NCBI GenBank assembly: GCA_031432545.1
Contig: JAVKGX010000008.1
Span: 15,614 to 79,613, forward strand
Direction of reading: 5' to 3'
DNA length: 64,000 nucleotides
Origin: Armatimonadota bacterium
Lineage (GTDB): Bacteria; Sysuimicrobiota; Sysuimicrobiia; Sysuimicrobiales; Sysuimicrobiaceae
The notes beneath the pieces were generated by a model. The model did no database searches, was not told the origin of the DNA, and saw only the letters and a program-made list of their open reading frames with translations. Below are positions 1 through 64,000 of the stretch, piece after piece (the first letter of the stretch is position 1; each line of letters begins with the position of its first letter). Both the position numbers and the translations under genes were made by a program.

Positions 1-1180
1 GCGGCGCATTGCCCAAGAAGATGCCGGTCAGTCCGCCGGCGACGAACAGCGAAATGAACCCGATGGCGAACAGCATCGCTGACGAGAAGTAGATCTTCCC
101 CCGCCACAGCGTCGCCAGCCAGTTGAACGTCTTCACCGCGGATGGCACAGCGATCAGCAGCGTCGTGACGGCGAACGCGGTACCCAGCAGCGGATGCATC
201 CCGCTCACGAACATGTGGTGCGCCCACACGAGGAAGCTCAGCAGCGTGATCGCCATCATGGAGGCGACCATCGCCGTGTATCCGAAGATCGGCTTTCGCG
301 AGAAGTTGGCGAGCACGTCGGAGACGATCCCCATGGGAGGCAGGATCACGATGTAGACCTCGGGGTGGCCGAAGAACCAGAAGAGGTGCTGCCACAGGAG
401 GGGATTGCCGCCCGTGTGGTCGATCACCTGTCCGCCAACCACCAGGCCGGCGGGCACGAAGAAGCTGGTCCCGGCGACCCGGTCGAACAACAACAAGATG
501 CCCGCGGCCAGCAGCACCGGAAACGACAAGAGGGCCAGAATCGAGGTCAAAAACAGGCCCCACACCGTCAGCGGCATGCGGCTCAGGGTCATCCCCGGGG
601 TCCGCATTTGGAGGATCGTCGTGATGTAGTTCAGCGATCCGAACAGCGAAGAGACGATGAAGATGGCGATCGCCACGATCCACAGCGTCTGGCCCATGCC
701 CGAGCCGGGAGCGGCCTGCGGCAGGGCGCTCAGCGGCGGATATGCGGTCCAGCCGGCGCTGATCGGGCCCCCGGGCACGAAGAAGCTGGCCAGCAGCGGC
801 ACGATCGACAGCGCGTACGTCCAGTACGAGAGCATGTTGATGAACGGGAAGGCCATGTCGCGCGCCCCGATCTTTAGCGGGATCAGGAAGTTCCCGAAGC
901 CCCCCACGAGCGCGGGAGTCAACACGAAGAAGATCATGATCGTCCCGTGCATCCCGACCACTGCGATGTACTGGTCGGCCTGCAGGACGCCGGCGTCCGG
1001 CCAGGCGAGCTGGGTCCGGATCAGCATCGCGAGGGCGCCTCCGACCAGCAGCATGAACAGGGAGGTCAGCAGGTACTGGATGCCGATGACCTTGTGGTCC
1101 TGACTGAAGACGTACTTTCGCCAGAAGCTCTGTTCGACGTGTACTTCCGGATGGGCCGCGTGGGTTTGGGCGGTCGCCAT
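1..1180 (-). CDS. ctaD: cytochrome c oxidase subunit I (partial, 3' end outside window)
   Basis: Catalytic subunit of the haem-copper oxidase, reducing O2 to water in the cytoplasmic membrane. The minus-strand frame opens with ATG at 1180 behind a strong GGAGGTGA site that overlaps the coxB stop, so the two genes are translationally coupled. Visible are the low-spin haem ligand His78 in MHGTIMIFF, the CuB His and cross-linked Tyr in FGHPEVYIVILP, and the CuB His pair in WAHHMF. The frame leaves the window just after GGLTGIF, before the haem a3 histidines, so about 393 of the usual 530-600 residues are visible. The family call is secure; the exact oxidase class is not resolved here. Confidence 0.97.
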   Translation of the reverse strand, partial: MATAQTHAAHPEVHVEQSFWRKYVFSQDHKVIGIQYLLTSLFMLLVGGALAMLIRTQLAWPDAGVLQADQYIAVVGMHGTIMIFFVLTPALVGGFGNFLIPLKIGARDMAFPFINMLSYWTYALSIVPLLASFFVPGGPISAGWTAYPPLSALPQAAPGSGMGQTLWIVAIAIFIVSSLFGSLNYITTILQMRTPGMTLSRMPLTVWGLFLTSILALLSFPVLLAAGILLLFDRVAGTSFFVPAGLVVGGQVIDHTGGNPLLWQHLFWFFGHPEVYIVILPPMGIVSDVLANFSRKPIFGYTAMVASMMAITLLSFLVWAHHMFVSGMHPLLGTAFAVTTLLIAVPSAVKTFNWLATLWRGKIYFSSAMLFAIGFISLFVAGGLTGIFLGNAP

Positions 1181-1185
1181 CGGTG

Positions 1186-2010
1186 TCACCTCCGCGCCTG
1201 CTCGGCCATCCAGCGGTCGAACTCCTCCTGTGTCACGACGCGCACCTGGCCCCGCATCGTGTAGTGCCCGACGCCGCACAGCTCGGCGCAGGCCAGGTCG
1301 AAGGTCCCGGTCTGCGTCGGAGTGAACACGATCTCGGTGGTCGCGCCAGGCACCAGGTCCTTCTTCATGCGGAACGCCGGCACGAAGAAGCTGTGTTGCA
1401 CATCCCGGGTCCGCAGCAACACGCGGGCCGGGCGATCGACGACCAACAGGATCTCCGGGCTGACGATGTCGTCGGCGGCTGCCGGGTCCGTTGGGTCAAC
1501 GTTGAACGGTTCGCGCACGCGCAGATCCGTTCGACCGAGCTGGCCGTCGGGCCCCGGGTAGCGGGCCGTCCAGGCGAACTGTTCGCCGCGGACTTCCACG
1601 ACGTGCGCGTCGGCGGGGGAGGCGAGTGTGATCCGCAACCACAGCACGAGCCCGGCCACGCTGAGCGCGACCATGGCGATTGCCGGGATGATCGTGTAGG
1701 TCAGCTCCAATTTGAGGTGGAACGGAAAGTAGTGGGCGCGGGCGCCCGGACGCGCGCGGTAGCGGATGACGAAGTAGCCAAGCAGGACGTGGATGAGGAT
1801 GAAGACCAGTCCGGTCGTCCACAGGGTCACGTCGAACAACCAGTCCAGATCGGCCCCCTCGCGCGACGCCAGCGGCGGGAACCACCACGCGCGCCGGGCG
1901 TACAGCGTACCGACCAGACCTGCGAGCATGAACAACCAGAACAGCAGACCCAGACCGAGGCCGGACCGCTGCGTGCGCTCGAGCGCAGCGTGCTCAGAGC
2001 GATCTTCCAC
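1186..2010 (-). CDS. ctaC: cytochrome c oxidase subunit II
   Basis: CuA-bearing subunit that takes electrons from cytochrome c. Two membrane segments (about residues 18-36 and 63-84) are followed by a cupredoxin domain. The CuA motif CAELCGVGHYTM lies near residues 241-252, and the upstream His ligand is in VQHSFFVP. I chose GTG at 2010 because GGAGGG lies about 10 nt upstream; the frame is open to an ATG at 2109, but that adds an unconserved Arg-rich leader. There is no signal-peptide lipobox and no fused cytochrome c domain. It is first in a minus-strand cox operon with subunit I immediately downstream. Confidence 0.95.
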   Translation of the reverse strand: MEDRSEHAALERTQRSGLGLGLLFWLFMLAGLVGTLYARRAWWFPPLASREGADLDWLFDVTLWTTGLVFILIHVLLGYFVIRYRARPGARAHYFPFHLKLELTYTIIPAIAMVALSVAGLVLWLRITLASPADAHVVEVRGEQFAWTARYPGPDGQLGRTDLRVREPFNVDPTDPAAADDIVSPEILLVVDRPARVLLRTRDVQHSFFVPAFRMKKDLVPGATTEIVFTPTQTGTFDLACAELCGVGHYTMRGQVRVVTQEEFDRWMAEQARR

Positions 2011-2165
2011 GGGGAGTTGACCCTCCAGACGTTCTGACCCAGGAGCGGAATGTCGCGCCCCTAGACAGCGTTCTGGGATCGGTGCGCAAACCCCTGCCCG
2101 GTGTCGCAAAAACGGGAACCGCCCCGACGCCGCCCCGGCGTCGCCGGCCGTTCCCTCCGTCTAAT

Positions 2166-2194
2166 ACTATAGGATTGCGGGCAAGCCGTGCGAT
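2166..2194 (-). promoter_or_regulatory. possible promoter of the cox genes
   Basis: On the minus strand TATAGT (plus positions 2166-2171) matches the -10 consensus at 5 of 6 bases. At 17 nt spacing the -35 position (2189-2194) reads ATCGCA, a poor match. It is the only AT-rich patch in the divergent gap upstream of coxB, which is the main reason to list it. Confidence 0.3.
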
Positions 2195-2227
2195 CACAGC
2201 GACGCTGGGAGCTGCGTGGCGCACGCA

Positions 2228-2256
2228 TTGACAACGTGCAGCCGAGCGTCTATGCT
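2228..2256 (+). promoter_or_regulatory. sigma-70-type promoter of the ribosomal super-operon
   Basis: A perfect TTGACA (2228-2233), a 17-nt spacer and TATGCT (2251-2256) lie about 50 nt before the first gene of the translation operon. This is the best housekeeping promoter seen in the window and fits the expression demand on ribosomal genes. It also shows that this operon starts here rather than reading through from rpoBC, which are absent upstream. Confidence 0.8.
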
Positions 2257-2308
2257 CGGAAAGGTTGTCTGGCGGCGGGCCGGACTCGGGTAGGGAAGAC
2301 TGGGAACC

Positions 2309-2560
2309 GTGACGCTGGACGCCCTGAAGGAAGCGCCTAAGCGGGTTGTCGGAGCGCATCAGACGGCCAAGGCCATCGCGCGAGGCCGCGCGGTGGTCGT
2401 GTTCGTATCCCGGGATGCGGCCCGCAGGATCACAGAGCCGGTCGTGCGTGCCGCCGAAGAACGGGGCCTGCCGGTGGTCGAGGTCGAAACCGGCAGGGAG
2501 CTCGGTCGGGCCTGCGGGATTGCGGTCGGTGCAGCGGCGGCCGCCATCCTGCGGTCGTAA
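2309..2560 (+). CDS. L7Ae/L30e/S12e-family ribosome-associated protein
   Basis: An 83-residue protein resembling bacterial L7Ae-like proteins (B. subtilis YbxF/RplGB type), which bind kink-turn RNA. The recognisable pattern is an N-terminal AxxTxKAIARG-type segment, a central hydrophobic strand VVVFVSRDA, the LPVVEV strand and an alanine-rich C-terminal helix. The GTG start at 2309 has only a weak purine-rich upstream site. It occupies the place this family holds in Bacillota, just before rpsL, but with no rpoC in front of it and a long gap after it. Confidence 0.8.
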
Positions 2561-2979
2561 GGGTTGTACACGCCCCCGGCGACGCGGCCGGTGGGAGTGC
2601 CGCGAACCGGGGTGTACTGCTCTCTCGGGGCCACAAGGTCCCAAGCGTGCACGCGGTGGCCGGGTCTGCACGGCCGGCGGGCCGTCCGCATCGACCCGGC
2701 CGCGTGGCGGCTGAACGCGCCGCAGGAATCCGATCGCCACGAGCTTCGGGCCCACCGGGGCTCCTCTGGCAGGACGATCGGGGACCGTATGGCGCGGGCG
2801 CAAAACCGAGTCGCGACAAACTCGTAGCGACGACCGGCCGCGGTTGCGTCCACCCCGCAGCTGGGTCTTCGCACGCGAAGGCTGGCGGCAGCGCGGCGCG
2901 CGAAGGGGTGCGGCCGGCTGGCAGCGGAATGCGCGTCGGTTCGTCAGGGTTACAAGCAGGGTCTTGCCGGGAGGGGCGG
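2561..2979 (+). other. 419-nt untranslated stretch before rpsL, possibly a structured leader
   Basis: I found no convincing gene. The frame of rpsL stays open upstream to 2647, but that extension is Arg/Gly/Ala-rich and unlike S12, so it looks like a GC artefact. A long-range inverted repeat pairs GTACACGCCCC (2566-2576) with GGGGTGTAC (2609-2617), leaving one bulged base, with GC-rich sequence between. It may be a leader RNA element controlling the operon; no known ribosomal leader class was recognised. Confidence 0.35.
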
Positions 2980-3351
2980 ATGCCGACGATCAACCAGTTG
3001 CTTCGCAAGGGCCGGGAGCCGCTGGGGCACAAGAGCAAGTCCCCAGCGCTCCAGCGCAACCCGTTCAAGCGGGGCGTGTGCATCCAGGTCAAGACGATGA
3101 CGCCCAAGAAGCCGAACTCGGCGCTGCGGAAGATCGCCCGTGTGCGGTTGACCAACGGCATCGAGGTGACGGCGTACATCCCCGGGATCGGCCACAACCT
3201 TCAGGAGCACTCGGTGGTTTTGGTTCGCGGCGGTCGTGTTCCGGATCTTCCGGGCATCCGCTACCACATCATCCGCGGCGCGCTCGACGCCGCGGGTGTG
3301 GCGAACCGTCGCCGCGGCCGCAGCAAGTACGGAGCGAAGCGACCCAAGTGA
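2980..3351 (+). CDS. rpsL: 30S ribosomal protein S12
   Basis: Decoding-centre protein of the small subunit, 123 residues, the normal length. It contains [11 protein letters not shown], the streptomycin-region loop, and [13 protein letters not shown]. The Ile in PGIG is the same as in B. subtilis. Neither loop shows an obvious streptomycin-resistance substitution (Lys present in KKPNS). ATG at 2980 follows a GGGAGGGG site. First of the str block rpsL-rpsG-fusA-tuf. Confidence 0.98.
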
Positions 3352-3366
3352 TGGCGGAGGCGGGCA

Positions 3367-3837
3367 ATGCCGAGGAAGGGACCGGTTCCTCGCCGTAAGA
3401 TCGCGCCAGACGTGACGTACCGAAGCGTGAGCGTGGCGCGGGTCATCAACAAGGTGATGCAGCGGGGCAAGAAGAGCCTGGCGGAACGCATCGTGTACGG
3501 TGCGCTGAAGCGCGTCGAGGAGAAGACAGGGCAAGATCCCGTGCGCGTGCTCGACAAGGCGCTGAGCAACATCATGCCCGTGCTCGAAGTCAAGGCCAGG
3601 CGCGTGGGCGGCGCCAACTACCAGGTCCCGGTCGAGGTGCGACCCGACCGGCGAACGTCGCTGGGCATCCGGTGGTTGGTGCAGTACGCACGGCAGCGCC
3701 CGGGCCGGGGGATGATGGACAAGCTGGCGCAGGAGATCCTCGATGCCTCCCAGGGCCAAGGCGGCGCCGTGAAGCGGCGTGAGGAAGTGCACAAGATGGC
3801 AGAGGCGAACAAGGCCTTCGCGCATTACCGGTGGTGA
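3367..3837 (+). CDS. rpsG: 30S ribosomal protein S7
   Basis: Nucleates assembly of the 30S head and contacts the E-site tRNA. 156 residues, full family length, starting [10 protein letters not shown] and ending AFAHYRW, both typical of bacterial S7. It lies 15 nt after rpsL and 25 nt before fusA in the conserved str order. Confidence 0.98.
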
Positions 3838-3862
3838 GCGCACCGCCGGTCGAGGTGGCGTA

Positions 3863-5950
<2,088 letters not shown>

Positions 5951-5968
5951 CCGACACGGAGGGATGGG

Positions 5969-7186
<1,218 letters not shown>

Positions 7187-7199
7187 CCGGAGGTGACCG

Positions 7200-7505
7200 G
7201 TGGCGCAGAAGATCCGGATCAAGCTGAAGGCGTTCGATCACCGCGTACTCGACCAGTCGGCGGCGACCATCGTCGACAGCGTGCGCCGCAGCGGCGCGCG
7301 CATCTCGGGACCGATCCCCCTGCCGACCGACCGGCGGATCTACACGGTGATCCGATCACCGCACACGGATAAGGAGTCCATGGAGCACTTCCAGGTACTG
7401 ACACACAAGCGTCTGATCGACATCCTGGAACCGACGCAGAAGACGGTGGATTCCCTGATGACGCTGGATCTACCCGCGGGCGTGGACATCGAGATCAAAC
7501 TGTAG
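7200..7505 (+). CDS. rpsJ: 30S ribosomal protein S10
   Basis: Component of the 30S head and, in many bacteria, the NusE partner in antitermination. 101 residues, starting [14 protein letters not shown] and ending VDIEIKL. GTG at 7200 overlaps the end of an AGGTGACC purine tract. It opens the S10 block, directly after tuf. Confidence 0.97.
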
Positions 7506-7531
7506 CCGCCGTTCCCCGGGAGGGATGGCCG

Positions 7532-8152
7532 ATGACAGCGATCCTTGGGCGCAAGATCGGAATGACGCAGGTCTTCGACGCCGCCGGAAATCTGGTTCCC
7601 GTGACGGTGGTCCAGGCCGAGCCGAATGTGGTGGTCGACGTGCGGACGCCCGAGCGCGACGGGTACCGGGCGATCCGGGTTGGATTCGAGGAAATCCCGG
7701 AGCGGCGGGTCAACAAGCCGATGCGCGGTGTGTTCGCGCGGGCCGGCGTGCGGCCGCGTCGAGTGGTGCGCGAGGTGCGGCTGCGCAACGGCGAGGAGTT
7801 CCAGATCGGGCAGGAGATCTCCGTGAGGATCTTCCAGGACGGCGACCGGGTGGACGTAACGAGCACGAGCAAGGGCAAGGGGTTCGCCGGCGCAATGAAG
7901 CGCCATGGGTTCGGCGGTCAGCGCGATTCACACGGCGTGTCGCTGATGCACCGCGCAGTGGGATCGCTGGGAACATCCGGCGTGGGTCGGGTGTGGCCGG
8001 GTAAACGGATGCCCGGTCGCATGGGCGCAGAGCGGGTGACGATCCGCGGGCTGTCGGTCGTCCGCGTGGATCCGGAGCGCAACCTGCTGCTGATCCGAGG
8101 CGGTCTGCCGGGGCGCCGCGGGGCGCTCGTGATGGTGAGGAAGGCGCGATGA
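7532..8152 (+). CDS. rplC: 50S ribosomal protein L3
   Basis: Large-subunit assembly protein near the peptidyl-transferase centre, 206 residues. It starts with ILGRKIGMTQVFD and contains the conserved loop region GFGGQRDSHGVS and GRMG. The stop overlaps the rplD start (ATGA at 8149-8152), so L3 and L4 are translationally coupled. Confidence 0.97.
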   Translation: MTAILGRKIGMTQVFDAAGNLVPVTVVQAEPNVVVDVRTPERDGYRAIRVGFEEIPERRVNKPMRGVFARAGVRPRRVVREVRLRNGEEFQIGQEISVRIFQDGDRVDVTSTSKGKGFAGAMKRHGFGGQRDSHGVSLMHRAVGSLGTSGVGRVWPGKRMPGRMGAERVTIRGLSVVRVDPERNLLLIRGGLPGRRGALVMVRKAR

Positions 8153-8817
8153 AGGGCGGGGATCGCTCGAGGACGGCACAGACGGCCGGGACGGTGCCGA
8201 GAGCACCCGTCTACAGCGCCTTGGGGGAGCGCATCGACGAGGTAGAGTTGACCCAGGCGGTGTTCGGGATCCGTCCCCACAAGGCCGTCGTCCACCAGGC
8301 CCTCGTGGCGGAACTGGCGGGCGAGCGCGCCAGGGGGGCTTCGACCAAGACGCGCGGCGAGGTGGCGGGGAGCACGCGGAAGATCTGGAGACAGAAGGGC
8401 ACGGGACGCGCGCGGCACGGCAGCCGCAAGGCCCCGATCTTTGTGGGGGGCGGGATCGTGTTCGGCCCCAGACCGCGTGACCACACCCAACGCCTGCCGA
8501 AGGCAATGCGCCGCCTGGCAGTCCGGTCCGTGCTTTCGGATGCGGTCCGCGATGGCCGTCTGATCGTCGTCGAAGGCTTCGGGATAACAGAGGGGAGGAC
8601 ACGGGAGCTGGTGGACCTCCTCGATGGCCTGGAGGTCGAAGGCCGAACGGCGCTCATCGCCGCGTCTGAGGACCGCCTGGTGCGGAGGGCGGCCCGGAAT
8701 CTGCCGGATGTGACGGTCCTCAGCCCCGACGACCTGAGCCTGGCACCGCTGCTGGCCGCACAACGGGTCGTGATCGACCGGGCCGCGCTGGCGGCGATGG
8801 AGAGGGTTCTGTCATGA
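8149..8817 (+). CDS. rplD: 50S ribosomal protein L4
   Basis: Tunnel-lining protein that can also autoregulate the S10 operon in some bacteria. 222 residues, with the tunnel loop [19 protein letters not shown] and FGPRPRDH typical of L4. About 20 residues precede the usual core, so an internal start is possible, but the ATGA overlap with rplC supports 8149. It overlaps rplW by 4 nt. Confidence 0.96.
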
Positions 8818-9101
8818 GGGACCCCCGTGACATCCTGCGCCGCCCGCACATCACCGAGAAGTCGATGCGCGGTGTGGAGGCGGGCAAGTACACGTTCGAG
8901 GTGGCGCGCGACGCCACGAAACCCGCGATCCGGGAGGCCGTCGAGCGGATCTTCGACGTCCAGGTCGCGAAGGTGAACGTGATCAACATCCCCGGGCGGG
9001 TCAAGAAGCGCGGGCGCCACACGTACCGGACGCCGGACCGCAAGAAGGCGGTGGTGACGCTGCGTCCGGGCGAGAAGATCGATCTCGAGAAGATGATGTA
9101 G
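8814..9101 (+). CDS. rplW: 50S ribosomal protein L23
   Basis: Sits at the peptide exit and forms the docking site for trigger factor and SRP. 95 residues with the opening [12 protein letters not shown] and the extended loop [21 protein letters not shown] at 8814 overlaps the rplD stop. Confidence 0.96.
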
Positions 9102-9135
9102 GGCGGTTTGACGTCTGGCCGCCCGGAGGCAACCG

Positions 9136-9963
9136 ATGGGCATCAAGCGCTTCAAACCGACGACCCCAGGCCGGCGGTTCGCCACGGCCTACACCTTCGA
9201 CGAGATCACGAAGGACAGGCCCGAGAAGTCCCTGCTCCGCCCGTTGCGGAGGCACGCGGGCCGGAACAACCAGGGGCGGGTTACGACGCGCCACCGCGGG
9301 GGCGGTCACAAGCGGCGATACCGGGTGGTCGACTTCCGGCGCGACAAAGACGGCGTGCCGGCTAGGGTCGCGGCCATCGAGTACGATCCGAACCGCTCGG
9401 CGCGGATTGCGTTGCTGCACTACGCCGATGGTGAGAAGCGCTACGTCCTGGCGCCCGTCGGACTAGCGGTGGGCGACACCGTGGTATCGGGCGAGGAGGC
9501 GGAGATCCGTCCCGGCAACACGTTGCCCCTGGGCAGCATCCCGGTGGGCACCATGGTCCACAACATCGAGTTGCAGCCGGGGCGGGGCGGGCAGATGGTC
9601 CGCGCGGCCGGAGGTGCCGCGCAGATCATGGCTAAGGAGGGCGAGTGGGCGACGCTGCGTCTGCCCTCCGGCGAGATGCGCAAGGTGTCCGTGCGCTGTC
9701 GGGCGACCGTGGGGCAGGTCGGCAACCTTGAGCACGAGGCAATCAAGCTGGGCAAGGCCGGGCGCAAGCGGTGGCTGGGCATCCGGCCGACGGTGCGTGG
9801 GGTCGCTCAGGACCCCCGCAGCCACCCCCACGGGGGCGGTGAGGGGAAGTCGCCGATCGGCATGCCCGGCCCGGTGTCGCCGTGGGGCAAACCCACCCTG
9901 GGCAAGAAGACGCGCAGACCGGCCAAGCCCAGCGACAAGTACATCGTGAAGCGGCGCAAGTGA
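9136..9963 (+). CDS. rplB: 50S ribosomal protein L2
   Basis: Core large-subunit protein needed for subunit association and peptidyl transfer. 275 residues, full length. It has [19 protein letters not shown] near the N-terminus and the conserved C-terminal [17 protein letters not shown], including the functionally important His of that loop. Confidence 0.98.
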
Positions 9964-9991
9964 GCATACGACCACGGACGCGGGGTTGCAC

Positions 9992-10276
9992 ATGGGACGT
10001 TCTCAGAAGAAAGGGCCGTTCGTCGACGAGCACCTGTTGAAGAAGATCCAGGCGCTCAACCAGAAGCGGGAGAAGCGCGTGATCCGGACCTGGTCGCGGC
10101 GGTCGACGATCCTTCCGGACTTCGTCGGCCACACGATCGCCGTGCACGACGGCCGCAAGCACGTGCCGATCTACATCACCGAGCAGATGGTCGGTCACAA
10201 GCTGGGCGAGTTCGCCCCCACCCGCACGTTCAAGGGTCACGGGGGATCGGAGCGGACGACGGGTGTGAAGGGCTGA
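9992..10276 (+). CDS. rpsS: 30S ribosomal protein S19
   Basis: 30S head protein that pairs with S13. 94 residues starting [18 protein letters not shown] at 9992 gives the canonical N-terminus; a TTG two codons upstream is also open but adds residues not found in the family. Confidence 0.97.
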
Positions 10277-10331
10277 TCGGTCTTCGGCGACGGGTCGGCC
10301 AGGACGCCGACGGCGAGTCGTGGGGGTTGCG

Positions 10332-10679
10332 ATGGAAGCGCGGGCGGTTGCCAAGTACATCCGGATGTCGCCGCTCAAGGTGCGGCGCGTGGCCGAAGCG
10401 GTGCGCGGGCGCGGTGTGGATGAGGCGCTGGCGATCCTGCGTGCGATGCCCCACCGGGCCGCCCGGGTCGTCGAGAAGTGCGTGAAGTCGGCGGCGGCCA
10501 ACGCGGAGCACAACCTGGACTTGGACCGCGATACCCTGATCGTCGCCCGGATCGCCGTCGACCGGGGTCCTGGCGGCAGCATGTGGAAGCGTCTGATGCC
10601 GCGTGCGCGTGGCCGTGCCGATATCATCACCAAGCACACCAGCCACATCACGGTCGTCGTCGCCGAGCGGGAGTACTAG
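10332..10679 (+). CDS. rplV: 50S ribosomal protein L22
   Basis: Exit-tunnel protein; 115 residues with [18 protein letters not shown] and the C-terminal [20 protein letters not shown] at 10332 follows a GGGGGTTGCG tract; the in-frame GTG at 10320 adds four residues with no better site. Confidence 0.96.
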
Positions 10680-10719
10680 GGGGTTCGTCAGGTTCCGTCC
10701 AGAGCGCGGAGGTGCAGGC

Positions 10720-11385
10720 GTGGGACAGAAGGTGCATCCGGTCGGGCTGCGGCTGGGGATCATCCGCGATTGGGAGTCCCGCTGGTACAGCGAGAAGTCG
10801 TTCGCGGACAACCTGCACGAGGATCTGCGGCTGCGCAAGTACATCAAGCAGAAGCTCTACCGAGCCGGGATCTCGCGGATCGAGATCGAGCGGCAGTCCA
10901 AGGCGGTCAAGATCACGGTGCACGCCGCGCGGCCAGGGATCATCATCGGTCGCGGGGGCGCCGGCATCGACGCGCTGCGAAAGGAGCTCGCCGAGCTGAC
11001 CGGCAAGGAGATCCATCTCAACGTTCAAGAGGTGCGTCGCCCGGAACTCGAAGCGCAGCTGGTCGCCGAGAACGTGGCCCAGCAGCTGGAACGGCGCATC
11101 GCGCATCGGCGGGCCATGAAGCAGGCCGTCCAGCGCACGCTGCGCGCGGGCGCGAAGGGCATCCGCATCTCGTGCTCCGGCCGTCTGGGGGGTGCGGAGA
11201 TCGCGCGCTACGAGTGGTACCGTGAGGGCCGCGTGCCGCTGCACACGCTGCGCGCGGACATCGACTTCGGCGTCGCCGAAGCCCTGACGACGTACGGGCG
11301 CATCGGCGTCAAGGTGTGGATCTACCGCGGGGAGGTGTTCCCCGAGCACCGCCGCGAGACGCGCGCGATCCGGGCGGCGCGCTAG
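10720..11385 (+). CDS. rpsC: 30S ribosomal protein S3
   Basis: Forms the mRNA entry site. 221 residues, starting [17 protein letters not shown], with the KH-domain loop [11 protein letters not shown] and the C-terminal [11 protein letters not shown]. The start is GTG 10720 behind a near-perfect GGAGGTG at 10709-10715; the frame is open upstream into rplV but only this start gives the family N-terminus. Confidence 0.97.
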
Positions 11386-11405
11386 CGGATGGGGGAGCGA
11401 TCGCG

Positions 11406-11834
11406 ATGCTGATGCCAAAGCGCGTCAAGTACCGCAAGCAGCACCGAGGCCGTCGCAAGGGGCTGGCGCTGAGGGGATCGACCGTCGCGTTCGGGGAATA
11501 CGGGCTGCGCGCGATGAGCCCGGCGTGGATGACGAGCGCGCAGATCGAGGCGGCCCGCCGTACGATCACCCGCTACATCAAGCGAGGGGGCAAGTTGTGG
11601 ATCCGTGTGTTCCCCGACAAGCCGGTGACGAAGAAACCGGCCGAGACGCGTATGGGCAGCGGGAAGGGGAACCCGGAGTTCTGGGTCGCCGTCGTCAAGC
11701 CCGGTCGGGTGTTGTTCGAACTGGCGGGCGTGAGCGAGAACGTGGCGCGCGAGGCGATGCTGCTGGCGGCCCACAAGCTGCCGGTCAAGGTCCAGTTCGT
11801 GAAGCGAGACGAGGTAGGGGGTGAAGCGCGTTGA
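11406..11834 (+). CDS. rplP: 50S ribosomal protein L16
   Basis: Binds near the A site of the large subunit. 142 residues starting [16 protein letters not shown] and containing [22 protein letters not shown] at 11406 or 11412 are both possible and differ by two residues. The open frame upstream overlaps rpsC and is unrelated to L16. Confidence 0.97.
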
Positions 11835-12025
11835 AGGCGGCCGAGCTGCGGGAGATGTCGCTGGACGAACTGCGCCGGCGTTTGGATGAGGCGCTGCAGG
11901 AGCAGTTCAACCTTCGGGTGCAGATCTCCGCCGGCAAGGCCCAAAGCCCGTCACGCCTGCGCGAGGTGCGCCGTGACATCGCCCGCCTGAAGGTCGTTTT
12001 GGCCGAGCGGGGAGAGCGCCTCTGA
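11831..12025 (+). CDS. rpmC: 50S ribosomal protein L29
   Basis: Small exit-site protein, 64 residues, two predicted helices, with [20 protein letters not shown] as the usual opening. It starts on TTG at 11831, which overlaps the rplP stop as TTGA, so translation is coupled. Confidence 0.95.
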
Positions 12026-12037
12026 GGAGGACGACGC

Positions 12038-12292
12038 ATGGAGCGCAGAATCCGCAAGACACTGGTCGGGGACGTCGTCAGCGACAAGATGGACAAGACC
12101 GTCGTCGTGCGCGTGGAGTCGGTGGCCCGTCACCCCGTGTACAAGAAGGCGGTGCGCCGGCACAGGCGCTTCAAGGCGCACGACGAGCGCAACGAGTGCC
12201 GGGTGGGCGATCGTGTTCGGATCATGGAGACACGGCCGCTGTCACGCGAGAAGCGGTGGCGCGTGGTGGAGATCCTGGAGCGTGCCAAGTAG
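12038..12292 (+). CDS. rpsQ: 30S ribosomal protein S17
   Basis: Early 16S-rRNA-binding protein with an OB fold; 84 residues. Conserved features include the [20 protein letters not shown] opening, RHPVYKK and the C-terminal [19 protein letters not shown] at 12038 follows GAGGA. Confidence 0.97.
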
Positions 12293-12310
12293 GACGGGAG
12301 GTTGCAGGGG

Positions 12311-12679
12311 ATGGTGCAGCAGGAGTCCCGACTCAGGGTAGCCGACAACACGGGAGCGCGCGAGATCCTGGTGATCCGTGTGCTCGGGGGCAGCCGTCGG
12401 CGGTACGCACGGGTCGGCGACATCGTGGTGGGCACGGTGAAGCAGGCGATCCCCAACAGCGCGGTCAAAAAGGGGGAGATCGTCAAGGCCGTGGTCGTGC
12501 GGACGAAGAAGGAACTGCGGCGGCCTGACGGTTCTTACATCAGGTTCGACGATAACGCCGCCGTGCTGATCAATGAACAGATGAACCCGCGGGGCACGCG
12601 GATCTTCGGGCCGGTCGCGCGCGAACTGCGGGAGCGGCAGTTCATGAAAATCGTATCGCTGGCGCCGGAAGTGCTGTGA
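12311..12679 (+). CDS. rplN: 50S ribosomal protein L14
   Basis: Intersubunit-bridge protein, 122 residues from ATG 12311, exactly the canonical length. It contains [20 protein letters not shown] and the terminal [24 protein letters not shown] at 12302 is in frame but would add three residues. Confidence 0.97.
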
Positions 12680-12695
12680 CCGGGGAGGGCGGAGC

Positions 12696-13043
12696 ATGCC
12701 GACAACGGGGGCACAACGCGTTCGGATGCACGTCCGCAAGGGCGATCTCGTGATCGTGATCTCGGGAAAGTACCGGGGCAAGCGCGGGAAGATCCTACGT
12801 GTGTTTCCGAAGACGCGTCGGGTCATCGTGGAGGGCGTGAACACCGTGAAGCGGCACACCAAACCGTCGCAGAAGAACCCCCAGGGCGGCATCGTGCGGA
12901 AAGAGTTGCCGATCCCGGCAGCCAAGGTCATGCTGGTGGATCCGGATACCAAGATGCGTACGCGGGTCGGGATCCGGGAGGCGGCCGATGGCCGGCGGGT
13001 ACGCTACGCGAAGCGGTCCGGCGAGCTGGTGGATAAGAGCTGA
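12696..13043 (+). CDS. rplX: 50S ribosomal protein L24
   Basis: Large-subunit assembly initiator with a KOW motif ([19 protein letters not shown]). 115 residues, with about 10 extra residues before the usual HVRKGD start. The N-terminal addition may mean that a later start is used, but ATG 12696 has a GGAGGGCGGAGC site. Confidence 0.95.
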
Positions 13044-13050
13044 GGACGAG

Positions 13051-13608
13051 ATGGCGACACGGTTGAAGGAGCGCTACGAGAAGGAAGCCGTGCCGGCCCT
13101 CCGGGAGCGGTTCGGTTACCGCAACCCAATGCAGGTGCCGAGGCTGGAAAAGGTGGTCGTCAACATGCGGGTCGGCGAGGGTGCCCAAGACCCCCGACAG
13201 GTCGATCGGGCCGTTGAGGAGCTGATGACGATCACCGGCCAGCGGCCCGTGATCGCCCGGGCCCGCAAGTCCATCGCGGCCTTCAAGCTGCGCCAGGGCG
13301 CCCCGATCGGCACGGCTGTGACGTTGCGGGGGCGACGGATGTACGAGTTCCTGGACAAGCTGATCAGCGTGGCCCTGCCGCGGATCAAGGACTTCCGGGG
13401 AATCCCGGAGCGTTCGTTCGACGGCCGCGGGAACTTGAACATCGGAGTGCGCGAGCAGCTGATCTTTCCCGAGATCGACTACGACAAGGTGGACAAGGTG
13501 CGCGGGATGGACATCGCGATCGTGACGACAGCGCGCACCGACGAGGAGGCCAGGGAGTTGCTGCGGCTGCTGGGCGTCCCGTTCCGCGAGAGCAGCGGGG
13601 TGAGCTGA
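13051..13608 (+). CDS. rplE: 50S ribosomal protein L5
   Basis: Binds 5S rRNA and the P-site tRNA. 185 residues from ATG 13051, containing [20 protein letters not shown] and [20 protein letters not shown]. The frame is open upstream into rplX, but only 13051 gives the L5 N-terminus. Confidence 0.97.
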
Positions 13609-13648
13609 CATCCGAGCCGTACCGATCCGCACCCCGCCGGAGGTTGGC

Positions 13649-13834
13649 ATGGCCAAGAAGAGCATGATCGAAAAGTGGAAGCGACCGCCGAAGTTCAAGG
13701 TGCGGGCCTACACGCGCTGCGAGCGCTGCGGACGCCCGCGCGCGGTGTTCCGCCGTTTCCGGCTGTGTCGCATCTGCCTGCGGGAACTCGCCTACCGCGG
13801 GGAGATCCCCGGCATGACAAAGGCGAGCTGGTGA
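13649..13834 (+). CDS. rpsN: 30S ribosomal protein S14, zinc (type Z) form
   Basis: 61-residue short S14 with four zinc-binding cysteines (CERC and CRIC). This zinc form is usual in Bacillota, Actinobacteria and thermophiles, while the long zinc-free form dominates in proteobacteria. ATG at 13649 follows GGAGG. No second, zinc-independent copy is in this window. Confidence 0.97.
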
Positions 13835-13848
13835 GGCGGGAGGCCCCG

Positions 13849-14250
13849 ATGGGTACGATCACCGATCCGATCGCAGACATGCTGACGCGGATCCGCAATG
13901 CGAACGCCGCAGGGCACGATCAGGTCAGCATTCCGGCATCGAAGATGAAGCTCGAGATCGCCCGCATCCTCAAGCAAGAGGGGTTCATCCAGGACTACCG
14001 GGTCGTCCAGGACGGCCCGCAGGGGGTTATCCGAGTGACGCTGCGGTACGGCCCGCGCAAGGAGCGCGTGCTGCTGGGCATCCGCCGCGTGAGCCGGCCG
14101 GGTTTGCGCGTGTACGCGCGCCGGCGGGAAGTGCCCAGGGTGCGCGGCGGTCTGGGGCTGGCGATCCTGTCGACGTCGAAGGGAATCATGACCGACCGCG
14201 AGGCCCGACGCGCCGGTGTGGGCGGCGAGGTGCTGTGCTACGTCTGGTAG
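13849..14250 (+). CDS. rpsH: 30S ribosomal protein S8
   Basis: Central-domain rRNA-binding protein and, in E. coli, the spc operon repressor. 133 residues starting [19 protein letters not shown] and ending GGEVLCYVW with the conserved C-terminal region [16 protein letters not shown] at 13849 follows GGCGGGAGG at 13835-13843. Confidence 0.97.
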
Positions 14251-14279
14251 CTCGGGTTGCCGGAGAGCGGAGAGGAACG

Positions 14280-14831
14280 ATGAGTCGGATCGGACGACTG
14301 CCGGTCGCCATCCCCCCGCAGGTGGAGATCCGGGTGGAAGGACAGCGGGTGCACGTCAAGGGACCGAAGGGCGAGGTGGCGCGTACCTTCCACCCCGATG
14401 TGCAGATCGCGGTCGAGGACGGTAGGGCGATCGTGCGCCGGCCCACGGACGCCCGGCGCCACCGGGCACTGCACGGCCTGTCCCGCGCACTGCTGGCCAA
14501 CATGGTTCGGGGCGTTACCGACGGATTCTCGGTGGAACTGGAGATCATCGGCACCGGATACCGCGCCGCCAAGCAGGGCGACGGCATCGTGTTTCAGGTC
14601 GGCTACTCGCACCCGGTGACCTTCACGCCGCCCGCGGGGGTGACAGTCGACGTCCCGCAGCCGAACCGGATCGTGGTGCGCGGGGTCGACCGGGAGGCTG
14701 TGGGACAGGTGGCGGCCAAGGTCCGTGCCATCCGGCCCCCGGATCCCTACAAGGGAAAGGGGATCCGGTACGCGGGCGAGCGGGTGAAGCTGAAGCCAGG
14801 CAAGGCGGGGCGCGCGGTGGGCAAGAAGTAG
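14280..14831 (+). CDS. rplF: 50S ribosomal protein L6
   Basis: Two-domain protein near the factor-binding site. 183 residues, starting MSRIGRLPVAIP and containing GTGYRA and the signature PPDPYKGKGIRYAGE near the C-terminus. ATG 14280 is preceded by GGAGAGGAAC. Confidence 0.97.
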   Translation: MSRIGRLPVAIPPQVEIRVEGQRVHVKGPKGEVARTFHPDVQIAVEDGRAIVRRPTDARRHRALHGLSRALLANMVRGVTDGFSVELEIIGTGYRAAKQGDGIVFQVGYSHPVTFTPPAGVTVDVPQPNRIVVRGVDREAVGQVAAKVRAIRPPDPYKGKGIRYAGERVKLKPGKAGRAVGKK

Positions 14832-14855
14832 AGGCGCTGCGGTGCGGAGGGCGAG

Positions 14856-15224
14856 ATGAAGATCAGGGTCGATCGAAACGCGTTGCGAAAGGTACGGCAC
14901 ATCCGGCTCCGCCGCAAGCTGGCCGGTACGCCGGACCGCCCGCGCCTGAGCGTCTACCGGAGTCTGAAGCACATCTACGCACAGGTGATCGACGACACGC
15001 GCGGACGCACCCTGGTGGCGGCCAGCACGCTCGATCCGGAGATCGTCCCGCAGCTGCCGGGGCTCCGGCCGACCGAGCGCAGCCGGGTCGTGGGGGCGGT
15101 TCTGGCGCGACGTGCCATCGAGCGCGGGATCTCTTGCGTGGTCTTCGACCGTGGAGGGTACCTGTACCACGGCCGGGTCAAGGCCCTCGCGGAGGGCGCC
15201 CGGGAGGGGGGACTGGAGTTCTAG
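14856..15224 (+). CDS. rplR: 50S ribosomal protein L18
   Basis: 5S rRNA binder, 122 residues. It has the basic N-terminus and [20 protein letters not shown], with the C-terminal [23 protein letters not shown] region typical of L18 (split here only by the description). Confidence 0.96.
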
Positions 15225-15263
15225 TCCCGGAGAGCGGATTCAGAACGCAGCGGGGGAGTTGAG

Positions 15264-15794
15264 ATGGCGACGAGAGTGGACCCCAACGAGGTCAACCTCA
15301 CGTTCGAGAAGACGATCTTCATCAACCGCGTGGCGAAGGTGACCAAGGGCGCCAAGCGCTTCAACTTCAGCGCCCTCGTGGTAGTGGGCGACGAGGCCGG
15401 AACCGTGGGCGTGGGGCTGGGCAAAGCCGCAGAGGTTCCCGATGCGATCCGCAAGGCGGTCGAGGACGCGAAGAAGAACCTGATCCGCGTCCCGCGGCGG
15501 GGGACGACCATCCCGCACGACGTCGTGGCCCGGTTCGGCGCGGCCGAGGTGTTGCTGAAGCCGGCGAGCGAGGGCACCGGCGTCATCGCGGGCGGGCCGG
15601 TTCGCGCCGTGCTCGACGCCGCCGGCATCAAGGACGTCCTGACGAAGTCGCTGGGCAGCAGCAACCCCATCAACATGGCGCGCGCCACGCTGGTCGGCTT
15701 GCAAAGCCTGCGCACGCCCGAGGAGGTCGCGCGCTCGCGTGGCAAGAGCGTGGTGGACTTGGTCGGCCGGCGGTGGGCGGCGGACGCGCAGTAG
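15264..15794 (+). CDS. rpsE: 30S ribosomal protein S5
   Basis: Mediates translational accuracy at the mRNA entry. 176 residues with the double-stranded RNA-binding fold opening ([20 protein letters not shown]) and [14 protein letters not shown], then [15 protein letters not shown] at 15264 lies after GGGGGAGTTGAG. Confidence 0.97.
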
Positions 15795-15807
15795 GGGCAG
15801 GTGGGCG

Positions 15808-16161
15808 ATGCAGCAGCTGCGGATCACGCTGAGGCGTTCCCTGATCGGCTCGACGGCCCTCCAGCGCGCCTGCGTGGCGACGTTGGGTCTGCGTAGGGTC
15901 GGCCAGTGGGTGGTGCGGCCGGACAATGCCCGTACCGCGGGACTGCTGCGCAAGGTGCGCCACCTGGTCGAGGCCGTGCCGATCGTCCCCGAGGGTGCGC
16001 ACGCTGCGGCGGCCTCGGCAGGCACGTCGGAGGGGACCGGGGTCGCGCCGGAGGTGCCGGCCGCCCCGGTACGGGCGGACGGGCGAAAGTCGGCGCGCGG
16101 CCTCCGGGCGCGACCTAACGCCACCGCCTCGAAGACGAGGACGCGCAAGGCGAGAGGGTAA
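15808..16161 (+). CDS. rpmD: 50S ribosomal protein L30 with C-terminal extension
   Basis: The first 60 residues are a standard L30 (QLRITLRRSLIGS, then TLGLRRVGQWVVRPD and a C-terminal helix LLRKVRHLVEAVP). L30 normally ends near here, but this frame continues another 57 residues, rich in Ala, Pro, Gly and Arg, to a stop at 16161. The tail has no recognised domain and resembles a disordered basic extension. ATG at 15808 is chosen for the family N-terminus; the longer open frame overlaps rpsE. Confidence 0.9.
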   Translation: MQQLRITLRRSLIGSTALQRACVATLGLRRVGQWVVRPDNARTAGLLRKVRHLVEAVPIVPEGAHAAAASAGTSEGTGVAPEVPAAPVRADGRKSARGLRARPNATASKTRTRKARG

Positions 16162-16198
16162 CGCCGCGGCGTTCGCGTGCAACGTCAGGAGGAGTTCG

Positions 16199-16672
16199 AT
16201 GCCACTGCGAATCGACGGTCTTGCGCCGCCTGCGGGCTCCAAACGTCGCCGCCGGCGCGTGGGGCGCGGGCACGGCTCCGGCCGCGGCACGTACGCCGGT
16301 CGGGGCGTCAAGGGGCAGAAGGCGCGTAGCGGAAAGGGTCCCCGTGCGGGCTTCGAAGGCGGGCAGACGCCACTGGGCAAGCGGTTGCCGTTCGCCCGGG
16401 GCGTGCGCGCCTACGGGAGCGTGCATACGGGCGGCAGGCCGCGACCGGGCTACGTCGAGGTGAACCTGCGCGATCTCGCGCGCTTCGAGCCCGGTTCGGA
16501 GGTCACACCCGAGCGCCTGCGGTCGTCCGGCGTCGTGTCGCGCCGGGGGCGCATCAAGATCCTCGCCAAGGGGACGCTGGACCGCGCGCTGGTGGTGAAG
16601 GCGCACGCGTTCAGCGCTGCGGCGCGCGCGGCCATCGAGGCCAAGGGCGGTACGGTCGAGGTGATCGGATGA
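16199..16672 (+). CDS. rplO: 50S ribosomal protein L15
   Basis: Large-subunit protein with the glycine/arginine-rich N-terminal arm (GRGHGSGRGTYAGRG) and FEGGQTPLGKRLP. 157 residues from ATG 16199, which has a GGAGGAG site. The stop overlaps the secY start by 4 nt. Confidence 0.97.
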   Translation: MPLRIDGLAPPAGSKRRRRRVGRGHGSGRGTYAGRGVKGQKARSGKGPRAGFEGGQTPLGKRLPFARGVRAYGSVHTGGRPRPGYVEVNLRDLARFEPGSEVTPERLRSSGVVSRRGRIKILAKGTLDRALVVKAHAFSAAARAAIEAKGGTVEVIG

Positions 16673-17952
16673 TCGGCGCCATCGCCAACCCCTTCCGGAT
16701 TCCCGATCTGCGGCGCCGGCTGCTGTTCACAGCGCTGATGCTGGGGCTGTTCCGGCTGGGCGCGCACCTGCCGGTCCCGGGCGTCAACGTCGAAGCCGTC
16801 CGGACGCAGTTTCAGCAGGCCGCTCAGGGGACGGCGTTCGGCTTCCTCAACCTGCTGGTGGGCGGCGCGCTGGAGAACTTCTCGATCTTCGCCCTCGGCG
16901 TGATCCCCTACATCACGGCGTCGATCATCATGAGCCTGATGCAGGTGGCGTTTCCGAACCTCAAAAAGATGGTCCAGGAAGAGGGGGAAGCCGGCCGCCG
17001 CCGGATCGGGTGGTACACACTGTACCTCACCGTCCCGCTCGCCGCGCTCCAGGCGTGGGGACAGACCGGACTCATCCAGACCTTCTCGCAGGGCCGCGCC
17101 ATCACGGACTTCAGCCCGATCAACATGGCGCTGATCATCGTGACCCTGGTCGCCGGCACGATGATGCTCACCTGGATGGGCGAGATCATGACCGAGCACG
17201 GCGTGGGCAACGGGATGTCGCTGATCATCTTCGGGGGCATCGTCGCTAGGATCCCGCAGCAGCTGGCCGCGACGGTGGCAACCATCCGGGTGGGGTCGGC
17301 GTCGTTCTTCTGGTTCCTCACCGATATCGTGGTCGTGCTGCTCAGCATCGTGGCAGTCGTCATGATCACACAGGCCGTCCGTCGGATCCCCGTGCAGTAC
17401 GCCAAACGCGTGGTCGGACGCCGCGTCATGGGGGGTCAGACGACGCACATCCCGATGAAGATCGTGCAGGCCGGTGTGATCCCGATCATCTTCGCGATCT
17501 CGGTGCTGCAATTCCCGGCCACGGTCGCCTCGTTCGTGCGGTGGGAGCCACTGGTCGAGTGGGGCAACCGTCTGCAGCCCGGTCAGCACTGGGTGGGCAC
17601 GGCGCTGTACGCGTTGCTGATCATCCTCTTCACCTATTTCTACACGTCGGTGCAGTTCGATCCCAACGACATCAGCGACAACATCAAGAAGTACGGCGGG
17701 TTCATCCCGGGGATCCGGCCGGGCCGGCCGACGACGGAGTTCCTGATGAAGGTGACAGAGCGGCTGACGTTTGTGGGGGCGCTGTTCTTGGCGGTGATCG
17801 CCGTCTTTCCGTTGCTCTTCTTCCAGACCGCCGGTCTGACGCTGTATCTGGCGGGGACGTCGCTGCTCATCGTCGTCGGCGTCGCTCTGGAGACGATGCG
17901 CCAGCTGGAAGCGTACGTCCTCATGCGACACTACGAAGGGTTCATGCGTTGA
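16669..17952 (+). CDS. secY: protein translocase channel subunit SecY
   Basis: Central pore of the Sec translocon in the cytoplasmic membrane. 427 residues with ten hydrophobic segments, starting FRIPDLRRRLLFTALML. Conserved pieces include GIIPYI-like GVIPYITASIIM, the plug region after LPVPGVN, and the cytoplasmic loop TEHGVGNGMSLIIF. ATG at 16669 overlaps the L15 stop, the usual coupling in spc operons. Confidence 0.98.
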   Translation: MIGAIANPFRIPDLRRRLLFTALMLGLFRLGAHLPVPGVNVEAVRTQFQQAAQGTAFGFLNLLVGGALENFSIFALGVIPYITASIIMSLMQVAFPNLKKMVQEEGEAGRRRIGWYTLYLTVPLAALQAWGQTGLIQTFSQGRAITDFSPINMALIIVTLVAGTMMLTWMGEIMTEHGVGNGMSLIIFGGIVARIPQQLAATVATIRVGSASFFWFLTDIVVVLLSIVAVVMITQAVRRIPVQYAKRVVGRRVMGGQTTHIPMKIVQAGVIPIIFAISVLQFPATVASFVRWEPLVEWGNRLQPGQHWVGTALYALLIILFTYFYTSVQFDPNDISDNIKKYGGFIPGIRPGRPTTEFLMKVTERLTFVGALFLAVIAVFPLLFFQTAGLTLYLAGTSLLIVVGVALETMRQLEAYVLMRHYEGFMR

Positions 17953-18034
17953 AGACGGCGACCGGCGATCGGGGGCTTGCGTCCGCCTGCGGGAGTCGCG
18001 TCGGAGGGGCGCCGTCGCGGTGGGCGGGCGGCGC

Positions 18035-18694
18035 ATGAACCTGATCTTCTTCGGGCGGCCCGGCGCGGGGAAGGGGACCCAGGCCCGGCGGGTGCAAGAA
18101 CACTACGGCATCCCCCAGATCTCGACCGGAGACATCCTGCGGGAGGCCATGGCCGCGGGGACGCCGGTGGGCAGGCAGGCGAGGACCTACTACGAGCGCG
18201 GCGATCTCGTGCCCGACGAGGTGATGCTGCACGTCATCGAGGAGCGGTTGACAGCCCCCGACGCGCAGGAAGGGTTCGTCCTAGACGGCTTCCCACGGAC
18301 GGTGCCACAGGCTGAAGCCCTGGAGGCGCTGTTGCGGCGTCTGGGTCGGCGCATCGATGCGGTGCTGTACTTCGACGTGCCCCACGACGTGCTGATCCGG
18401 CGCCTGAGCGGCCGCTGGATCTGCCGCGCGGCCGGGCACATCTACCACGAGGTGTCCAACCCGCCCCGCGTAAGGGGGCGGTGCGACGTGGACGGCAGCG
18501 AGCTGTACCAGCGGCCAGACGACCAGTCGGAGACCGTGGCACGCCGCCTCCGTGTCTACGACGAGCAGACCGCCCCGGTCCTGGAATACTACCGGAGCCT
18601 AGGGCTGTTGCACCGGATTGATGGGGCGCTGGGGGCTGGGGAGGTGTTCCGGCAGATCCAGGCGGTCCTCGAGCCCCTGCGGGAGAAACGGTAA
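18035..18694 (+). CDS. adk: adenylate kinase
   Basis: Interconverts ATP + AMP and 2 ADP. 219 residues of the long-LID type. The P-loop is GRPGAGKGTQ, the AMP site is STGDILR, and LDGFPRT follows. The LID that normally carries CxxC...CxxC/D zinc ligands here reads CRAAG...CDVDG: the second Cys is Ala and the last position is Asp, so the zinc site looks partly lost. Follows secY after an 82-nt gap and precedes map by 2 nt. Confidence 0.97.
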   Translation: MNLIFFGRPGAGKGTQARRVQEHYGIPQISTGDILREAMAAGTPVGRQARTYYERGDLVPDEVMLHVIEERLTAPDAQEGFVLDGFPRTVPQAEALEALLRRLGRRIDAVLYFDVPHDVLIRRLSGRWICRAAGHIYHEVSNPPRVRGRCDVDGSELYQRPDDQSETVARRLRVYDEQTAPVLEYYRSLGLLHRIDGALGAGEVFRQIQAVLEPLREKR

Positions 18695-18696
18695 CC

Positions 18697-19479
18697 GTGG
18701 CAACCGTGGGAGCCGGCATCTACATCAAGACACCCGCTGAACTCGAGCGGATGCGTCGGGCGGGCCAGGTGGCGGCGCGAGCGCTCGCCGCGGTGGGCCA
18801 GGCGGTTCGTCCGGGGATCACGACCGGTGAGCTCGACGCGGTGGCGGAGGAAGCGATCCGCGCCGAGGGCGGTGTTCCCTCGTTCCTCGGCTATCGGGGG
18901 TTCCCGGCGAGCGCGTGCGTATCGGTGAACGACGAGATCGTCCACGGTATCCCTGGGCGCCGGGTCTTGCGCGAGGGCGACGTCGTCAAGGTCGACCTGG
19001 GGGTCTACCTGGACGGGTTCCACGGCGACCTGGCGGCTACGTTTCCCGTGGGCCGGATCGACCCCGGCCTGCGGAGGTTGCTCGGGGTCACCGAGGAGGC
19101 CCTGTACCGTGCGATCGACGTCGTGCGGCCGGGGGCGCGCTTGGGTGACATCGGATGGACGATCCAGTCGTTCGTCGAGTCGCACGGCTACTCGGTCGTC
19201 CGGGAGTTCGCCGGTCACGGCGTGGGGCGCTTCCTCCACGAAGACCCCCAGGTGCCGAACTTCGGGACCCGTGGCCGGGGCCTGGTTCTCCGCCCGGGGA
19301 TCGTGCTGGCGATCGAGCCGATGGTGAACGCCGGGACGTGGCGGGCTAGGGTGGACGGCGACGGGTGGACCGTGCGCACCGCCGACGGACGGCCGTCGGC
19401 ACACTTCGAACACACCGTCGCCGTCACCGAGGGCGGGTGCGAGGTGCTGACCCGTTTGGACGAAGAAGTCGGTTCCTGA
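18697..19479 (+). CDS. map: methionine aminopeptidase, type I
   Basis: Removes the N-terminal Met of nascent proteins using two divalent metals. 260 residues. The five metal ligands are in VDLGVYLDGFHGDLA (two Asp), GHGVG (His), AIEPM (Glu) and FEHTV (Glu). The GTG start at 18697 follows adk by 2 nt. No N-terminal zinc-finger extension is present, so it is the short bacterial type. Confidence 0.97.
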   Translation: MATVGAGIYIKTPAELERMRRAGQVAARALAAVGQAVRPGITTGELDAVAEEAIRAEGGVPSFLGYRGFPASACVSVNDEIVHGIPGRRVLREGDVVKVDLGVYLDGFHGDLAATFPVGRIDPGLRRLLGVTEEALYRAIDVVRPGARLGDIGWTIQSFVESHGYSVVREFAGHGVGRFLHEDPQVPNFGTRGRGLVLRPGIVLAIEPMVNAGTWRARVDGDGWTVRTADGRPSAHFEHTVAVTEGGCEVLTRLDEEVGS

Positions 19480-19524
19480 TAACATATTGGTTTGTGCGGT
19501 CGCTAGACGACACGGCGGGGGCGG

Positions 19525-19746
19525 ATGTCGGCCAAGGAAGACGTCATCGAGGTCGAAGGGACGGTGGTGGAGGTCCTGCCGAACGCGATGTTTCGCGTCG
19601 AGCTGCACAGCGGCCACCGGGTCCTCGCCCACATCTCGGGCAAGATGCGGATCCACTTCATCCGGATCTCGCCCGGAGACCGCGTCAAGGTGGAGCTGTC
19701 GCCCTACGACCCGACGCGCGGCCGCATCACGTATCGGTATCGGTAG
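19525..19746 (+). CDS. infA: translation initiation factor IF-1
   Basis: 73-residue OB-fold factor that blocks the A site during initiation. Motifs [20 protein letters not shown] and [14 protein letters not shown] are standard. ATG 19525 sits between map and rpmJ as in most Gram-positive spc-alpha operons. The initial Ser-Ala-Lys-Glu is ordinary. Confidence 0.97.
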
Positions 19747-19805
19747 CGAAGGTGAGCGGGCGGGGTCGCCTCTGCTCGGTCGCGAGGTGTGGATGAGGTG
19801 CGGTC

Positions 19806-19919
19806 ATGAAGGTGCGCGCGTCCGTCAGGAAGATGTGTGAGAAATGCAAGATCATCCGTCGGCATGGACGGGTACGGGTGATCTGCGAGAACCCCAAGCA
19901 CCGGCAGAAGCAGGGCTAG
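19806..19919 (+). CDS. rpmJ: 50S ribosomal protein L36
   Basis: A 37-residue zinc protein, read directly from ATG 19806 to TAG 19919: it starts [19 protein letters not shown] and ends KHRQKQG. Zinc ligands are the CEKC pair, the Cys in VICEN and the His in PKHRQ, the zinc-containing form of L36. It lies between infA and rpsM, its usual place. Confidence 0.96.
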
Positions 19920-19943
19920 CGGGGATCGACGACGGAGGTTCGG

Positions 19944-20327
19944 ATGGCGAGGATCGCGGGAGTGGACCTTCCGCGCGACAAGCGGGTAGAGGTCGCGCTG
20001 ACCTACATCTACGGGATCGGACGTTCGCGCGCCTACGACGTCATCATGCGGGCGGGCGTCAGCCCCGACACGCGCGTGCGGAACCTGACGGAGGAGGAGG
20101 TCTCGCGCCTGCGCGACACGATCGAGCGCCACTACAAAGTGGAGGGGGATCTGCGCCGGGACGTCGCGATGAGCATCCGGCGGCTGGTCGAGATCGGCAG
20201 CTACCGTGGGCTGCGGCACAAGCGGGGGCTGCCGGTGCGCGGCCAGCGCACCCGGACGAACGCGCGCACGCGCAAGGGGCCCAAAAAGACGGTCGGCATC
20301 AAGAAGAGGGTCGCGGCCAAGAAGTAA
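19944..20327 (+). CDS. rpsM: 30S ribosomal protein S13
   Basis: Head protein contacting the P-site tRNA and the L5 bridge. 127 residues with [20 protein letters not shown] and the basic C-terminus [20 protein letters not shown] followed by a Lys-rich tail. ATG at 19944. Confidence 0.97.
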
Positions 20328-20344
20328 GCGACCGGGAGGTCTGG

Positions 20345-20734
20345 ATGGCGAAAAGAGGGACGCGGGGACGGCGCCGCGAGCGCAAGAACGTGCCGATGGG
20401 GCGGGCCCACATCCAGTCGACGTTCAACAACACCGTCGTCACGATCACCGACCCCAAGGGCAACGTGCTGTCGTGGGCAAGCGCTGGAACCCAGGGGTTC
20501 AAGGGGTCGCGCAAGGGCACCCCGTTTGCCGCGGGGCTGGCGGCGGAGGCCGCCGCCCGCAAGGCCATGGAGCACGGCGTGCGCCACGTCGAGGTGTACG
20601 TGAAGGGCCCGGGCTCAGGCCGCGAAGCCGCGATCCGTTCGCTGCAGGCGGCGGGGCTGGACATCAGCCTGATCAAGGACGTGACGCCGGTGCCGCACAA
20701 CGGCTGTCGGCCGCCCAAGCGCCGCAGGGTCTAG
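20345..20734 (+). CDS. rpsK: 30S ribosomal protein S11
   Basis: Platform protein near the E site. 129 residues, with [20 protein letters not shown] and the C-terminal [18 protein letters not shown]. The Asn-Gly dipeptide of that loop, often isomerised to isoaspartate in S11, is present. ATG at 20345 lies 17 nt after rpsM. Confidence 0.97.
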
Positions 20735-20753
20735 TGCCCCGACGAACAGCAAC

Positions 20754-20816
20754 ACCCCGCAATCAGGCTGAGAGGCGGGGTCGCGGACAGAGAGGAGACC
20801 GGCGGAAGACCGCCGG
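20754..20816 (+). promoter_or_regulatory. paired hairpins in the rpsK-rpsD gap, possible S4 leader
   Basis: The 125-nt gap before rpsD holds two strong inverted repeats: ACCCCGC (20754-20760) with GCGGGGT (20775-20781), and CCGGCGG-AAGA-CCGCCGG (20799-20816). No T-run follows, so these do not look like an intrinsic terminator. In several bacteria S4 represses alpha-operon translation through a structured leader, so a regulatory role is plausible; no known motif was matched. Confidence 0.4.
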
Positions 20817-20859
20817 GCGGATCCGTCCGCGGACGTAGCCTGAAACGGAGGCAGTCTCG

Positions 20860-21483
20860 ATGGGCAGGTACCACGACGCGGTGTGCCGGCTGTGCCGCCG
20901 CGAGGGGCTGAAGCTGTACCTGAAAGGGGACAAGTGTTTCACGGACAAGTGCCCGGTGGCCAAGCGACCGACGCAGCCGGGCGTGCACCCGCCATCGCGG
21001 CGCAAGGCGTCGGAGTTCGCCGTACGGCTGCGCGAGAAGCAGAAGCTGCGCCGCATTTACGGCGTGTACGAGGAGCAGTTCAAGCGCTACTTCCAGCAGG
21101 CGGCGAAGGCCAAGGGGGTCACCGGCACCCGCCTGCTCCAGCTGCTGGAGACGCGCCTCGACAACGTCGTCTACCGCTTGGGCTTGGCATCGTCGCGCAA
21201 GGAGGCACGGCAGGCCGTGACGCACGGGCACGTCAGCGTCGATGGCCGCAGGGTGACGGTTCCCTCCTACCAGGTTAGGCCCGGACAGGTCGTCGCGCTG
21301 ACGCCGAGGGGCACGCGGAACACGCGCATCCGCACGCTGGTGGAAGGCGGTACCCGCCAACCCCCGTCCTGGCTGGAGTTCGACCCGGAGCGGCTCCAGG
21401 GTCGCGTGCTGGCGCTGCCTGCACGTGAGGAGATCGATGTGCCCGTACAAGAGCAGTTGATCGTCGAGTACTACTCGAGATAA
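20860..21483 (+). CDS. rpsD: 30S ribosomal protein S4, zinc-binding form
   Basis: Primary 16S-binding protein, 207 residues. The N-terminus carries four Cys (C9, C12, C26, C31: CRLC and CFTDKC), the zinc form. The S4 RNA-binding domain follows ([20 protein letters not shown], then [15 protein letters not shown]). It is preceded by a structured 125-nt gap and followed by rpoA. Confidence 0.97.
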
Positions 21484-21540
21484 CGGCGCGTCGCGGGTGG
21501 GACGACGCCTGCCTCGACCGCCCACCGGAGGTTTCTTGCG

Positions 21541-22491
21541 ATGAGCATCTTCCAATTGTGGGAACTCAGCAAGCCGAGAGTCGAGTACGCGGAGTTGTCC
21601 GACACGTACGGGAAGCTCGTGGTCGAACCCCTGGACCGGGGCTTCGGGACCACCATCGGCAACGCGCTGCGGCGCGTGCTGCTGTCGTCGGTGCCCGGTG
21701 CGGCCGTCACTTCGGTGAAGATCGAGGGCGTGCTGCACGAGTTCAGCACCGTGCCCGGCGTGGTCGAAGACGTCACGCAGATCATCCTGAACCTGAAGGA
21801 GCTCACCCTCCGCCTGCACACCGACAAGCCGAAACTGCTCCGTCTGGAAGCCAAGGGCAAGCGTGAGGTCACCGCCGGCGACATCCAGCCCGATGCCGAG
21901 GTGGAGATCCTGAACCCAGATCTCCCCATCGCTACGATCGACAAGCGTGACGCCAAACTGTCGATGGAGATCGTCGTGGAGCGCGGAAAGGGATATGTGC
22001 CCGCCGAGAAGCATCGGAAGAGCGAGCACGTCATCGGCGTGATCCCGGTCGACTCGATCTTCTCGCCGGTTCAGAAGGTGAACTACGTCGTCGAGGACAC
22101 ACACGTCGGGATCGGGGGCGAGCTCGAACGGCTGGTGCTCGAAGTGTGGACGAACGGGGCGGTGCGCCCCGATGACGCAATCGCGCAGTCGTCCAAGCTC
22201 CTCATCGACCATTTCCGGCTCATCAGCGGCATCGGCGAAGAGGATGGCAGTCTGGAGGCGGCAAGCGGCGATCCCGAGCAGGCGCGGCTTTTGGCGTCGC
22301 CGATCGAGGATCTCGAGCTGTCGGTGCGTCCGTACAACTGCCTGAAGCGGGCGAACATCCATACGATCGGCGATCTCGTCCAGCGCACCGAAGAAGAGAT
22401 TGCCAACGTCAAGAACTTCGGCCGCAAGTCGCTGGAAGAGGTGGTCGAGAAGCTGGCGGCCGTGGGGCTGTCGCTGAAAAAGAGGGGGTAG
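21541..22491 (+). CDS. rpoA: RNA polymerase alpha subunit
   Basis: Alpha dimer initiates RNA polymerase assembly. 316 residues. The N-terminal domain contains EPLDRGFGTTIGNALRRVLL; the C-terminal domain (about 255-316) contains LELSVRPYNCLKRANI and NFGRKSLEEV, the helix-hairpin-helix DNA/activator-binding part. ATG at 21541 follows GGAGGT. Confidence 0.98.
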   Translation: MSIFQLWELSKPRVEYAELSDTYGKLVVEPLDRGFGTTIGNALRRVLLSSVPGAAVTSVKIEGVLHEFSTVPGVVEDVTQIILNLKELTLRLHTDKPKLLRLEAKGKREVTAGDIQPDAEVEILNPDLPIATIDKRDAKLSMEIVVERGKGYVPAEKHRKSEHVIGVIPVDSIFSPVQKVNYVVEDTHVGIGGELERLVLEVWTNGAVRPDDAIAQSSKLLIDHFRLISGIGEEDGSLEAASGDPEQARLLASPIEDLELSVRPYNCLKRANIHTIGDLVQRTEEEIANVKNFGRKSLEEVVEKLAAVGLSLKKRG

Positions 22492-22501
22492 CGCGGATCA
22501 C

Positions 22502-22858
22502 ATGGGGACGGGTGCCAAGGCGCGCAAGCTGAACCGCGACACCGGGGAACGCCGGGCGCTGTTCCGCGACCTCGTGACGGCTCTGATCCGGCACGAGCGG
22601 ATTCGGACGACCGAGCCGAAGGCCAAGGAGGCGAAGAAGATCGCCGACAAGCTGATTGCCCGCGCGCGGGCGAACACCCTCCACGCCCGGCGCCAAGTTG
22701 CCCGGCTGATCCAGGACGAGGAGGCACTGCGAAAGCTGTTCGACACCGTGGCTCCGCGCTACGAGCCTAACCGTGGCGGGTATACGCGCGTGGTGAAGGA
22801 TCGCCCCCGGCGTGGAGACTCGGCGCCGATGGCCTATCTGGAGCTGGTCGAGAAGTAG
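22502..22858 (+). CDS. rplQ: 50S ribosomal protein L17
   Basis: 118-residue large-subunit protein with RKLNRDTGERRALFRDLVTA and RTTEPKAKEAKKIADKLI, ending MAYLELV. Last ribosomal gene of the operon; ecfA1 begins 6 nt after its stop. Confidence 0.97.
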   Translation: MGTGAKARKLNRDTGERRALFRDLVTALIRHERIRTTEPKAKEAKKIADKLIARARANTLHARRQVARLIQDEEALRKLFDTVAPRYEPNRGGYTRVVKDRPRRGDSAPMAYLELVEK

Positions 22859-22864
22859 GCTTCC

Positions 22865-23758
22865 GTGGATGCGCGCGTTCTGCGGCCGGACGCACAGCGG
22901 GTGGCGGACGGCGCAACGCCTCCTCTGATCGAGGTCCGCAACCTCACCCATGTCTACCACAAGGGCACCCCGCAGGAAGTCCGTGCGCTGCACGACGTGT
23001 CGTTGCGCATCGACAGGGGCGAGTTCGTGGCGATCGTCGGAGGCAACGGTTCCGGCAAGTCCACACTGGCCAAGCACCTCAACGCTCTCCTCCTCCCCAC
23101 CGAAGGCATCGTCCTCGTAGAGGGTCTGGACACGCGCGATCCGCAGTCGGTGTGGGAGATCCGGCGGCGCGTCGGAATGGTGTTCCAGAACCCCGACAAC
23201 CAGATCGTCGCGACGGTCGTCGAGGAGGACGTGGCCTTCGGCCCCGAGAACCTAGGGCTGCCCCCCGAGGAGATCGGCCGTCGCGTGGAGGAGGCGCTGC
23301 GCACGGTGGGCCTAGCGGATCTCCGGCGACGGGAACCGCACCTGCTGTCCGGCGGCCAGAAGCAGCGCGTCGCGATCGCTGGGATCCTGGCGATGCGGCC
23401 GGCGTGCATCGTCTTTGACGAGGCCACGACGATGCTGGATCCGGAGGGGCGCCGGGAGGTCTTGGAGACCGCCCACCGGCTGCGCAGCACCGAAGGCATC
23501 ACGATCCTGCACATCACGCACAACATGGAAGAGGCGGCCACCGCCGACCGCGTCGTCGTGCTCGCCGCAGGACAGGTCGTCTTGGACGGGCCGCCGGCCG
23601 AGGTGTTCGCCGACGCCGACCGCCTTCGCCGGTTGCGGTTGCGCGCCCCGGAGATGGCCGAGCTGGCGGGCTGTCTGGCGGCGCGGGGCGTCGCGCTGCG
23701 CTCTCGCCCGCTCGACGTGGACGGCCTGGCCCGCGAGATCCTCGGGGCGTGGAAATGA
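22865..23758 (+). CDS. ecfA1: ECF transporter ATPase A1
   Basis: ATP-binding subunit of an energy-coupling-factor vitamin/metal importer. 297 residues: Walker A GGNGSGKST, Q-loop region FQNPDNQ, signature LSGGQKQR, Walker B CIVFDEAT and the switch His in HITHNMEEA. The GTG start at 22865 is close behind rplQ. Its stop overlaps the ecfA2 start (ATGA). Confidence 0.95.
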   Translation: MDARVLRPDAQRVADGATPPLIEVRNLTHVYHKGTPQEVRALHDVSLRIDRGEFVAIVGGNGSGKSTLAKHLNALLLPTEGIVLVEGLDTRDPQSVWEIRRRVGMVFQNPDNQIVATVVEEDVAFGPENLGLPPEEIGRRVEEALRTVGLADLRRREPHLLSGGQKQRVAIAGILAMRPACIVFDEATTMLDPEGRREVLETAHRLRSTEGITILHITHNMEEAATADRVVVLAAGQVVLDGPPAEVFADADRLRRLRLRAPEMAELAGCLAARGVALRSRPLDVDGLAREILGAWK

Positions 23759-24750
23759 TTTCCTCGTTCGCCCGCAGGAAATCGGGGAGGGTCGGTGCGC
23801 TGGCGACGGAGACCTCGCCGGTTACGACACTCGCGGAGCCGCATGCACGCCCCCTGCTCGCGTGCGAGAACCTGAGTCATGTTTACTTCAGGGGGACGCC
23901 CCTGGAGTCCGTGGCCCTGCGGGACGTCACACTGGCGGTGCGGCGGGGCGAATTCGTCGGCCTCGTGGGGCCGACCGGATCGGGCAAGTCGACACTGGTC
24001 CAGCACTTCAACGGGTTGCTGCGGCCCACCGCCGGCCGGGTGCTCGTCGACGGAGCCGACATCCACGGGCCCGGCGTCAGCCTGCGGCAGGTCCGACGCA
24101 AGATCGGGTTGCTGTTCCAGTACCCGGAGCACCAGCTCTTCGAGGAGACGGTGGCCGACGACGTGGCCTTCGGTCCCCGCAACCTCGGCCTCGACCCGGA
24201 GGAAGTGGAACGGCGTGTCCGCGACTCCTTGCACCTGGTCGGCCTGGACCCGGACGCGTTCGGGAAGCGCTCGCCCTTCTCCCTCTCCGGAGGGGAGATG
24301 CGGCGCGTCGCGATCGCGGGGGTGCTGGCGATGCGGCCGGAGGTGCTGATCCTCGACGAGCCGACTGCGGGACTGGATCCCGTGGGCCGTGACGAGATCC
24401 TGGAGCGGATCGCGGCCTTCCGCGCGCGAGAGGCGACCACGGTGATTTTCGTCTCGCACAGCATGGACGACGTGGCAAGGTTGTGCGACCGCGTGGTCGT
24501 GCTGCACGGGGGTCGGGTGTTCCTGGACGCCCCGACCCGCACGGCGTTCTCCCAGGCGGAGCGCCTGCGGGAGATCGGCCTGGATGTACCGAGGGCCGCC
24601 GCCCTGTTGCTGCGGCTGCGCTCGGCCGGTCTGCCGGTCCGTGCCGACCGGCTCACGCTGGAGGAGGCGTGCGAAGAGATCGCCTCGGCGCTGCGGCGCG
24701 CTCCGGGCTCCGGCCGCCGACGGTCGACTGACGATGGAACTCCTGCGTAA
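23755..24750 (+). CDS. ecfA2: ECF transporter ATPase A2
   Basis: Partner ATPase of EcfA1. 331 residues with Walker A GPTGSGKST, Q-loop FQYPEHQLFEETV, signature LSGGEMRR and Walker B VLILDEPTAGLDP. The first 35 residues are an extra, unconserved extension. The start is set at ATG 23755, which overlaps the ecfA1 stop; a GTG two codons earlier is also open. The 3' end overlaps ecfT by 17 nt. Confidence 0.95.
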   Translation: MISSFARRKSGRVGALATETSPVTTLAEPHARPLLACENLSHVYFRGTPLESVALRDVTLAVRRGEFVGLVGPTGSGKSTLVQHFNGLLRPTAGRVLVDGADIHGPGVSLRQVRRKIGLLFQYPEHQLFEETVADDVAFGPRNLGLDPEEVERRVRDSLHLVGLDPDAFGKRSPFSLSGGEMRRVAIAGVLAMRPEVLILDEPTAGLDPVGRDEILERIAAFRAREATTVIFVSHSMDDVARLCDRVVVLHGGRVFLDAPTRTAFSQAERLREIGLDVPRAAALLLRLRSAGLPVRADRLTLEEACEEIASALRRAPGSGRRRSTDDGTPA

Positions 24751-25546
24751 CCTCACGATCGGTCAGTACGTCCCGCGCCCGTCGGCGGTACACCGACTTG
24801 ACCCGCGCACCAAGATCCTCGCCACCACCGCCGTCATGGTCGTCGTGTTCGCCGTCCGGGACTTCGCCGGCTTCGGGGTCTTCGCCGTGCTGCTGGTGGC
24901 GTTGATCGCTGTCTCTCGGATCCCACCGGCGTTCGTCGTGCGCGGACTGCGTCCGATCTGGTTCCTGTTGCTACTGACGCTGGTCCTGCAGATCTTCTTC
25001 GGTGGGCAGTCGGGCGGCACGGTGCTGGCGCGGTGGGGACCGTTTGTCGCCACCCACGAGGGGTTGATGCAGGGGCTGTTCGTGACCGCACGGCTGGTGC
25101 TGCTCGTCGTCGCGACGTCGATGCTGACCTTCACGACCTCGCCGGTCGAACTGGCCGACGGTATGGAGCGGCTGCTCAACCCGTTTCGGCGGATCGGGGT
25201 GCCGGCGCACGAGCTGGCGATGATGACGACGATCGCCCTGCGGTTCATCCCCACGCTCGTGGAGGAGACCGAGAAGATCATGAAGGCGCAGATGGCGCGC
25301 GGCGCCGAACTCGACACCGGCGGTCCGTTCAGGCGCGCGCGGGCTCTGATTCCGATCCTGGTGCCCCTCTTCGTCAGTGCCTTTCGGCGTGCGGACGAGC
25401 TCGCACTGGCGATGGAGGCCCGATGCTACCGTGGGGGCGAGGGCCGGACGCGGATGAAACAACTACGCTATCGACCGGCGGATCTGGCTGCCGGATTCGT
25501 CGTGCTGCTGGCGAGCGTCGCCGTGCTCCTGCCCGGCCGCGTGTAG
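24734..25546 (+). CDS. ecfT: ECF transporter transmembrane subunit T
   Basis: Scaffold membrane subunit that couples the ATPases to substrate-binding S components. 270 residues with several hydrophobic segments and two Ala-Arg-containing coupling motifs, MARGAEL and MEARCYRGG. It starts inside ecfA2 at ATG 24734. No S-component gene is adjacent, so this is the shared group II type, with S subunits presumably encoded elsewhere. Confidence 0.94.
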   Translation: MELLRNLTIGQYVPRPSAVHRLDPRTKILATTAVMVVVFAVRDFAGFGVFAVLLVALIAVSRIPPAFVVRGLRPIWFLLLLTLVLQIFFGGQSGGTVLARWGPFVATHEGLMQGLFVTARLVLLVVATSMLTFTTSPVELADGMERLLNPFRRIGVPAHELAMMTTIALRFIPTLVEETEKIMKAQMARGAELDTGGPFRRARALIPILVPLFVSAFRRADELALAMEARCYRGGEGRTRMKQLRYRPADLAAGFVVLLASVAVLLPGRV

Positions 25547-25631
25547 GGGAGATCAGGGGGCTGAGGTTGGGAACGACCGGTGGGCGTGACCTCCCGGGTT
25601 GCCGGGACGGGGGCGCTGCGGCCTGTGTCCG

Positions 25632-26393
25632 ATGCGAACGATCCGGCTCACCGTAGCCTACGACGGCACAGACTACGCGGGCTGGCAGCTGCAGCCGCGC
25701 CGCCCGTCGATCCAAGGCGAACTGGAGAGGGCGGTCCGGGCGGTTACCGGATCCCATGCCCGGGTGATCGGGGCCGGCCGCACGGACGCGGGGGTGCACG
25801 CGATCGGCCAGGTGGCCCACTTCCTCACTTCCTCCGACCTGCCGGGTGCCAGCTTCGTGGCGGCCTTGAATCACTTCCTGCCGCCGCAGATCGCTGTCCG
25901 TGCGGCCGCAGACGCCGCAGATGGATTCCACGCGCGCCGGGATGCCGTCGCACGCTGCTACCGATACCTGGTCTGGAACCGGCCGGGCCGCAATCCGCTC
26001 TTGCGCGACCGTGCATTGTTCTGGGATGGGGATCTGGACTTCGACCGCATGCGCGCGGCCGCCCGGCACATGATGGGGCAACACGACTTCGCGGCGCTGC
26101 ATGCGACTGGCAGCCGGCCGCACTCGACGGTATGTGAGGTGCGCCGCATCGAGCTGCGGCGGCAGGGCTCTCTGGTCATAGTCGACGTCGAGGCGGACCG
26201 CTTCCTGCGGCACATGGTCCGCATCATGGTGGGGACATTGCTGGAAGTCGGCAGCGGGAAGCGGCCACCCGACAGCATCCCCGACCTGCTGGGATCGGGC
26301 GACAGCCAGCGCGCGGGACCGGTCGTCGCCGCCTGTGGGTTGTACCTGATGCGGGTCGCCTATCCAGAGGACCGGCGTCCGCCCCACGGGTGA
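25632..26393 (+). CDS. truA: tRNA pseudouridine(38-40) synthase
   Basis: Isomerises uridines 38-40 in the anticodon arm. 253 residues with YDGTDYAGWQ, the catalytic Asp in GAGRTDAGVHA, and FLRHMVRIMVGTLLEVG near the end. ATG at 25632 gives the family N-terminus. It follows ecfT after 85 nt, the standard Bacillota arrangement, and probably closes the operon. Confidence 0.96.
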   Translation: MRTIRLTVAYDGTDYAGWQLQPRRPSIQGELERAVRAVTGSHARVIGAGRTDAGVHAIGQVAHFLTSSDLPGASFVAALNHFLPPQIAVRAAADAADGFHARRDAVARCYRYLVWNRPGRNPLLRDRALFWDGDLDFDRMRAAARHMMGQHDFAALHATGSRPHSTVCEVRRIELRRQGSLVIVDVEADRFLRHMVRIMVGTLLEVGSGKRPPDSIPDLLGSGDSQRAGPVVAACGLYLMRVAYPEDRRPPHG

Positions 26394-26449
26394 GGTCTGC
26401 TGGTGGGTGGACGTCCTCGCGGCAGACTGTCCGTTGTCCCCGTGGGGCT

Positions 26450-26455
26450 TATAAT
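26450..26455 (+). promoter_or_regulatory. -10 element of the tRNA promoter
   Basis: A perfect TATAAT ends 8 nt before the first base of the tRNA. The -35 position at 17 nt (26427-26432) reads CTGTCC, a weak match. The spacing would start transcription almost at the mature 5' end. Confidence 0.6.
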
Positions 26456-26463
26456 GGCCGTTG

Positions 26464-26538
26464 GGGCCCGTAGCTCAAGGGTAGAGCGCCCGGCTCATAA
26501 CCGGTGGGTTCCTGGTTCGAGCCCAGGCGGGCCCACCA
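26464..26538 (+). tRNA. tRNA with CAU anticodon (elongator Met, or Ile2)
   Basis: A complete cloverleaf of 75 nt including an encoded CCA. Acceptor GGGCCCG pairs with CGGGCCC; D stem GCTC/GAGC with a short loop; anticodon loop CTCATAA; T arm CCTGG-TTCGAGC-CCAGG. G1-C72 is paired and the anticodon stem lacks the three G-C pairs of an initiator, so it is not tRNA-fMet. Elongator Met and lysidine-modified Ile2 cannot be separated by eye. The outermost anticodon-stem pair is a C-T mismatch. Confidence 0.92.
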
Positions 26539-26940
26539 ACGTCTCGTGCCGACACTCGTTGTTGCTCACACGCGGCCGACCGAGGCGGCACGGCGGCTGG
26601 CCTCGGGGTGTGGCCCGTCGTAGATGCAGTACGTCTTTCGCTTGTCCTCAGTGACGTATAGGAGTGCACCCACGTGACCCCGAGATCCGCGTTGCTGCCC
26701 ACAACCGTCAGGCAGGTCGCAGCCCCTTCGTCGGTTGCCGGGGTGTGCAACCTGTCGCGGAATGTGCTCTCCACCGGGTATCTCGGCATCCGTCTCCCTC
26801 CTCGTTGTCGTCGACCGGTCGCGCAAGCGATGAAGCCGGCTTCATCGGGTCTCTTTTCGGGGACAATCCCCAAGTTGCGAGCCGCGCACACCCCTGGTTT
26901 GCCGGCGAACTCGCCTACTGGCGCTGGGCTGGCGGCGAGC
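26539..26940 (+). other. gene-poor stretch after the tRNA
   Basis: No convincing gene on either strand. Open frames here have no family features, and one antisense frame simply reads through the tRNA. A strong palindrome followed by T residues and a second small hairpin lies at 26828-26871 and is listed separately. The stretch runs directly into a helix-turn-helix remnant, so it is probably decayed sequence. Confidence 0.5.
26828..26871 (+). terminator. palindrome with T-run, candidate intrinsic terminator
   Basis: CGATGAAG-CCGG-CTTCATCG (26828-26847) is a perfect 20-bp palindrome that folds into an 8-bp stem with a CCGG loop. It is followed after a few bases by TCTTTT (26852-26857), then by a second hairpin GGGG-ACAAT-CCCC (26859-26871). 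It could end transcription from the tRNA or be an old element end or operator. Confidence 0.45.
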
Positions 26941-27063
26941 GCTTACGCGGAGATCGCGCGCCGGCTGCACCTGTCGCTCAAGACCGTCGAACACCACGTG
27001 TCGTCGGTGCTGTCGAAACTGGGCGTCCGCAGCCGTGCCGAAGCGGTCCGCGAGGGCGACCCG
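26941..27063 (+). pseudogene. LuxR/GerE-type helix-turn-helix remnant
   Basis: About 41 codons read AYAEIARRLHLSLKTVEHHV and continue SSVLSKLGVRSRAEAV, an excellent match to the last three helices of a LuxR-family DNA-binding domain. The first helix (the LTxRExEVL part) and all of the receiver or regulatory domain are missing; the upstream frame is open but is Arg/Pro/Ser-rich and unrelated. The downstream tail also lacks features. I read it as the 3' end of a deleted response-regulator gene. A small solo HTH protein using the open frame from 26674 is a less likely alternative. Confidence 0.6.
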
Positions 27064-27187
27064 CCGCGGGCTGGTGGGCGGATGATCCGTGGGATCGCTC
27101 CCGGGCGGTCGGATGCGCGCCGCGGACCGGTGCGCCCTGTTCTCGGTGGGCACCCATCCCCGACCCTGACCCTGTAGACTAGTCTGC

Positions 27188-27997
27188 GTGGCCCTCGACG
27201 CCGGCAAGGGTGCCCTGCCTCCGGAGCGGAAGCGGGCGTACGTGCGCGAGATGTTCAGCGAGATCGCGCGGCACTACGACCTGCTCAACAACCTCCTGAG
27301 CTTCGGTCTGCACAGGCGGTGGAAGCGCCACGCGGCGCGCCTCGCGCGGTTGGTGCCCGGCGGGCGGGCGCTGGACGTCTGCTGCGGCACCGGCGACCTG
27401 GCAGTCCTGCTCCACGAGCGGATCGGTGCGGAGGGGAGGGCGGTGGGCATCGACTTCGCCGCACCGATGGTCCAGATCGCGCGGCAACGGTCGGGCGGCC
27501 GGGGCCGGATCTGGTTCGTACAGGGCGACGCGGAGTCGCTGCCGCTTCCCGACGCCGCCTTCGATGCGGTCACCGTCGGCTTCGGCGTCCGCAACGTCGC
27601 CCGGCTCGACGTGGCGCTGCGCGAACTGCACCGGGTGCTGCGGCCGGGGGGCCGCGCGGTGATCCTGGAGTTCAGCCGCCCTCGGAATGCGCTCTTCCGG
27701 GCACTGTACGATTTCTACTCGTACACCGCGATCCCGTGGGTCGGGCGCCGGCTGTCCCACCACCCCGACGCCTACCTCTACCTGCCGACGTCCATCCGGC
27801 ACTGGCCCAACCAGGAGGCGTTCGCGCGCATCCTCGCGGCCGTGGGATTCACCCACGTGCGGTATGAGAACCTCCTGTGGGGGGCTGTGGCCGTACACGT
27901 CGGCGAGAAGGGCACCGTCCCCGGGGAAGTCCAGGAAACGAAAGCGCACCCCGAGAACAAAACCCAAGGCCGCTTGGCGGATCGAGGTGTACCGTGA
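27188..27997 (+). CDS. menG: demethylmenaquinone methyltransferase (UbiE/MenG family)
   Basis: SAM-dependent C-methylation in quinone synthesis, most likely the last step to menaquinone in this lineage. 269 residues, with [20 protein letters not shown], the SAM motif [21 protein letters not shown], and FSRPRN...FYDFYSY-like [18 protein letters not shown] start at 27188 gives the family N-terminus. About 25 extra C-terminal residues are unconserved. Its stop overlaps the next gene (GTGA). Confidence 0.93.
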
Positions 27998-28266
27998 ATG
28001 AGTCGGAGAAAACCGGCGTCTACAAGCTCGGCGAAGAACAGCCCGGGGTCTTCGAGATCCTGCTGGAAGTCTACCGAGCACTCCAGGAGCGGGGCTACAG
28101 CCCCAAGGATCAGATCGTCGGCTACCTGATCTCCGGAGACCCGACCTACATCACCAGCCACCGCGGCGCGCGGTCGCTGATCCGCAAGGTGGAACGCGAC
28201 CGCATCCTCGAAGAACTCGTGCGATACTACCTCGACAGCCGGCTGCGGCCGGCGGTGGAGCCCTGA
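27994..28266 (+). CDS. ireB: IreB/ReoM-family regulatory phosphoprotein (DUF965)
   Basis: 90 residues with the family core [20 protein letters not shown] followed by [16 protein letters not shown]. In Enterococcus IreB is a substrate of the Ser/Thr kinase IreK; in Listeria the homologue ReoM controls ClpCP degradation of MurA and is phosphorylated on Thr7. Here Thr is also residue 7 (VNESEKT) when the GTG at 27994 is used, and that start overlaps the menG stop. The following gene, 2 nt downstream, is a MurA homologue, which makes the functional link unusually direct. A role in controlling the downstream enzyme is inference. Confidence 0.9.
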
Positions 28267-28268
28267 CC

Positions 28269-29552
28269 GTGGACCGGCTGGTGGTGCGCGGAAGCCGCCC
28301 CCTCCACGGAGCGGTGAAGGTCGCGGGCGCGGTCAACACGGTGCTGCCGATCATGGCGGCCGCAGCCCTCGCGCCGGATCTGTCGGTGATCGAGAACGTA
28401 CCGCGCTGTCTGGACGTGGAGGTGATGTCCGACATCCTGCGGGCGCTGGGCTGCCGCATCGAGCTGACGCCGGGCGGGCGTCTGGCCGTAGACGCGCGGA
28501 ACCTGCAGGGGGTCACCGCTCCTGCCGAACTCTGCGGCCGGATCCGCGGATCCTACTACGCCGCGGGGATCCTGCTCGCCCGTGCCCGCCGGTTCGAGGT
28601 CGGACTCCCGGGCGGCGACTCCATCGGGGGACGTCCGGTCGACTTCCACATCAAGGGCTTCCAGTCCCTGGGGGCCGCGGTCCAGACCGAGCACGGATAC
28701 ATGCTCGGCCACGCCCCCCAGCTGCAGGGTACCGAGTTCTTCGTCCCGCGCAAGAGCGTGGGCACCACGATCAACATGATGTTGGCGGCGTCGTTGGCCC
28801 ACGGCACCACGGTGCTGCAGAACGCTGCACTCGAACCCGAAGTCACCGACACGGCGGTGTTCTTGAACCTGATGGGAGCCCGCGTGCGGGGAGCCGGCAC
28901 GCCGACGATCACGGTCGAGGGCGTGCGGGGGTTGCGCGGCGCCCGATACACGGTCATCCCCGACCGGATCGAGGCCGGGACCTATCTGATCGCCGGAGCC
29001 GCGACCGGGGGGGACGTCGAGGTGGACGGGTTGATCCCCGAGCACGTCACGGCACTGTTGAGCAAACTGAGCGAAGCCGGCTGCGAGGTCGAAGCCAACA
29101 CCGACAGCGTCCGGGTCCGGGCTCCCCGGCGACTGCGGGCGGTCGATATCGACACGGCTCCGTTTCCCGGGTTCGCCACCGACCTCCACCCGCCGTTCGT
29201 TGCGATGCTGACGACCGCCGAGGGTGAGGCCGTCATCCGGGAGACGATCTACGACGGCCGGATGGGTTACGCCTACGAACTCCAGAAGATGGGGGCCGAC
29301 ATCCGGGTCGAGGGGAACACCGCCTACCTGCGCGGCGTCGACAGGCTCTCCGGGGCGCCCTTGCAGGCACTGGACATCCGGGCGGGGGCGGCGGTAGTGA
29401 TCGCGGGGCTGGTCGCCGAGGGCACGACCGAGATCACTGGGCTCGAGCACATCGACCGGAAGTACGAGGGGCTGGAGGACAAACTGCGGGCCCTCGGCGC
29501 GGACGTCCGCCGGGTGTCTCCTTCCGAGGCTGAGCCCGTGGCCGTCGGCTGA
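28269..29552 (+). CDS. MurA-family enolpyruvyl transferase with altered active site
   Basis: 427 residues, full MurA length and fold signatures: NxVLPIMAAA near the start, LPGGDSIGGRPVDFHIKGF, PEVTDTAVFLNLMGA, IPDRIEAGTY, and DIRAGAAVVIAGLVAEG. MurA adds enolpyruvate from PEP to UDP-GlcNAc, the first peptidoglycan step. Two key residues differ. The near-invariant Lys22 of GAKN is Val22 (GAVN), and the PEP-binding Cys of GGCAIG is Asp117. Cys-to-Asp is known in fosfomycin-resistant MurA enzymes; loss of Lys22 is not expected in an active enzyme. It may be a divergent paralogue with another reaction or a regulatory role. GTG start at 28269. Confidence 0.88.
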   Translation: MDRLVVRGSRPLHGAVKVAGAVNTVLPIMAAAALAPDLSVIENVPRCLDVEVMSDILRALGCRIELTPGGRLAVDARNLQGVTAPAELCGRIRGSYYAAGILLARARRFEVGLPGGDSIGGRPVDFHIKGFQSLGAAVQTEHGYMLGHAPQLQGTEFFVPRKSVGTTINMMLAASLAHGTTVLQNAALEPEVTDTAVFLNLMGARVRGAGTPTITVEGVRGLRGARYTVIPDRIEAGTYLIAGAATGGDVEVDGLIPEHVTALLSKLSEAGCEVEANTDSVRVRAPRRLRAVDIDTAPFPGFATDLHPPFVAMLTTAEGEAVIRETIYDGRMGYAYELQKMGADIRVEGNTAYLRGVDRLSGAPLQALDIRAGAAVVIAGLVAEGTTEITGLEHIDRKYEGLEDKLRALGADVRRVSPSEAEPVAVG

Positions 29553-29558
29553 CCCCCG

Positions 29559-29632
29559 GTGCCAGGCACGCGGGCGGGGGAAGGATGGGGGCGGCGGCGG
29601 GCCGGTCCGGCGGCCGTCCCGGTGCCAGGCAC
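29559..29632. repeat. two solo REP-like elements GTGCCAGGCAC
   Basis: Exact copies of the 11-bp interrupted palindrome GTGCC-A-GGCAC at 29559-29569 and 29622-29632, separated by GC-rich sequence in the gap between the MurA-like gene and nuoB. The same element is clustered around the RAYT transposase gene near 49.4 kb. Confidence 0.8.
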
Positions 29633-29643
29633 TCGGCGTCGAC

Positions 29644-29673
29644 TTGAGCCGGTTTGAGCGTCTGTGAGAGAAT
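29644..29673 (+). promoter_or_regulatory. possible promoter of the nuo genes
   Basis: TTGAGC (29644-29649) and GAGAAT (29668-29673), each 4 of 6 to consensus, are spaced 18 nt apart about 70 nt before nuoB. The match is modest, but the position after the REP-like elements and before a new operon is sensible. Confidence 0.35.
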
Positions 29674-29744
29674 CACCGTGGCAGGATCCCGCGTGAAGCG
29701 GGCGGTCCGGCGACTTCCCGGAACCTTCAATCCAGGAGCGTGGC

Positions 29745-30329
29745 GTGTCTTCGGGCGGTCCTGAAGTCACACAGGTAGCGCACGTCCCGGTGGAGGGCAC
29801 CAAGATCGCTCCCATCGAACAGGTGGCGGACGTCATCCAGAAGTTCCCCGGCGGTGAGATCCTGCTGACCACGATCGAGAACGTTCTGAACTGGGCGCGT
29901 GCGGCGTCGCTTTGGCCACTGACGTTCGGGCTGGCATGCTGCGCGATGGAGATGATGCAGGCGATGGGCACCCGGTTCGACCTGGACCGGATGGGGGTCA
30001 TCCCGCGGGCGACGCCGCGTCAGGCGGATCTCATCATCGTCGCCGGGCGCTGCACAATCAAGATGGCGCCGGTCGTGCGTCGGCTGTGGGAGCAGATGCC
30101 TGAGCCCAAGTACGTGATCAGCATGGGCAGCTGCGCGACCTGCGGAGGGCCTTTCTATTACGACAACTACTCCATCGTGAAGGGCATCGACACGGTGATC
30201 CCAGTAGACGTCTACGTGCCCGGGTGTCCACCTCGGCCCGAGGCGCTCATCGAGGGCGTGCTGAAACTGCAAGAAAAGATCCGCAAGGAACGCCGCCTCC
30301 TCCGCCGCACGGTGGCGTCCGGCGCATAG
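29745..30329 (+). CDS. nuoB: NADH-quinone oxidoreductase subunit B
   Basis: Carries the N2 [4Fe-4S] cluster, which reduces the quinone. 194 residues with ligand motifs [17 protein letters not shown] and [12 protein letters not shown] at 29745 follows AGGAG. The N-terminal 30 residues are longer than usual and variable. First gene of a four-gene peripheral-arm set; nuoD follows 5 nt after its stop. Confidence 0.96.
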
Positions 30330-30334
30330 GCGCG

Positions 30335-31447
30335 ATGGCGAAGACCCTACGTACGGAGGAACTGATCCTCAATATGGGTCCCCAGCACCCGAGCACGCAC
30401 GGCGTGCTGCGGCTCATTGTGACCCTCGACGGCGAGAACATTGTCGAGGCGGTACCCGACATCGGCTACCTGCACTCGTCCGTCGAGAAGATGATGGAGC
30501 ACCGCAACTACACACAGAACATCGCGCTGGCTGACCGTGGCATGGACTACCTGGCCGCCTTGGTGAACGAGATGGCCATCCTACGGGCGGTGGAGACGCT
30601 TGCGGACGTCCCGGTGCCGGACCGGGCGCGCTACATCCGCACGATCTTCATGGAGCTGCAGCGTCTGGCCAGCCACCTGCTGTGGCTAGGGACTTACGGG
30701 ATCGACCTGGGCGCGTTCACCGCGTTCTTGTGGTGCATGCGTGAGCGGGAGATCGTCATGGATCTCTTCGAGTCGGTGACCGGGGGAAGGTTGCACCACG
30801 TCTATTTCCGGCCGGGTGGGGTGAACGAGGACCTGCCCACGGGGTGGACGGACCGGTGCCGGGAGTTCTGTCAGTACTTCCTCAACCGCCTCGACGAGTA
30901 CCACAAACTGCTGACCGGCAACCCGATCTGGCAGATGCGGACCCAGGGGATCGGTGTGCTGACCCGCGAGCAGGCCATCGCGTTCGGTGCGTGTGGCCCG
31001 GTGGCCCGCGCCTCCGGGCTGCAGTGGGACGTTCGCAAGAGTCACCCCTATGAGATGTACGATCGGGTCGAGTTCCAGGTGCCCGTGTACACCGAGGGCG
31101 ACTGCTACGCGCGCTATCTGGTTCGCATGGACGAGATGCGGGAGGCGACGAAGATCATCCTACAGTGTCTCGACCAACTCCCCGACGGGGACTTTCGGGC
31201 TCCCCGCGTGTCGTTGAATCTTAAGGCGCCGCCGGGCGAAGTCTACACGCGCGTGGAGTCACCGCGCGGCGACCTGGGCATCTACCTGGTCAGCACCGGG
31301 GGCGAGTTCCCGTGGCGGGTGAAGATCCGCGCTCCGTCGTTCGTGAACCTGCACGCGCTCACCGAGATGATGCGCGGATGGAAGGTGGCCGACATCATCT
31401 CGATTCTTGGCAGCATCGACATCGTGCTTGCGGACGTGGATCGCTGA
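30335..31447 (+). CDS. nuoD: NADH-quinone oxidoreductase subunit D
   Basis: 49-kDa-type subunit that forms the quinone site with NuoB. 370 residues starting KTLRTEELILNMGPQHPSTH, with the quinone-site His in HPSTHG and DIGYLHSSVEKMMEH. It ends IISILGSIDIVLADVDR, the normal C-terminus. ATG at 30335; the upstream frame overlaps nuoB. No fusion to NuoC. Confidence 0.97.
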   Translation: MAKTLRTEELILNMGPQHPSTHGVLRLIVTLDGENIVEAVPDIGYLHSSVEKMMEHRNYTQNIALADRGMDYLAALVNEMAILRAVETLADVPVPDRARYIRTIFMELQRLASHLLWLGTYGIDLGAFTAFLWCMREREIVMDLFESVTGGRLHHVYFRPGGVNEDLPTGWTDRCREFCQYFLNRLDEYHKLLTGNPIWQMRTQGIGVLTREQAIAFGACGPVARASGLQWDVRKSHPYEMYDRVEFQVPVYTEGDCYARYLVRMDEMREATKIILQCLDQLPDGDFRAPRVSLNLKAPPGEVYTRVESPRGDLGIYLVSTGGEFPWRVKIRAPSFVNLHALTEMMRGWKVADIISILGSIDIVLADVDR

Positions 31448-31487
31448 GGCATCCGCTCACGACGTCGACGGTTTCTCGGAGGTCTCG

Positions 31488-31952
31488 ATGGCGCAACTGG
31501 TGAGGAAAGCGGCCGCGGCCGTTACCGGTCTGGTGACCGGATTGGGGGTCACGCTGCAGAACATCGTGCGCCCCAAGGTCACGGTGATGTACCCGATCGA
31601 GAAGTCGAACGTGTCGCCGCGGTGGCACGGGCTGCTGGCTCTGCCGATCGACACCGAGACGGGCAACGACAAGTGCATCATCTGCTTCCAGTGTGAGCGT
31701 ATCTGCCCCAGTCGCTGCATCCACATCGAGGCGCAGGGCAAGGGCAGGGACCGGGTACTGACACGGTTCGACATCGAGATGGACAAGTGCCAGTACTGCG
31801 GGTTGTGCGTGGAGGTCTGTCCGACCGAGGCCATCGTTTTCATCCCGCACTACGAGGGGAGCACCTACAACCGGGCGAACTTGCTCTACGACCTCGAAGA
31901 CCTGCACCGCGCCGCGCCCAAGGAACCGGTCGCGAGGGGAATCGTGGGATGA
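31488..31952 (+). CDS. nuoI: NADH-quinone oxidoreductase subunit I
   Basis: Ferredoxin-like subunit with two [4Fe-4S] clusters: CIICFQCERICP and CQYCGLCVEVCP. 154 residues. ATG 31488 follows GGAGGTCTC. Its stop overlaps the nuoC start as ATGA. In most operons nuoI follows nuoH; here it follows nuoD directly. Confidence 0.96.
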   Translation: MAQLVRKAAAAVTGLVTGLGVTLQNIVRPKVTVMYPIEKSNVSPRWHGLLALPIDTETGNDKCIICFQCERICPSRCIHIEAQGKGRDRVLTRFDIEMDKCQYCGLCVEVCPTEAIVFIPHYEGSTYNRANLLYDLEDLHRAAPKEPVARGIVG

Positions 31953-32641
31953 TCGGGACGAGCAGGAACCCCGCAGGCGGTCACTTCCCCGACGAACTCG
32001 TCAACAGGCTGCGGGAACGGTTCCCACAGGTCCGCGACGCCGCCCAGGCGGCTAGGGAAGCGCTGGAAGCGTTCGAGCGTGAGCAAGCGGAAAAGCAGCG
32101 GCAGTACCAGGAGGAGGTCGAGCGGGCCAAGGCGGAGGGGAAACCCGCTCCCCGCCCGCCGCGCAGGGAGGAGCCGCAGGTCCCGCGTTACAAGACACCG
32201 ACGCTCGAAGTCCCACGTGAGATCTTCAAGGAGATCATGCGTTTCTTGCGGGACGACCCCGCGTCCCGCATGGACTACCTTTCCTTCGCAAGCGCCATCG
32301 ACTGGAAGGACCGGATGGAGTGCACCTACCACCTGTGGTCCACGGAGCACAACCACGAGGTGCTGATCAAGGTTCCGGTGGATCGGGACGAACCGCGTAT
32401 CCCCACGGTCAGCGACCTGTGGATCACTGCGGAGTGGCACGAGCGGGAGACCTACGACCTGTTTGGCGTCGTCTACGAAGGCCATCCGGATCTGCGCCGC
32501 ATCATGATGACGGACGACTGGAAGGGTCACCCGCTGCGCAAGGATTACGTCTACGAAGAGCCGGAGTGGCTGGTCCAGATCGCCAAGATCCGGCAGGGCG
32601 AGGTCGCCGGCATCGAGACGCCTATCGGCGAGCGCGCCTGA
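31949..32641 (+). CDS. nuoC: NADH-quinone oxidoreductase subunit C with charged insertion
   Basis: 30-kDa-type subunit, 230 residues. The signature WHERETYDLFGVVYEGHPDL is followed by LRRIMMTDDWKGHPLRKDY. Between the first 35 residues and the core lies a 45-residue stretch of Glu/Gln/Lys/Arg (predicted coiled coil) followed by a Pro-rich part, not typical of NuoC. It is last in the order B-D-I-C; nuoA, H, J-N and E-F-G are not in the window. Confidence 0.94.
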   Translation: MIGTSRNPAGGHFPDELVNRLRERFPQVRDAAQAAREALEAFEREQAEKQRQYQEEVERAKAEGKPAPRPPRREEPQVPRYKTPTLEVPREIFKEIMRFLRDDPASRMDYLSFASAIDWKDRMECTYHLWSTEHNHEVLIKVPVDRDEPRIPTVSDLWITAEWHERETYDLFGVVYEGHPDLRRIMMTDDWKGHPLRKDYVYEEPEWLVQIAKIRQGEVAGIETPIGERA

Positions 32642-32906
32642 CGCACGGCCTCGGCGCCGCATCGCCCAGCCCCTCCGACAAGATTGAGACGTTCACCTCC
32701 TGGGCATCGGTTCGTTTTCGGTCCCCTCTGGGTTGCTCGACGGACGACGAACCCTGCGTTCCGCAGTCCTCGGCGCACGCTCGCTGCGCACCCCACCCCG
32801 GACGCGTGCGGCGACGTAACCCCGAAGTCCTCGGCTGAGAAGTCGAAGCCGGATCTTTACACAGTTGCCGCACGGTAGGAGTAAGCTTGCGGTAGGAGGC
32901 CGTCGC

Positions 32907-34574
32907 ATGCGCCCGTCCGGGGTGAGGTTCGTTTACGGCGTGGTCCTGGGCCTGACAGGTTTCGGCGGATTCACGATCGGATCCGCACCGTGGGGAGTCC
33001 CCTTGTGGCTGCGCGACGCGCTGGGGGTTCGCATCCCGGTGGAATTGCTGGGCGAGCGGATGTTTCGCATGCTGCCCCCCGTGTGGTTCTCGATCCTCGT
33101 GAATGCGTTCGAGGATTTCGGCCGCCGCCACTTCGGCATCGAGCACTTCGGCAAGCTCTTCGCGCTGATGTCGGCGAACCTGGTCATCGCGGGGATCGCA
33201 GGAGCCGGCGCGCTTGCGGCGCACGGCGTGCTCGCGGCGCGGGGCTTGCGGGGTCTGCGGGCCGGTGCGCTCGTCGCGGCAGCCGCATGGCTCGCGTGGG
33301 GCGTCGTCCTGGTACCGCTGTTCGGAGGCGGTTGGATGGGCACGGGTGCAGGACCCGTACCGTCGGTGTGGGCGATGCTGCTGGCCGGGAGCGCGCTGTA
33401 CGGTATCGGCATCGGCTATCTGGTGGCGGGAAAGCCCTCACCTCGGCGCGCCCCTCCGACGGAGCCAACGCCGCCGGGTCGTGGCCTCCAACAGGGAAGG
33501 GCCGGTGGACAGGGGGGACAGCCACCGTTCCGCGCAGCAACCGCGGACGGCGACGAGCGCGTGAGCCGGCGTGAAATCCTGACCCGATGCCTTGCTATCG
33601 TCGGTGGGCTGGCCGCCGGGTCGGCGCTCGCGACGTGGTTGTCCCATCTCGTCTCGCACACGGCGGCGTGGGCGCAGTCGGTGATCTCACGGATCCAGGG
33701 GATCCCACCCGAGATCACACCGAACGACCGCTTCTACACGGTGAGCAAGAACTTCTTCGACCCCGACGTCAACATCCGGAACTGGACACTGGAGGTCTCC
33801 GGGCTGGTAGAAAACCCGCTGCGCCTGACGATCGACGACCTCAAGAGCCTTCCGACGTTTTCTCGCCCCCATACGTTTGCGTGCATCAGCAACCCCGTTG
33901 GCGGCGACCTGATCGGCAACACGATCTGGAAGGGCGTTCGGGTTCGCGATCTCCTCTCTCGCGCGAGGCCCAAGCGGGAGGCGCACAAGGTGGTCTTTCG
34001 ATCCGCAGACGGCTACCACACGGCCGTGCCGCTCGCGGACCTGATGGAACCCGACGCGTTCTTGGCGTACGAGATGAACGGCGGGATCTTGCCCCGCAAG
34101 CACGGGTTTCCGCTACGCGCGGTGATTCCGGGACTGTTCGGGATGAAGAATCCCAAGTGGATCACGAAACTGGAACTGACCGACAAGGACCATGTCGGGT
34201 ATTGGGAGGCGCAGGGCTGGTCGGACGAAGCCGTCGTGAAGACCATGTCCAAGTTCACGACCCCGACCCACGGGGCATCCCTCCCGGCGGGTCCGATCGG
34301 TGTCGGCGGGGTCGCGTACGCGGGCGACCGCGGAATCTCGATGGTGGAGGTAAGCTTCGACGACGGCAGGACGTGGCGGCGCGCCGAGGTGAAGCCGGCC
34401 ATGGGCAAGCACTCCTGGGTACTGTGGGGAGTGTTCTGGGACGCGAAGCCGGGCCGCTACACGTTGAAGGTTCGCGCACGCGACGGCGTCGGCACCCTCC
34501 AGGAAGCGAAGGTCTCTCCGCCGTTGCCCGACGGGGCCACGGGCTACCACACGATCCGCGTGACGGTTCGCTAG
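32907..34574 (+). CDS. membrane-anchored sulfite-oxidase-family molybdopterin oxidoreductase
   Basis: 555 residues in two parts. Residues 1-180 carry about four membrane helices; a low-complexity linker (about 180-225) leads to a further hydrophobic segment. From about 250 comes the SUOX-type Mo-pterin domain: EVSGLVENPLRLTIDDL, the Mo-ligand Cys in FACISNPVGGD, LPRKHGFPLRAVIPGLFGMK, then a C-terminal Mo-co dimerisation-like domain (VEVSFDDGRTW). Related proteins are common in Actinobacteria and other groups; the substrate (sulfite, oxidised Met or another small oxyanion) cannot be told. It stands alone with no cytochrome partner next to it. Confidence 0.85.
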   Translation: MRPSGVRFVYGVVLGLTGFGGFTIGSAPWGVPLWLRDALGVRIPVELLGERMFRMLPPVWFSILVNAFEDFGRRHFGIEHFGKLFALMSANLVIAGIAGAGALAAHGVLAARGLRGLRAGALVAAAAWLAWGVVLVPLFGGGWMGTGAGPVPSVWAMLLAGSALYGIGIGYLVAGKPSPRRAPPTEPTPPGRGLQQGRAGGQGGQPPFRAATADGDERVSRREILTRCLAIVGGLAAGSALATWLSHLVSHTAAWAQSVISRIQGIPPEITPNDRFYTVSKNFFDPDVNIRNWTLEVSGLVENPLRLTIDDLKSLPTFSRPHTFACISNPVGGDLIGNTIWKGVRVRDLLSRARPKREAHKVVFRSADGYHTAVPLADLMEPDAFLAYEMNGGILPRKHGFPLRAVIPGLFGMKNPKWITKLELTDKDHVGYWEAQGWSDEAVVKTMSKFTTPTHGASLPAGPIGVGGVAYAGDRGISMVEVSFDDGRTWRRAEVKPAMGKHSWVLWGVFWDAKPGRYTLKVRARDGVGTLQEAKVSPPLPDGATGYHTIRVTVR

Positions 34575-34669
34575 GGAGTACCGAGGGGAGGCGCCGGCCC
34601 GATATCGTGCTTCGGGTACGTGATACGCTAGATTGGCGCCCCTGGCTGGGTCGCTGCGGTGGACAGGCG

Positions 34670-35611
34670 ATGGCGGATCTGAGTCGGTTGCGGGGTTCGA
34701 TCGTCCCCCTCGTGACGCCCTTCCGAGACGGGCGTGTAGACGAGGAGGCGTTGCGCGCTCTCATCGAGTGGCAGATCGCGTCCGGCAGCCACGGGATCTC
34801 AGTCACGGGCACGACCGGGGAGCCGACATCGCTGGTGGTCGAAGAACGCGAACGGGTGATCGAGATCGCGGTGCGGACGTCGGCAGGGCGGGTTCCCGTC
34901 GTGCCGGGAACGGGTTCGAACAACCACGAGGAGACGCTGCGATTGACCGCCCACGCCGAGCGCCTCGGAGCCGATGCCGTCCTCGTCATCGTCCCCTACC
35001 ACGTGCGCCCGACCCAACGTGGACTGTACGAGCATTTCCGGACCGTGGCCAGGTCCACCCGGCTGCCGGTGATCGTCTACAACATCCCGGGCCGTACGGC
35101 CGTCAACCTGGAGGTCGAGACGCTGGCGCGCCTGCGACGGGATTGCGACAACATCGTCGGGGTGAAGGAGTCGAACAAGGATTTCGAGCACGTCAACCGC
35201 GTCCTGCTGCGCTGCGGGCGTGACTTCCTCCTTTTCAGCGGCATCGAGCTGCTCTGCTATCCGATGCTGACGATCGGCGGCTCCGGGTTCATCAGCGCGA
35301 CGGCGAATCTGGTGCCGGATCGCGTCGCCCGGATGTACGAGCTGTGGCAGGAAGGTGACTGGCGGGCCGCTTTGGATCTGCACTACGAATTGATGCCGCT
35401 CAATGACGTGCTGTTCGTCGAGACCAACCCCGGTCCCGTGAAGTACGCTCTGAGCCTGCTCGGCCGCATCGCGCCCGAGATCCGGCTCCCGCTGGTCATG
35501 CCCTCAGAGGAGAACCGCGGGAGGATTCGGGATGCGCTGCGCGCTTACGGGCTGCTGGGGGATCCTGTAGCCCCCCACTGGCCATCCGCCGCGCAACACC
35601 GATCGTCATGA
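34670..35611 (+). CDS. DapA-family (class I) lyase/aldolase in the HPA cluster
   Basis: 313 residues of the dihydrodipicolinate-synthase family: GTTGEPTSL (Thr48/49), Tyr137 in VYNIPGRT, Schiff-base Lys166 in GVKESN and the substrate-carboxylate Arg142. It could be a true lysine-pathway DapA. But it overlaps hpaG by 4 nt and heads the 4-hydroxyphenylacetate genes, and this family includes pyruvate-releasing aldolases. So I favour the last pathway cleavage, replacing the unrelated HpaI aldolase; that is inference. ATG at 34670; about 15 extra C-terminal residues are unconserved. Confidence 0.8.
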   Translation: MADLSRLRGSIVPLVTPFRDGRVDEEALRALIEWQIASGSHGISVTGTTGEPTSLVVEERERVIEIAVRTSAGRVPVVPGTGSNNHEETLRLTAHAERLGADAVLVIVPYHVRPTQRGLYEHFRTVARSTRLPVIVYNIPGRTAVNLEVETLARLRRDCDNIVGVKESNKDFEHVNRVLLRCGRDFLLFSGIELLCYPMLTIGGSGFISATANLVPDRVARMYELWQEGDWRAALDLHYELMPLNDVLFVETNPGPVKYALSLLGRIAPEIRLPLVMPSEENRGRIRDALRAYGLLGDPVAPHWPSAAQHRSS

Positions 35612-36378
35612 AGCAGGTCCGCTTCGCGACCGAGGGCACGGTTCACGTCGGGGAGTTGCGCGACGGGTTGCTGTTCGACCGTGGAGGCCGCGCCTACGAC
35701 CCGGACGCGGTGGTGTGGCTGCCGCCGGTGGTGCCGACGAAGGTGGTCGGGCTGGCACTGAACTACGCCGACCACGCGGTCGAACTCGGGATGACTCCGC
35801 CCGAAGAGCCGGCACTGTTCTTCAAGCCGCTCTCGGCGCTGATCGGGCATCGCGCGCCCGTCGTCTACCCGTCTGGGGTCGAGTACCTGCACTACGAGGT
35901 CGAGCTGGCAGTCGTGATCGGCCGCACGTGCCGGCGCGTCCGGGCCGCCGACGCGTACGAGGTCGTCCGCGGGTACACGATCTTCAACGACGTGACCGCG
36001 AGGGATTTCGTCCGGAACTTCTACCGCCCCCCGGTGCGCGCGAAGGGATACGATACCTTCGGACCGGTCGGCCCGTGGGTCGTCGAGGGGGAGATCGGGG
36101 ATCCGCACCGCTTGACGCTGCGGGCGTACGTGAACGGTGAGCTGCGCCAGGAGGGCACGACCGCCCAACTGATCCACCGCGTTCCCGATCTGGTGGAGTT
36201 CATCTCCTCGATCATGACGCTCGAACCGGACGACCTCATCCTGACGGGTACACCGAAGGGGATCTCGCACGTCCGTCCAGGGGACGTGATGCGGATGGAG
36301 ATCGAGGGGATCGGGGTCCTCGAGAACCGCGTGATCTCCGAGGAAGACGCGCAGGGCCCAGTGAGGAGGACCGCTTGA
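35608..36378 (+). CDS. hpaG: HpaG-type FAH-family isomerase/decarboxylase
   Basis: 256 residues of the fumarylacetoacetate-hydrolase fold. Metal ligands are the Glu pair in YEVELAVVIG and the Asp in IFNDVTARD; GLALNYADHA and LILTGTPKGISHVRPGD are conserved. In HPA breakdown HpaG decarboxylates and isomerises 5-oxopent-3-ene-1,2,5-tricarboxylate. E. coli HpaG has two such domains; this is a single-domain form. Starts at ATG 35608 overlapping the DapA-like stop. Confidence 0.85.
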   Translation: MKQVRFATEGTVHVGELRDGLLFDRGGRAYDPDAVVWLPPVVPTKVVGLALNYADHAVELGMTPPEEPALFFKPLSALIGHRAPVVYPSGVEYLHYEVELAVVIGRTCRRVRAADAYEVVRGYTIFNDVTARDFVRNFYRPPVRAKGYDTFGPVGPWVVEGEIGDPHRLTLRAYVNGELRQEGTTAQLIHRVPDLVEFISSIMTLEPDDLILTGTPKGISHVRPGDVMRMEIEGIGVLENRVISEEDAQGPVRRTA

Positions 36379-37901
36379 CGGTGCGCAGGCAGCCATCGGC
36401 GTCGCTCGAACCTGCCAGACACTTTATCGCCGGAGAGTTCGTCGACGGCGTCGCGGGGCGGGTGTTCGAGACGCTGAACCCCGCGACGAACGAACCGATC
36501 ACGGAGGTGACCGAGGGGACGGCGGAGGACATCGATCGAGCGGTGCGCGCGGCGCGGACGGCGTTCGACGAGGGCCCCTGGCCACGGATGCGGGCCGCTG
36601 AGCGGGCCAAGTACCTGCGGCGCATCGGCGACCTCATCAACGCCCACGTCGAGGAGATCGGGTGGCTGGAGACCTTGGACACCGGGTTGCCGATCTCCCA
36701 GTCCGGAGGTGCGCAGATCCCGCGCGCGGCGGAGAACTTCTACTTTTTCGCCGAGATGGCCACCCGCATCCAGGGCGAGTCCTATCCGAAAGACGGGGAG
36801 TTCTTGAACTACACCGTCCGGCACCCGGTGGGGGTGGCGGGGCTGATCACGCCGTGGAACACGCCGTTCATGCTCGAGACTTGGAAGGTCGCACCGTGCC
36901 TGGCCGCCGGCAACACCTGCGTTTTGAAGCCGGCCGAATGGTCGCCGCTTTCGGCGACGAAACTCGCCCGGATCATCCAGCAGGCAGATCTTCCACCCGG
37001 TGTGTTCAACGTCGTCCATGGTTTCGGGGAGACGGCGGGTGCCGCTCTCGTGGCCCATCCCATGGTCCAGCTGATCTCGTTCACCGGCGAGACCCGGACC
37101 GGCATGGAGATCATGCGCAACGGTGCTGCGACGCTGAAGCGGTTTTCGATGGAACTGGGTGGGAAGAACCCCACGATTGTCTTCGCGGACGCCGATCTGG
37201 AGCGCGCGCTGGACGCGGCCATCTTCATGATCTTCTCTTTGAACGGGGAACGGTGCACGGCAGGGTCGAGGCTGCTGCTGGAGCGGCCGATCTACGACAT
37301 CTTCCTGTCGCAGTTGCGAGAGCGCGTGGCAAGCCTCCGGGTGGGCGATCCGTTCGACCCCGAGACGGAGGTCGGCCCCCTGATCCATCCCGACCACTGG
37401 GAGCGGGTGCGCGGCTACATAGACGTGGCACGAGAGGAGGGCGCGCGGATCCTCTTGGGCGGCGACCGCCCGCCGGGTCTGGAGCGGGGCAACTACTTCG
37501 AGCCGACCTTGATCACTGACGTGCGACCCGGCACCCGAATCGAACAGGAGGAAATCTTCGGCCCCGTACTCGCGGTGCTGCCGTTCGGGACGGAGGAGGA
37601 GGCCATCCGAATCGCCAACGGTGTGCGGTACGGTCTCGCAGCGTACCTTTGGACCCGGGACAACCGGCGTGCGCACACCGTAGCCCAGGCCATTGAAGCG
37701 GGGATGGTGTGGGTGAACTCACACAATGTGCGGGACCTCCGCACCCCCTTCGGGGGCATGAAGCACAGCGGGATCGGGCGCGAGGGTGGAGTGTTCTCGT
37801 TCGAGTTTTACACTGAGTATCAGACGGTTCACGTGGCGTTGGGGCGACACGGCATCCCGCGGATGGGCCTCGGCCGGCCGGCGGGTCCGCCGCGACCGTG
37901 A
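36375..37901 (+). CDS. hpaE: 5-carboxymethyl-2-hydroxymuconate semialdehyde dehydrogenase
   Basis: 508-residue NAD(P)-dependent aldehyde dehydrogenase: PWNTPFMLETWKVAPCLAAG, catalytic Glu in MELGGKNP, catalytic Cys in NGERCTAGSR, and EIFGPVLAV. It oxidises the ring-cleavage product made by HpaD. The start is TTG at 36375, overlapping the hpaG stop; a GTG two codons later is possible. The HpaE assignment rests on its neighbours plus the family resemblance. Confidence 0.88.
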   Translation: MTVRRQPSASLEPARHFIAGEFVDGVAGRVFETLNPATNEPITEVTEGTAEDIDRAVRAARTAFDEGPWPRMRAAERAKYLRRIGDLINAHVEEIGWLETLDTGLPISQSGGAQIPRAAENFYFFAEMATRIQGESYPKDGEFLNYTVRHPVGVAGLITPWNTPFMLETWKVAPCLAAGNTCVLKPAEWSPLSATKLARIIQQADLPPGVFNVVHGFGETAGAALVAHPMVQLISFTGETRTGMEIMRNGAATLKRFSMELGGKNPTIVFADADLERALDAAIFMIFSLNGERCTAGSRLLLERPIYDIFLSQLRERVASLRVGDPFDPETEVGPLIHPDHWERVRGYIDVAREEGARILLGGDRPPGLERGNYFEPTLITDVRPGTRIEQEEIFGPVLAVLPFGTEEEAIRIANGVRYGLAAYLWTRDNRRAHTVAQAIEAGMVWVNSHNVRDLRTPFGGMKHSGIGREGGVFSFEFYTEYQTVHVALGRHGIPRMGLGRPAGPPRP

Positions 37902-37924
37902 CGGACCACGGGAGGGAATCGAAC

Positions 37925-39415
37925 ATGGGCGCAAGGACGGGCGCGCAGTTCCTCGACGGCATCCGCAACCGGCCGCGCGAGCTGTGGATCGAAGGGCAGC
38001 GGGTCTCCGATCCGGTCGAGCACCCAGCGTTCCGAAACATCGTCCGCAGCATCGCCGCTTTGTACGACATGCAGCACGACCCGAAGCTGCGCGACGAGAT
38101 GACCTACACGTCGCCGTCCAGCGGCCATCCGGTGGGGCTGTCGTTCCTGATGCCGCAGACCCCGGACGACCTCGTCCGCGTGCGGCGGATGATGAAGCAC
38201 TGGGCCGACTACTCCGGCGGGTTCATGGGACGGACACCCGACTACCTGAACCGCGCGCTGGTCGGCTACGCATCGGCGGCCGACTACTGCGCCGAGAACG
38301 ATCCGCGGTTCGGTGAGAACATCCTCAGGTACTACGAGTACGTCCGAGAGAACGATTTGTGTCTGACCCACACGCTGATCAACCCGCAGGCGAACCGGTC
38401 CGTCGGCCCCGCCCGCCAGGCGGACCCGTTCCTGGCAGCGCGGATCGTTGAGGAGAATGCCCGAGGGCTGGTGGTGCGCGGCGCTCGGATGCTGGCGACG
38501 CTGCCTGTGTCCGACGAGATCATGGTCTTCCCGTCTACGCTGCTGAAGGTCGGCGAGGAGGACGCGCCGTACGCGTTCGCGATCGCAATTCCCAACGACA
38601 CGCCGGGCCTGCGCTTCCTGTGTCGGGAGACGTTCGACTACGGCAAGTCGCCCTTCGATCACCCCCTCGGATCGCGTTTCGAGGAAATGGACGCGGTCGT
38701 GATCTTCGACGACGTACAGGTGCCGTGGGAACGTGTGTTCCTGCTGCGCGACGTCGACAAGTGCAACCGCGCGTTCGCCATGACGGGGGCGGTCGCCCAC
38801 ATGGCGCACCAGGTGGTCACGAAGAACGTCGCCAAGACCGAGTTCCTGCTCGGCGTCGCCTCGCTGATCGTGGACACGATCGCAATCGAGCAGTACCAGC
38901 ACGTGCAGGAGAAGATCGCGGAGATCATCATCAATTTGGAGGCGATGCGGGCGTTCCTGCGCACGAGCGAGGTCGAGGCGCAGGTCAATCGCTGGGGCGT
39001 CGTGCAGCCGGCGTGGCCGCCGCTGGATGCCGCCCGCAACGTGTATACGCGCATGTACCCGCGGATGGTGGAGATCCTGCAGCAGTTGGGGGCGTCGGGA
39101 TTCATGGCCATCCCGACCGAGAAGGACGTGAGGGGTCCGCAGGCAGAGACGATCCGCCGCTACTACCAGGCAGCGCGGGCGGATGCGATCGACCGCATCA
39201 AGATCTTCCGCCTGGCGTGGGACATCGCGATCAGCGCGTTCGGTTCGCGGCAGGTGCTGTACGAGCGCTTCTTCTTCGGCGATCCGGTGCGGATGGCCGG
39301 TGCGATGTTCAACTCCTACGACCGCAAGCCCTACATGGAGCGCGTGCGGGCGTTCTTGGAGCGCGCAGAGCGCGAGACCCTGGAACCCCAGACAGCGGAG
39401 GTGGGAGGGGAGTGA
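37925..39415 (+). CDS. hpaB: 4-hydroxyphenylacetate 3-monooxygenase, oxygenase component
   Basis: 496 residues of the FADH2-dependent two-component hydroxylase family, Thermus-type. The substrate-site residues appear as Arg103 and Tyr107 in MGRTPDYLNR and His149 in CLTHTLINPQ. It converts 4-hydroxyphenylacetate to 3,4-dihydroxyphenylacetate using FADH2 from HpaC. ATG 37925 has GGGAGGG 8 nt upstream, so I prefer it to the GTG at 37898 that overlaps hpaE. Specificity for related phenols cannot be excluded. Confidence 0.93.
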   Translation: MGARTGAQFLDGIRNRPRELWIEGQRVSDPVEHPAFRNIVRSIAALYDMQHDPKLRDEMTYTSPSSGHPVGLSFLMPQTPDDLVRVRRMMKHWADYSGGFMGRTPDYLNRALVGYASAADYCAENDPRFGENILRYYEYVRENDLCLTHTLINPQANRSVGPARQADPFLAARIVEENARGLVVRGARMLATLPVSDEIMVFPSTLLKVGEEDAPYAFAIAIPNDTPGLRFLCRETFDYGKSPFDHPLGSRFEEMDAVVIFDDVQVPWERVFLLRDVDKCNRAFAMTGAVAHMAHQVVTKNVAKTEFLLGVASLIVDTIAIEQYQHVQEKIAEIIINLEAMRAFLRTSEVEAQVNRWGVVQPAWPPLDAARNVYTRMYPRMVEILQQLGASGFMAIPTEKDVRGPQAETIRRYYQAARADAIDRIKIFRLAWDIAISAFGSRQVLYERFFFGDPVRMAGAMFNSYDRKPYMERVRAFLERAERETLEPQTAEVGGE

Positions 39416-39507
39416 GCCGTCCTCCACAGCCCGCTGCCAGGGGAGAGAGCCCAGACAGAAGTGCGAAAGCACGACTCGGGGTCGTGGCGCTCTGAGGGAG
39501 AGGGCGT

Positions 39508-40095
39508 GTGACGGAGGACGACAACCTCGCACCAGACCGGCAGGCGCAAGGGGTCGACGCGGCAGAGTTCCGCCGGGTCATGGGGCTGTTTGCCACCGGC
39601 GTCACCGTGGTCACCGCGCACGGCGCCGACGGCGTGCACGGGATGACGGCCAACGCCGTGATGTCGGTTTCGTTGGACCCGCTGCTGGTCTGCGTGTCCA
39701 TCGACCGGCGCGCCAGGATGAACGACTTCCTGCAGCGTGCGGGCGGGTTCGCGCTGAACATCCTGACGGACGAGCAGCAGGCCCTGTCGCAGTACTTCGC
39801 CGGAGCCTGGCCACACGAGCGTCCGCCCGAGTATCGTTTCGAGCCCTGGGTCGGGGGCCCGCGTCTGGTCGGCGTGCTGGCGGCCGTCGGGTGCGCGGTC
39901 CACGATGTCCTGCCGGGTGGGGACCACCGGCTGTTCTTGGGCCGCGTGCTCGCGCTGCACCGTTCCCCGGGCCGGCTGAGTCCGCTGCTGTTCTTTGGGG
40001 GCCGCTATCACCGCCTCCGCCAGGCGGAGACCGCGCCGCGTGACCCGGTGGAGGTCTGGAACCCGGAGGAGGTGCAGATCTTCTACGGGGACTAG
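39508..40095 (+). CDS. hpaC: flavin reductase component of the HPA monooxygenase
   Basis: 195 residues with the flavin-reductase-like (split-barrel) fold: FRRVMGLFATGVTVVTAHG, GMTANAVMSVSLDPLLVCVS and the C-terminal FFGGRYHRL. It supplies reduced FAD to HpaB. GTG start at 39508; 92 nt separate it from hpaB, with nothing else recognisable in the gap. Confidence 0.9.
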   Translation: MTEDDNLAPDRQAQGVDAAEFRRVMGLFATGVTVVTAHGADGVHGMTANAVMSVSLDPLLVCVSIDRRARMNDFLQRAGGFALNILTDEQQALSQYFAGAWPHERPPEYRFEPWVGGPRLVGVLAAVGCAVHDVLPGGDHRLFLGRVLALHRSPGRLSPLLFFGGRYHRLRQAETAPRDPVEVWNPEEVQIFYGD

Positions 40096-40116
40096 GGGGA
40101 GTCGGGAGGTGGCGCG

Positions 40117-41121
40117 GTGGACCTGACGCCGGGAAGGCCCCCGTTCGACATCCGTCGGGCCGGGCACATCGAGTTCCGCGTGACGGACCTGGGGCGTGCG
40201 CGATCCTTCTACGTGGACTTGCTGGGCTTCGTGGAGCAGGATCGCGACCACGACCGCATCTATCTGCGCGGCTACGAGGAGCTCGAACACCACAGCCTCA
40301 CCCTGAGGCGCGCGGGTTCCGCCGGTGTCGGACACATCGCGTTTCGTGTCGCCTCCGGTGAGGACCTGGAACGCATCGAACTTCTGCACCGGCGCAATGA
40401 CCTTCCTGCGCGATGGGTCGAAGGAGAGGAGGCGGGGCAGGGCAGGGCGCTGCGCGTGCAAGATCCATCGGGGCTTCCGGTCGAGTTCTACAGCGAGATG
40501 GCCCGCGCCGACCGCCTGCTGCAACGGTTCGACCTCTACCGCGGTGCGTTTGTCATGAGGTTGGATCACTTCAACTGCCAGGTGCCCGACGTCTCAGCCG
40601 CCGCGCGCTGGTACCAGAAGGAGCTGGGTTTCGCGTGCTCCGAATACACGGAGAGCGCAGACGATCCACCGCAGCTGTGGGCGATCTGGTTGCACCGCAA
40701 GCAGAACGTGCACGACATCGCTCTGATGAACGGAACCGGCCCCCGCGTCCACCACGCCGGCTTCTGGGTGCAGGACCCGTGGAGCGTGATCCGGGCCTGC
40801 GACGTGCTCGCCGCTGCCGGCATGACGGACCGGATCGAGCGTGGCCCGGGGCGGCATGGGCTGTCGAACGCGTTGTTCTTGTACCTGCGAGATCCCGACG
40901 GGAACCGGATCGAGCTGTACACCGGGGACTACCTGATCGCCGACCCCGACTGGCCACCGATTCGCTGGTCGATCAACGACCCGCGCCGGGCCACGTTTTG
41001 GGGTCACACGCCGCCCACCTCGTGGTTCGAGGAGGCCTCCCCGGTCGAGTCGACGGCGGACGGCTCGCTTGTGCCGACGCGGCCTCCGTTGCTGCGGGAT
41101 CGCCCTGACTTCGTGACGTAA
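40117..41121 (+). CDS. hpaD: 3,4-dihydroxyphenylacetate 2,3-dioxygenase (extradiol)
   Basis: 334 residues, two VOC-type domains. The iron facial triad is His151 (RLDHFNC), His213 (VHHAGF) and Glu266 (NRIELY); the second-sphere His199 (NVHDIAL), His247 (GPGRHG) and Tyr256 (LFLYLRDP) also fit the Brevibacterium homoprotocatechuate dioxygenase, one residue shifted. This is meta ring cleavage. GTG start at 40117 follows GGGAGGTGGC. Confidence 0.94.
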   Translation: MDLTPGRPPFDIRRAGHIEFRVTDLGRARSFYVDLLGFVEQDRDHDRIYLRGYEELEHHSLTLRRAGSAGVGHIAFRVASGEDLERIELLHRRNDLPARWVEGEEAGQGRALRVQDPSGLPVEFYSEMARADRLLQRFDLYRGAFVMRLDHFNCQVPDVSAAARWYQKELGFACSEYTESADDPPQLWAIWLHRKQNVHDIALMNGTGPRVHHAGFWVQDPWSVIRACDVLAAAGMTDRIERGPGRHGLSNALFLYLRDPDGNRIELYTGDYLIADPDWPPIRWSINDPRRATFWGHTPPTSWFEEASPVESTADGSLVPTRPPLLRDRPDFVT

Positions 41122-41204
41122 CACAACTATGGATGCGACGGCCCTTCTCGTGAGAGCGGGATGAGCGGCCGGGGGCCGGACACCTTCCGGCCGATCTGGA
41201 TTCC

Positions 41205-42014
41205 ATGGAACGCCGACTCTTGGGCCGCACAGGACTGAGCGTCCCCGTGATCGGGATGGGGACGTGGAAGACGTTTGACGTCCGCGACGCCGAGGCAGAA
41301 GCCATTTGCCACGAAATCGCACACGAGGCGGTCCGAGCCGGCGCGAACTTCTTCGACAGCTCCCCGATGTACGGTGAGGCGGAGCGTGTGCTCGCGGACG
41401 CCGTCCGACCCATGCGCGACACGGTGACCGTCGCGACGAAGGTCTGGGCCGAAACCGAAGCGGAAGGGCGGCGGCAGATCGAGCGCGCGCTGCGGTGGTT
41501 CGGCGGGCGGGTCGACGTCTACCAGGTCCACAACCTCGTGTCGACCGAACGCCACCTATCCTATCTGGAGGATCTGCACGTGCGCGGGCAGGTGCGCGCG
41601 ATCGGTGTGACGCACTACACCCACGCCGCCTTGGCCGAGATCATCCGCTGGATGGAGAGCGGGCGGGTACATTGCGTACAGGTCCCGTACAACGCGGCGG
41701 ACAGGGCCGTCGAGCGTGAGGTGCTGCCGCGGGCGCAACAGCTGGGGATCGGCGTCATCGTGATGCGGCCGCTGGGAGGGGGAGGGTTGGCCCGCCGCAG
41801 CCCGCCGGTCTCGGAGCTCCGACGGTTCGAACCGTTCGGCGTCCAGACGTGGGCGCAGGTGCTGCTCAAGTGGATCGCCAGCGACGCGCGGGTCCATGTG
41901 GTTATTCCGGCCACGTCCCGGCCGGGACGGATGACCGAGAGCGCCGTCGCCGGCGACCCTCCCTGGTTCGACGAGGAGACCCGTGAACGGATCAGCGCAC
42001 TGGCGAGTAGGTAG
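41205..42014 (+). CDS. aldo/keto reductase
   Basis: 269 residues of the NADPH-dependent TIM-barrel family. The catalytic tetrad is visible: Asp in FFDSSPMYGEAE, Tyr in the same segment, Lys in VATKVW and His in YQVHN. The cofactor-binding C-terminal part reads VVIPATSRPGRMTES. Substrate unknown. It lies 83 nt after hpaD in the same direction and may be an auxiliary gene of the HPA operon (for example succinate-semialdehyde reduction), but that is only guilt by association. Confidence 0.85.
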   Translation: MERRLLGRTGLSVPVIGMGTWKTFDVRDAEAEAICHEIAHEAVRAGANFFDSSPMYGEAERVLADAVRPMRDTVTVATKVWAETEAEGRRQIERALRWFGGRVDVYQVHNLVSTERHLSYLEDLHVRGQVRAIGVTHYTHAALAEIIRWMESGRVHCVQVPYNAADRAVEREVLPRAQQLGIGVIVMRPLGGGGLARRSPPVSELRRFEPFGVQTWAQVLLKWIASDARVHVVIPATSRPGRMTESAVAGDPPWFDEETRERISALASR

Positions 42015-42032
42015 GCAAAGCACGCCGGGCGG

Positions 42033-44336
42033 TCACTCCGGGGCCTCCACGGTCAGCGGAGCGTTGAAGTCGAACAGGCGAGAGGTCATGTAGTGCGAGG
42101 GCGCGGCCATGAGCAGCTTGTGCACACGGAAGGTCCGGTTCCCGATCCAAGCGGCCATGGCCGCCGTGCCGTCGGGAGTCTGCCACAGGACGACGCGACA
42201 CATCTCCTGCTCGCACCGGTCCTCGCGCCCGAGGGTGGCGTGCTCCACGCCTTGCATGTAGACGGCCGGCCCGCGTGCGGAGAAGGGCTCGGGCAGCACG
42301 TCGCGCGTCCACGCGCCGCCAGGCCGTCGGAGGTAGCGCGTGGCGCCGATCAGGACGACGGTGGTGCCGTCGGCGGATTCCAGGCGCGCGCGATCCGGTC
42401 GCTGAAACGCGTAGCGCGTGACGACGAAGCCGGACGCGCCGTCGGTGAGCTGTTCGGTCTCCCGCCATGTCCTGAGGCCTTCGATCGTCAGCTGGGCGCG
42501 CCGCAGCAGACGGAACGCGTCGAGGTCTGACGCCCAGCGTATCTGTCCGGCCAGGTGCGGGAAGCTGGTCCCCGCATCGGCGCGTCCGGTACGCCGCAGC
42601 AGCACCTCGATCTCCCAGTAGCCAGGTAGGCCCACAGCGCCGCCGTCGACAGCGTAGACTCCGGGATCGGTACGCGCCAGCACCAACGTCGCCGGCGCGA
42701 CGTCCTCGTCGAGCTTGCGCAGCCGCAGCAGCACGCGGTCTACGTCCACGGGCTGACCGGACGGGTCACGCACGGTCACCACGAACCGGTTCCATCCGGG
42801 TGTGCCGGGTGCGACTTCCAGCCGCACGTGCACGTCGCCGGCTGCGCCCGCCAGGGCCAGCGGAGGACGTTCGGCCGGGCGTTGGACGGTGCGGGCAGGG
42901 GGTGTGATCGTCAGCACGGCTACGGCGAGCAGCACCGCGGCACCGAGGGCGCCCTCGGCGCCGACCAAGGCGACAAACCGCTTCCGCGCGGCCGGCCCAG
43001 TGACCCCTCCACCCAGCCGCGGCAGGAGCCAGAAGCGGTTGAGCGCTCCCAGCGCGGTCAGACCCACCACGAGCACCACCTTCACCGCCAGCGAGCGGCC
43101 GTAGAGGCTGTTGCGCAGAGCCGCCAGGTCCGGAACGTGCAACCACGCTGCGTACGCGCCCGTCACGAGGAGTACTGCCAGGCTCCAGCCCGCCAGCCGA
43201 GAGAACCTCCGCGCGAGGGCAGGATGCACGGCGGCGTCTTCCGCTTCCGTCCGCAGAACCACCCACAGGCACGGTAGCCCCCCGATCCACACCGAAGCCG
43301 CGACGAGGTGGATCCAGTCGGCGGCCACCGCGACCGGTCCTGCACCCCAAGCGTGCGCGTTGACCGTCAGGCTGAACAGCAGGACACCCGCCGCCAGCAC
43401 CGGCGTCCAGTCCGCCGTGTCCTCTCGGGCGCGTTCAAGCGCCACCTGTGCTCCCACGATCGCGACGCCGATGGCCAGCAGCAGGTGCGGCAGGTGGGCC
43501 GCGGAGACCAGTCCGGACGGACCCCCGGACAGCCCGGCCACCAGCGACAGAAACGCAACGGCGAATACAGCAGCCAGCTGCGCGACGCGTCCCGGGCGCG
43601 TCGCCGGTGCGAGCAACAGCGCTGCCATGCTCAGGCGCACCAGAACGCTCAACCCGGCCTGCGTGGTGGCCAGCAGCGTCCACAGTAAGCGCTCGCGTAA
43701 GACAGTCCAGATCGGAGCCCCGACCAAGACCGAGGCGTTGACGCCGAACTCGGCTACCGTGCCGATGATGACCGCGGTCGCGGCGAACCTGGCGAGCCGG
43801 ACGAGCCGGTCCTCGACGTCCGTCGGAACGGCACCAGGCTGGAGGGCGAATCGCCGGAAGAAGACGACCCCGGCCAACAAGGTGACGGCGAGGTATCCGA
43901 TCCATCGAAAGGCCACCTGCGCGGGCGGCGGGGGGGCCGGGCCCGTCACCACCGCACCGGCGGGGGCCTCCCCGACGCCGAAGACCAGCAGCCCGCTCGT
44001 GGTGTGTCCGTCCACCTGCGAGAGCACCCGCCAGCGCACCGTGTAGGAGCCTTGAGGGAGGGGCGGCAGTGACACGGTGATGGTTCGGCCATCCTCGGAG
44101 ACCGAGTGGCCCGTCGAGCGGATGGCTCCCGAAGGGTCCAGGACTTCGGCCGAACTGAGGGTGAGGTGGACCGGCTCGCTGAAGGTCAGCACCACCCGCG
44201 ACGGAGGCTCGGCGAGGGAGGCGCCATTGGGCGGGTTCGCGCTCTGCAGGATGCCGTGGGCCAAGACGGGCGTTCCGACCCATAGGGTGATGACGATGGC
44301 CAGCAGCGCAGGCGTGGCGCGGGAGGGAAGGCTCAT
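42033..44336 (-). CDS. CopC-CopD fusion with C-terminal YtkA- and LolA-like regions
   Basis: 767 residues. Signal peptide (about 1-27, ending VLAHG), then a CopC copper-binding domain to about 125 with an N-terminal His and DGHTTSG. Next is a CopD-type membrane domain of about eight helices (about 145-480). The remaining 280 residues are exported: a beta domain resembling YtkA/FixH, followed by a stretch (LRTWRETEQLTDG, DRARLESADGTTVVLIG) that resembles the LolA/LppX lipoprotein-carrier fold. ATG 44336 overlaps the stop of the preceding CopC gene. Role in copper uptake or delivery is inferred from the family. Confidence 0.85.
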   Translation of the reverse strand: MSLPSRATPALLAIVITLWVGTPVLAHGILQSANPPNGASLAEPPSRVVLTFSEPVHLTLSSAEVLDPSGAIRSTGHSVSEDGRTITVSLPPLPQGSYTVRWRVLSQVDGHTTSGLLVFGVGEAPAGAVVTGPAPPPPAQVAFRWIGYLAVTLLAGVVFFRRFALQPGAVPTDVEDRLVRLARFAATAVIIGTVAEFGVNASVLVGAPIWTVLRERLLWTLLATTQAGLSVLVRLSMAALLLAPATRPGRVAQLAAVFAVAFLSLVAGLSGGPSGLVSAAHLPHLLLAIGVAIVGAQVALERAREDTADWTPVLAAGVLLFSLTVNAHAWGAGPVAVAADWIHLVAASVWIGGLPCLWVVLRTEAEDAAVHPALARRFSRLAGWSLAVLLVTGAYAAWLHVPDLAALRNSLYGRSLAVKVVLVVGLTALGALNRFWLLPRLGGGVTGPAARKRFVALVGAEGALGAAVLLAVAVLTITPPARTVQRPAERPPLALAGAAGDVHVRLEVAPGTPGWNRFVVTVRDPSGQPVDVDRVLLRLRKLDEDVAPATLVLARTDPGVYAVDGGAVGLPGYWEIEVLLRRTGRADAGTSFPHLAGQIRWASDLDAFRLLRRAQLTIEGLRTWRETEQLTDGASGFVVTRYAFQRPDRARLESADGTTVVLIGATRYLRRPGGAWTRDVLPEPFSARGPAVYMQGVEHATLGREDRCEQEMCRVVLWQTPDGTAAMAAWIGNRTFRVHKLLMAAPSHYMTSRLFDFNAPLTVEAPE

Positions 44337-44713
44337 CAGGGCCTCACGGTGAACCGGAACTCTCCCCGGGCCACGTAACCGTCGTCGGCGGAGACAGCCT
44401 TCCACCGGACTGTGTACCGGCCGGCACCGACCGGACGCAGGCGTGCGGCCATCGTGTTGCGGTCCAGGTTGTCCAGCTCGACGCCGCCTTTACCGTCGTC
44501 CACGCGCCGACCGCGGCCGTCCCACACGGAGATCGCGCTCGTGGCCGGATCGAGTTCCTCGTTGAACCACGCGCGCACGACGCGAGGAGGCGAGCGCAGG
44601 GTCGCACCGTGGCGGGGCTCGGACTTCAGCAGCCTTGCATGGGCCAGCGCGGTGGCGCATGCGGCCCCCGTCAACAGGAGGATCAGGCAGGCGGCGATAC
44701 GGTAGGTCCGCAT
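44336..44713 (-). CDS. copC: CopC-family periplasmic copper-binding protein
   Basis: 125 residues with a signal peptide ending ATALAHA, so mature His is near the N-terminus as in CopC. HARLLKSEPRHGATLRSPP and VRWKAVSADDGYVARGEFRF are the domain hallmarks; the second-site His of SxDGH is Tyr here, so copper affinity may differ. Directly upstream of, and coupled to, the CopC-CopD fusion. Confidence 0.88.
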   Translation of the reverse strand: MRTYRIAACLILLLTGAACATALAHARLLKSEPRHGATLRSPPRVVRAWFNEELDPATSAISVWDGRGRRVDDGKGGVELDNLDRNTMAARLRPVGAGRYTVRWKAVSADDGYVARGEFRFTVRP

Positions 44714-44802
44714 CCCTCTAGTCCTCGGCAGATCCCGGCGGTGCCGGTGTCGCGACTCCTACTCACACTACCACCATCCCGTTACAAGTTCCCCCACACC
44801 CT

Positions 44803-45336
44803 TCAACGGTCCACAGGCGCCAGGCTGCGGATGAAGTTGATGACGTGCCAGCGCTCCTCCTCGGTGAGCCGGCCGCGCCAGGCCGGCATCGCCGTGCCGG
44901 GAATGCCGTTGCTGATCCACAAGAACAGTTGCCCGTCGGGGTGTCCCATCGCCATGTGCACCCGGAAGTCCACCGGCCGCGGACGCAGCGTCGCCGCCAG
45001 GGGGCCGTCGCCGGCACCCTCCGGGCCGTGACAGACCTCGCAGTTCTGTCGGTAGACGCGCTCTCCGATCGCCACCGACTCGAACGTGGCCGGAAACGGG
45101 TTGCGCAGGGCGAACGGGTCGACCGGCGGCGCGAGCGAGCCGCGGACCACGAGCACACCCAGTCCGAAGGTCACGATTCCCGCTGCGATCGCCGACCGCC
45201 CTCGCACGGTTCGGTGCGCCCGAGTCGCCGCCGCGTGCACCGCGAGCCCGGCGCCGGCCAGGGCGACGAGGATGCCGACGACAACCGCCGCGTCGGACAT
45301 CGCTCCCAGGCCGTTCACCAGGAACGACGTGTTCAT
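44803..45336 (-). CDS. membrane-anchored cytochrome c
   Basis: 177 residues. Two hydrophobic segments (about 14-35 and 48-66) precede a single-haem class I cytochrome c domain: haem motif CEVCH (in YRQNCEVCHGPEGAG) and the axial Met in GTAMPAW. The end is EEERWHVINFIRSL, typical of cbb3/caa3-type small cytochromes. ATG 45336 overlaps the copD stop, with GGAGGG upstream. It may donate electrons to the terminal oxidase or maintain copper in a reduced state; context only. Confidence 0.92.
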   Translation of the reverse strand: MNTSFLVNGLGAMSDAAVVVGILVALAGAGLAVHAAATRAHRTVRGRSAIAAGIVTFGLGVLVVRGSLAPPVDPFALRNPFPATFESVAIGERVYRQNCEVCHGPEGAGDGPLAATLRPRPVDFRVHMAMGHPDGQLFLWISNGIPGTAMPAWRGRLTEEERWHVINFIRSLAPVDR

Positions 45337-46502
45337 CGCACACCCTCCACGCGCAGTGCCAGAAGGTGAACCCGCGCCGTCCCATCCGGCAGGGCGATCT
45401 CCATCTGCCACGGGCCTCCCATCGGAAGCACCGCACGGCCGCGAAACGTCCCGGCCGTGACCTGCTGCACCGGGACGTGGACCGGCGGCATGCGGTGCCC
45501 GATCATCTCGGCGAGTACACGAACCCGCGACGGGTCGGGTACGTCCCCCGCGCGGGTCCGGGCCGTGAAGCGGATCTCGAAGCCTCCGCGTGCGGGGTCC
45601 AGCCGACCCCGCACGACCCAATCTCCAGCCTGTTGCTCGAACGAGATCGACTCCCGCACCTCGGCCCGCTCGGGCGGTGCCTGACTGGTGAGCGTGCCGG
45701 TGAGCGCGAACACCGCGACCAACAGCGCAGCCTCCGCACGTACGCCCAGCACGAAGGACGTCGGCGACCCGCCCCGGAGCACCGTCGGGAGCAGCCGCCA
45801 CCGGTTCGCAGCGGCCACGGACCAGACAGCGACCACCAGCCCCAGTTTGTACAGCAGCGCCCTCCCGTACGTCGTCCCCGTGAGAGCCTCCACTCCCCAC
45901 AGGTGCACGAACGCAGCGTACAGACCCGTTCCCACGAGCAGGACGACACCGGCTGCTCCGACGGCCGAGAGGCGTCGGGCTGCTCGGGCCAGCCGGTCGG
46001 GATGTCCGCGCGGGGGTAGGGCAGCAAAGTACACCAGTGCCCCTCCCCAACCGACCGCGCAGGCCAGGTGCACCACATCGGCGAGCAACGGTCCCCAGCC
46101 GGCCGCACCCGCGTGCGACGTCCAGCTGATCGTACCGAACAGGCCCAGCGCGGCGACTGCGAAAGCGGCACCGCTGACGGCGTTCCCCGAGCTGCCCACA
46201 AGTCCGGACCCGAGCAGGAGCAGCACGAGCCCGATCCGCAGCAGCGTTGCAATCCCGTGCCGGCTCCCGCCCAGGTAGCCGGCGAAAAGATCCAGGTCTA
46301 ACCGTGCCTGCAACCCGTAGACGGCGAGGACAACGTCGGCCAGGCTCGCGAAGACGATCAGCCCGCCCCCGACGTGCAGACCGTTGACCAGACGGCGTGC
46401 GGTCGCATCGTCGACGGGCGGCGCGATCCAGCGCGCGAAGAAACCCCCGCCGGCGAGCAGGACCGCGCCCAGATAGAGTGCAGTCCTAACCCCCGCCTCC
46501 AC
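45333..46502 (-). CDS. copD: CopD-family copper transport membrane protein with YtkA-like tail
   Basis: 389 residues. About eight membrane helices in the first 280, with the CopD features HAGAAGWGPLLADVVHL and ALLYKLGLVVAVW. A C-terminal exported domain (about 290-389) contains MIGHRMPPVHVPV and LPMGGPWQMEIALP, the YtkA/FixH pattern. It overlaps the upstream copC by 17 nt and the downstream cytochrome by 4 nt. Confidence 0.88.
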   Translation of the reverse strand: MEAGVRTALYLGAVLLAGGGFFARWIAPPVDDATARRLVNGLHVGGGLIVFASLADVVLAVYGLQARLDLDLFAGYLGGSRHGIATLLRIGLVLLLLGSGLVGSSGNAVSGAAFAVAALGLFGTISWTSHAGAAGWGPLLADVVHLACAVGWGGALVYFAALPPRGHPDRLARAARRLSAVGAAGVVLLVGTGLYAAFVHLWGVEALTGTTYGRALLYKLGLVVAVWSVAAANRWRLLPTVLRGGSPTSFVLGVRAEAALLVAVFALTGTLTSQAPPERAEVRESISFEQQAGDWVVRGRLDPARGGFEIRFTARTRAGDVPDPSRVRVLAEMIGHRMPPVHVPVQQVTAGTFRGRAVLPMGGPWQMEIALPDGTARVHLLALRVEGVR

Positions 46503-46971
46503 TCCTGCCTGCCGGCCGGTACGTGAACACGAAGAACCCCTGCGTCGTGTGCGTGTCGATCGACAGCACGCGCCACATGACGACGAAGTGCCCAGGCGTC
46601 AGGTTCTCCTTGAGCCGGATCACGATCTGTGCGCTTACGCGATCGGTCGTTGCCAGGCCGTCGTCGGCGCGCGCCGTCTCGTCGCCGCGCCGGCGCAGCA
46701 CCTCGTTGACCAGCAACGCTGCGATCCTGTTCAGTTGCTGGCGGTTCGCGCCAGCGGGCGCGTTCAGCGGATACACCCTGAAGATGCTGAAGCGCACCTC
46801 GACGGGTTCGCTAAACACCAAGCGTACCTCGCGCGGCGGGGTGGTCACCACGGCCCCGTCAGCCGGCACTGACATCCTCAGGTACGAGTGGGCTGCAGCG
46901 GCATCGATGCCGAGGACAGCCGCGACGACCGCGACAGCAATCCCGGCAGCGAAGAGTGTTGGCCCTCGCAT
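46486..46971 (-). CDS. copC: CopC-domain copper resistance protein
   Basis: 161 residues. Signal peptide ends AAAAH, then SYLRMSVPADGAVVTTPPRE and VRLVFSEPVEV, with VMWRVLSIDTHTTQGFFVF at the end, which has the conserved His near the second copper site. A 35-residue insertion rich in Arg and Asn sits in the middle. ATG 46971 overlaps the stop of the exported protein upstream. Confidence 0.88.
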   Translation of the reverse strand: MRGPTLFAAGIAVAVVAAVLGIDAAAAHSYLRMSVPADGAVVTTPPREVRLVFSEPVEVRFSIFRVYPLNAPAGANRQQLNRIAALLVNEVLRRRGDETARADDGLATTDRVSAQIVIRLKENLTPGHFVVMWRVLSIDTHTTQGFFVFTYRPAGRSGGGG

Positions 46972-47429
46972 CACGGGAACCGCAACGTGCTGAGCGGCCG
47001 CACTTCGTGCGTCTCGAACGTCTCGTCGAAGGAGACGTCGCCGATGTTCCCCCACACGGGGATCCGGTACACACCGGGCCGGGCCAGCAGGACGTCGTCC
47101 GTGTAGTAGCCGGGCCGGCCGCGCTGCGGTCGGATCTGGAAGCGGCGCCTCGTCGCGCCGTCCGGGGCGATGATCTCGGCGTTGACGCTCCTCTCCAGGC
47201 CCTCCCCCGGCTGGTTGTCGGCGGTGCGGACGATCAGGTCCAGGCCGTTCCGCTCGTTGGTGAAGGAGGGTTCACGAACCATGCCGACGATCACCCTGTA
47301 ACGACCCCCGCCCACCTCCTTCGTCTGGTGTGCCGAAGCTTGCTGCGGGGTCCAAGAAATCAGGGTTGCGATCATCGCCGCGCCGGTCAGCAGGGTTGCG
47401 GTGATGAACAACCACAGACGTCGTCTCAT
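46971..47429 (-). CDS. exported protein of unknown function in the copper operon
   Basis: 152 residues with a clear signal peptide (about 1-34, ending QASAHQ) and a beta-rich remainder: GGGRYRVIVGMVREPSF, GLDLIVRTADN and PGVYRIPVWGNIGD. The mature N-terminal His right after cleavage is the same arrangement as in CopC. I recognise no named family with certainty; similar proteins tend to occur beside CopC/CopD. Coupled by 4 nt to the following copC. Confidence 0.75.
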   Translation of the reverse strand: MRRRLWLFITATLLTGAAMIATLISWTPQQASAHQTKEVGGGRYRVIVGMVREPSFTNERNGLDLIVRTADNQPGEGLERSVNAEIIAPDGATRRRFQIRPQRGRPGYYTDDVLLARPGVYRIPVWGNIGDVSFDETFETHEVRPLSTLRFP

Positions 47430-47506
47430 GGCTTGCCTCCTGATCTCGCGTCACTGTGGGCGCCACCGGCTCCGTGCCACTGGGCGCTGCTCGGACTGGT
47501 TCGAGA

Positions 47507-47923
47507 TCAGGCGGGACGCGGAGGCGGTTCGGGAACGGGGAGGGTGGGGCCTGCCGGGAGGAGAAACGCAAACGACAGGACGTGTCCTCCGGGGCTGGGC
47601 GGCGACAGCTGCGGACTCGAGGGGATGGCTGCGACGAGCGAGGCCATGCCTACGACGAGTGGTCCCAGGACACCGAGGATGCCAATCGACAGTACGCGCA
47701 CTCCGTCCTGCAGGTGCGATTCGGGGTGTGTCACCCGAGTCGGCGAGGTCGCTGAACGGTGGTGGTGCTCGATGAGGGCCTGCTGCCGGGATGCCGCGTC
47801 GCCGCCGATGACAATGTGGGTGTGATACGGATCTCGCTCTGCGGTCGGATCCAGCAGAGGGCCGGCCAGCACGGCACATAGCCACACCGCGACGACGATC
47901 CCTCGGGTCGGGTTCTTCCGCAT
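47507..47923 (-). CDS. His-rich small membrane protein, unknown function
   Basis: 138 residues. An N-terminal hydrophobic segment (about 8-26) is followed by a His-rich loop (HTH, EHHH and VTHPESH, about residues 38-70), a second hydrophobic segment (about 77-100) and a Pro-rich tail ending in PEPPPRPA. The loop would face the outside and could bind metal. ATG 47923; the frame is open further upstream but the extension is antisense to the yibE/F gene. Probably first gene of the copper operon. Not recognised by family. Confidence 0.6.
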   Translation of the reverse strand: MRKNPTRGIVVAVWLCAVLAGPLLDPTAERDPYHTHIVIGGDAASRQQALIEHHHRSATSPTRVTHPESHLQDGVRVLSIGILGVLGPLVVGMASLVAAIPSSPQLSPPSPGGHVLSFAFLLPAGPTLPVPEPPPRPA

Positions 47924-48025
47924 CGTGCGGTCCAGACCTCGCGCCCAGTCTATCACACCCAACGTGGTTTGCTCGGCGCGGCGGTTGGATTTGCCACCCG
48001 CACATTCAGAAGGTGAGGTGACGCC

Positions 48026-49177
48026 GTGACGAAGTGGTCCAGATGCGTAGCATCGTGTGCGTGGATCGCAGTCGTTTTGGTCGTGATCATCGTCGCAGCG
48101 ATCGCGACGGTGCCGCTGGGCGCGTCGCCCGGACCGGCCGGTGCACAGAGCGTGGATGCGTTCGATCCGGCGCGTGTCGTCGAGATCGTCGAAGAGGGCG
48201 AGCGCGACCTGGGCGGTTTCCGCCAGTCCTACCAAGTGGTCCGTGTGCAGATCACCGGAGGTCCGGACCGAGGCCAGGAGACGGAGGCCGAATTCGGGGA
48301 GGCGTTCAACGTTCCCCAGGCCCAGCGCCTACGCGAGGGGGAGCGGGTCGTCCTGGTCAGGACCGCTCCCGCCGGGGAGGCGTTCGTCGTCGACCGGTAC
48401 AGGCTCCCGTGGATGGGCGTCGTGTTGGCGCTGTTCTTCGGTCTGGCCTTGGCGTTCGCGCGGTGGCGTGGGATGACGGCCTTGTTGGGTCTGAGCCTCA
48501 GCCTGCTGGTGCTCGTGCAGTTCGTGGTCCCGCAGATCATGGCGGGCGCAAACCCACTGGTGGTGACGATGCTAGCGGCGCTGGTGATCGCGGTGGTCTC
48601 GATCTACCTCGCGCACGGCTTCTACCTGCGGACCACGGTCGCGATCGTCAGTACGGTGCTGACGCTGGCGGTTGCCGCGGGGCTGGCGATGGGGTTCGTC
48701 TCGTTGGCCAAGTTGTTCGGGGCCGGCAAGGAGGAGGCGTTCTACCTGCAGCTGGGTCTCCTGCAGACGGTCAACCTGAGGGGGCTGCTGTTGGGCGGGA
48801 TCATCCTGGGGGCGTTGGGGGTCCTCGACGACATCACGACGGCCCAGGCGGCCGTGGTCGCCGAGCTCAAGCACGCCAACCCCACGCTGTCGTTCCGGGA
48901 GCTGTACCGACGTGGCCTGGCAGTGGGCCAGGAGCACATCACCGCGCTGGTGAACACCCTCGTCTTGGCGTATGCGGGGGCTTCACTTCCCCTGTTCATC
49001 CTGTTCACGGTGGACCGCGGCCAGCCCCTTTGGGTGACGCTCAACAGCGAGTATATCGGCGAGGAAGTGGTGCGCGCCGCGGTCGGCAGCATCGCGCTGA
49101 TCCTGGCCGTCCCCATCACGACCGCCCTGGCGGCTTGGACCCTCAAGGGGGAGCACGTCGGGGGTCACGCCCACTGA
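48026..49177 (+). CDS. YibE/F-family membrane protein
   Basis: 383 residues: N-terminal signal-anchor, an exported region to about 130 (RVQITGGPDRGQETEAEF and VVLVRTAP), then about seven helices including LALAFARWRGMTALLGL and GALGVLDDITTAQAAVVAEL, the family hallmark. Function of YibE/F proteins is not established; they are transporter-like. GTG start at 48026, divergent from the copper operon by 102 nt. Its end is directly followed by REP-like elements. Confidence 0.9.
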   Translation: MTKWSRCVASCAWIAVVLVVIIVAAIATVPLGASPGPAGAQSVDAFDPARVVEIVEEGERDLGGFRQSYQVVRVQITGGPDRGQETEAEFGEAFNVPQAQRLREGERVVLVRTAPAGEAFVVDRYRLPWMGVVLALFFGLALAFARWRGMTALLGLSLSLLVLVQFVVPQIMAGANPLVVTMLAALVIAVVSIYLAHGFYLRTTVAIVSTVLTLAVAAGLAMGFVSLAKLFGAGKEEAFYLQLGLLQTVNLRGLLLGGIILGALGVLDDITTAQAAVVAELKHANPTLSFRELYRRGLAVGQEHITALVNTLVLAYAGASLPLFILFTVDRGQPLWVTLNSEYIGEEVVRAAVGSIALILAVPITTALAAWTLKGEHVGGHAH

Positions 49178-49207
49178 CGCACCGGTCCCTGCCCTGTGCC
49201 CTGCCCG

Positions 49208-49345
49208 GTGCCAGGCACAGTCCCATGCCAGGCACAGTCCCAGCAAATTCCCGCGGGCCGTGCGAGCCCCCGTGCCAGGCACGGTGCAGCGTGCCAGGTA
49301 CGCAACGAGGTCCCCGTGCCAGGCACGGTGCAGCGTGCCAGGTAC
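49208..49345. repeat. cluster of six REP-like elements upstream of the RAYT gene
   Basis: GTGCC-A-GGCAC or one-base variants at 49208-49218, 49225-49235 (ATGCC form), 49272-49282, 49291-49301 (GGTAC end), 49316-49326 and 49335-49345 (GGTAC end). The last four form a 44-bp tandem duplication (49271 and 49315 onward). Two further copies flank the other side of the gene at 50018-50028 and 50082-50092, the last in the opposite (CTGG) sense. Short palindromes clustering on both sides of a RAYT gene are typical REP arrangements. Confidence 0.88.
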
Positions 49346-49419
49346 GCAATGAGCGAATCGAGGCAGCCCGCGCGTTCATTGTGTCGGGACTAGACAAAGA
49401 CGGCCCGGAGGGAGTAGCC

Positions 49420-49989
49420 ATGCCACGGCCGCCGAGAGTCGAAGTTCCCGGGGGCGTCTACAACGTCACCGCCCGTGGGAACCGGGGGCAGAAGATCTTC
49501 TGGGATGCGCAGGACTACGGTACCTACCTCCACCTACTGGCTCGCGCCGCTGCCCGGTGGGAGGTTCGGATCCTCGCATACGCGCTCATGCCCAACCATC
49601 TGCACCTCCTGGTGCGGACCGGGAGGATGCCGTTGGGGAATGTGATGCACGCTGTCCAGGGGACGTTCGCCCGCAACTGGAACCGGCGGCGCGGTCTAAA
49701 AGGGCACGTCTTCGAGGCACGCTACTTTGCAAGACTGTGTCTTGCGGAGCGCTACCTGTGGGCGCTCGTACGCTACGTGCACGACAACCCGGTCCGGGCT
49801 GGCCTGGTGGCGCATCCCGGACTGTACCAGTGGAGCAGCTACCCCGAGTACGAGACTCGGCGATGGCGGCTCGTTGACCCGAGTGAGGCCGCCGCGATCC
49901 TGGGATCCGTGAGGCCCGAGGACCTGACGTGGGTCAGCGCGATCGGGGCAGGGGACTCGTCCGGCACGGACGGCCGGAACCGGCGCTGA
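49420..49989 (+). mobile_element. REP-associated tyrosine transposase (RAYT)
   Basis: 189 residues of the Y1/HUH transposase family. The HUH motif is His60-Leu-His62 in MPNHLHLLV; the catalytic Tyr is Tyr119 in RYVHDNPVRAGLV; GGVYNVTARGNRGQKIF is the usual start and WSSYPEY the usual end. Such single-copy domesticated transposases act on flanking REP palindromes, cutting single-stranded DNA. ATG 49420 is preceded by GGAGGGAG. All key residues are present, so it may be active. The surrounding elements fit it as their own. Confidence 0.93.
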
Positions 49990-50017
49990 GACGGCCCCAT
50001 CCCGCGTGCCTCCGGCG

Positions 50018-50092
50018 GTGCCAGGCACCGGAAGAGGTCCGAAAGTCTGCTGCGGCCGGGGCGCCAGAGTCCCACCCCGCGGTGCCTGGCAC
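50018..50092. repeat. REP-like pair downstream of the RAYT gene
   Basis: GTGCCAGGCAC at 50018-50028 and its reverse-centre form GTGCCTGGCAC at 50082-50092. The two face each other across about 50 nt between the RAYT stop and the end of the SLH-domain gene, forming an inverted REP pair of the sort that defines a BIME-like unit. Confidence 0.8.
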
Positions 50093-50112
50093 GCGCAGGG
50101 CCCGCGCAGGGG

Positions 50113-52020
50113 TCAACGGCGCAGAACCAGCAGCGCGTCGCCCACCGGGCGTTCGCCGGTCTCGTCGGACGGTAGGTTGACCAGCCGGCCGCGTACGACC
50201 ATCGTCGACGACCCGCCGCCATCGAGGTTGACGGCATCGGCGGCGCCCCATCGCCGGAGTTCGAGCGCCAGCTCCGCCGCAGTCATCCCCAGCGCGTGGT
50301 ACGGTGAGCGTCCGTCGGCGACCAGCAGGATGATGGTGCCGTCGGGCGTCCGACCTATCGCGGTGCGCGGATGCCGGCGATTGAGGAACCAGGCCGTGAA
50401 TCCCTCGCCGGTTGCGATCACCTGACCTGCGCTGAGCAGCCGCGGCCCTCCGCACACCGCGTGGCGAACCTGTTGCCAGCGCGGGTCGGCGGAGGCAGGT
50501 AACACGGAGATCGTGACGCCGACGGGATCGCCGGGTTGGAGCACTGACAGGGCCGCGCGGGCGGCGCCGTGTCCGGAAAGCACGAATCCGTCGGCGGGAA
50601 TCGTCGAGTTGCCCGCGCCCACCCGCACCTGCTGCACGACGCCACCACCAACGACCACCTCGATGCCCGCGAAGTTCGTCCGCGTAGTGGCGTCGTAGCG
50701 CGGCGTGTACAGGATCGTCTCGTCCGCCCGCCGCGCGCGGTTGATCCCCGACAGCGCCAGCAAGCCGTAGGGCGTGGACACTTCCCCGCGCCAACCCAAG
50801 ACGTCGAAGAGCAACCCTCCGTATTCGCCGATGCCTACGCAGGACCTGTGGGGAATGGGTTCGCTGATCCACTCCCCGTCGATCGCCAGTCCCCCGATCG
50901 GGTCACCGTCGGGGGCGAAGAAGCCGCCGTTGACGGCTGCGACCGCACCCCGCCGCGTGGCGATGGCCGAGGTTCGCTCTCTCCCGATCACCCGTTCGCC
51001 CGCCAGCGCGGGCACCAGGGCCGCTGCGTCCGGCTGGACCTGCAGGACTGCCACCCGGTGGGGACCGGGCAGCGCTTCGAAGTCGCGCAGCGTCGAGATC
51101 AACCAGGTCGGGAGTCCCTCCTCGGCCAACCGGGCCCGCAACGTCTCCGCTGCCTGCCGGGTGGCGAAACTGCCCACGCGCACCTTGTGCAGTCCGTCGA
51201 GGAAGTCCACGAACGTCGGAAGGCCCCGGGAGCGCATCTGGTCAGCCAGGCGGCGGGCGTTCTCCTCGCTGGCGAACGCACCGATCTGCACTCGCCACAC
51301 AGGGGGCGTCCGCAGCACACCGCGCTTCTCGGTGACCAGCCGGAGGCCGGGCTCGATGTGTTCTTCGGTCTGCAGCCGGATCCCGGTTTTGACGGCCTGC
51401 AGATACGCCCAGACCAAGGACGCGCCTTCGGCGCGCGTCATCGGAGCGCGCGCGCGCACCCGGTCGGTGGTGGGCTCGCGCAGCAACGGGGGTCGGGCGA
51501 GCAGCGCGACGGCCACAGAGCCCCTGCGGGACGCGGTGACGTCCGCGGCGTCTACCACGGGCAGGTAGACGGCTGCCAGGCGCTCGGCCTCCCATCCGTA
51601 TCCCATCGCCCGCACCGTCCAGTGGATCGCTTCCTCGCGTGTCAGGAGCTCGGTGGGCCGGAAGAAGGAGGCCGTGCCCCGGTTGTTGTCCCCGTCGAGG
51701 ATACCGTGTGCCGCCGCGGTTTCCGCGTACGGGAAGAACCAGTCTGCGCGGGTCACGTCCCTGAAGGTGGGAAGCTGTGGCCGTTCGAGGGGTAGGCCCC
51801 TGGCGGCGACCAGCCAGCGGGCGAACCGCGCCCGGCTGATCGGCTCCTCGGGACGGAACCGTCCGTCCGCGTAGAGTTCGACGATTCCGCGGCCGAGCAG
51901 CGTGCCGATCCGACCCTCGGCCCAGTGACCGCGGAGGTCGGTCGGGGTGCCCTGCGCGGCTGCGGCGGATGCCGCGACGAACAGACAGATGGCTGCGACG
52001 GTCGCGCGACGTCGGATCAA
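50113..52020 (-). CDS. SLH-SPOR-phosphodiester glycosidase (NAGPA domain) surface protein
   Basis: 635 residues. Signal peptide (about 1-22), up to three SLH repeats (about 26-220: DLRGHWAEGRIGTLLGRGIV; TFRDVTRADWFFPYAETAAA), one or two SPOR-like repeats (about 245-330: WRVQIGAFASEENARRLADQ; HKVRVGSFATRQAA), then a NAGPA/DUF2233 domain (AAVNGGFFAPDGDP to NLDGGGSSTMVVRG). SLH would attach it to cell-wall polymers, SPOR would bind denuded glycan, and the catalytic domain would cleave a sugar phosphodiester. TTG at 52020 has GGGAG upstream; the longer frame is open but antisense-like. Substrate unknown. Confidence 0.85.
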   Translation of the reverse strand: MIRRRATVAAICLFVAASAAAAQGTPTDLRGHWAEGRIGTLLGRGIVELYADGRFRPEEPISRARFARWLVAARGLPLERPQLPTFRDVTRADWFFPYAETAAAHGILDGDNNRGTASFFRPTELLTREEAIHWTVRAMGYGWEAERLAAVYLPVVDAADVTASRRGSVAVALLARPPLLREPTTDRVRARAPMTRAEGASLVWAYLQAVKTGIRLQTEEHIEPGLRLVTEKRGVLRTPPVWRVQIGAFASEENARRLADQMRSRGLPTFVDFLDGLHKVRVGSFATRQAAETLRARLAEEGLPTWLISTLRDFEALPGPHRVAVLQVQPDAAALVPALAGERVIGRERTSAIATRRGAVAAVNGGFFAPDGDPIGGLAIDGEWISEPIPHRSCVGIGEYGGLLFDVLGWRGEVSTPYGLLALSGINRARRADETILYTPRYDATTRTNFAGIEVVVGGGVVQQVRVGAGNSTIPADGFVLSGHGAARAALSVLQPGDPVGVTISVLPASADPRWQQVRHAVCGGPRLLSAGQVIATGEGFTAWFLNRRHPRTAIGRTPDGTIILLVADGRSPYHALGMTAAELALELRRWGAADAVNLDGGGSSTMVVRGRLVNLPSDETGERPVGDALLVLRR

Positions 52021-52176
52021 CGTGGTTGCTCCCGTTCGGTCTACTTTCCGGCCGGGCGACGCGGCATCCTCCCGGTGGGGCCGGAAGGTTGGCGCATATC
52101 GGGGTCCACGCAGGTAGGAGTCGGTGTGTGGGGCGAACAAATTCTGCGAAGCTGCGTCGGACGTCCGGTCGCAGAC

Positions 52177-53184
52177 ATGGGGCGCGCGCACAACCTCGTC
52201 GAGCGATACGAAGAGGACCTGTTCCTCGTCAAGGGCACCGCAGGCTGGTCAGCGGTCGTGCTCCTCCTTGCCGGGTTGGTCGCCCTGCCCCTATTCCTCC
52301 CCCGGTGGGGTCTGGGCTACCTCTTGTTCATCGGAATTCTCATGGCGGCCAACGTCATCGTGGCGGTCGGCCTCAACCTGCTCGTCGGATTCACCGGGCT
52401 GATTTCGTTGGGTCACGGGGGGTTCGTCGCGATCGGCGCGTACGCGTCTGGGCTGCTGGCCGCGCGGGCCGACCTTCCCTGGTACGTCGCCTGGATGGGT
52501 GCGGCGGCCATCAGCGCCGGCTTCGGGTTCCTCGTCGGTCTTCCGGCGCTGCGCCTGACCGGACCGTACCTGGCGATTGCGACTTTGGGGTTCGGCATCG
52601 CGGTCTATCAGGTGCTCACGAACTGGACGGCGCTGTCCGGAGGGCGGATGGGGCTGGCCGTCGAGCCCCTGTCGCTGGGCATCGGGGGGCTGACGTCCAC
52701 GCAGGAACTGTACTATGTGGCGGTCGCAGCCGCAGTGTTGCTGTGCTGGGTCGCGTTCAACCTCGTACGCTCCCACGTGGGGCGTGCGCTCGTGGCGATC
52801 CGGGACAGCGACATCGCCGCCACGGTCGCCGGGGTGAACCTGACGCGGTACAAGACGCTGGCGTTCGCGGTCAGCGCGGCCTATGCGGGTACCGCCGGTG
52901 CGGTCGTGGCCCAGGCACTGCGCCATTTGGAGCCGCAGTCGTTTACGTTCCTCGAGTCGGTGACGTATCTGGCGATGATCGTCGTCGGAGGGTTGGGCAC
53001 GGTGCCCGGGGCGATCGTCGGCGCCGCTGTCCTCACCGTCCTCCCCCACTACCTGTCCGGCGCCAAGCAGTGGCTGCCGATCCTGTACGGCGGTGCGATC
53101 CTGTTGATGATGGCGATCGAGCCGCGGGGACTGTACGGCCGCTGGCTGCGCATCAAGTGGTACTTCAAGACGTGGCCGCTATGA
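52177..53184 (+). CDS. livM: branched-chain amino acid ABC transporter permease LivM
   Basis: 335 residues, about ten hydrophobic segments. GLNLLVGFTGLISLGHGGFVAIGAY and the coupling loop RSHVGRALVAIRDSDIAATV are hallmarks, the latter an EAA-like loop. About 20 soluble residues precede the first helix. ATG 52177; the frame is open to 51925 but that part runs antisense to the SLH gene. Order M-H-K-G-F differs from the usual K-H-M-G-F. Stop overlaps livH. Confidence 0.93.
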   Translation: MGRAHNLVERYEEDLFLVKGTAGWSAVVLLLAGLVALPLFLPRWGLGYLLFIGILMAANVIVAVGLNLLVGFTGLISLGHGGFVAIGAYASGLLAARADLPWYVAWMGAAAISAGFGFLVGLPALRLTGPYLAIATLGFGIAVYQVLTNWTALSGGRMGLAVEPLSLGIGGLTSTQELYYVAVAAAVLLCWVAFNLVRSHVGRALVAIRDSDIAATVAGVNLTRYKTLAFAVSAAYAGTAGAVVAQALRHLEPQSFTFLESVTYLAMIVVGGLGTVPGAIVGAAVLTVLPHYLSGAKQWLPILYGGAILLMMAIEPRGLYGRWLRIKWYFKTWPL

Positions 53185-54056
53185 TGCAGGCAGCCCAGTA
53201 CGTCGTGGGAGGACTGGCCACCGGGAGCCTGTACGCGCTCGTGGCCCTGGGGATCGTGCTCCTGTACCGCAGCTCGCGGGTCCTCAACTTCGCACACGGG
53301 GACGTGGCCACGCTGGCGGCGTTCGTGGCCTTTCTGCTGTTGGTGCGCGGCGCGACGTTTTCCGCCGCCGTCCTGGGTGGCCTGGGCGCGGTCGCCGTGC
53401 TGGGAGCGGCCTTTTACTATTTCGTCCTGCGACCGGCCAAGGAAGCCACCCTGCTGGGCAAGGTGGTCTTCACGTTGGGGCTGGCCCTCGTGCTGAGCGG
53501 TCTTGTGCAGGTGATCTGGGGTACGGACACCCAGATCTTTCCCTTCCCGCTGTCGGACACCCGTGTCTACCGCGTGGGTACGCTCATCGTCAGCGAGATG
53601 CACCTGGGCACGATCGTGATCAGTCTTCTGCTGATGGCAGCGCTGTACGGACTCATTCAGCACACCCGGATCGGGCTGGCGATGCGGGCAGTCGCTCAGA
53701 ACGCCGATGCCGCCCAGGCTTTGGGGATTCCCGCGCGGCGGATCCACGCCTTCACCTGGGCGACGGCATCGGTCCTGGGAGGAGCGGCGGGGATCCTGGT
53801 GGCACCGGTGGTGTACCTCGATCCGTTCATGATGCTGGATCCATTCCTCAAGGGGTTTGCGGCCGCGGTGGTCGGCGGCATGGACAGCGCGCCGGGGGCC
53901 GTGTTGGGAGGATTCTTCCTGGGGATCGCGGAAAGTCTGTTCGCGGGATACGTCTCGTTTCAGTTCAAGACGACGATGGCGTTCGCGATCATCCTGCTGG
54001 TGTTGCTGATCCGCCCCGAGGGCTTGCTCGGGCGCGAGTACCACCGCAGGGTGTAG
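53181..54056 (+). CDS. livH: branched-chain amino acid ABC transporter permease LivH
   Basis: 291 residues, starting VVGGLATGSLYALVALGIVL and FAHGDVATLAAFV, with RIGLAMRAVAQNADAAQALG as the coupling loop. Eight or so hydrophobic segments. ATG 53181 overlaps the livM stop. Pairs with LivM to form the membrane channel. Confidence 0.93.
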   Translation: MMQAAQYVVGGLATGSLYALVALGIVLLYRSSRVLNFAHGDVATLAAFVAFLLLVRGATFSAAVLGGLGAVAVLGAAFYYFVLRPAKEATLLGKVVFTLGLALVLSGLVQVIWGTDTQIFPFPLSDTRVYRVGTLIVSEMHLGTIVISLLLMAALYGLIQHTRIGLAMRAVAQNADAAQALGIPARRIHAFTWATASVLGGAAGILVAPVVYLDPFMMLDPFLKGFAAAVVGGMDSAPGAVLGGFFLGIAESLFAGYVSFQFKTTMAFAIILLVLLIRPEGLLGREYHRRV

Positions 54057-54090
54057 GGGCGCCGGGTCGATCACACACGGGGGTGTGCGG

Positions 54091-55281
54091 ATGGGCGGAG
54101 TGGTGAAGCTGGTTGGGGCGGTTGTGCTGGCGCTTGCGCTCGCCGCGTCCGCTGCGGGTCAGGCGACGGAGCGCGGGGTCACCCCGACCGAGATCGTGCT
54201 CGGAACCAGCATGCCGATGACGGGTCCGGCGGCATTCTGGGGGACCGGGGTCAGCGGCGGGATCGACGCCTGGCTGAGACACGTCAACGACCAGGGCGGC
54301 ATTCACGGACGGAGATTCCGGTTCGTCGTGCGAGACGACGCGTATCTTCCGCCGCGCGCCATCGCCAATGTGCGGGAACTCGTCGAGCGCGTCGGCGTGT
54401 TCGCCATCGTCTCGCAGATCGGCACCGCCAACTGCTTTGCGGTCCGGGACTTCATGGTGGAGACCCGCACGCTGTGGATCACGCCGGCCTGCGGCGCCGA
54501 CATCTGGGCCGGGATGCGCGAGCGCAATCGTTACCTGTTCGTCACCTACCCCAGCTACACGGACGAGGGGATCTTCCTCACCCGGTATGCCGCGCAAAAT
54601 CTGCGTGCGCGCAACGTCGCGGTCTTCTACCAGAACGATCTGTACGGGCAACAGGGGCTGCTGGGCGTCCGGCGCGGAATCGCCCAGGTGCGGGGTGTGC
54701 GGCTCGTCTCGCACGTCTCGTATGAGGTGACCGACGCGGAGGTGTCCGCACAGGCACTGAGACTCAGGGATTCGGGCGCCGACACCCTCTTCCTGTACGC
54801 GACGCCCAGGCACGGAGCCCTCATCGTGCGGGAGATCGCGAGGATCGGGTACCGGCCGACGCTGGTGTCCACCTTCACACTTCTCGACCCGATCATGTTC
54901 CAGCTGGCCGGCGACGCATGGAACGACGTCTACCTGGCGTCGTACATCCCGCTGCCCGGCACCGATCCCAGGGTGGACGCGGTGCTGGCCACGATCACGC
55001 GCATCAACCCGGAGCTTGCCCGCAACCCGTTCAACGCGATCGCCGGCGTCTCGTTCATCGAGGCGTTCCTCGAGGGGATCCGCCGAACCGGGCCCAACCT
55101 GACCAAGGACCGGCTGGTGGCCTCGATGGAGACGATCCGCAATTGGGACGGCGAGGTCATCCGGGGCGTGACGTTCACGCCGGAGAGCCGGCAGGGCATC
55201 AACCGCCTGTTCATGGCCAAGGCCGAGAGGGGCCGGTACGTCCGGCTCAGCGACTGGGTGAGCTATCAGAGGAAGTTCTGA
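54091..55281 (+). CDS. livK: ABC transporter substrate-binding protein (LivK/HAAT family)
   Basis: 396 residues with a signal peptide ending ASAAGQA and no lipobox Cys. The bilobal receptor signatures are IVLGTSMPMTGPAAFWG, VRDDAYLPPRAIANVRELVE and FEGVTF-like IRGVTFTPESRQG. In this family the ligand may be Leu/Ile/Val, urea, short acids or aromatic acids, so substrate is unknown; nearby HPA genes make an aromatic acid conceivable. ATG 54091 has GGGGGTG 4 nt upstream; GTG 54085 is open too. Confidence 0.9.
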   Translation: MGGVVKLVGAVVLALALAASAAGQATERGVTPTEIVLGTSMPMTGPAAFWGTGVSGGIDAWLRHVNDQGGIHGRRFRFVVRDDAYLPPRAIANVRELVERVGVFAIVSQIGTANCFAVRDFMVETRTLWITPACGADIWAGMRERNRYLFVTYPSYTDEGIFLTRYAAQNLRARNVAVFYQNDLYGQQGLLGVRRGIAQVRGVRLVSHVSYEVTDAEVSAQALRLRDSGADTLFLYATPRHGALIVREIARIGYRPTLVSTFTLLDPIMFQLAGDAWNDVYLASYIPLPGTDPRVDAVLATITRINPELARNPFNAIAGVSFIEAFLEGIRRTGPNLTKDRLVASMETIRNWDGEVIRGVTFTPESRQGINRLFMAKAERGRYVRLSDWVSYQRKF

Positions 55282-55324
55282 GCCGTCCCCGGCGCGGAGC
55301 GGTCCGTCCGCGTGGTCGTCGGTG

Positions 55325-56110
55325 ATGGAAGGGCCGCTGCTGGAGGTCGAGGGTCTGTCGGTCGCGTTCGGCGGCATCGTCGCGCTGCACGACCTGGACC
55401 TGGACGTGCAGCGCGGCGAGCTGCTCTCGGTGATCGGCCCTAACGGCGCCGGCAAGACCACGCTGTTCAATTGCATCTGCGGGCTGTATCGGCCGCAGTC
55501 GGGGCGAATCCGCTTCGAGGGGACCGACCTGCCGCAAAGGCCCGACGCGGTCGCCCGCCGGGGGATCGCCCGCACGTTTCAGAACATCGAGCTGTTCCGG
55601 TACAGCACCGTGCTGGACAACGTGCTGCTCGGACGTCACCTGCACGTGCGGTCGTCCCTCCTCGACGCGGCGCTGGCCACGCCTCGCTGGCGGCGTGAGG
55701 AGGCGAGGAACCGGCGGCGCGTGGAGGAGATCCTGGACTTCTTGGACCTGGCCCACGTGCGCACGCGGTTGGTGGGCGGGCTGCCGATGGGGCTGCAGCG
55801 CCGCGTGGAGATGGCACGTGCCCTCGCAGCCGAGCCACGTCTGTTGCTGCTCGATGAACCCTCCGCCGGCATGACCAGCGAGGAGAAGGAAGATCTGGCG
55901 TTTCGGCTGCGCGACCTCCGCAAGGACTGGGACGTGACGATCGTGCTCGTCGAGCACGACCTGCGGCTGGTGATGGGTCTGTCCGACCGGGTCGTGGTCC
56001 TCGACCACGGCATCAAGATCGCCGAAGGTTCTCCCGAGGCCGTACAGCGCGACCCGTCGGTGATCCAGGCATACTTGGGGACGGCTGCGGAGCGGGTCGT
56101 GGGGCCGTAA
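55325..56110 (+). CDS. livG: branched-chain amino acid ABC transporter ATPase LivG
   Basis: 261 residues. Walker A GPNGAGKTT, Q-loop TFQNIELF, signature LPMGLQRRVEMAR (Leu-Ser-Gly-Gly-Gln is altered to Leu-Pro-Met-Gly-Leu-Gln, as LivG often varies here), Walker B LLLLDEPSAGM. The start is ATG 55325; GTG 55322 is one codon earlier. Confidence 0.93.
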   Translation: MEGPLLEVEGLSVAFGGIVALHDLDLDVQRGELLSVIGPNGAGKTTLFNCICGLYRPQSGRIRFEGTDLPQRPDAVARRGIARTFQNIELFRYSTVLDNVLLGRHLHVRSSLLDAALATPRWRREEARNRRRVEEILDFLDLAHVRTRLVGGLPMGLQRRVEMARALAAEPRLLLLDEPSAGMTSEEKEDLAFRLRDLRKDWDVTIVLVEHDLRLVMGLSDRVVVLDHGIKIAEGSPEAVQRDPSVIQAYLGTAAERVVGP

Positions 56111-56130
56111 CGGGTCCCCCGAAGTCGACC

Positions 56131-56907
56131 ATGGACGTCCTGTTGCGACTCAGCAACGTCGAGACCGCCTACGGCCGGCTCGTCGTGCTGCACGGGGTGT
56201 CCCTGGAAGTGCCGGCCGGCCGCGTCGTCGCGTTGCTGGGATCGAACGGCGCGGGCAAGACGACGCTGCTCAAGACGGTGATGGGATACATCCCCGACCA
56301 GCCGCGTAAGGGGACGGTCGAGGTCCTCGGCCGCCGGGTGAACGGCTGGGAGCCCGAGGACGTCGCGCGGCTGGGCATCGCCTACATCCCCGAAGGACGC
56401 GGCATCTTTCCCGAGCTGACCGTCGTCGAAAACCTGCGCCTGGGCGCCTACCGACAGCCGCGGCACAGCGTCGCGGAAGCGATCGACTCTGTGGAGGATC
56501 GCTTTCCGGTGCTGCGCGAGCGCCGCGGCCAGCTGGCGGGTACGCTGTCCGGCGGCGAGCAGCAGATGCTCGCGATCGCCCGCGCGCTGTTGATGCGCCC
56601 GCGGCTGCTCCTGCTCGACGAACCGTCGCTCGGTCTGGCACCGAAAGTCGTCGGTGAGGTGTTCGACATCCTCCGGTCGATCAACACAGCCGACGGCGTT
56701 ACGATCCTGCTCGTCGAGCAGAACGCCCGGATGGCCCTGGAGATCGCGCACTACGGTTACGTCCTGGAAGCCGGCCGGCTGGTCCTCGAAGGATCCGCGG
56801 GACGGCTTCGTGACGACCCCAACGTGCAGGAGCTCTACTTGGGGATCCGGCACGAGGTATCGGTCAAGGGCTACCAGCGGTGGCGACCCAGGCGGCGGTG
56901 GGCGTGA
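56131..56907 (+). CDS. livF: branched-chain amino acid ABC transporter ATPase LivF
   Basis: 258 residues. Walker A GSNGAGKTT, IPEGRGIFPELTVVENL, signature LSGGEQQMLAIARAL, Walker B LLLLDEPSLGLAP, and the switch His replaced by Gln in LLVEQNA as usual for LivF. About 20 extra basic residues close the protein. Last gene of the importer; converges with the acyl-CoA synthetase 40 nt away. Confidence 0.94.
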   Translation: MDVLLRLSNVETAYGRLVVLHGVSLEVPAGRVVALLGSNGAGKTTLLKTVMGYIPDQPRKGTVEVLGRRVNGWEPEDVARLGIAYIPEGRGIFPELTVVENLRLGAYRQPRHSVAEAIDSVEDRFPVLRERRGQLAGTLSGGEQQMLAIARALLMRPRLLLLDEPSLGLAPKVVGEVFDILRSINTADGVTILLVEQNARMALEIAHYGYVLEAGRLVLEGSAGRLRDDPNVQELYLGIRHEVSVKGYQRWRPRRRWA

Positions 56908-56947
56908 ACCCGGGACCGGCGACCAACGGTCGAGGACGAAGCCTCCG

Positions 56948-58774
56948 TTATCCGCTCCGGTACAGGGCGGCGATCACGTCGCCGTACTTCTCCATGATCG
57001 CTCTTCGCTTGACCTTCAGCGTGGGTGTGACCTCGCCGTCTTCCTGGTAGAGGCGCTTGGAGAGGATCGCAAAGCGCTTGACCTGCTCGGGGCTGCTCAG
57101 CGTCTTGTTCACGCGTTCCACTTCTTGGGCGATCAGTTGGCGCACCTGCTCGTTGCCGCTGAGGTCCGCAAACGTGGAGAAGGGAATCCGCCGATCCTGC
57201 GCCCACTGGCTCACATTGTCCTCATCGATCACGATCAGGGCAACGAGGTAGGGTCTGCGGTCGCCGATCACGACGGCGTCGCCGATGTAGGGACTGAACT
57301 TCAGCTTGTTCTCGATGTAGGCGGGTGCGATGTTCTTGCCGTACGCATTGACGATCAGGTCCTTCTTGCGGTCGGTGATGCGTAAGAACCCCTCGGCGTC
57401 CATCTCGCCGATGTCCCCGGAATGGAGCCACCCGTCCCGTAGCGCCTGCGCGGTGGCCTCCGGATCCTTGAAGTAGCCACGGAAGACGTTCGGGCCCCGC
57501 ACCAGGATCTCGCCGTCCGGTGCGATGCGGACCTCGACGCCCGGGATGGGTTGCCCCACGGTCCCCAGCTTGATCCGGTCACCCTGGTGGATCGTGGTCG
57601 GGCCGCTGCCCTCGGTCTGACCGTAGACTTCGCGGATCGGCACGCCGATCGCATGGTAGTAGGCGAGCACCTCGGGTGCGATGGGGGCCGCGCCGGACAC
57701 GGCAAAGCGGGCGCGGTCCAATCCCAGCCGGTGCCGGAGCGGGTTCAGGATCGTTGCCGCTGCCACGGCGCGCGCAGCGCGCAGCCACACCGGTAGGGGA
57801 CGTCCTTCGAGCCGTCGCAGGGCGTACTCCTGCCCCACACGGACGGCGGCGCGGTAGGCGGCGCGCTTGAAGCGGTCCACATCGGCCATGTGCAGCTCGA
57901 CCTGCGAGTGCATCTTCTCCCACAGCCGAGGGACGGCAAAGACGATCGACGGTCGGACCTCCTGCAGGTTCTGGAACAACGTGTCGAGGCTCTCAGCGAA
58001 GTTGACCGTGTATCCCCACACCAGCGGCAGGTAGACCGACAGCATGCGCTCGGCGATGTGCGACAGCGGGAGGAACGAGAGCGCCTCGTCGTGCGGATAC
58101 AGCGAGTTCGCCCGTCCCAGCGCCTCCGCGGTCCACAGTAGGTTGCGGTGCGTGAGCATCGCGCCCTTCGGCGGTCCGGTCGTACCCGACGTGTACAGGA
58201 CGATCGCGACGTCGTCCTCCGAGATCCCGGCGACGACCGCATCCAGCGTCCGGGGATCGGTGGCTGCGCGGCCGAGTGCGCGCAGCTCTTCGAGCGACAT
58301 GACCTGCGGGTCGGAAAAGCCGCGCAGGTGTTCTGTGTCCATGACCACGATGCGCCGCAGGCTAGGTAGGTCCGCCCGGATTGCGAGGGCCTTGTCGAGC
58401 TGCTCTTCGTTCTCGACGAAGAAGAACCTGGATTCGCTGTGGTCCAGGACGTAGACGCACTGATCGGCAGCGTTCGTCGCGTACACCGCGACGGACAGTC
58501 CACCGGCCAGCTGGATGCCCATGTCGCAGAACAGCCACTCGGGCCGGTTCTCGCCGATGATTGCGGCCGCCTGCCCGCGCTCGAACCCCAGAGAGATCAG
58601 CCCGGAGGCGATCTCCTCGGCGGCCCGCCCATAGTCGGCCCAGGTGATCCGGTGCCAGATCCCCAACCGTTTGTGGCGCATTGCGACCCGTCCGCCGCGT
58701 TCCCTCACGGCGCGCCGGAACCGCTCCGGCGTCGTGCCGGTCAAAGCAGCGGAGGGCGCCTGGATCACGGCCAC
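56948..58774 (-). CDS. fadD: long-chain fatty acid-CoA ligase (AMP-binding)
   Basis: 608 residues of the adenylate-forming family. P-loop YTSGTTGPPKGAML, then LPLSHIAERM, YGQTEGSG, and the hinge region WLHSGDIGEMDAEGFLRITD with DRKKDLIVNAYGKNIAP. It activates fatty acids or related acids with ATP and CoA; the 600-residue length and EGFLRITDRKKDLI match the long-chain type. GTG start at 58774. Chain-length preference is not readable. Confidence 0.92.
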   Translation of the reverse strand: MAVIQAPSAALTGTTPERFRRAVRERGGRVAMRHKRLGIWHRITWADYGRAAEEIASGLISLGFERGQAAAIIGENRPEWLFCDMGIQLAGGLSVAVYATNAADQCVYVLDHSESRFFFVENEEQLDKALAIRADLPSLRRIVVMDTEHLRGFSDPQVMSLEELRALGRAATDPRTLDAVVAGISEDDVAIVLYTSGTTGPPKGAMLTHRNLLWTAEALGRANSLYPHDEALSFLPLSHIAERMLSVYLPLVWGYTVNFAESLDTLFQNLQEVRPSIVFAVPRLWEKMHSQVELHMADVDRFKRAAYRAAVRVGQEYALRRLEGRPLPVWLRAARAVAAATILNPLRHRLGLDRARFAVSGAAPIAPEVLAYYHAIGVPIREVYGQTEGSGPTTIHQGDRIKLGTVGQPIPGVEVRIAPDGEILVRGPNVFRGYFKDPEATAQALRDGWLHSGDIGEMDAEGFLRITDRKKDLIVNAYGKNIAPAYIENKLKFSPYIGDAVVIGDRRPYLVALIVIDEDNVSQWAQDRRIPFSTFADLSGNEQVRQLIAQEVERVNKTLSSPEQVKRFAILSKRLYQEDGEVTPTLKVKRRAIMEKYGDVIAALYRSG

Positions 58775-58777
58775 GGG

Positions 58778-58959
58778 CTACGGGAACAGCACTCGGATGG
58801 GGATCGTAAGCAAAGTCGCCACGGACACGCCGACGAGGATGGCGCCCGCGCGGCCGGCCCGCAGGGCCCACCCACTCGGCCATCCCGCCCTGGCAACCCC
58901 GTTGGGAGCTCGGTGCCCTTGAGCCGGGCCAATCTGACGTCGACGGGTTCGAACGCCAT
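58778..58959 (-). pseudogene. possible frameshifted small membrane-anchored protein
   Basis: From ATG 58959 (GAGG 8 nt upstream) the frame begins MAFEPVDVRLARLKG, like the opening of small coiled-coil proteins with a C-terminal anchor. A different frame of the same strand ends with a strongly hydrophobic GAILVGVSVATLLTIPIRVL and a stop at 58778. The span is 182 nt, not a multiple of three, so the two parts would need a frameshift and lack a coiled-coil middle. Best read as a decayed gene; coincidence cannot be ruled out. Confidence 0.35.
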
Positions 58960-58985
58960 AAGCAGAACCTCGGTTGTTAGCCCGA

Positions 58986-58994
58986 TGCTATCAT
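58986..58994 (+). promoter_or_regulatory. extended -10 promoter of rpoZ
   Basis: TGC-TATCAT (TG at 58986-58987, hexamer at 58989-58994) fits an extended -10 element, about 33 nt before the rpoZ start. No good -35 is visible at the right spacing. Confidence 0.45.
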
Positions 58995-59026
58995 AGGGGT
59001 GCCCGACGTCAAACGAGGTGATCCCA

Positions 59027-59221
59027 TTGATCCGTCCGCCCATCGAGACACTGCTGGCTCGCATCCCGAATAAGTATCTGCTGGTCATGGTCGCGGCGCG
59101 GCGCGCGCGCGAACTGCGCAGCGGACAGCTGCCGCTGGTGGACGTCGACTCGCAGAACCCCGTCACGATTGCCCTGGAGGAGATCGCCGCCGGCCGCGTC
59201 GAACCGGAGCCCGCCCGGTAG
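59027..59221 (+). CDS. rpoZ: RNA polymerase omega subunit
   Basis: 64 residues starting MIRPPIETLLARIPNKYLLV, with AARRARELRSG and NPVTIALEEIAAGRV, the standard omega pattern including the conserved Ala-Arg-Arg-Ala segment. TTG at 59027 has GAGGTG with a 6-nt gap; GTG at 59018 lies inside that Shine-Dalgarno and is less likely. Omega aids beta-prime folding. It stands alone between divergent and convergent genes rather than after gmk. Confidence 0.92.
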   Translation: MIRPPIETLLARIPNKYLLVMVAARRARELRSGQLPLVDVDSQNPVTIALEEIAAGRVEPEPAR

Positions 59222-59252
59222 GGGAGCCCGCGGTCGGTTCGAACCCCCGGCC

Positions 59253-60374
59253 CTACCCGCTGGCCGCCAGCACTTCTTCCACCGGCGTGTGGGGCATTCC
59301 GTGGGCTTCGGCGACCCCGGCGTGGATGATCTTCCCGTCGACCACGTTGAGACCCCGGGCCAGGGCCGGATCCTCCCGGCAGGCCCGCTCCCACCCCTTG
59401 TTCGCGATCGCCAGGGCGTAGCCGATCGTCACGTTCGTCAGCGCGAACGTCGAGGTGCGCGGGACGGCGCCCGGCATGTTCGTGACCCCGTAGTGGATGA
59501 CCCCGTGCTTGGTGAAAACGGGGTCGCTGTGGCTGGTCGGCCGGATCGTCTCCACGCAGCCCCCCTGGTCGATCGAGACGTCCACGATCACCGAACCCGG
59601 CTTCATCGTCCGGACCATCTCCTCGGTCACCAACCGCGGCGCGCGCGCACCGGGGATCAGGACCGCGCCGACGAGCACGTCGGCGTAGGCGACGGCCTGC
59701 TCGAGCGTGTACGGGTTGCTCATGACCGTCTGGATGCGCCCGTGCAGGACGTGGTCGAGGAAGGCCATCCGGCGCGGGTTCCTCTCGAGCACGGTCACCT
59801 GCGCACCCATTCCCAAGGCGACCTTCGCAGCGTTCTCTCCGACCACCCCGCCGCCCACGATCACGACAGTGCCCGGCGCGACCCCGGTCACCCCGCCCAG
59901 CAGCGTCCCCTTGCCGCCGCGCGTACGCTTGAGGTGGTAGGCTGCCTCCTGGATCGCCAGCTTGCCCGCCACCTCGCTCATCGGAGTCAGCAGCGGCAGG
60001 TCGCCGTCGGGCAGCTGCACCGTCTCGTAGGCGATGGCGACCGCACGGGATCTCACGAGCGCGTCGGTCAGCACGGGTTCGGCGGCCAGGTGCAGGTAGG
60101 CGTACAGGACCAGCCCGGGGCGCAAGTGGTCGAACTCCTCCGGCAGAGGTTCTTTGACTTTCATCACCATGTCGCAGCCCCAGACCTCGGCGGCGTCGCG
60201 GGTGATGCGGGCCCCGCGGCGCCGATACTCCTCGTCTGCGAAGCCGCTTCCCTCGCCCGCGCCGGCTTCGATCACCACTTCGTGTCCCGCTTGGACGAGC
60301 TGGATCACGCCGGCGGGCGTGATCCCGACCCGGTACTCCTGGTCCTTCCGCTCCGTGGGAACCCCGATCCGCAT
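59253..60374 (-). CDS. ald: alanine dehydrogenase
   Basis: Reversible NAD-dependent deamination of alanine to pyruvate. 373 residues: [20 protein letters not shown] start, catalytic Lys in [12 protein letters not shown], His in YAYLHLA, nucleotide-binding [18 protein letters not shown] and [12 protein letters not shown] 60374 has GGGAGG 8 nt upstream; the open frame to 60530 is not conserved. Converges on rpoZ with 31 nt between stops. Confidence 0.96.
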
Positions 60375-60561
60375 GGCCAGCCTCCCACCGCCTAGTCCTG
60401 ACCCGGGTAATTCTGTTCCACCTCCACCGCCGGGTTCCTGGACCTGGGGAATTGCAGGACTTGCCCGTGCGCTTCGTGAATACCCTATGTGGACTCGATC
60501 TGTAGCTTCCAACCCCGCAGTCTGCCACACGTCTGTCCACCGAAGGGCAGGTGATGCCGCA

Positions 60562-60570
60562 TGCTCTAAT
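60562..60570 (+). promoter_or_regulatory. possible extended -10 of the protease gene
   Basis: TGC-TCTAAT (60562-60570), 5 of 6 to the -10 consensus with an upstream TG, about 67 nt before the subtilisin gene. No clear -35. The gap 60375-60636 also serves the divergent ald gene, for which no convincing promoter is visible. Confidence 0.35.
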
Positions 60571-60636
60571 GAAGCGTGCCGCCACCCCGCGGTGGCAATG
60601 AATGCGTGACGTTCAGAGCGAGGAGGGGGGTAGGGT

Positions 60637-62088
60637 ATGCGTCTTAGAGTGATCTTGGGATTCGTAGTCGTCGCTTTGGTGGCAAGCGCATGTGGGAGCG
60701 CTGGCGTATTGAACCCGACTGCCCAGGAGGCGGCCGGCGGGGCTGCGCAGACTTCTCAGGCGACCCCAAGGGCGGGGGAGTATCTGGTGATGTTTCGCAC
60801 ACCCAACACGTTGCCTGCCGGAGCGGAGCAGATGATCCAGCGGGCCGGAGGTGCGGTGGAGCGTCTGCTGCCGCAGATCGGGGTGGCGATCGCTCGATCG
60901 GATCGTTCGGACTTCGCGGAGGCGTTGCGCCGGGAGAGCACGGTACAACGCGTCGCGCAGGACCTCGAGGTGCAGTGGATCCCAAGCCGGATTGAAACGT
61001 GGGTCGCGGAAGAAAGACCCGGACAGAGCAGCGTCACACACCCGACCGGCGCCTTCTTCTTTCCCCAGCAGTGGAACCTGCGGGCCATCCAGGCGCCCGA
61101 GGCATGGGCGGCCGGGCATCTGGGCAGTCCCGGTGTCGCGGTTGCCGTACTGGACACAGGAATCGACTACACGCATCTCGATCTCGCGGGCAGGGTCGAC
61201 CTCAACCGGAGCAAGTCCTTCGTTCCCACCGACCCGGTACCGGCTGGCGCACACGAAGTCGCCGACCTGCACTTCCACGGCACGCACGTAGCGGGCATCA
61301 TCGCCTGCAACGCGGTCGGCACTGCCTGTGTGGCACCGAACGCCACCCTCATCGGAGTGAAGGTCCTCAACCTTGAGGGGCGTGGGACGTTCGCGGCGGT
61401 CATCAGCGGGATCGTGCACGCCGCTGATGTCGGCGCCGATGTCATCAACATGAGCCTCGGGGCGCGGTTCCCGCGGAGCTGTGTGTTCGAGGACGAGGAG
61501 GGCAATCGCGTCAACGAGCAGCCCGCGTGCGCGACGCTTATCGCGGCACTGAACCGTGCGACGAACTATGCGCACAGCAAGGGCGTGCTGGTCATCAGCT
61601 CGGCCGGCAACAGCGCGACGAATGCCGACCGCAACCGCGACATCATCATCGTTCCGGCCCAGAGTTCCAACGTCGTGGGGGTTTCGGCGACGGGCCCGGT
61701 CAACCAGGAGAATTTCGACGCGATGGCCTTCTACACGGACTACGGCTTCTCGCTGGTCGACGTCGCGGCCCCCGGTGGCGGCGGCACGCCGCCCCCGATC
61801 TCGAACGTGCTCGATGCCGTGATCTCGCCTTGCAGCTCCTTCAGCCTACTCCCGGGACTTGCCCTGTGCCGGACATCGCCGCCGCGATACGTGCGTGCCC
61901 GCGGGACGAGCATGGCTGCGCCGCACGCGGCCGGTGTGGCCGCGCTGATCGACTCCCTTGCCGGTGGGGGCATGAACGGAGCGCAGCTCCGGTCGAGGCT
62001 GCAGCAGTCGGCGGACGATCTGGGTCGGGTCGGCCGGGACGAGTTCTACGGCATGGGCCGGGTGAACGCGTTTCGTGCAACGCAGTAG
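60637..62088 (+). CDS. subtilisin-like (S8) serine protease lipoprotein
   Basis: 483 residues. Lipobox VASA-Cys19, then a propeptide of the inhibitor-I9 type (GEYLVMFRTPNTLP to about residue 115), then the S8 domain with Asp173 (VLDTGIDYTH), His214 (HGTHVAG), oxyanion Asn in SSAGNSATN, and Ser425 (GTSMAAPHAAG). It would be an anchored extracytoplasmic protease. GGAGGGGGG precedes ATG 60637. Followed by an intrinsic terminator and then an inhibitor-domain protein. Confidence 0.95.
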   Translation: MRLRVILGFVVVALVASACGSAGVLNPTAQEAAGGAAQTSQATPRAGEYLVMFRTPNTLPAGAEQMIQRAGGAVERLLPQIGVAIARSDRSDFAEALRRESTVQRVAQDLEVQWIPSRIETWVAEERPGQSSVTHPTGAFFFPQQWNLRAIQAPEAWAAGHLGSPGVAVAVLDTGIDYTHLDLAGRVDLNRSKSFVPTDPVPAGAHEVADLHFHGTHVAGIIACNAVGTACVAPNATLIGVKVLNLEGRGTFAAVISGIVHAADVGADVINMSLGARFPRSCVFEDEEGNRVNEQPACATLIAALNRATNYAHSKGVLVISSAGNSATNADRNRDIIIVPAQSSNVVGVSATGPVNQENFDAMAFYTDYGFSLVDVAAPGGGGTPPPISNVLDAVISPCSSFSLLPGLALCRTSPPRYVRARGTSMAAPHAAGVAALIDSLAGGGMNGAQLRSRLQQSADDLGRVGRDEFYGMGRVNAFRATQ

Positions 62089-62496
62089 GGGAGCCGCGCG
62101 TGTCCAGGATTTCCTGTCTGAGGAAAGGGGCACGTCACCGCGTCGAGTTCGTCGGGGAGTCGGCACTGCGGAACGGTCACGGCGAACGTAATGGGTAGCG
62201 TCGCGGCATCCACCTGCACCGCTGCAAGGATAGCGATCCAACCGTAGCTCGAGAGTGCAATGTCAGGGGCCGGGCCTTCGACCCGGCCCCTGGTTCTTCG
62301 AGGCTCTCCGAGTCCTGCGTGGCTGTCGGGTCGTGCGGCGCGGTCCCCTCTCAGCGGGAGGGGGAAGACACGGGCGGGGGCGTAGATCTCTTCGATTCGT
62401 TCCCGAAGGCCGCCGGGGCATTCCTGTCGAGCGTGGGAACTGCGGGGCTGGACTCCGCGTCTTAGGGAGAGGCAGCCTGCAGCAGGAGGCACTGGC
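62089..62496 (+). other. 408-nt gap between the protease and the BsuPI-domain gene
   Basis: No gene is supported on either strand. The gap holds one clear intrinsic terminator (listed at 62264-62297). The following 200 nt are unremarkable apart from the GGAGG that serves the next gene (62484-62488). Confidence 0.6.
62264..62297 (+). terminator. intrinsic terminator
   Basis: A perfect 11-bp GC-rich stem, CAGGGGCCGGG (62264-62274) with CCCGGCCCCTG (62282-62292), a 7-nt loop and a short following GTTCTT. The T-tract is short, but the stem is the strongest in this part of the window. It separates the protease from the next gene. Confidence 0.75.
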
Positions 62497-63333
62497 ATGC
62501 GGTACGCGGTCTGTGGCCTGGTCGGTGCGCTGGTGATGGCGGCTTCAGCATTTGCGGGGCCGGCGGCGACGGTGCAGCGCGGGATGCTGACCGTAGAACT
62601 GGCGGCGAACAAAGAGGCGTATGCGGTCGGCGAGCCGGTGGAGTTGACCCTCACGCTGTCCAACCGCGGGACCGGACCGCTGGTCTTCCAGTTCAACGAC
62701 GGCCAGCGGTACGACTTCGTGGCGACGGGCGAGGACGGGACGGTCGTGTGGGTGTGGTCGCGCGACAAGGCGTTCATTCAGGTCCTGGGTACGCTGACGA
62801 TCACTCCGGGAGAGTCGCGCGTCTATCGGGACCGATGGGACCAGAAGGACGACCGCGGCGTGCAGGTCCGCCCGGGCAGGTACGTCATTGAGGGGGTCTT
62901 CCCTCCGCGGCGACTGGCGGGCACCCAACCGGATAGACCTGCCGCCGACAATCCGCGGGTGACGATCACGATTGGCGGGCCCTCCGGCGGGACAGTTCCC
63001 CGACTGGCTGTCGACAGCAGGGCGGTGGACGGTGGGCAGGTGGGCGAGGTTGTGATCAATGGTCGGGCCGTGCTCCGGATCCGGGCCGCGGCCGGAGGGC
63101 TCGGCGCGGTCCGACGGGCGGAGATCGTCGTCGGTCGCCTCCGCGCTTTGATCGCACAAGGTTTGCGCTCCGGAGATCTCGGTGTCACGGATGTGGGCGG
63201 GGAGGTGGCGATCGTCGCGCACGGCCAAGTGGTCGTCACCGTCGACCGCAACCACGCCCGTCTGAACAACACCACGCCCCGTGCCCTGGCGGTTCTCTGG
63301 CTGCGCGCGCTGGCCCAAGCCCTCTCGCCCTGA
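62497..63333 (+). CDS. exported BsuPI-domain (intracellular proteinase inhibitor-like) protein
   Basis: 278 residues. A signal peptide (about 1-21, ending AFAGPA) is followed by a BsuPI-type beta domain (about 28-135): LTLTLSNRGTGPLVFQFNDG, FIQVLGTLTITPGESRVY and GRYVIEGVF. The second half (about 170-278) reads VVINGRAVLRIRAAAGGLGA, GGEVAIVAHGQVVVTVDRNH and RALAVLWLRALAQAL. That is a periplasmic domain seen in several envelope proteins whose role I do not know. It sits behind a subtilisin gene, so an inhibitor or chaperone role is possible. Confidence 0.8.
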   Translation: MRYAVCGLVGALVMAASAFAGPAATVQRGMLTVELAANKEAYAVGEPVELTLTLSNRGTGPLVFQFNDGQRYDFVATGEDGTVVWVWSRDKAFIQVLGTLTITPGESRVYRDRWDQKDDRGVQVRPGRYVIEGVFPPRRLAGTQPDRPAADNPRVTITIGGPSGGTVPRLAVDSRAVDGGQVGEVVINGRAVLRIRAAAGGLGAVRRAEIVVGRLRALIAQGLRSGDLGVTDVGGEVAIVAHGQVVVTVDRNHARLNNTTPRALAVLWLRALAQALSP

Positions 63334-63351
63334 CCCCCGCTGTACCTGGAA

Positions 63352-63403
63352 CCGGTACCAGGAACCGGTACCAGGAACCGGTACCAGGAACGGGTACCAG
63401 GAA
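63352..63403. repeat. four tandem 13-bp repeats
   Basis: CCGGTACCAGGAA repeats exactly at 63352, 63365 and 63378, with a fourth copy at 63391 carrying one change (CGGGTACC). Each copy holds the palindrome GGTACC. It lies between the BsuPI-domain gene and the glycosyltransferase. The GTACCAGG core resembles the GTGCCAGGTAC elements near the RAYT gene, but the array is a direct tandem, not palindromic pairs. Confidence 0.9.
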
Positions 63404-63433
63404 CGCTTGCCGGGGGAGGCGAACGAACGATCG

Positions 63434-64000
63434 GTGCGCGCGGACCCCGAACAGACGGAGACCGGAATCGGCCGGCGGCTTTTGGTCGTGGCGGCCGCCG
63501 CCCGTGTGGTGCTGCTGTTCCTGCCCGGCCATCCGATCGACGTGGCGGCCTTCCAGGCTTGGGCGCTCAGGTTGGGCGAGGTCGGCCCCTTGCGCTTCTA
63601 CGGGCCGGACGTCTTCGCTGACTACACCCCTGGGTACCTGTTGGTGCTGTGGCCGCTGGGACATCTGATTCGGTTGCTGCCCGCTGCCGGTCCGCCCCTG
63701 GTCAAGGCGATCCCCGCGGCGGCGGACTTCGCGGTGGCCGCTCTCCTCGCGCAACTCGGCGGCGAGCATGGGCGCAGGACCGCCGCGTGGTACCTGCTGA
63801 ACCCCGCCGTGCTGTTCGTGGGCGCGTTCTGGGGGCAGGCGGAGTCGGTCGCCATTGCCTGGATTCTGGCCGGGTGGCTGGCGTTGACACGCGGCCAGAT
63901 GGCGTGGGCGGGTGCGCTGCTGGGGTTCGGGCTGCTGACGAAGCCGCAGTACGCCGCCGTCCTACCGGTGGCCTTGATCTGGATGGTGCGTGTGGGGCGG
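63434..64000 (+). CDS. membrane glycosyltransferase, GT-C type (partial)
   Basis: The frame opens with GTG 63434 and runs off the window after 189 codons with no stop. It has several hydrophobic segments and a loop with FADYTPGYLLVLWPLG, resembling the Asp-containing first periplasmic loop of GT-C enzymes, then YLLNPAVLFVGAFWGQAES, the NP...WGQ pattern of polyprenol-dependent mannosyltransferase-like families (DUF2029/GT87 and relatives). It would transfer a sugar from a polyprenyl phosphate carrier at the outer face. Donor and acceptor unknown. Confidence 0.75.
   Translation, partial: MRADPEQTETGIGRRLLVVAAAARVVLLFLPGHPIDVAAFQAWALRLGEVGPLRFYGPDVFADYTPGYLLVLWPLGHLIRLLPAAGPPLVKAIPAAADFAVAALLAQLGGEHGRRTAAWYLLNPAVLFVGAFWGQAESVAIAWILAGWLALTRGQMAWAGALLGFGLLTKPQYAAVLPVALIWMVRVGR

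Follow-up and report, generated by a model that had tools for sequence, protein, structure and literature searches.

In Listeria, control of MurA by ReoM ends in degradation of MurA by ClpCP (PMC7286690, PMC8959180). Thr7 of ReoM is a known phosphosite, and ReoY, a further protein of the Listeria route, is restricted to Bacilli (PMC7286690); in Listeria, changing MurA N197 or S262 abolishes ReoM binding. Enterococcus IreB is a direct inhibitor of MurAB, acting via a surface that includes Asp50, and this residue is required for IreB-MurAB binding in E. faecalis (PMC12077105). For the enzyme itself, Lys22, Arg120 and Arg397 of E. coli MurA hold the fosfomycin phosphonate, and the change Cys115Asp alone gives an active, fosfomycin-insensitive enzyme (PMC4790336). 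Lys22 of E. cloacae MurA was reported as crucial for enzymatic activity (Samland 1999, as cited in PMC4062475).

The locus described here resembles the L. monocytogenes PrkA-ReoM-MurA system in its ReoM/IreB protein with Thr7, its MurA, its PASTA kinase with a PP2C phosphatase, and its ClpC. Unlike that system, the two genes are adjacent, there is a single MurA, and ReoY was not found in the genomes searched; the MurA differs from the Listeria enzyme in carrying Val and Ala at the N197 and S262 positions, and V22, Asp at the 115 position and K398 in the active site. With E. faecalis IreK-IreB-MurAB the locus shares the IreB family, Thr7, the Asp50 equivalent (Asp49) and a route with no need of an adaptor protease, inhibition here being only predicted. 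In contrast to E. faecalis, the target is the sole MurA, belongs to another MurA clade and is gene-linked. Literature searches on ReoM-MurA gene neighbourhoods and on MurA residue 398 found none. New here are the linkage of ReoM and MurA within a MurA clade of its own and, in one family, an unusual MurA with Val22 and Lys398.

Source genome and genome sets

The window (the whole stretch of DNA that was analyzed, 64,000 nucleotides) belongs to a genome of 2.19 Mb with completeness rated 100%. Bacterium HR32 (HRbin32) and two MAGs labelled Armatimonadota are named members of its family; from these members, and partly from GTDB, we take the family to belong to CSP1-3/Sysuimicrobiota. Sysuimicrobiota/CSP1-3 is an uncultured hot-spring bacterial phylum. 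It comprises a single class with a single order and five families, and was earlier placed in Armatimonadota (PMC11604079). The order-level sample contained 43 genomes, and the source-genome family had seven members. A second phylum was sampled with 61 genomes, and is called Bacillota here because IreB matched the B. subtilis and L. lactis controls and 60 of the 61 genomes.

The linked reoM and murA genes

The reoM/ireB gene (27994..28266, plus strand) encodes 90 aa, and its GTG start overlaps the stop of the ubiE/menG methyltransferase gene directly upstream (27188..27997, plus strand; PF01209, 229 bits). A tRNA-Met (CAT) gene is located at 26464-26538 of the window, between truA and ubiE. The ReoM product scored 108 bits against Pfam IreB PF06135 (cut-off 25), its best and only Pfam family, and passed the NCBIfam equivalog NF003997 (113 bits, cut-off 91). 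The nearest solved relatives were Listeria ReoM (6tif, E 3.6e-22) and Enterococcus IreB (5us5). The Thr7 codon (28012..28014, plus strand) aligns with the PrkA/IreK phosphosite Thr7 of ReoM/IreB; across 37 ReoM sequences of the order this Thr and the next Gly were near-invariant (at most 1 exception), with the Thr at about position 5 to 8 when counted from the ReoM start. The Asp49 codon (28138..28140, plus strand), in the motif SGDPTYI, is the equivalent of IreB Asp50 by alignment to 5us5, and the position is near-invariant in the order. Arg57, important in Listeria, is replaced by Ser in the structure-relative alignment.

The murA gene (28269..29552, plus strand) encodes 427 aa and has a GTG start 2 nt past the reoM stop. 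The initial annotation had described a 90-residue IreB/ReoM gene 2 nt from a MurA gene, with Thr as residue 7 if the overlapping GTG is the start; open reading frames and profile scores bore out the first claim, and with the GTG start Thr is indeed residue 7. MurA scored 489 bits against the TIGR01072 murA equivalog (cut-off 393). Its AlphaFold model (mean pLDDT 91) matched 6q03 at Z 58.9, with 1.3 A over 414 residues, and matched AroA structures at Z below 40. Two PF00275 genes are present in the source genome, AroA (on contig C1) and the linked MurA; a second, canonical MurA was sought elsewhere in this genome by genome searches and not found. Profile scores, fold, genomic neighbourhood and the pathway all still place the family protein in MurA by descent, and 'variant MurA' describes it rather than 'standard MurA'.

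Kinase, protease and the proposed mechanism

A PASTA kinase and a ReoY homologue had been named in the initial annotation as partners whose presence in the same genome would bear on the idea. The kinase was found (G000:C1, 653 aa, three PASTA domains; NF033483, 577 bits, cut-off 450), and its gene clusters with FHA, PP2C, FtsW/RodA and PBP genes. The PP2C phosphatase had NF033484 as its best match at 157 bits, under the equivalog cut-off of 230. ReoY (UPF0302, PF08864) was not found in any of ten genomes of the order, while the B. subtilis control was matched. A ClpC-type ATPase of 821 aa, with Clp_N and a UVR motif, is encoded separately from the ClpB gene. The search for the McsB arginine kinase (PF00217) matched no control genome.

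The locus is best explained as a ReoM/IreB-MurA pair that a PASTA kinase controls and that is fixed within a single transcription unit, a reading to which a probability of about two in three was given. Co-transcription, binding, inhibition, phosphorylation and catalysis are inferred, and the known systems (PMC7286690, PMC8959180, PMC12077105) are precedents for the mechanism. Unphosphorylated ReoM dimer would bind MurA and restrain the enzyme, by direct inhibition and/or by handover of MurA to ClpCP. On sensing wall stress, the PASTA kinase would phosphorylate ReoM at Thr7, and phospho-ReoM would release MurA, so that the first committed peptidoglycan step could proceed; by analogy, ReoM probably does bind MurA and release it through Thr7. 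Co-expression would keep the brake and the enzyme proportionate, an arrangement that may suit a single-MurA genome.

As to the form of restraint, an alternative is that ReoM acts as in Listeria, only as an adaptor for ClpCP degradation of MurA that is stopped by Thr7 phosphorylation, with no direct inhibition. The parts shared with Listeria (the ReoM family protein, Thr7, the PASTA kinase and a ClpC with UVR motif) are consistent with this, but finding ClpC, which is a general protease subunit, is weak evidence, and ReoY, which is required in Listeria, is the part that was not found; therefore the ReoM/ReoY/ClpCP route cannot be assumed. Confined as it is to Bacilli, ReoY is no defining part of the kinase-ReoM-MurA system elsewhere. 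Against the same route stands the MurA surface: the Listeria ReoM-contact positions N197 and S262 carry Val and Ala, both usual in the phylum, and since both contact residues are replaced, the ReoM-MurA interface must differ at 197 and 262. Degradation as the sole route was thus considered unlikely. For the kinase-controlled pair, the comparison leans towards direct inhibition, as for E. faecalis IreB and MurAB, which would fit at least as well as the Listeria route; handover to ClpCP is nevertheless a strong competitor.

Conservation and phylogeny of the pair

ReoM was present in 37 of the 43 genomes of the order, and in all 37 reoM immediately preceded a co-directional murA, at a spacing of -1 to about 75 nt. 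The other six genomes lacked ReoM and likewise a MurA over the cut-off, which looks like a missing assembly stretch. In the Bacillota sample, ReoM was found in 60/61 genomes and MurA over the cut-off in all but one; reoM was directly upstream of murA in 5 of the 60 ReoM-bearing genomes (G208, G212, G213, G217 and G224). The initial annotation had named recurrence of the gene order in the lineage as a check, and the order does recur, in every relative at order level that has ReoM. It had also stated that in Firmicutes the two genes normally lie apart, which holds for 55/60 Bacillota genomes. Its suggestion of a regulator-target pair outside the usual Firmicutes stood, and the part that made the linkage special to this lineage did not: the five linked Bacillota genomes rule out a linkage unique to Sysuimicrobiota.

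Two ReoM/IreB genes per genome were observed in Bacillota G208, G213, G224, G200 and G247, and in the first three of these one copy was the MurA-linked one. The second Bacillota IreB may serve another MurA.

A maximum-likelihood tree was built from 58 MurAs. In it, a single clade (support 100/99, in a tree with modest sampling and a bootstrap that was not fully settled) unites every Sysuimicrobiota MurA with the five from linked Bacillota pairs, and stands apart from the sampled unlinked Bacillota MurAs.

These data also bear on whether the pair is a conserved operon only, i.e. two wall genes that are co-transcribed with no direct ReoM-MurA contact in the phylum. Such a reading draws on the family's gene order, in which ubiE and nuoB also flank the pair. 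However, the ubiE-reoM order is kept within the family and not throughout the order, the gene upstream of the pair differs between Sysuimicrobiota families (ubiE or truA) and between linked Bacillota loci, and the pair persists while its flanks change between families and phyla. The linkage moreover tracks a MurA clade, and direct binding of ReoM/IreB to MurA proteins is known from two Firmicutes (PMC8959180, PMC12077105). Co-transcription with no contact was accordingly judged improbable beside the kinase-controlled pair.

The MurA active site and the Mur pathway

Lys22, the PEP phosphate ligand of MurA, is regarded as essential and as strictly conserved. In the linked MurA, residue 22 is Val (codon GTC, 28332..28334, plus strand); the position was Lys in all non-family MurAs examined, i.e. 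43/43 other MurAs of the first alignment and 76/76 non-family MurAs of the wider set, and the added Bacillota MurAs likewise have Lys22. The position of E. coli MurA Cys115 is occupied by Asp117 in the alignments (codon GAC, 28617..28619, plus strand). Arg397 is kept and is followed by Lys398 (codons 29457..29462, plus strand), where all non-family MurAs examined have Gly. Val22, Lys398 and Asp at the Cys115 position are common to all seven family MurAs. That the family's sole MurA has lost Lys22 and gained Lys398 was missed by the initial annotation.

Fifty columns of the first alignment were invariant among the 43 non-family MurAs, and four of these were changed in every family member (K22V, M92I, A94G and G398K). 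These changes fall at or beside active-site positions, because residues 92 and 94 flank the E. coli Arg91 equivalent and 398 adjoins Arg397. The family MurA keeps Asn23, Arg91, Arg120, Asp305, Arg331, Asp369, Arg371 and Arg397. Pairwise dN/dS of murA within the family was 0.11-0.24, which shows purifying selection on the gene.

Asp at the Cys115 position is shared with the fosfomycin-insensitive MurAs of Mycobacterium, Chlamydia and Borrelia (PMC4790336). Unlike the other Asp115-type MurAs examined, the family MurA is without Lys22 and Gly398: both residues are kept in all such MurAs outside the family, at six other loci and in G018, G024 and G027. The latter three belong to one genus of family f7, and judged from the alignment their Cys115Asp is a second, separate change of this kind in the phylum.

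For the rest of the pathway, MurB had normal scores in 6 of the 7 family members, and the seventh genome was 72% complete. MurC, MurD and MurF matched their respective families in the source genome, and MurE, MraY, FtsW and MurG were readable in the same division/cell-wall cluster. As the MurB-MurG pathway genes are present, peptidoglycan precursor synthesis is expected to run.

Other deviations were seen in this cluster and in MurB. MurD (9498-10973 of locus L100) and its orthologues, in 13/13 Sysuimicrobiota genomes checked, have a P-loop GTNGK[F/Y]T rather than GK[S/T], and DSLATN in place of DSKATN. MurE (about 5618-7129 of L100) and its orthologues have a P-loop GTNGKG in families f1, f2 and f5, and the canonical GTNGKT in f7. 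Family-specific decay of MurD and MurE alongside MurA was ruled out, with the MurD traits in 13/13 and the MurE trait in most; on the sequences compared, both are phylum traits. The MurB of L100 has the motif NPPGDAAG, with Ala in 6/6 family members checked and His (NPPGDHAG) in the order's other families.

The weakest alternative, that the family MurA is a pseudoenzyme without catalytic activity, retained for its partnership with ReoM, while UDP-MurNAc comes from elsewhere, e.g. salvage, starts from Val in 7/7 at a position that is invariant in the other MurAs examined and was reported as crucial in the work of Samland as cited, but is very improbable given that this is the only MurA found in each of the seven genomes, that MurB, the reducer of the MurA product, scores normally in 6/7, and that the remaining active-site residues and purifying selection are retained.

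The favoured reading is a PEP pocket that has been rebuilt and would still work, with Lys398 replacing the charge lost at 22, so that within the kinase-controlled pair the family enzyme would remain a working MurA despite V22, K398 and Asp at the 115 position. Relocation of the PEP-phosphate lysine (Lys22 to Val, Gly398 to Lys), in a MurA whose active site would be rearranged yet functional, would be the simplest reading of Val22/Lys398, and is put forward tentatively, at somewhat less than even odds. In the sequences, K22V and G398K occur together through a single event on a single branch, a correlation without replication. A likeness exists to the WNK1 and POMK kinases, whose catalytic lysine has migrated and in which the conserved lysine is missing and a new active-site lysine lies elsewhere (PMC10211241); unlike these, MurA is of another enzyme class, and the lysine compensation is hypothetical here.

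Implications

Occurring in a phylum beyond Bacillota, and in a MurA clade common to the two phyla, the gene order marks MurA as a preferred ReoM partner. Minimal systems of this kind, with one MurA, one ReoM and ReoY not found in the ten genomes searched, could separate direct inhibition from delivery to ClpCP. The Asp at the 115 position predicts fosfomycin insensitivity. The Val22/Lys398 MurA raises the question of whether enolpyruvyl transferases can do without Lys22, and offers a natural case for testing relocation of a catalytic lysine in the target enzyme of fosfomycin. If true, the relocated lysine would be the enolpyruvyl-transferase counterpart of that in WNK kinases, in a sole, ReoM-linked MurA.
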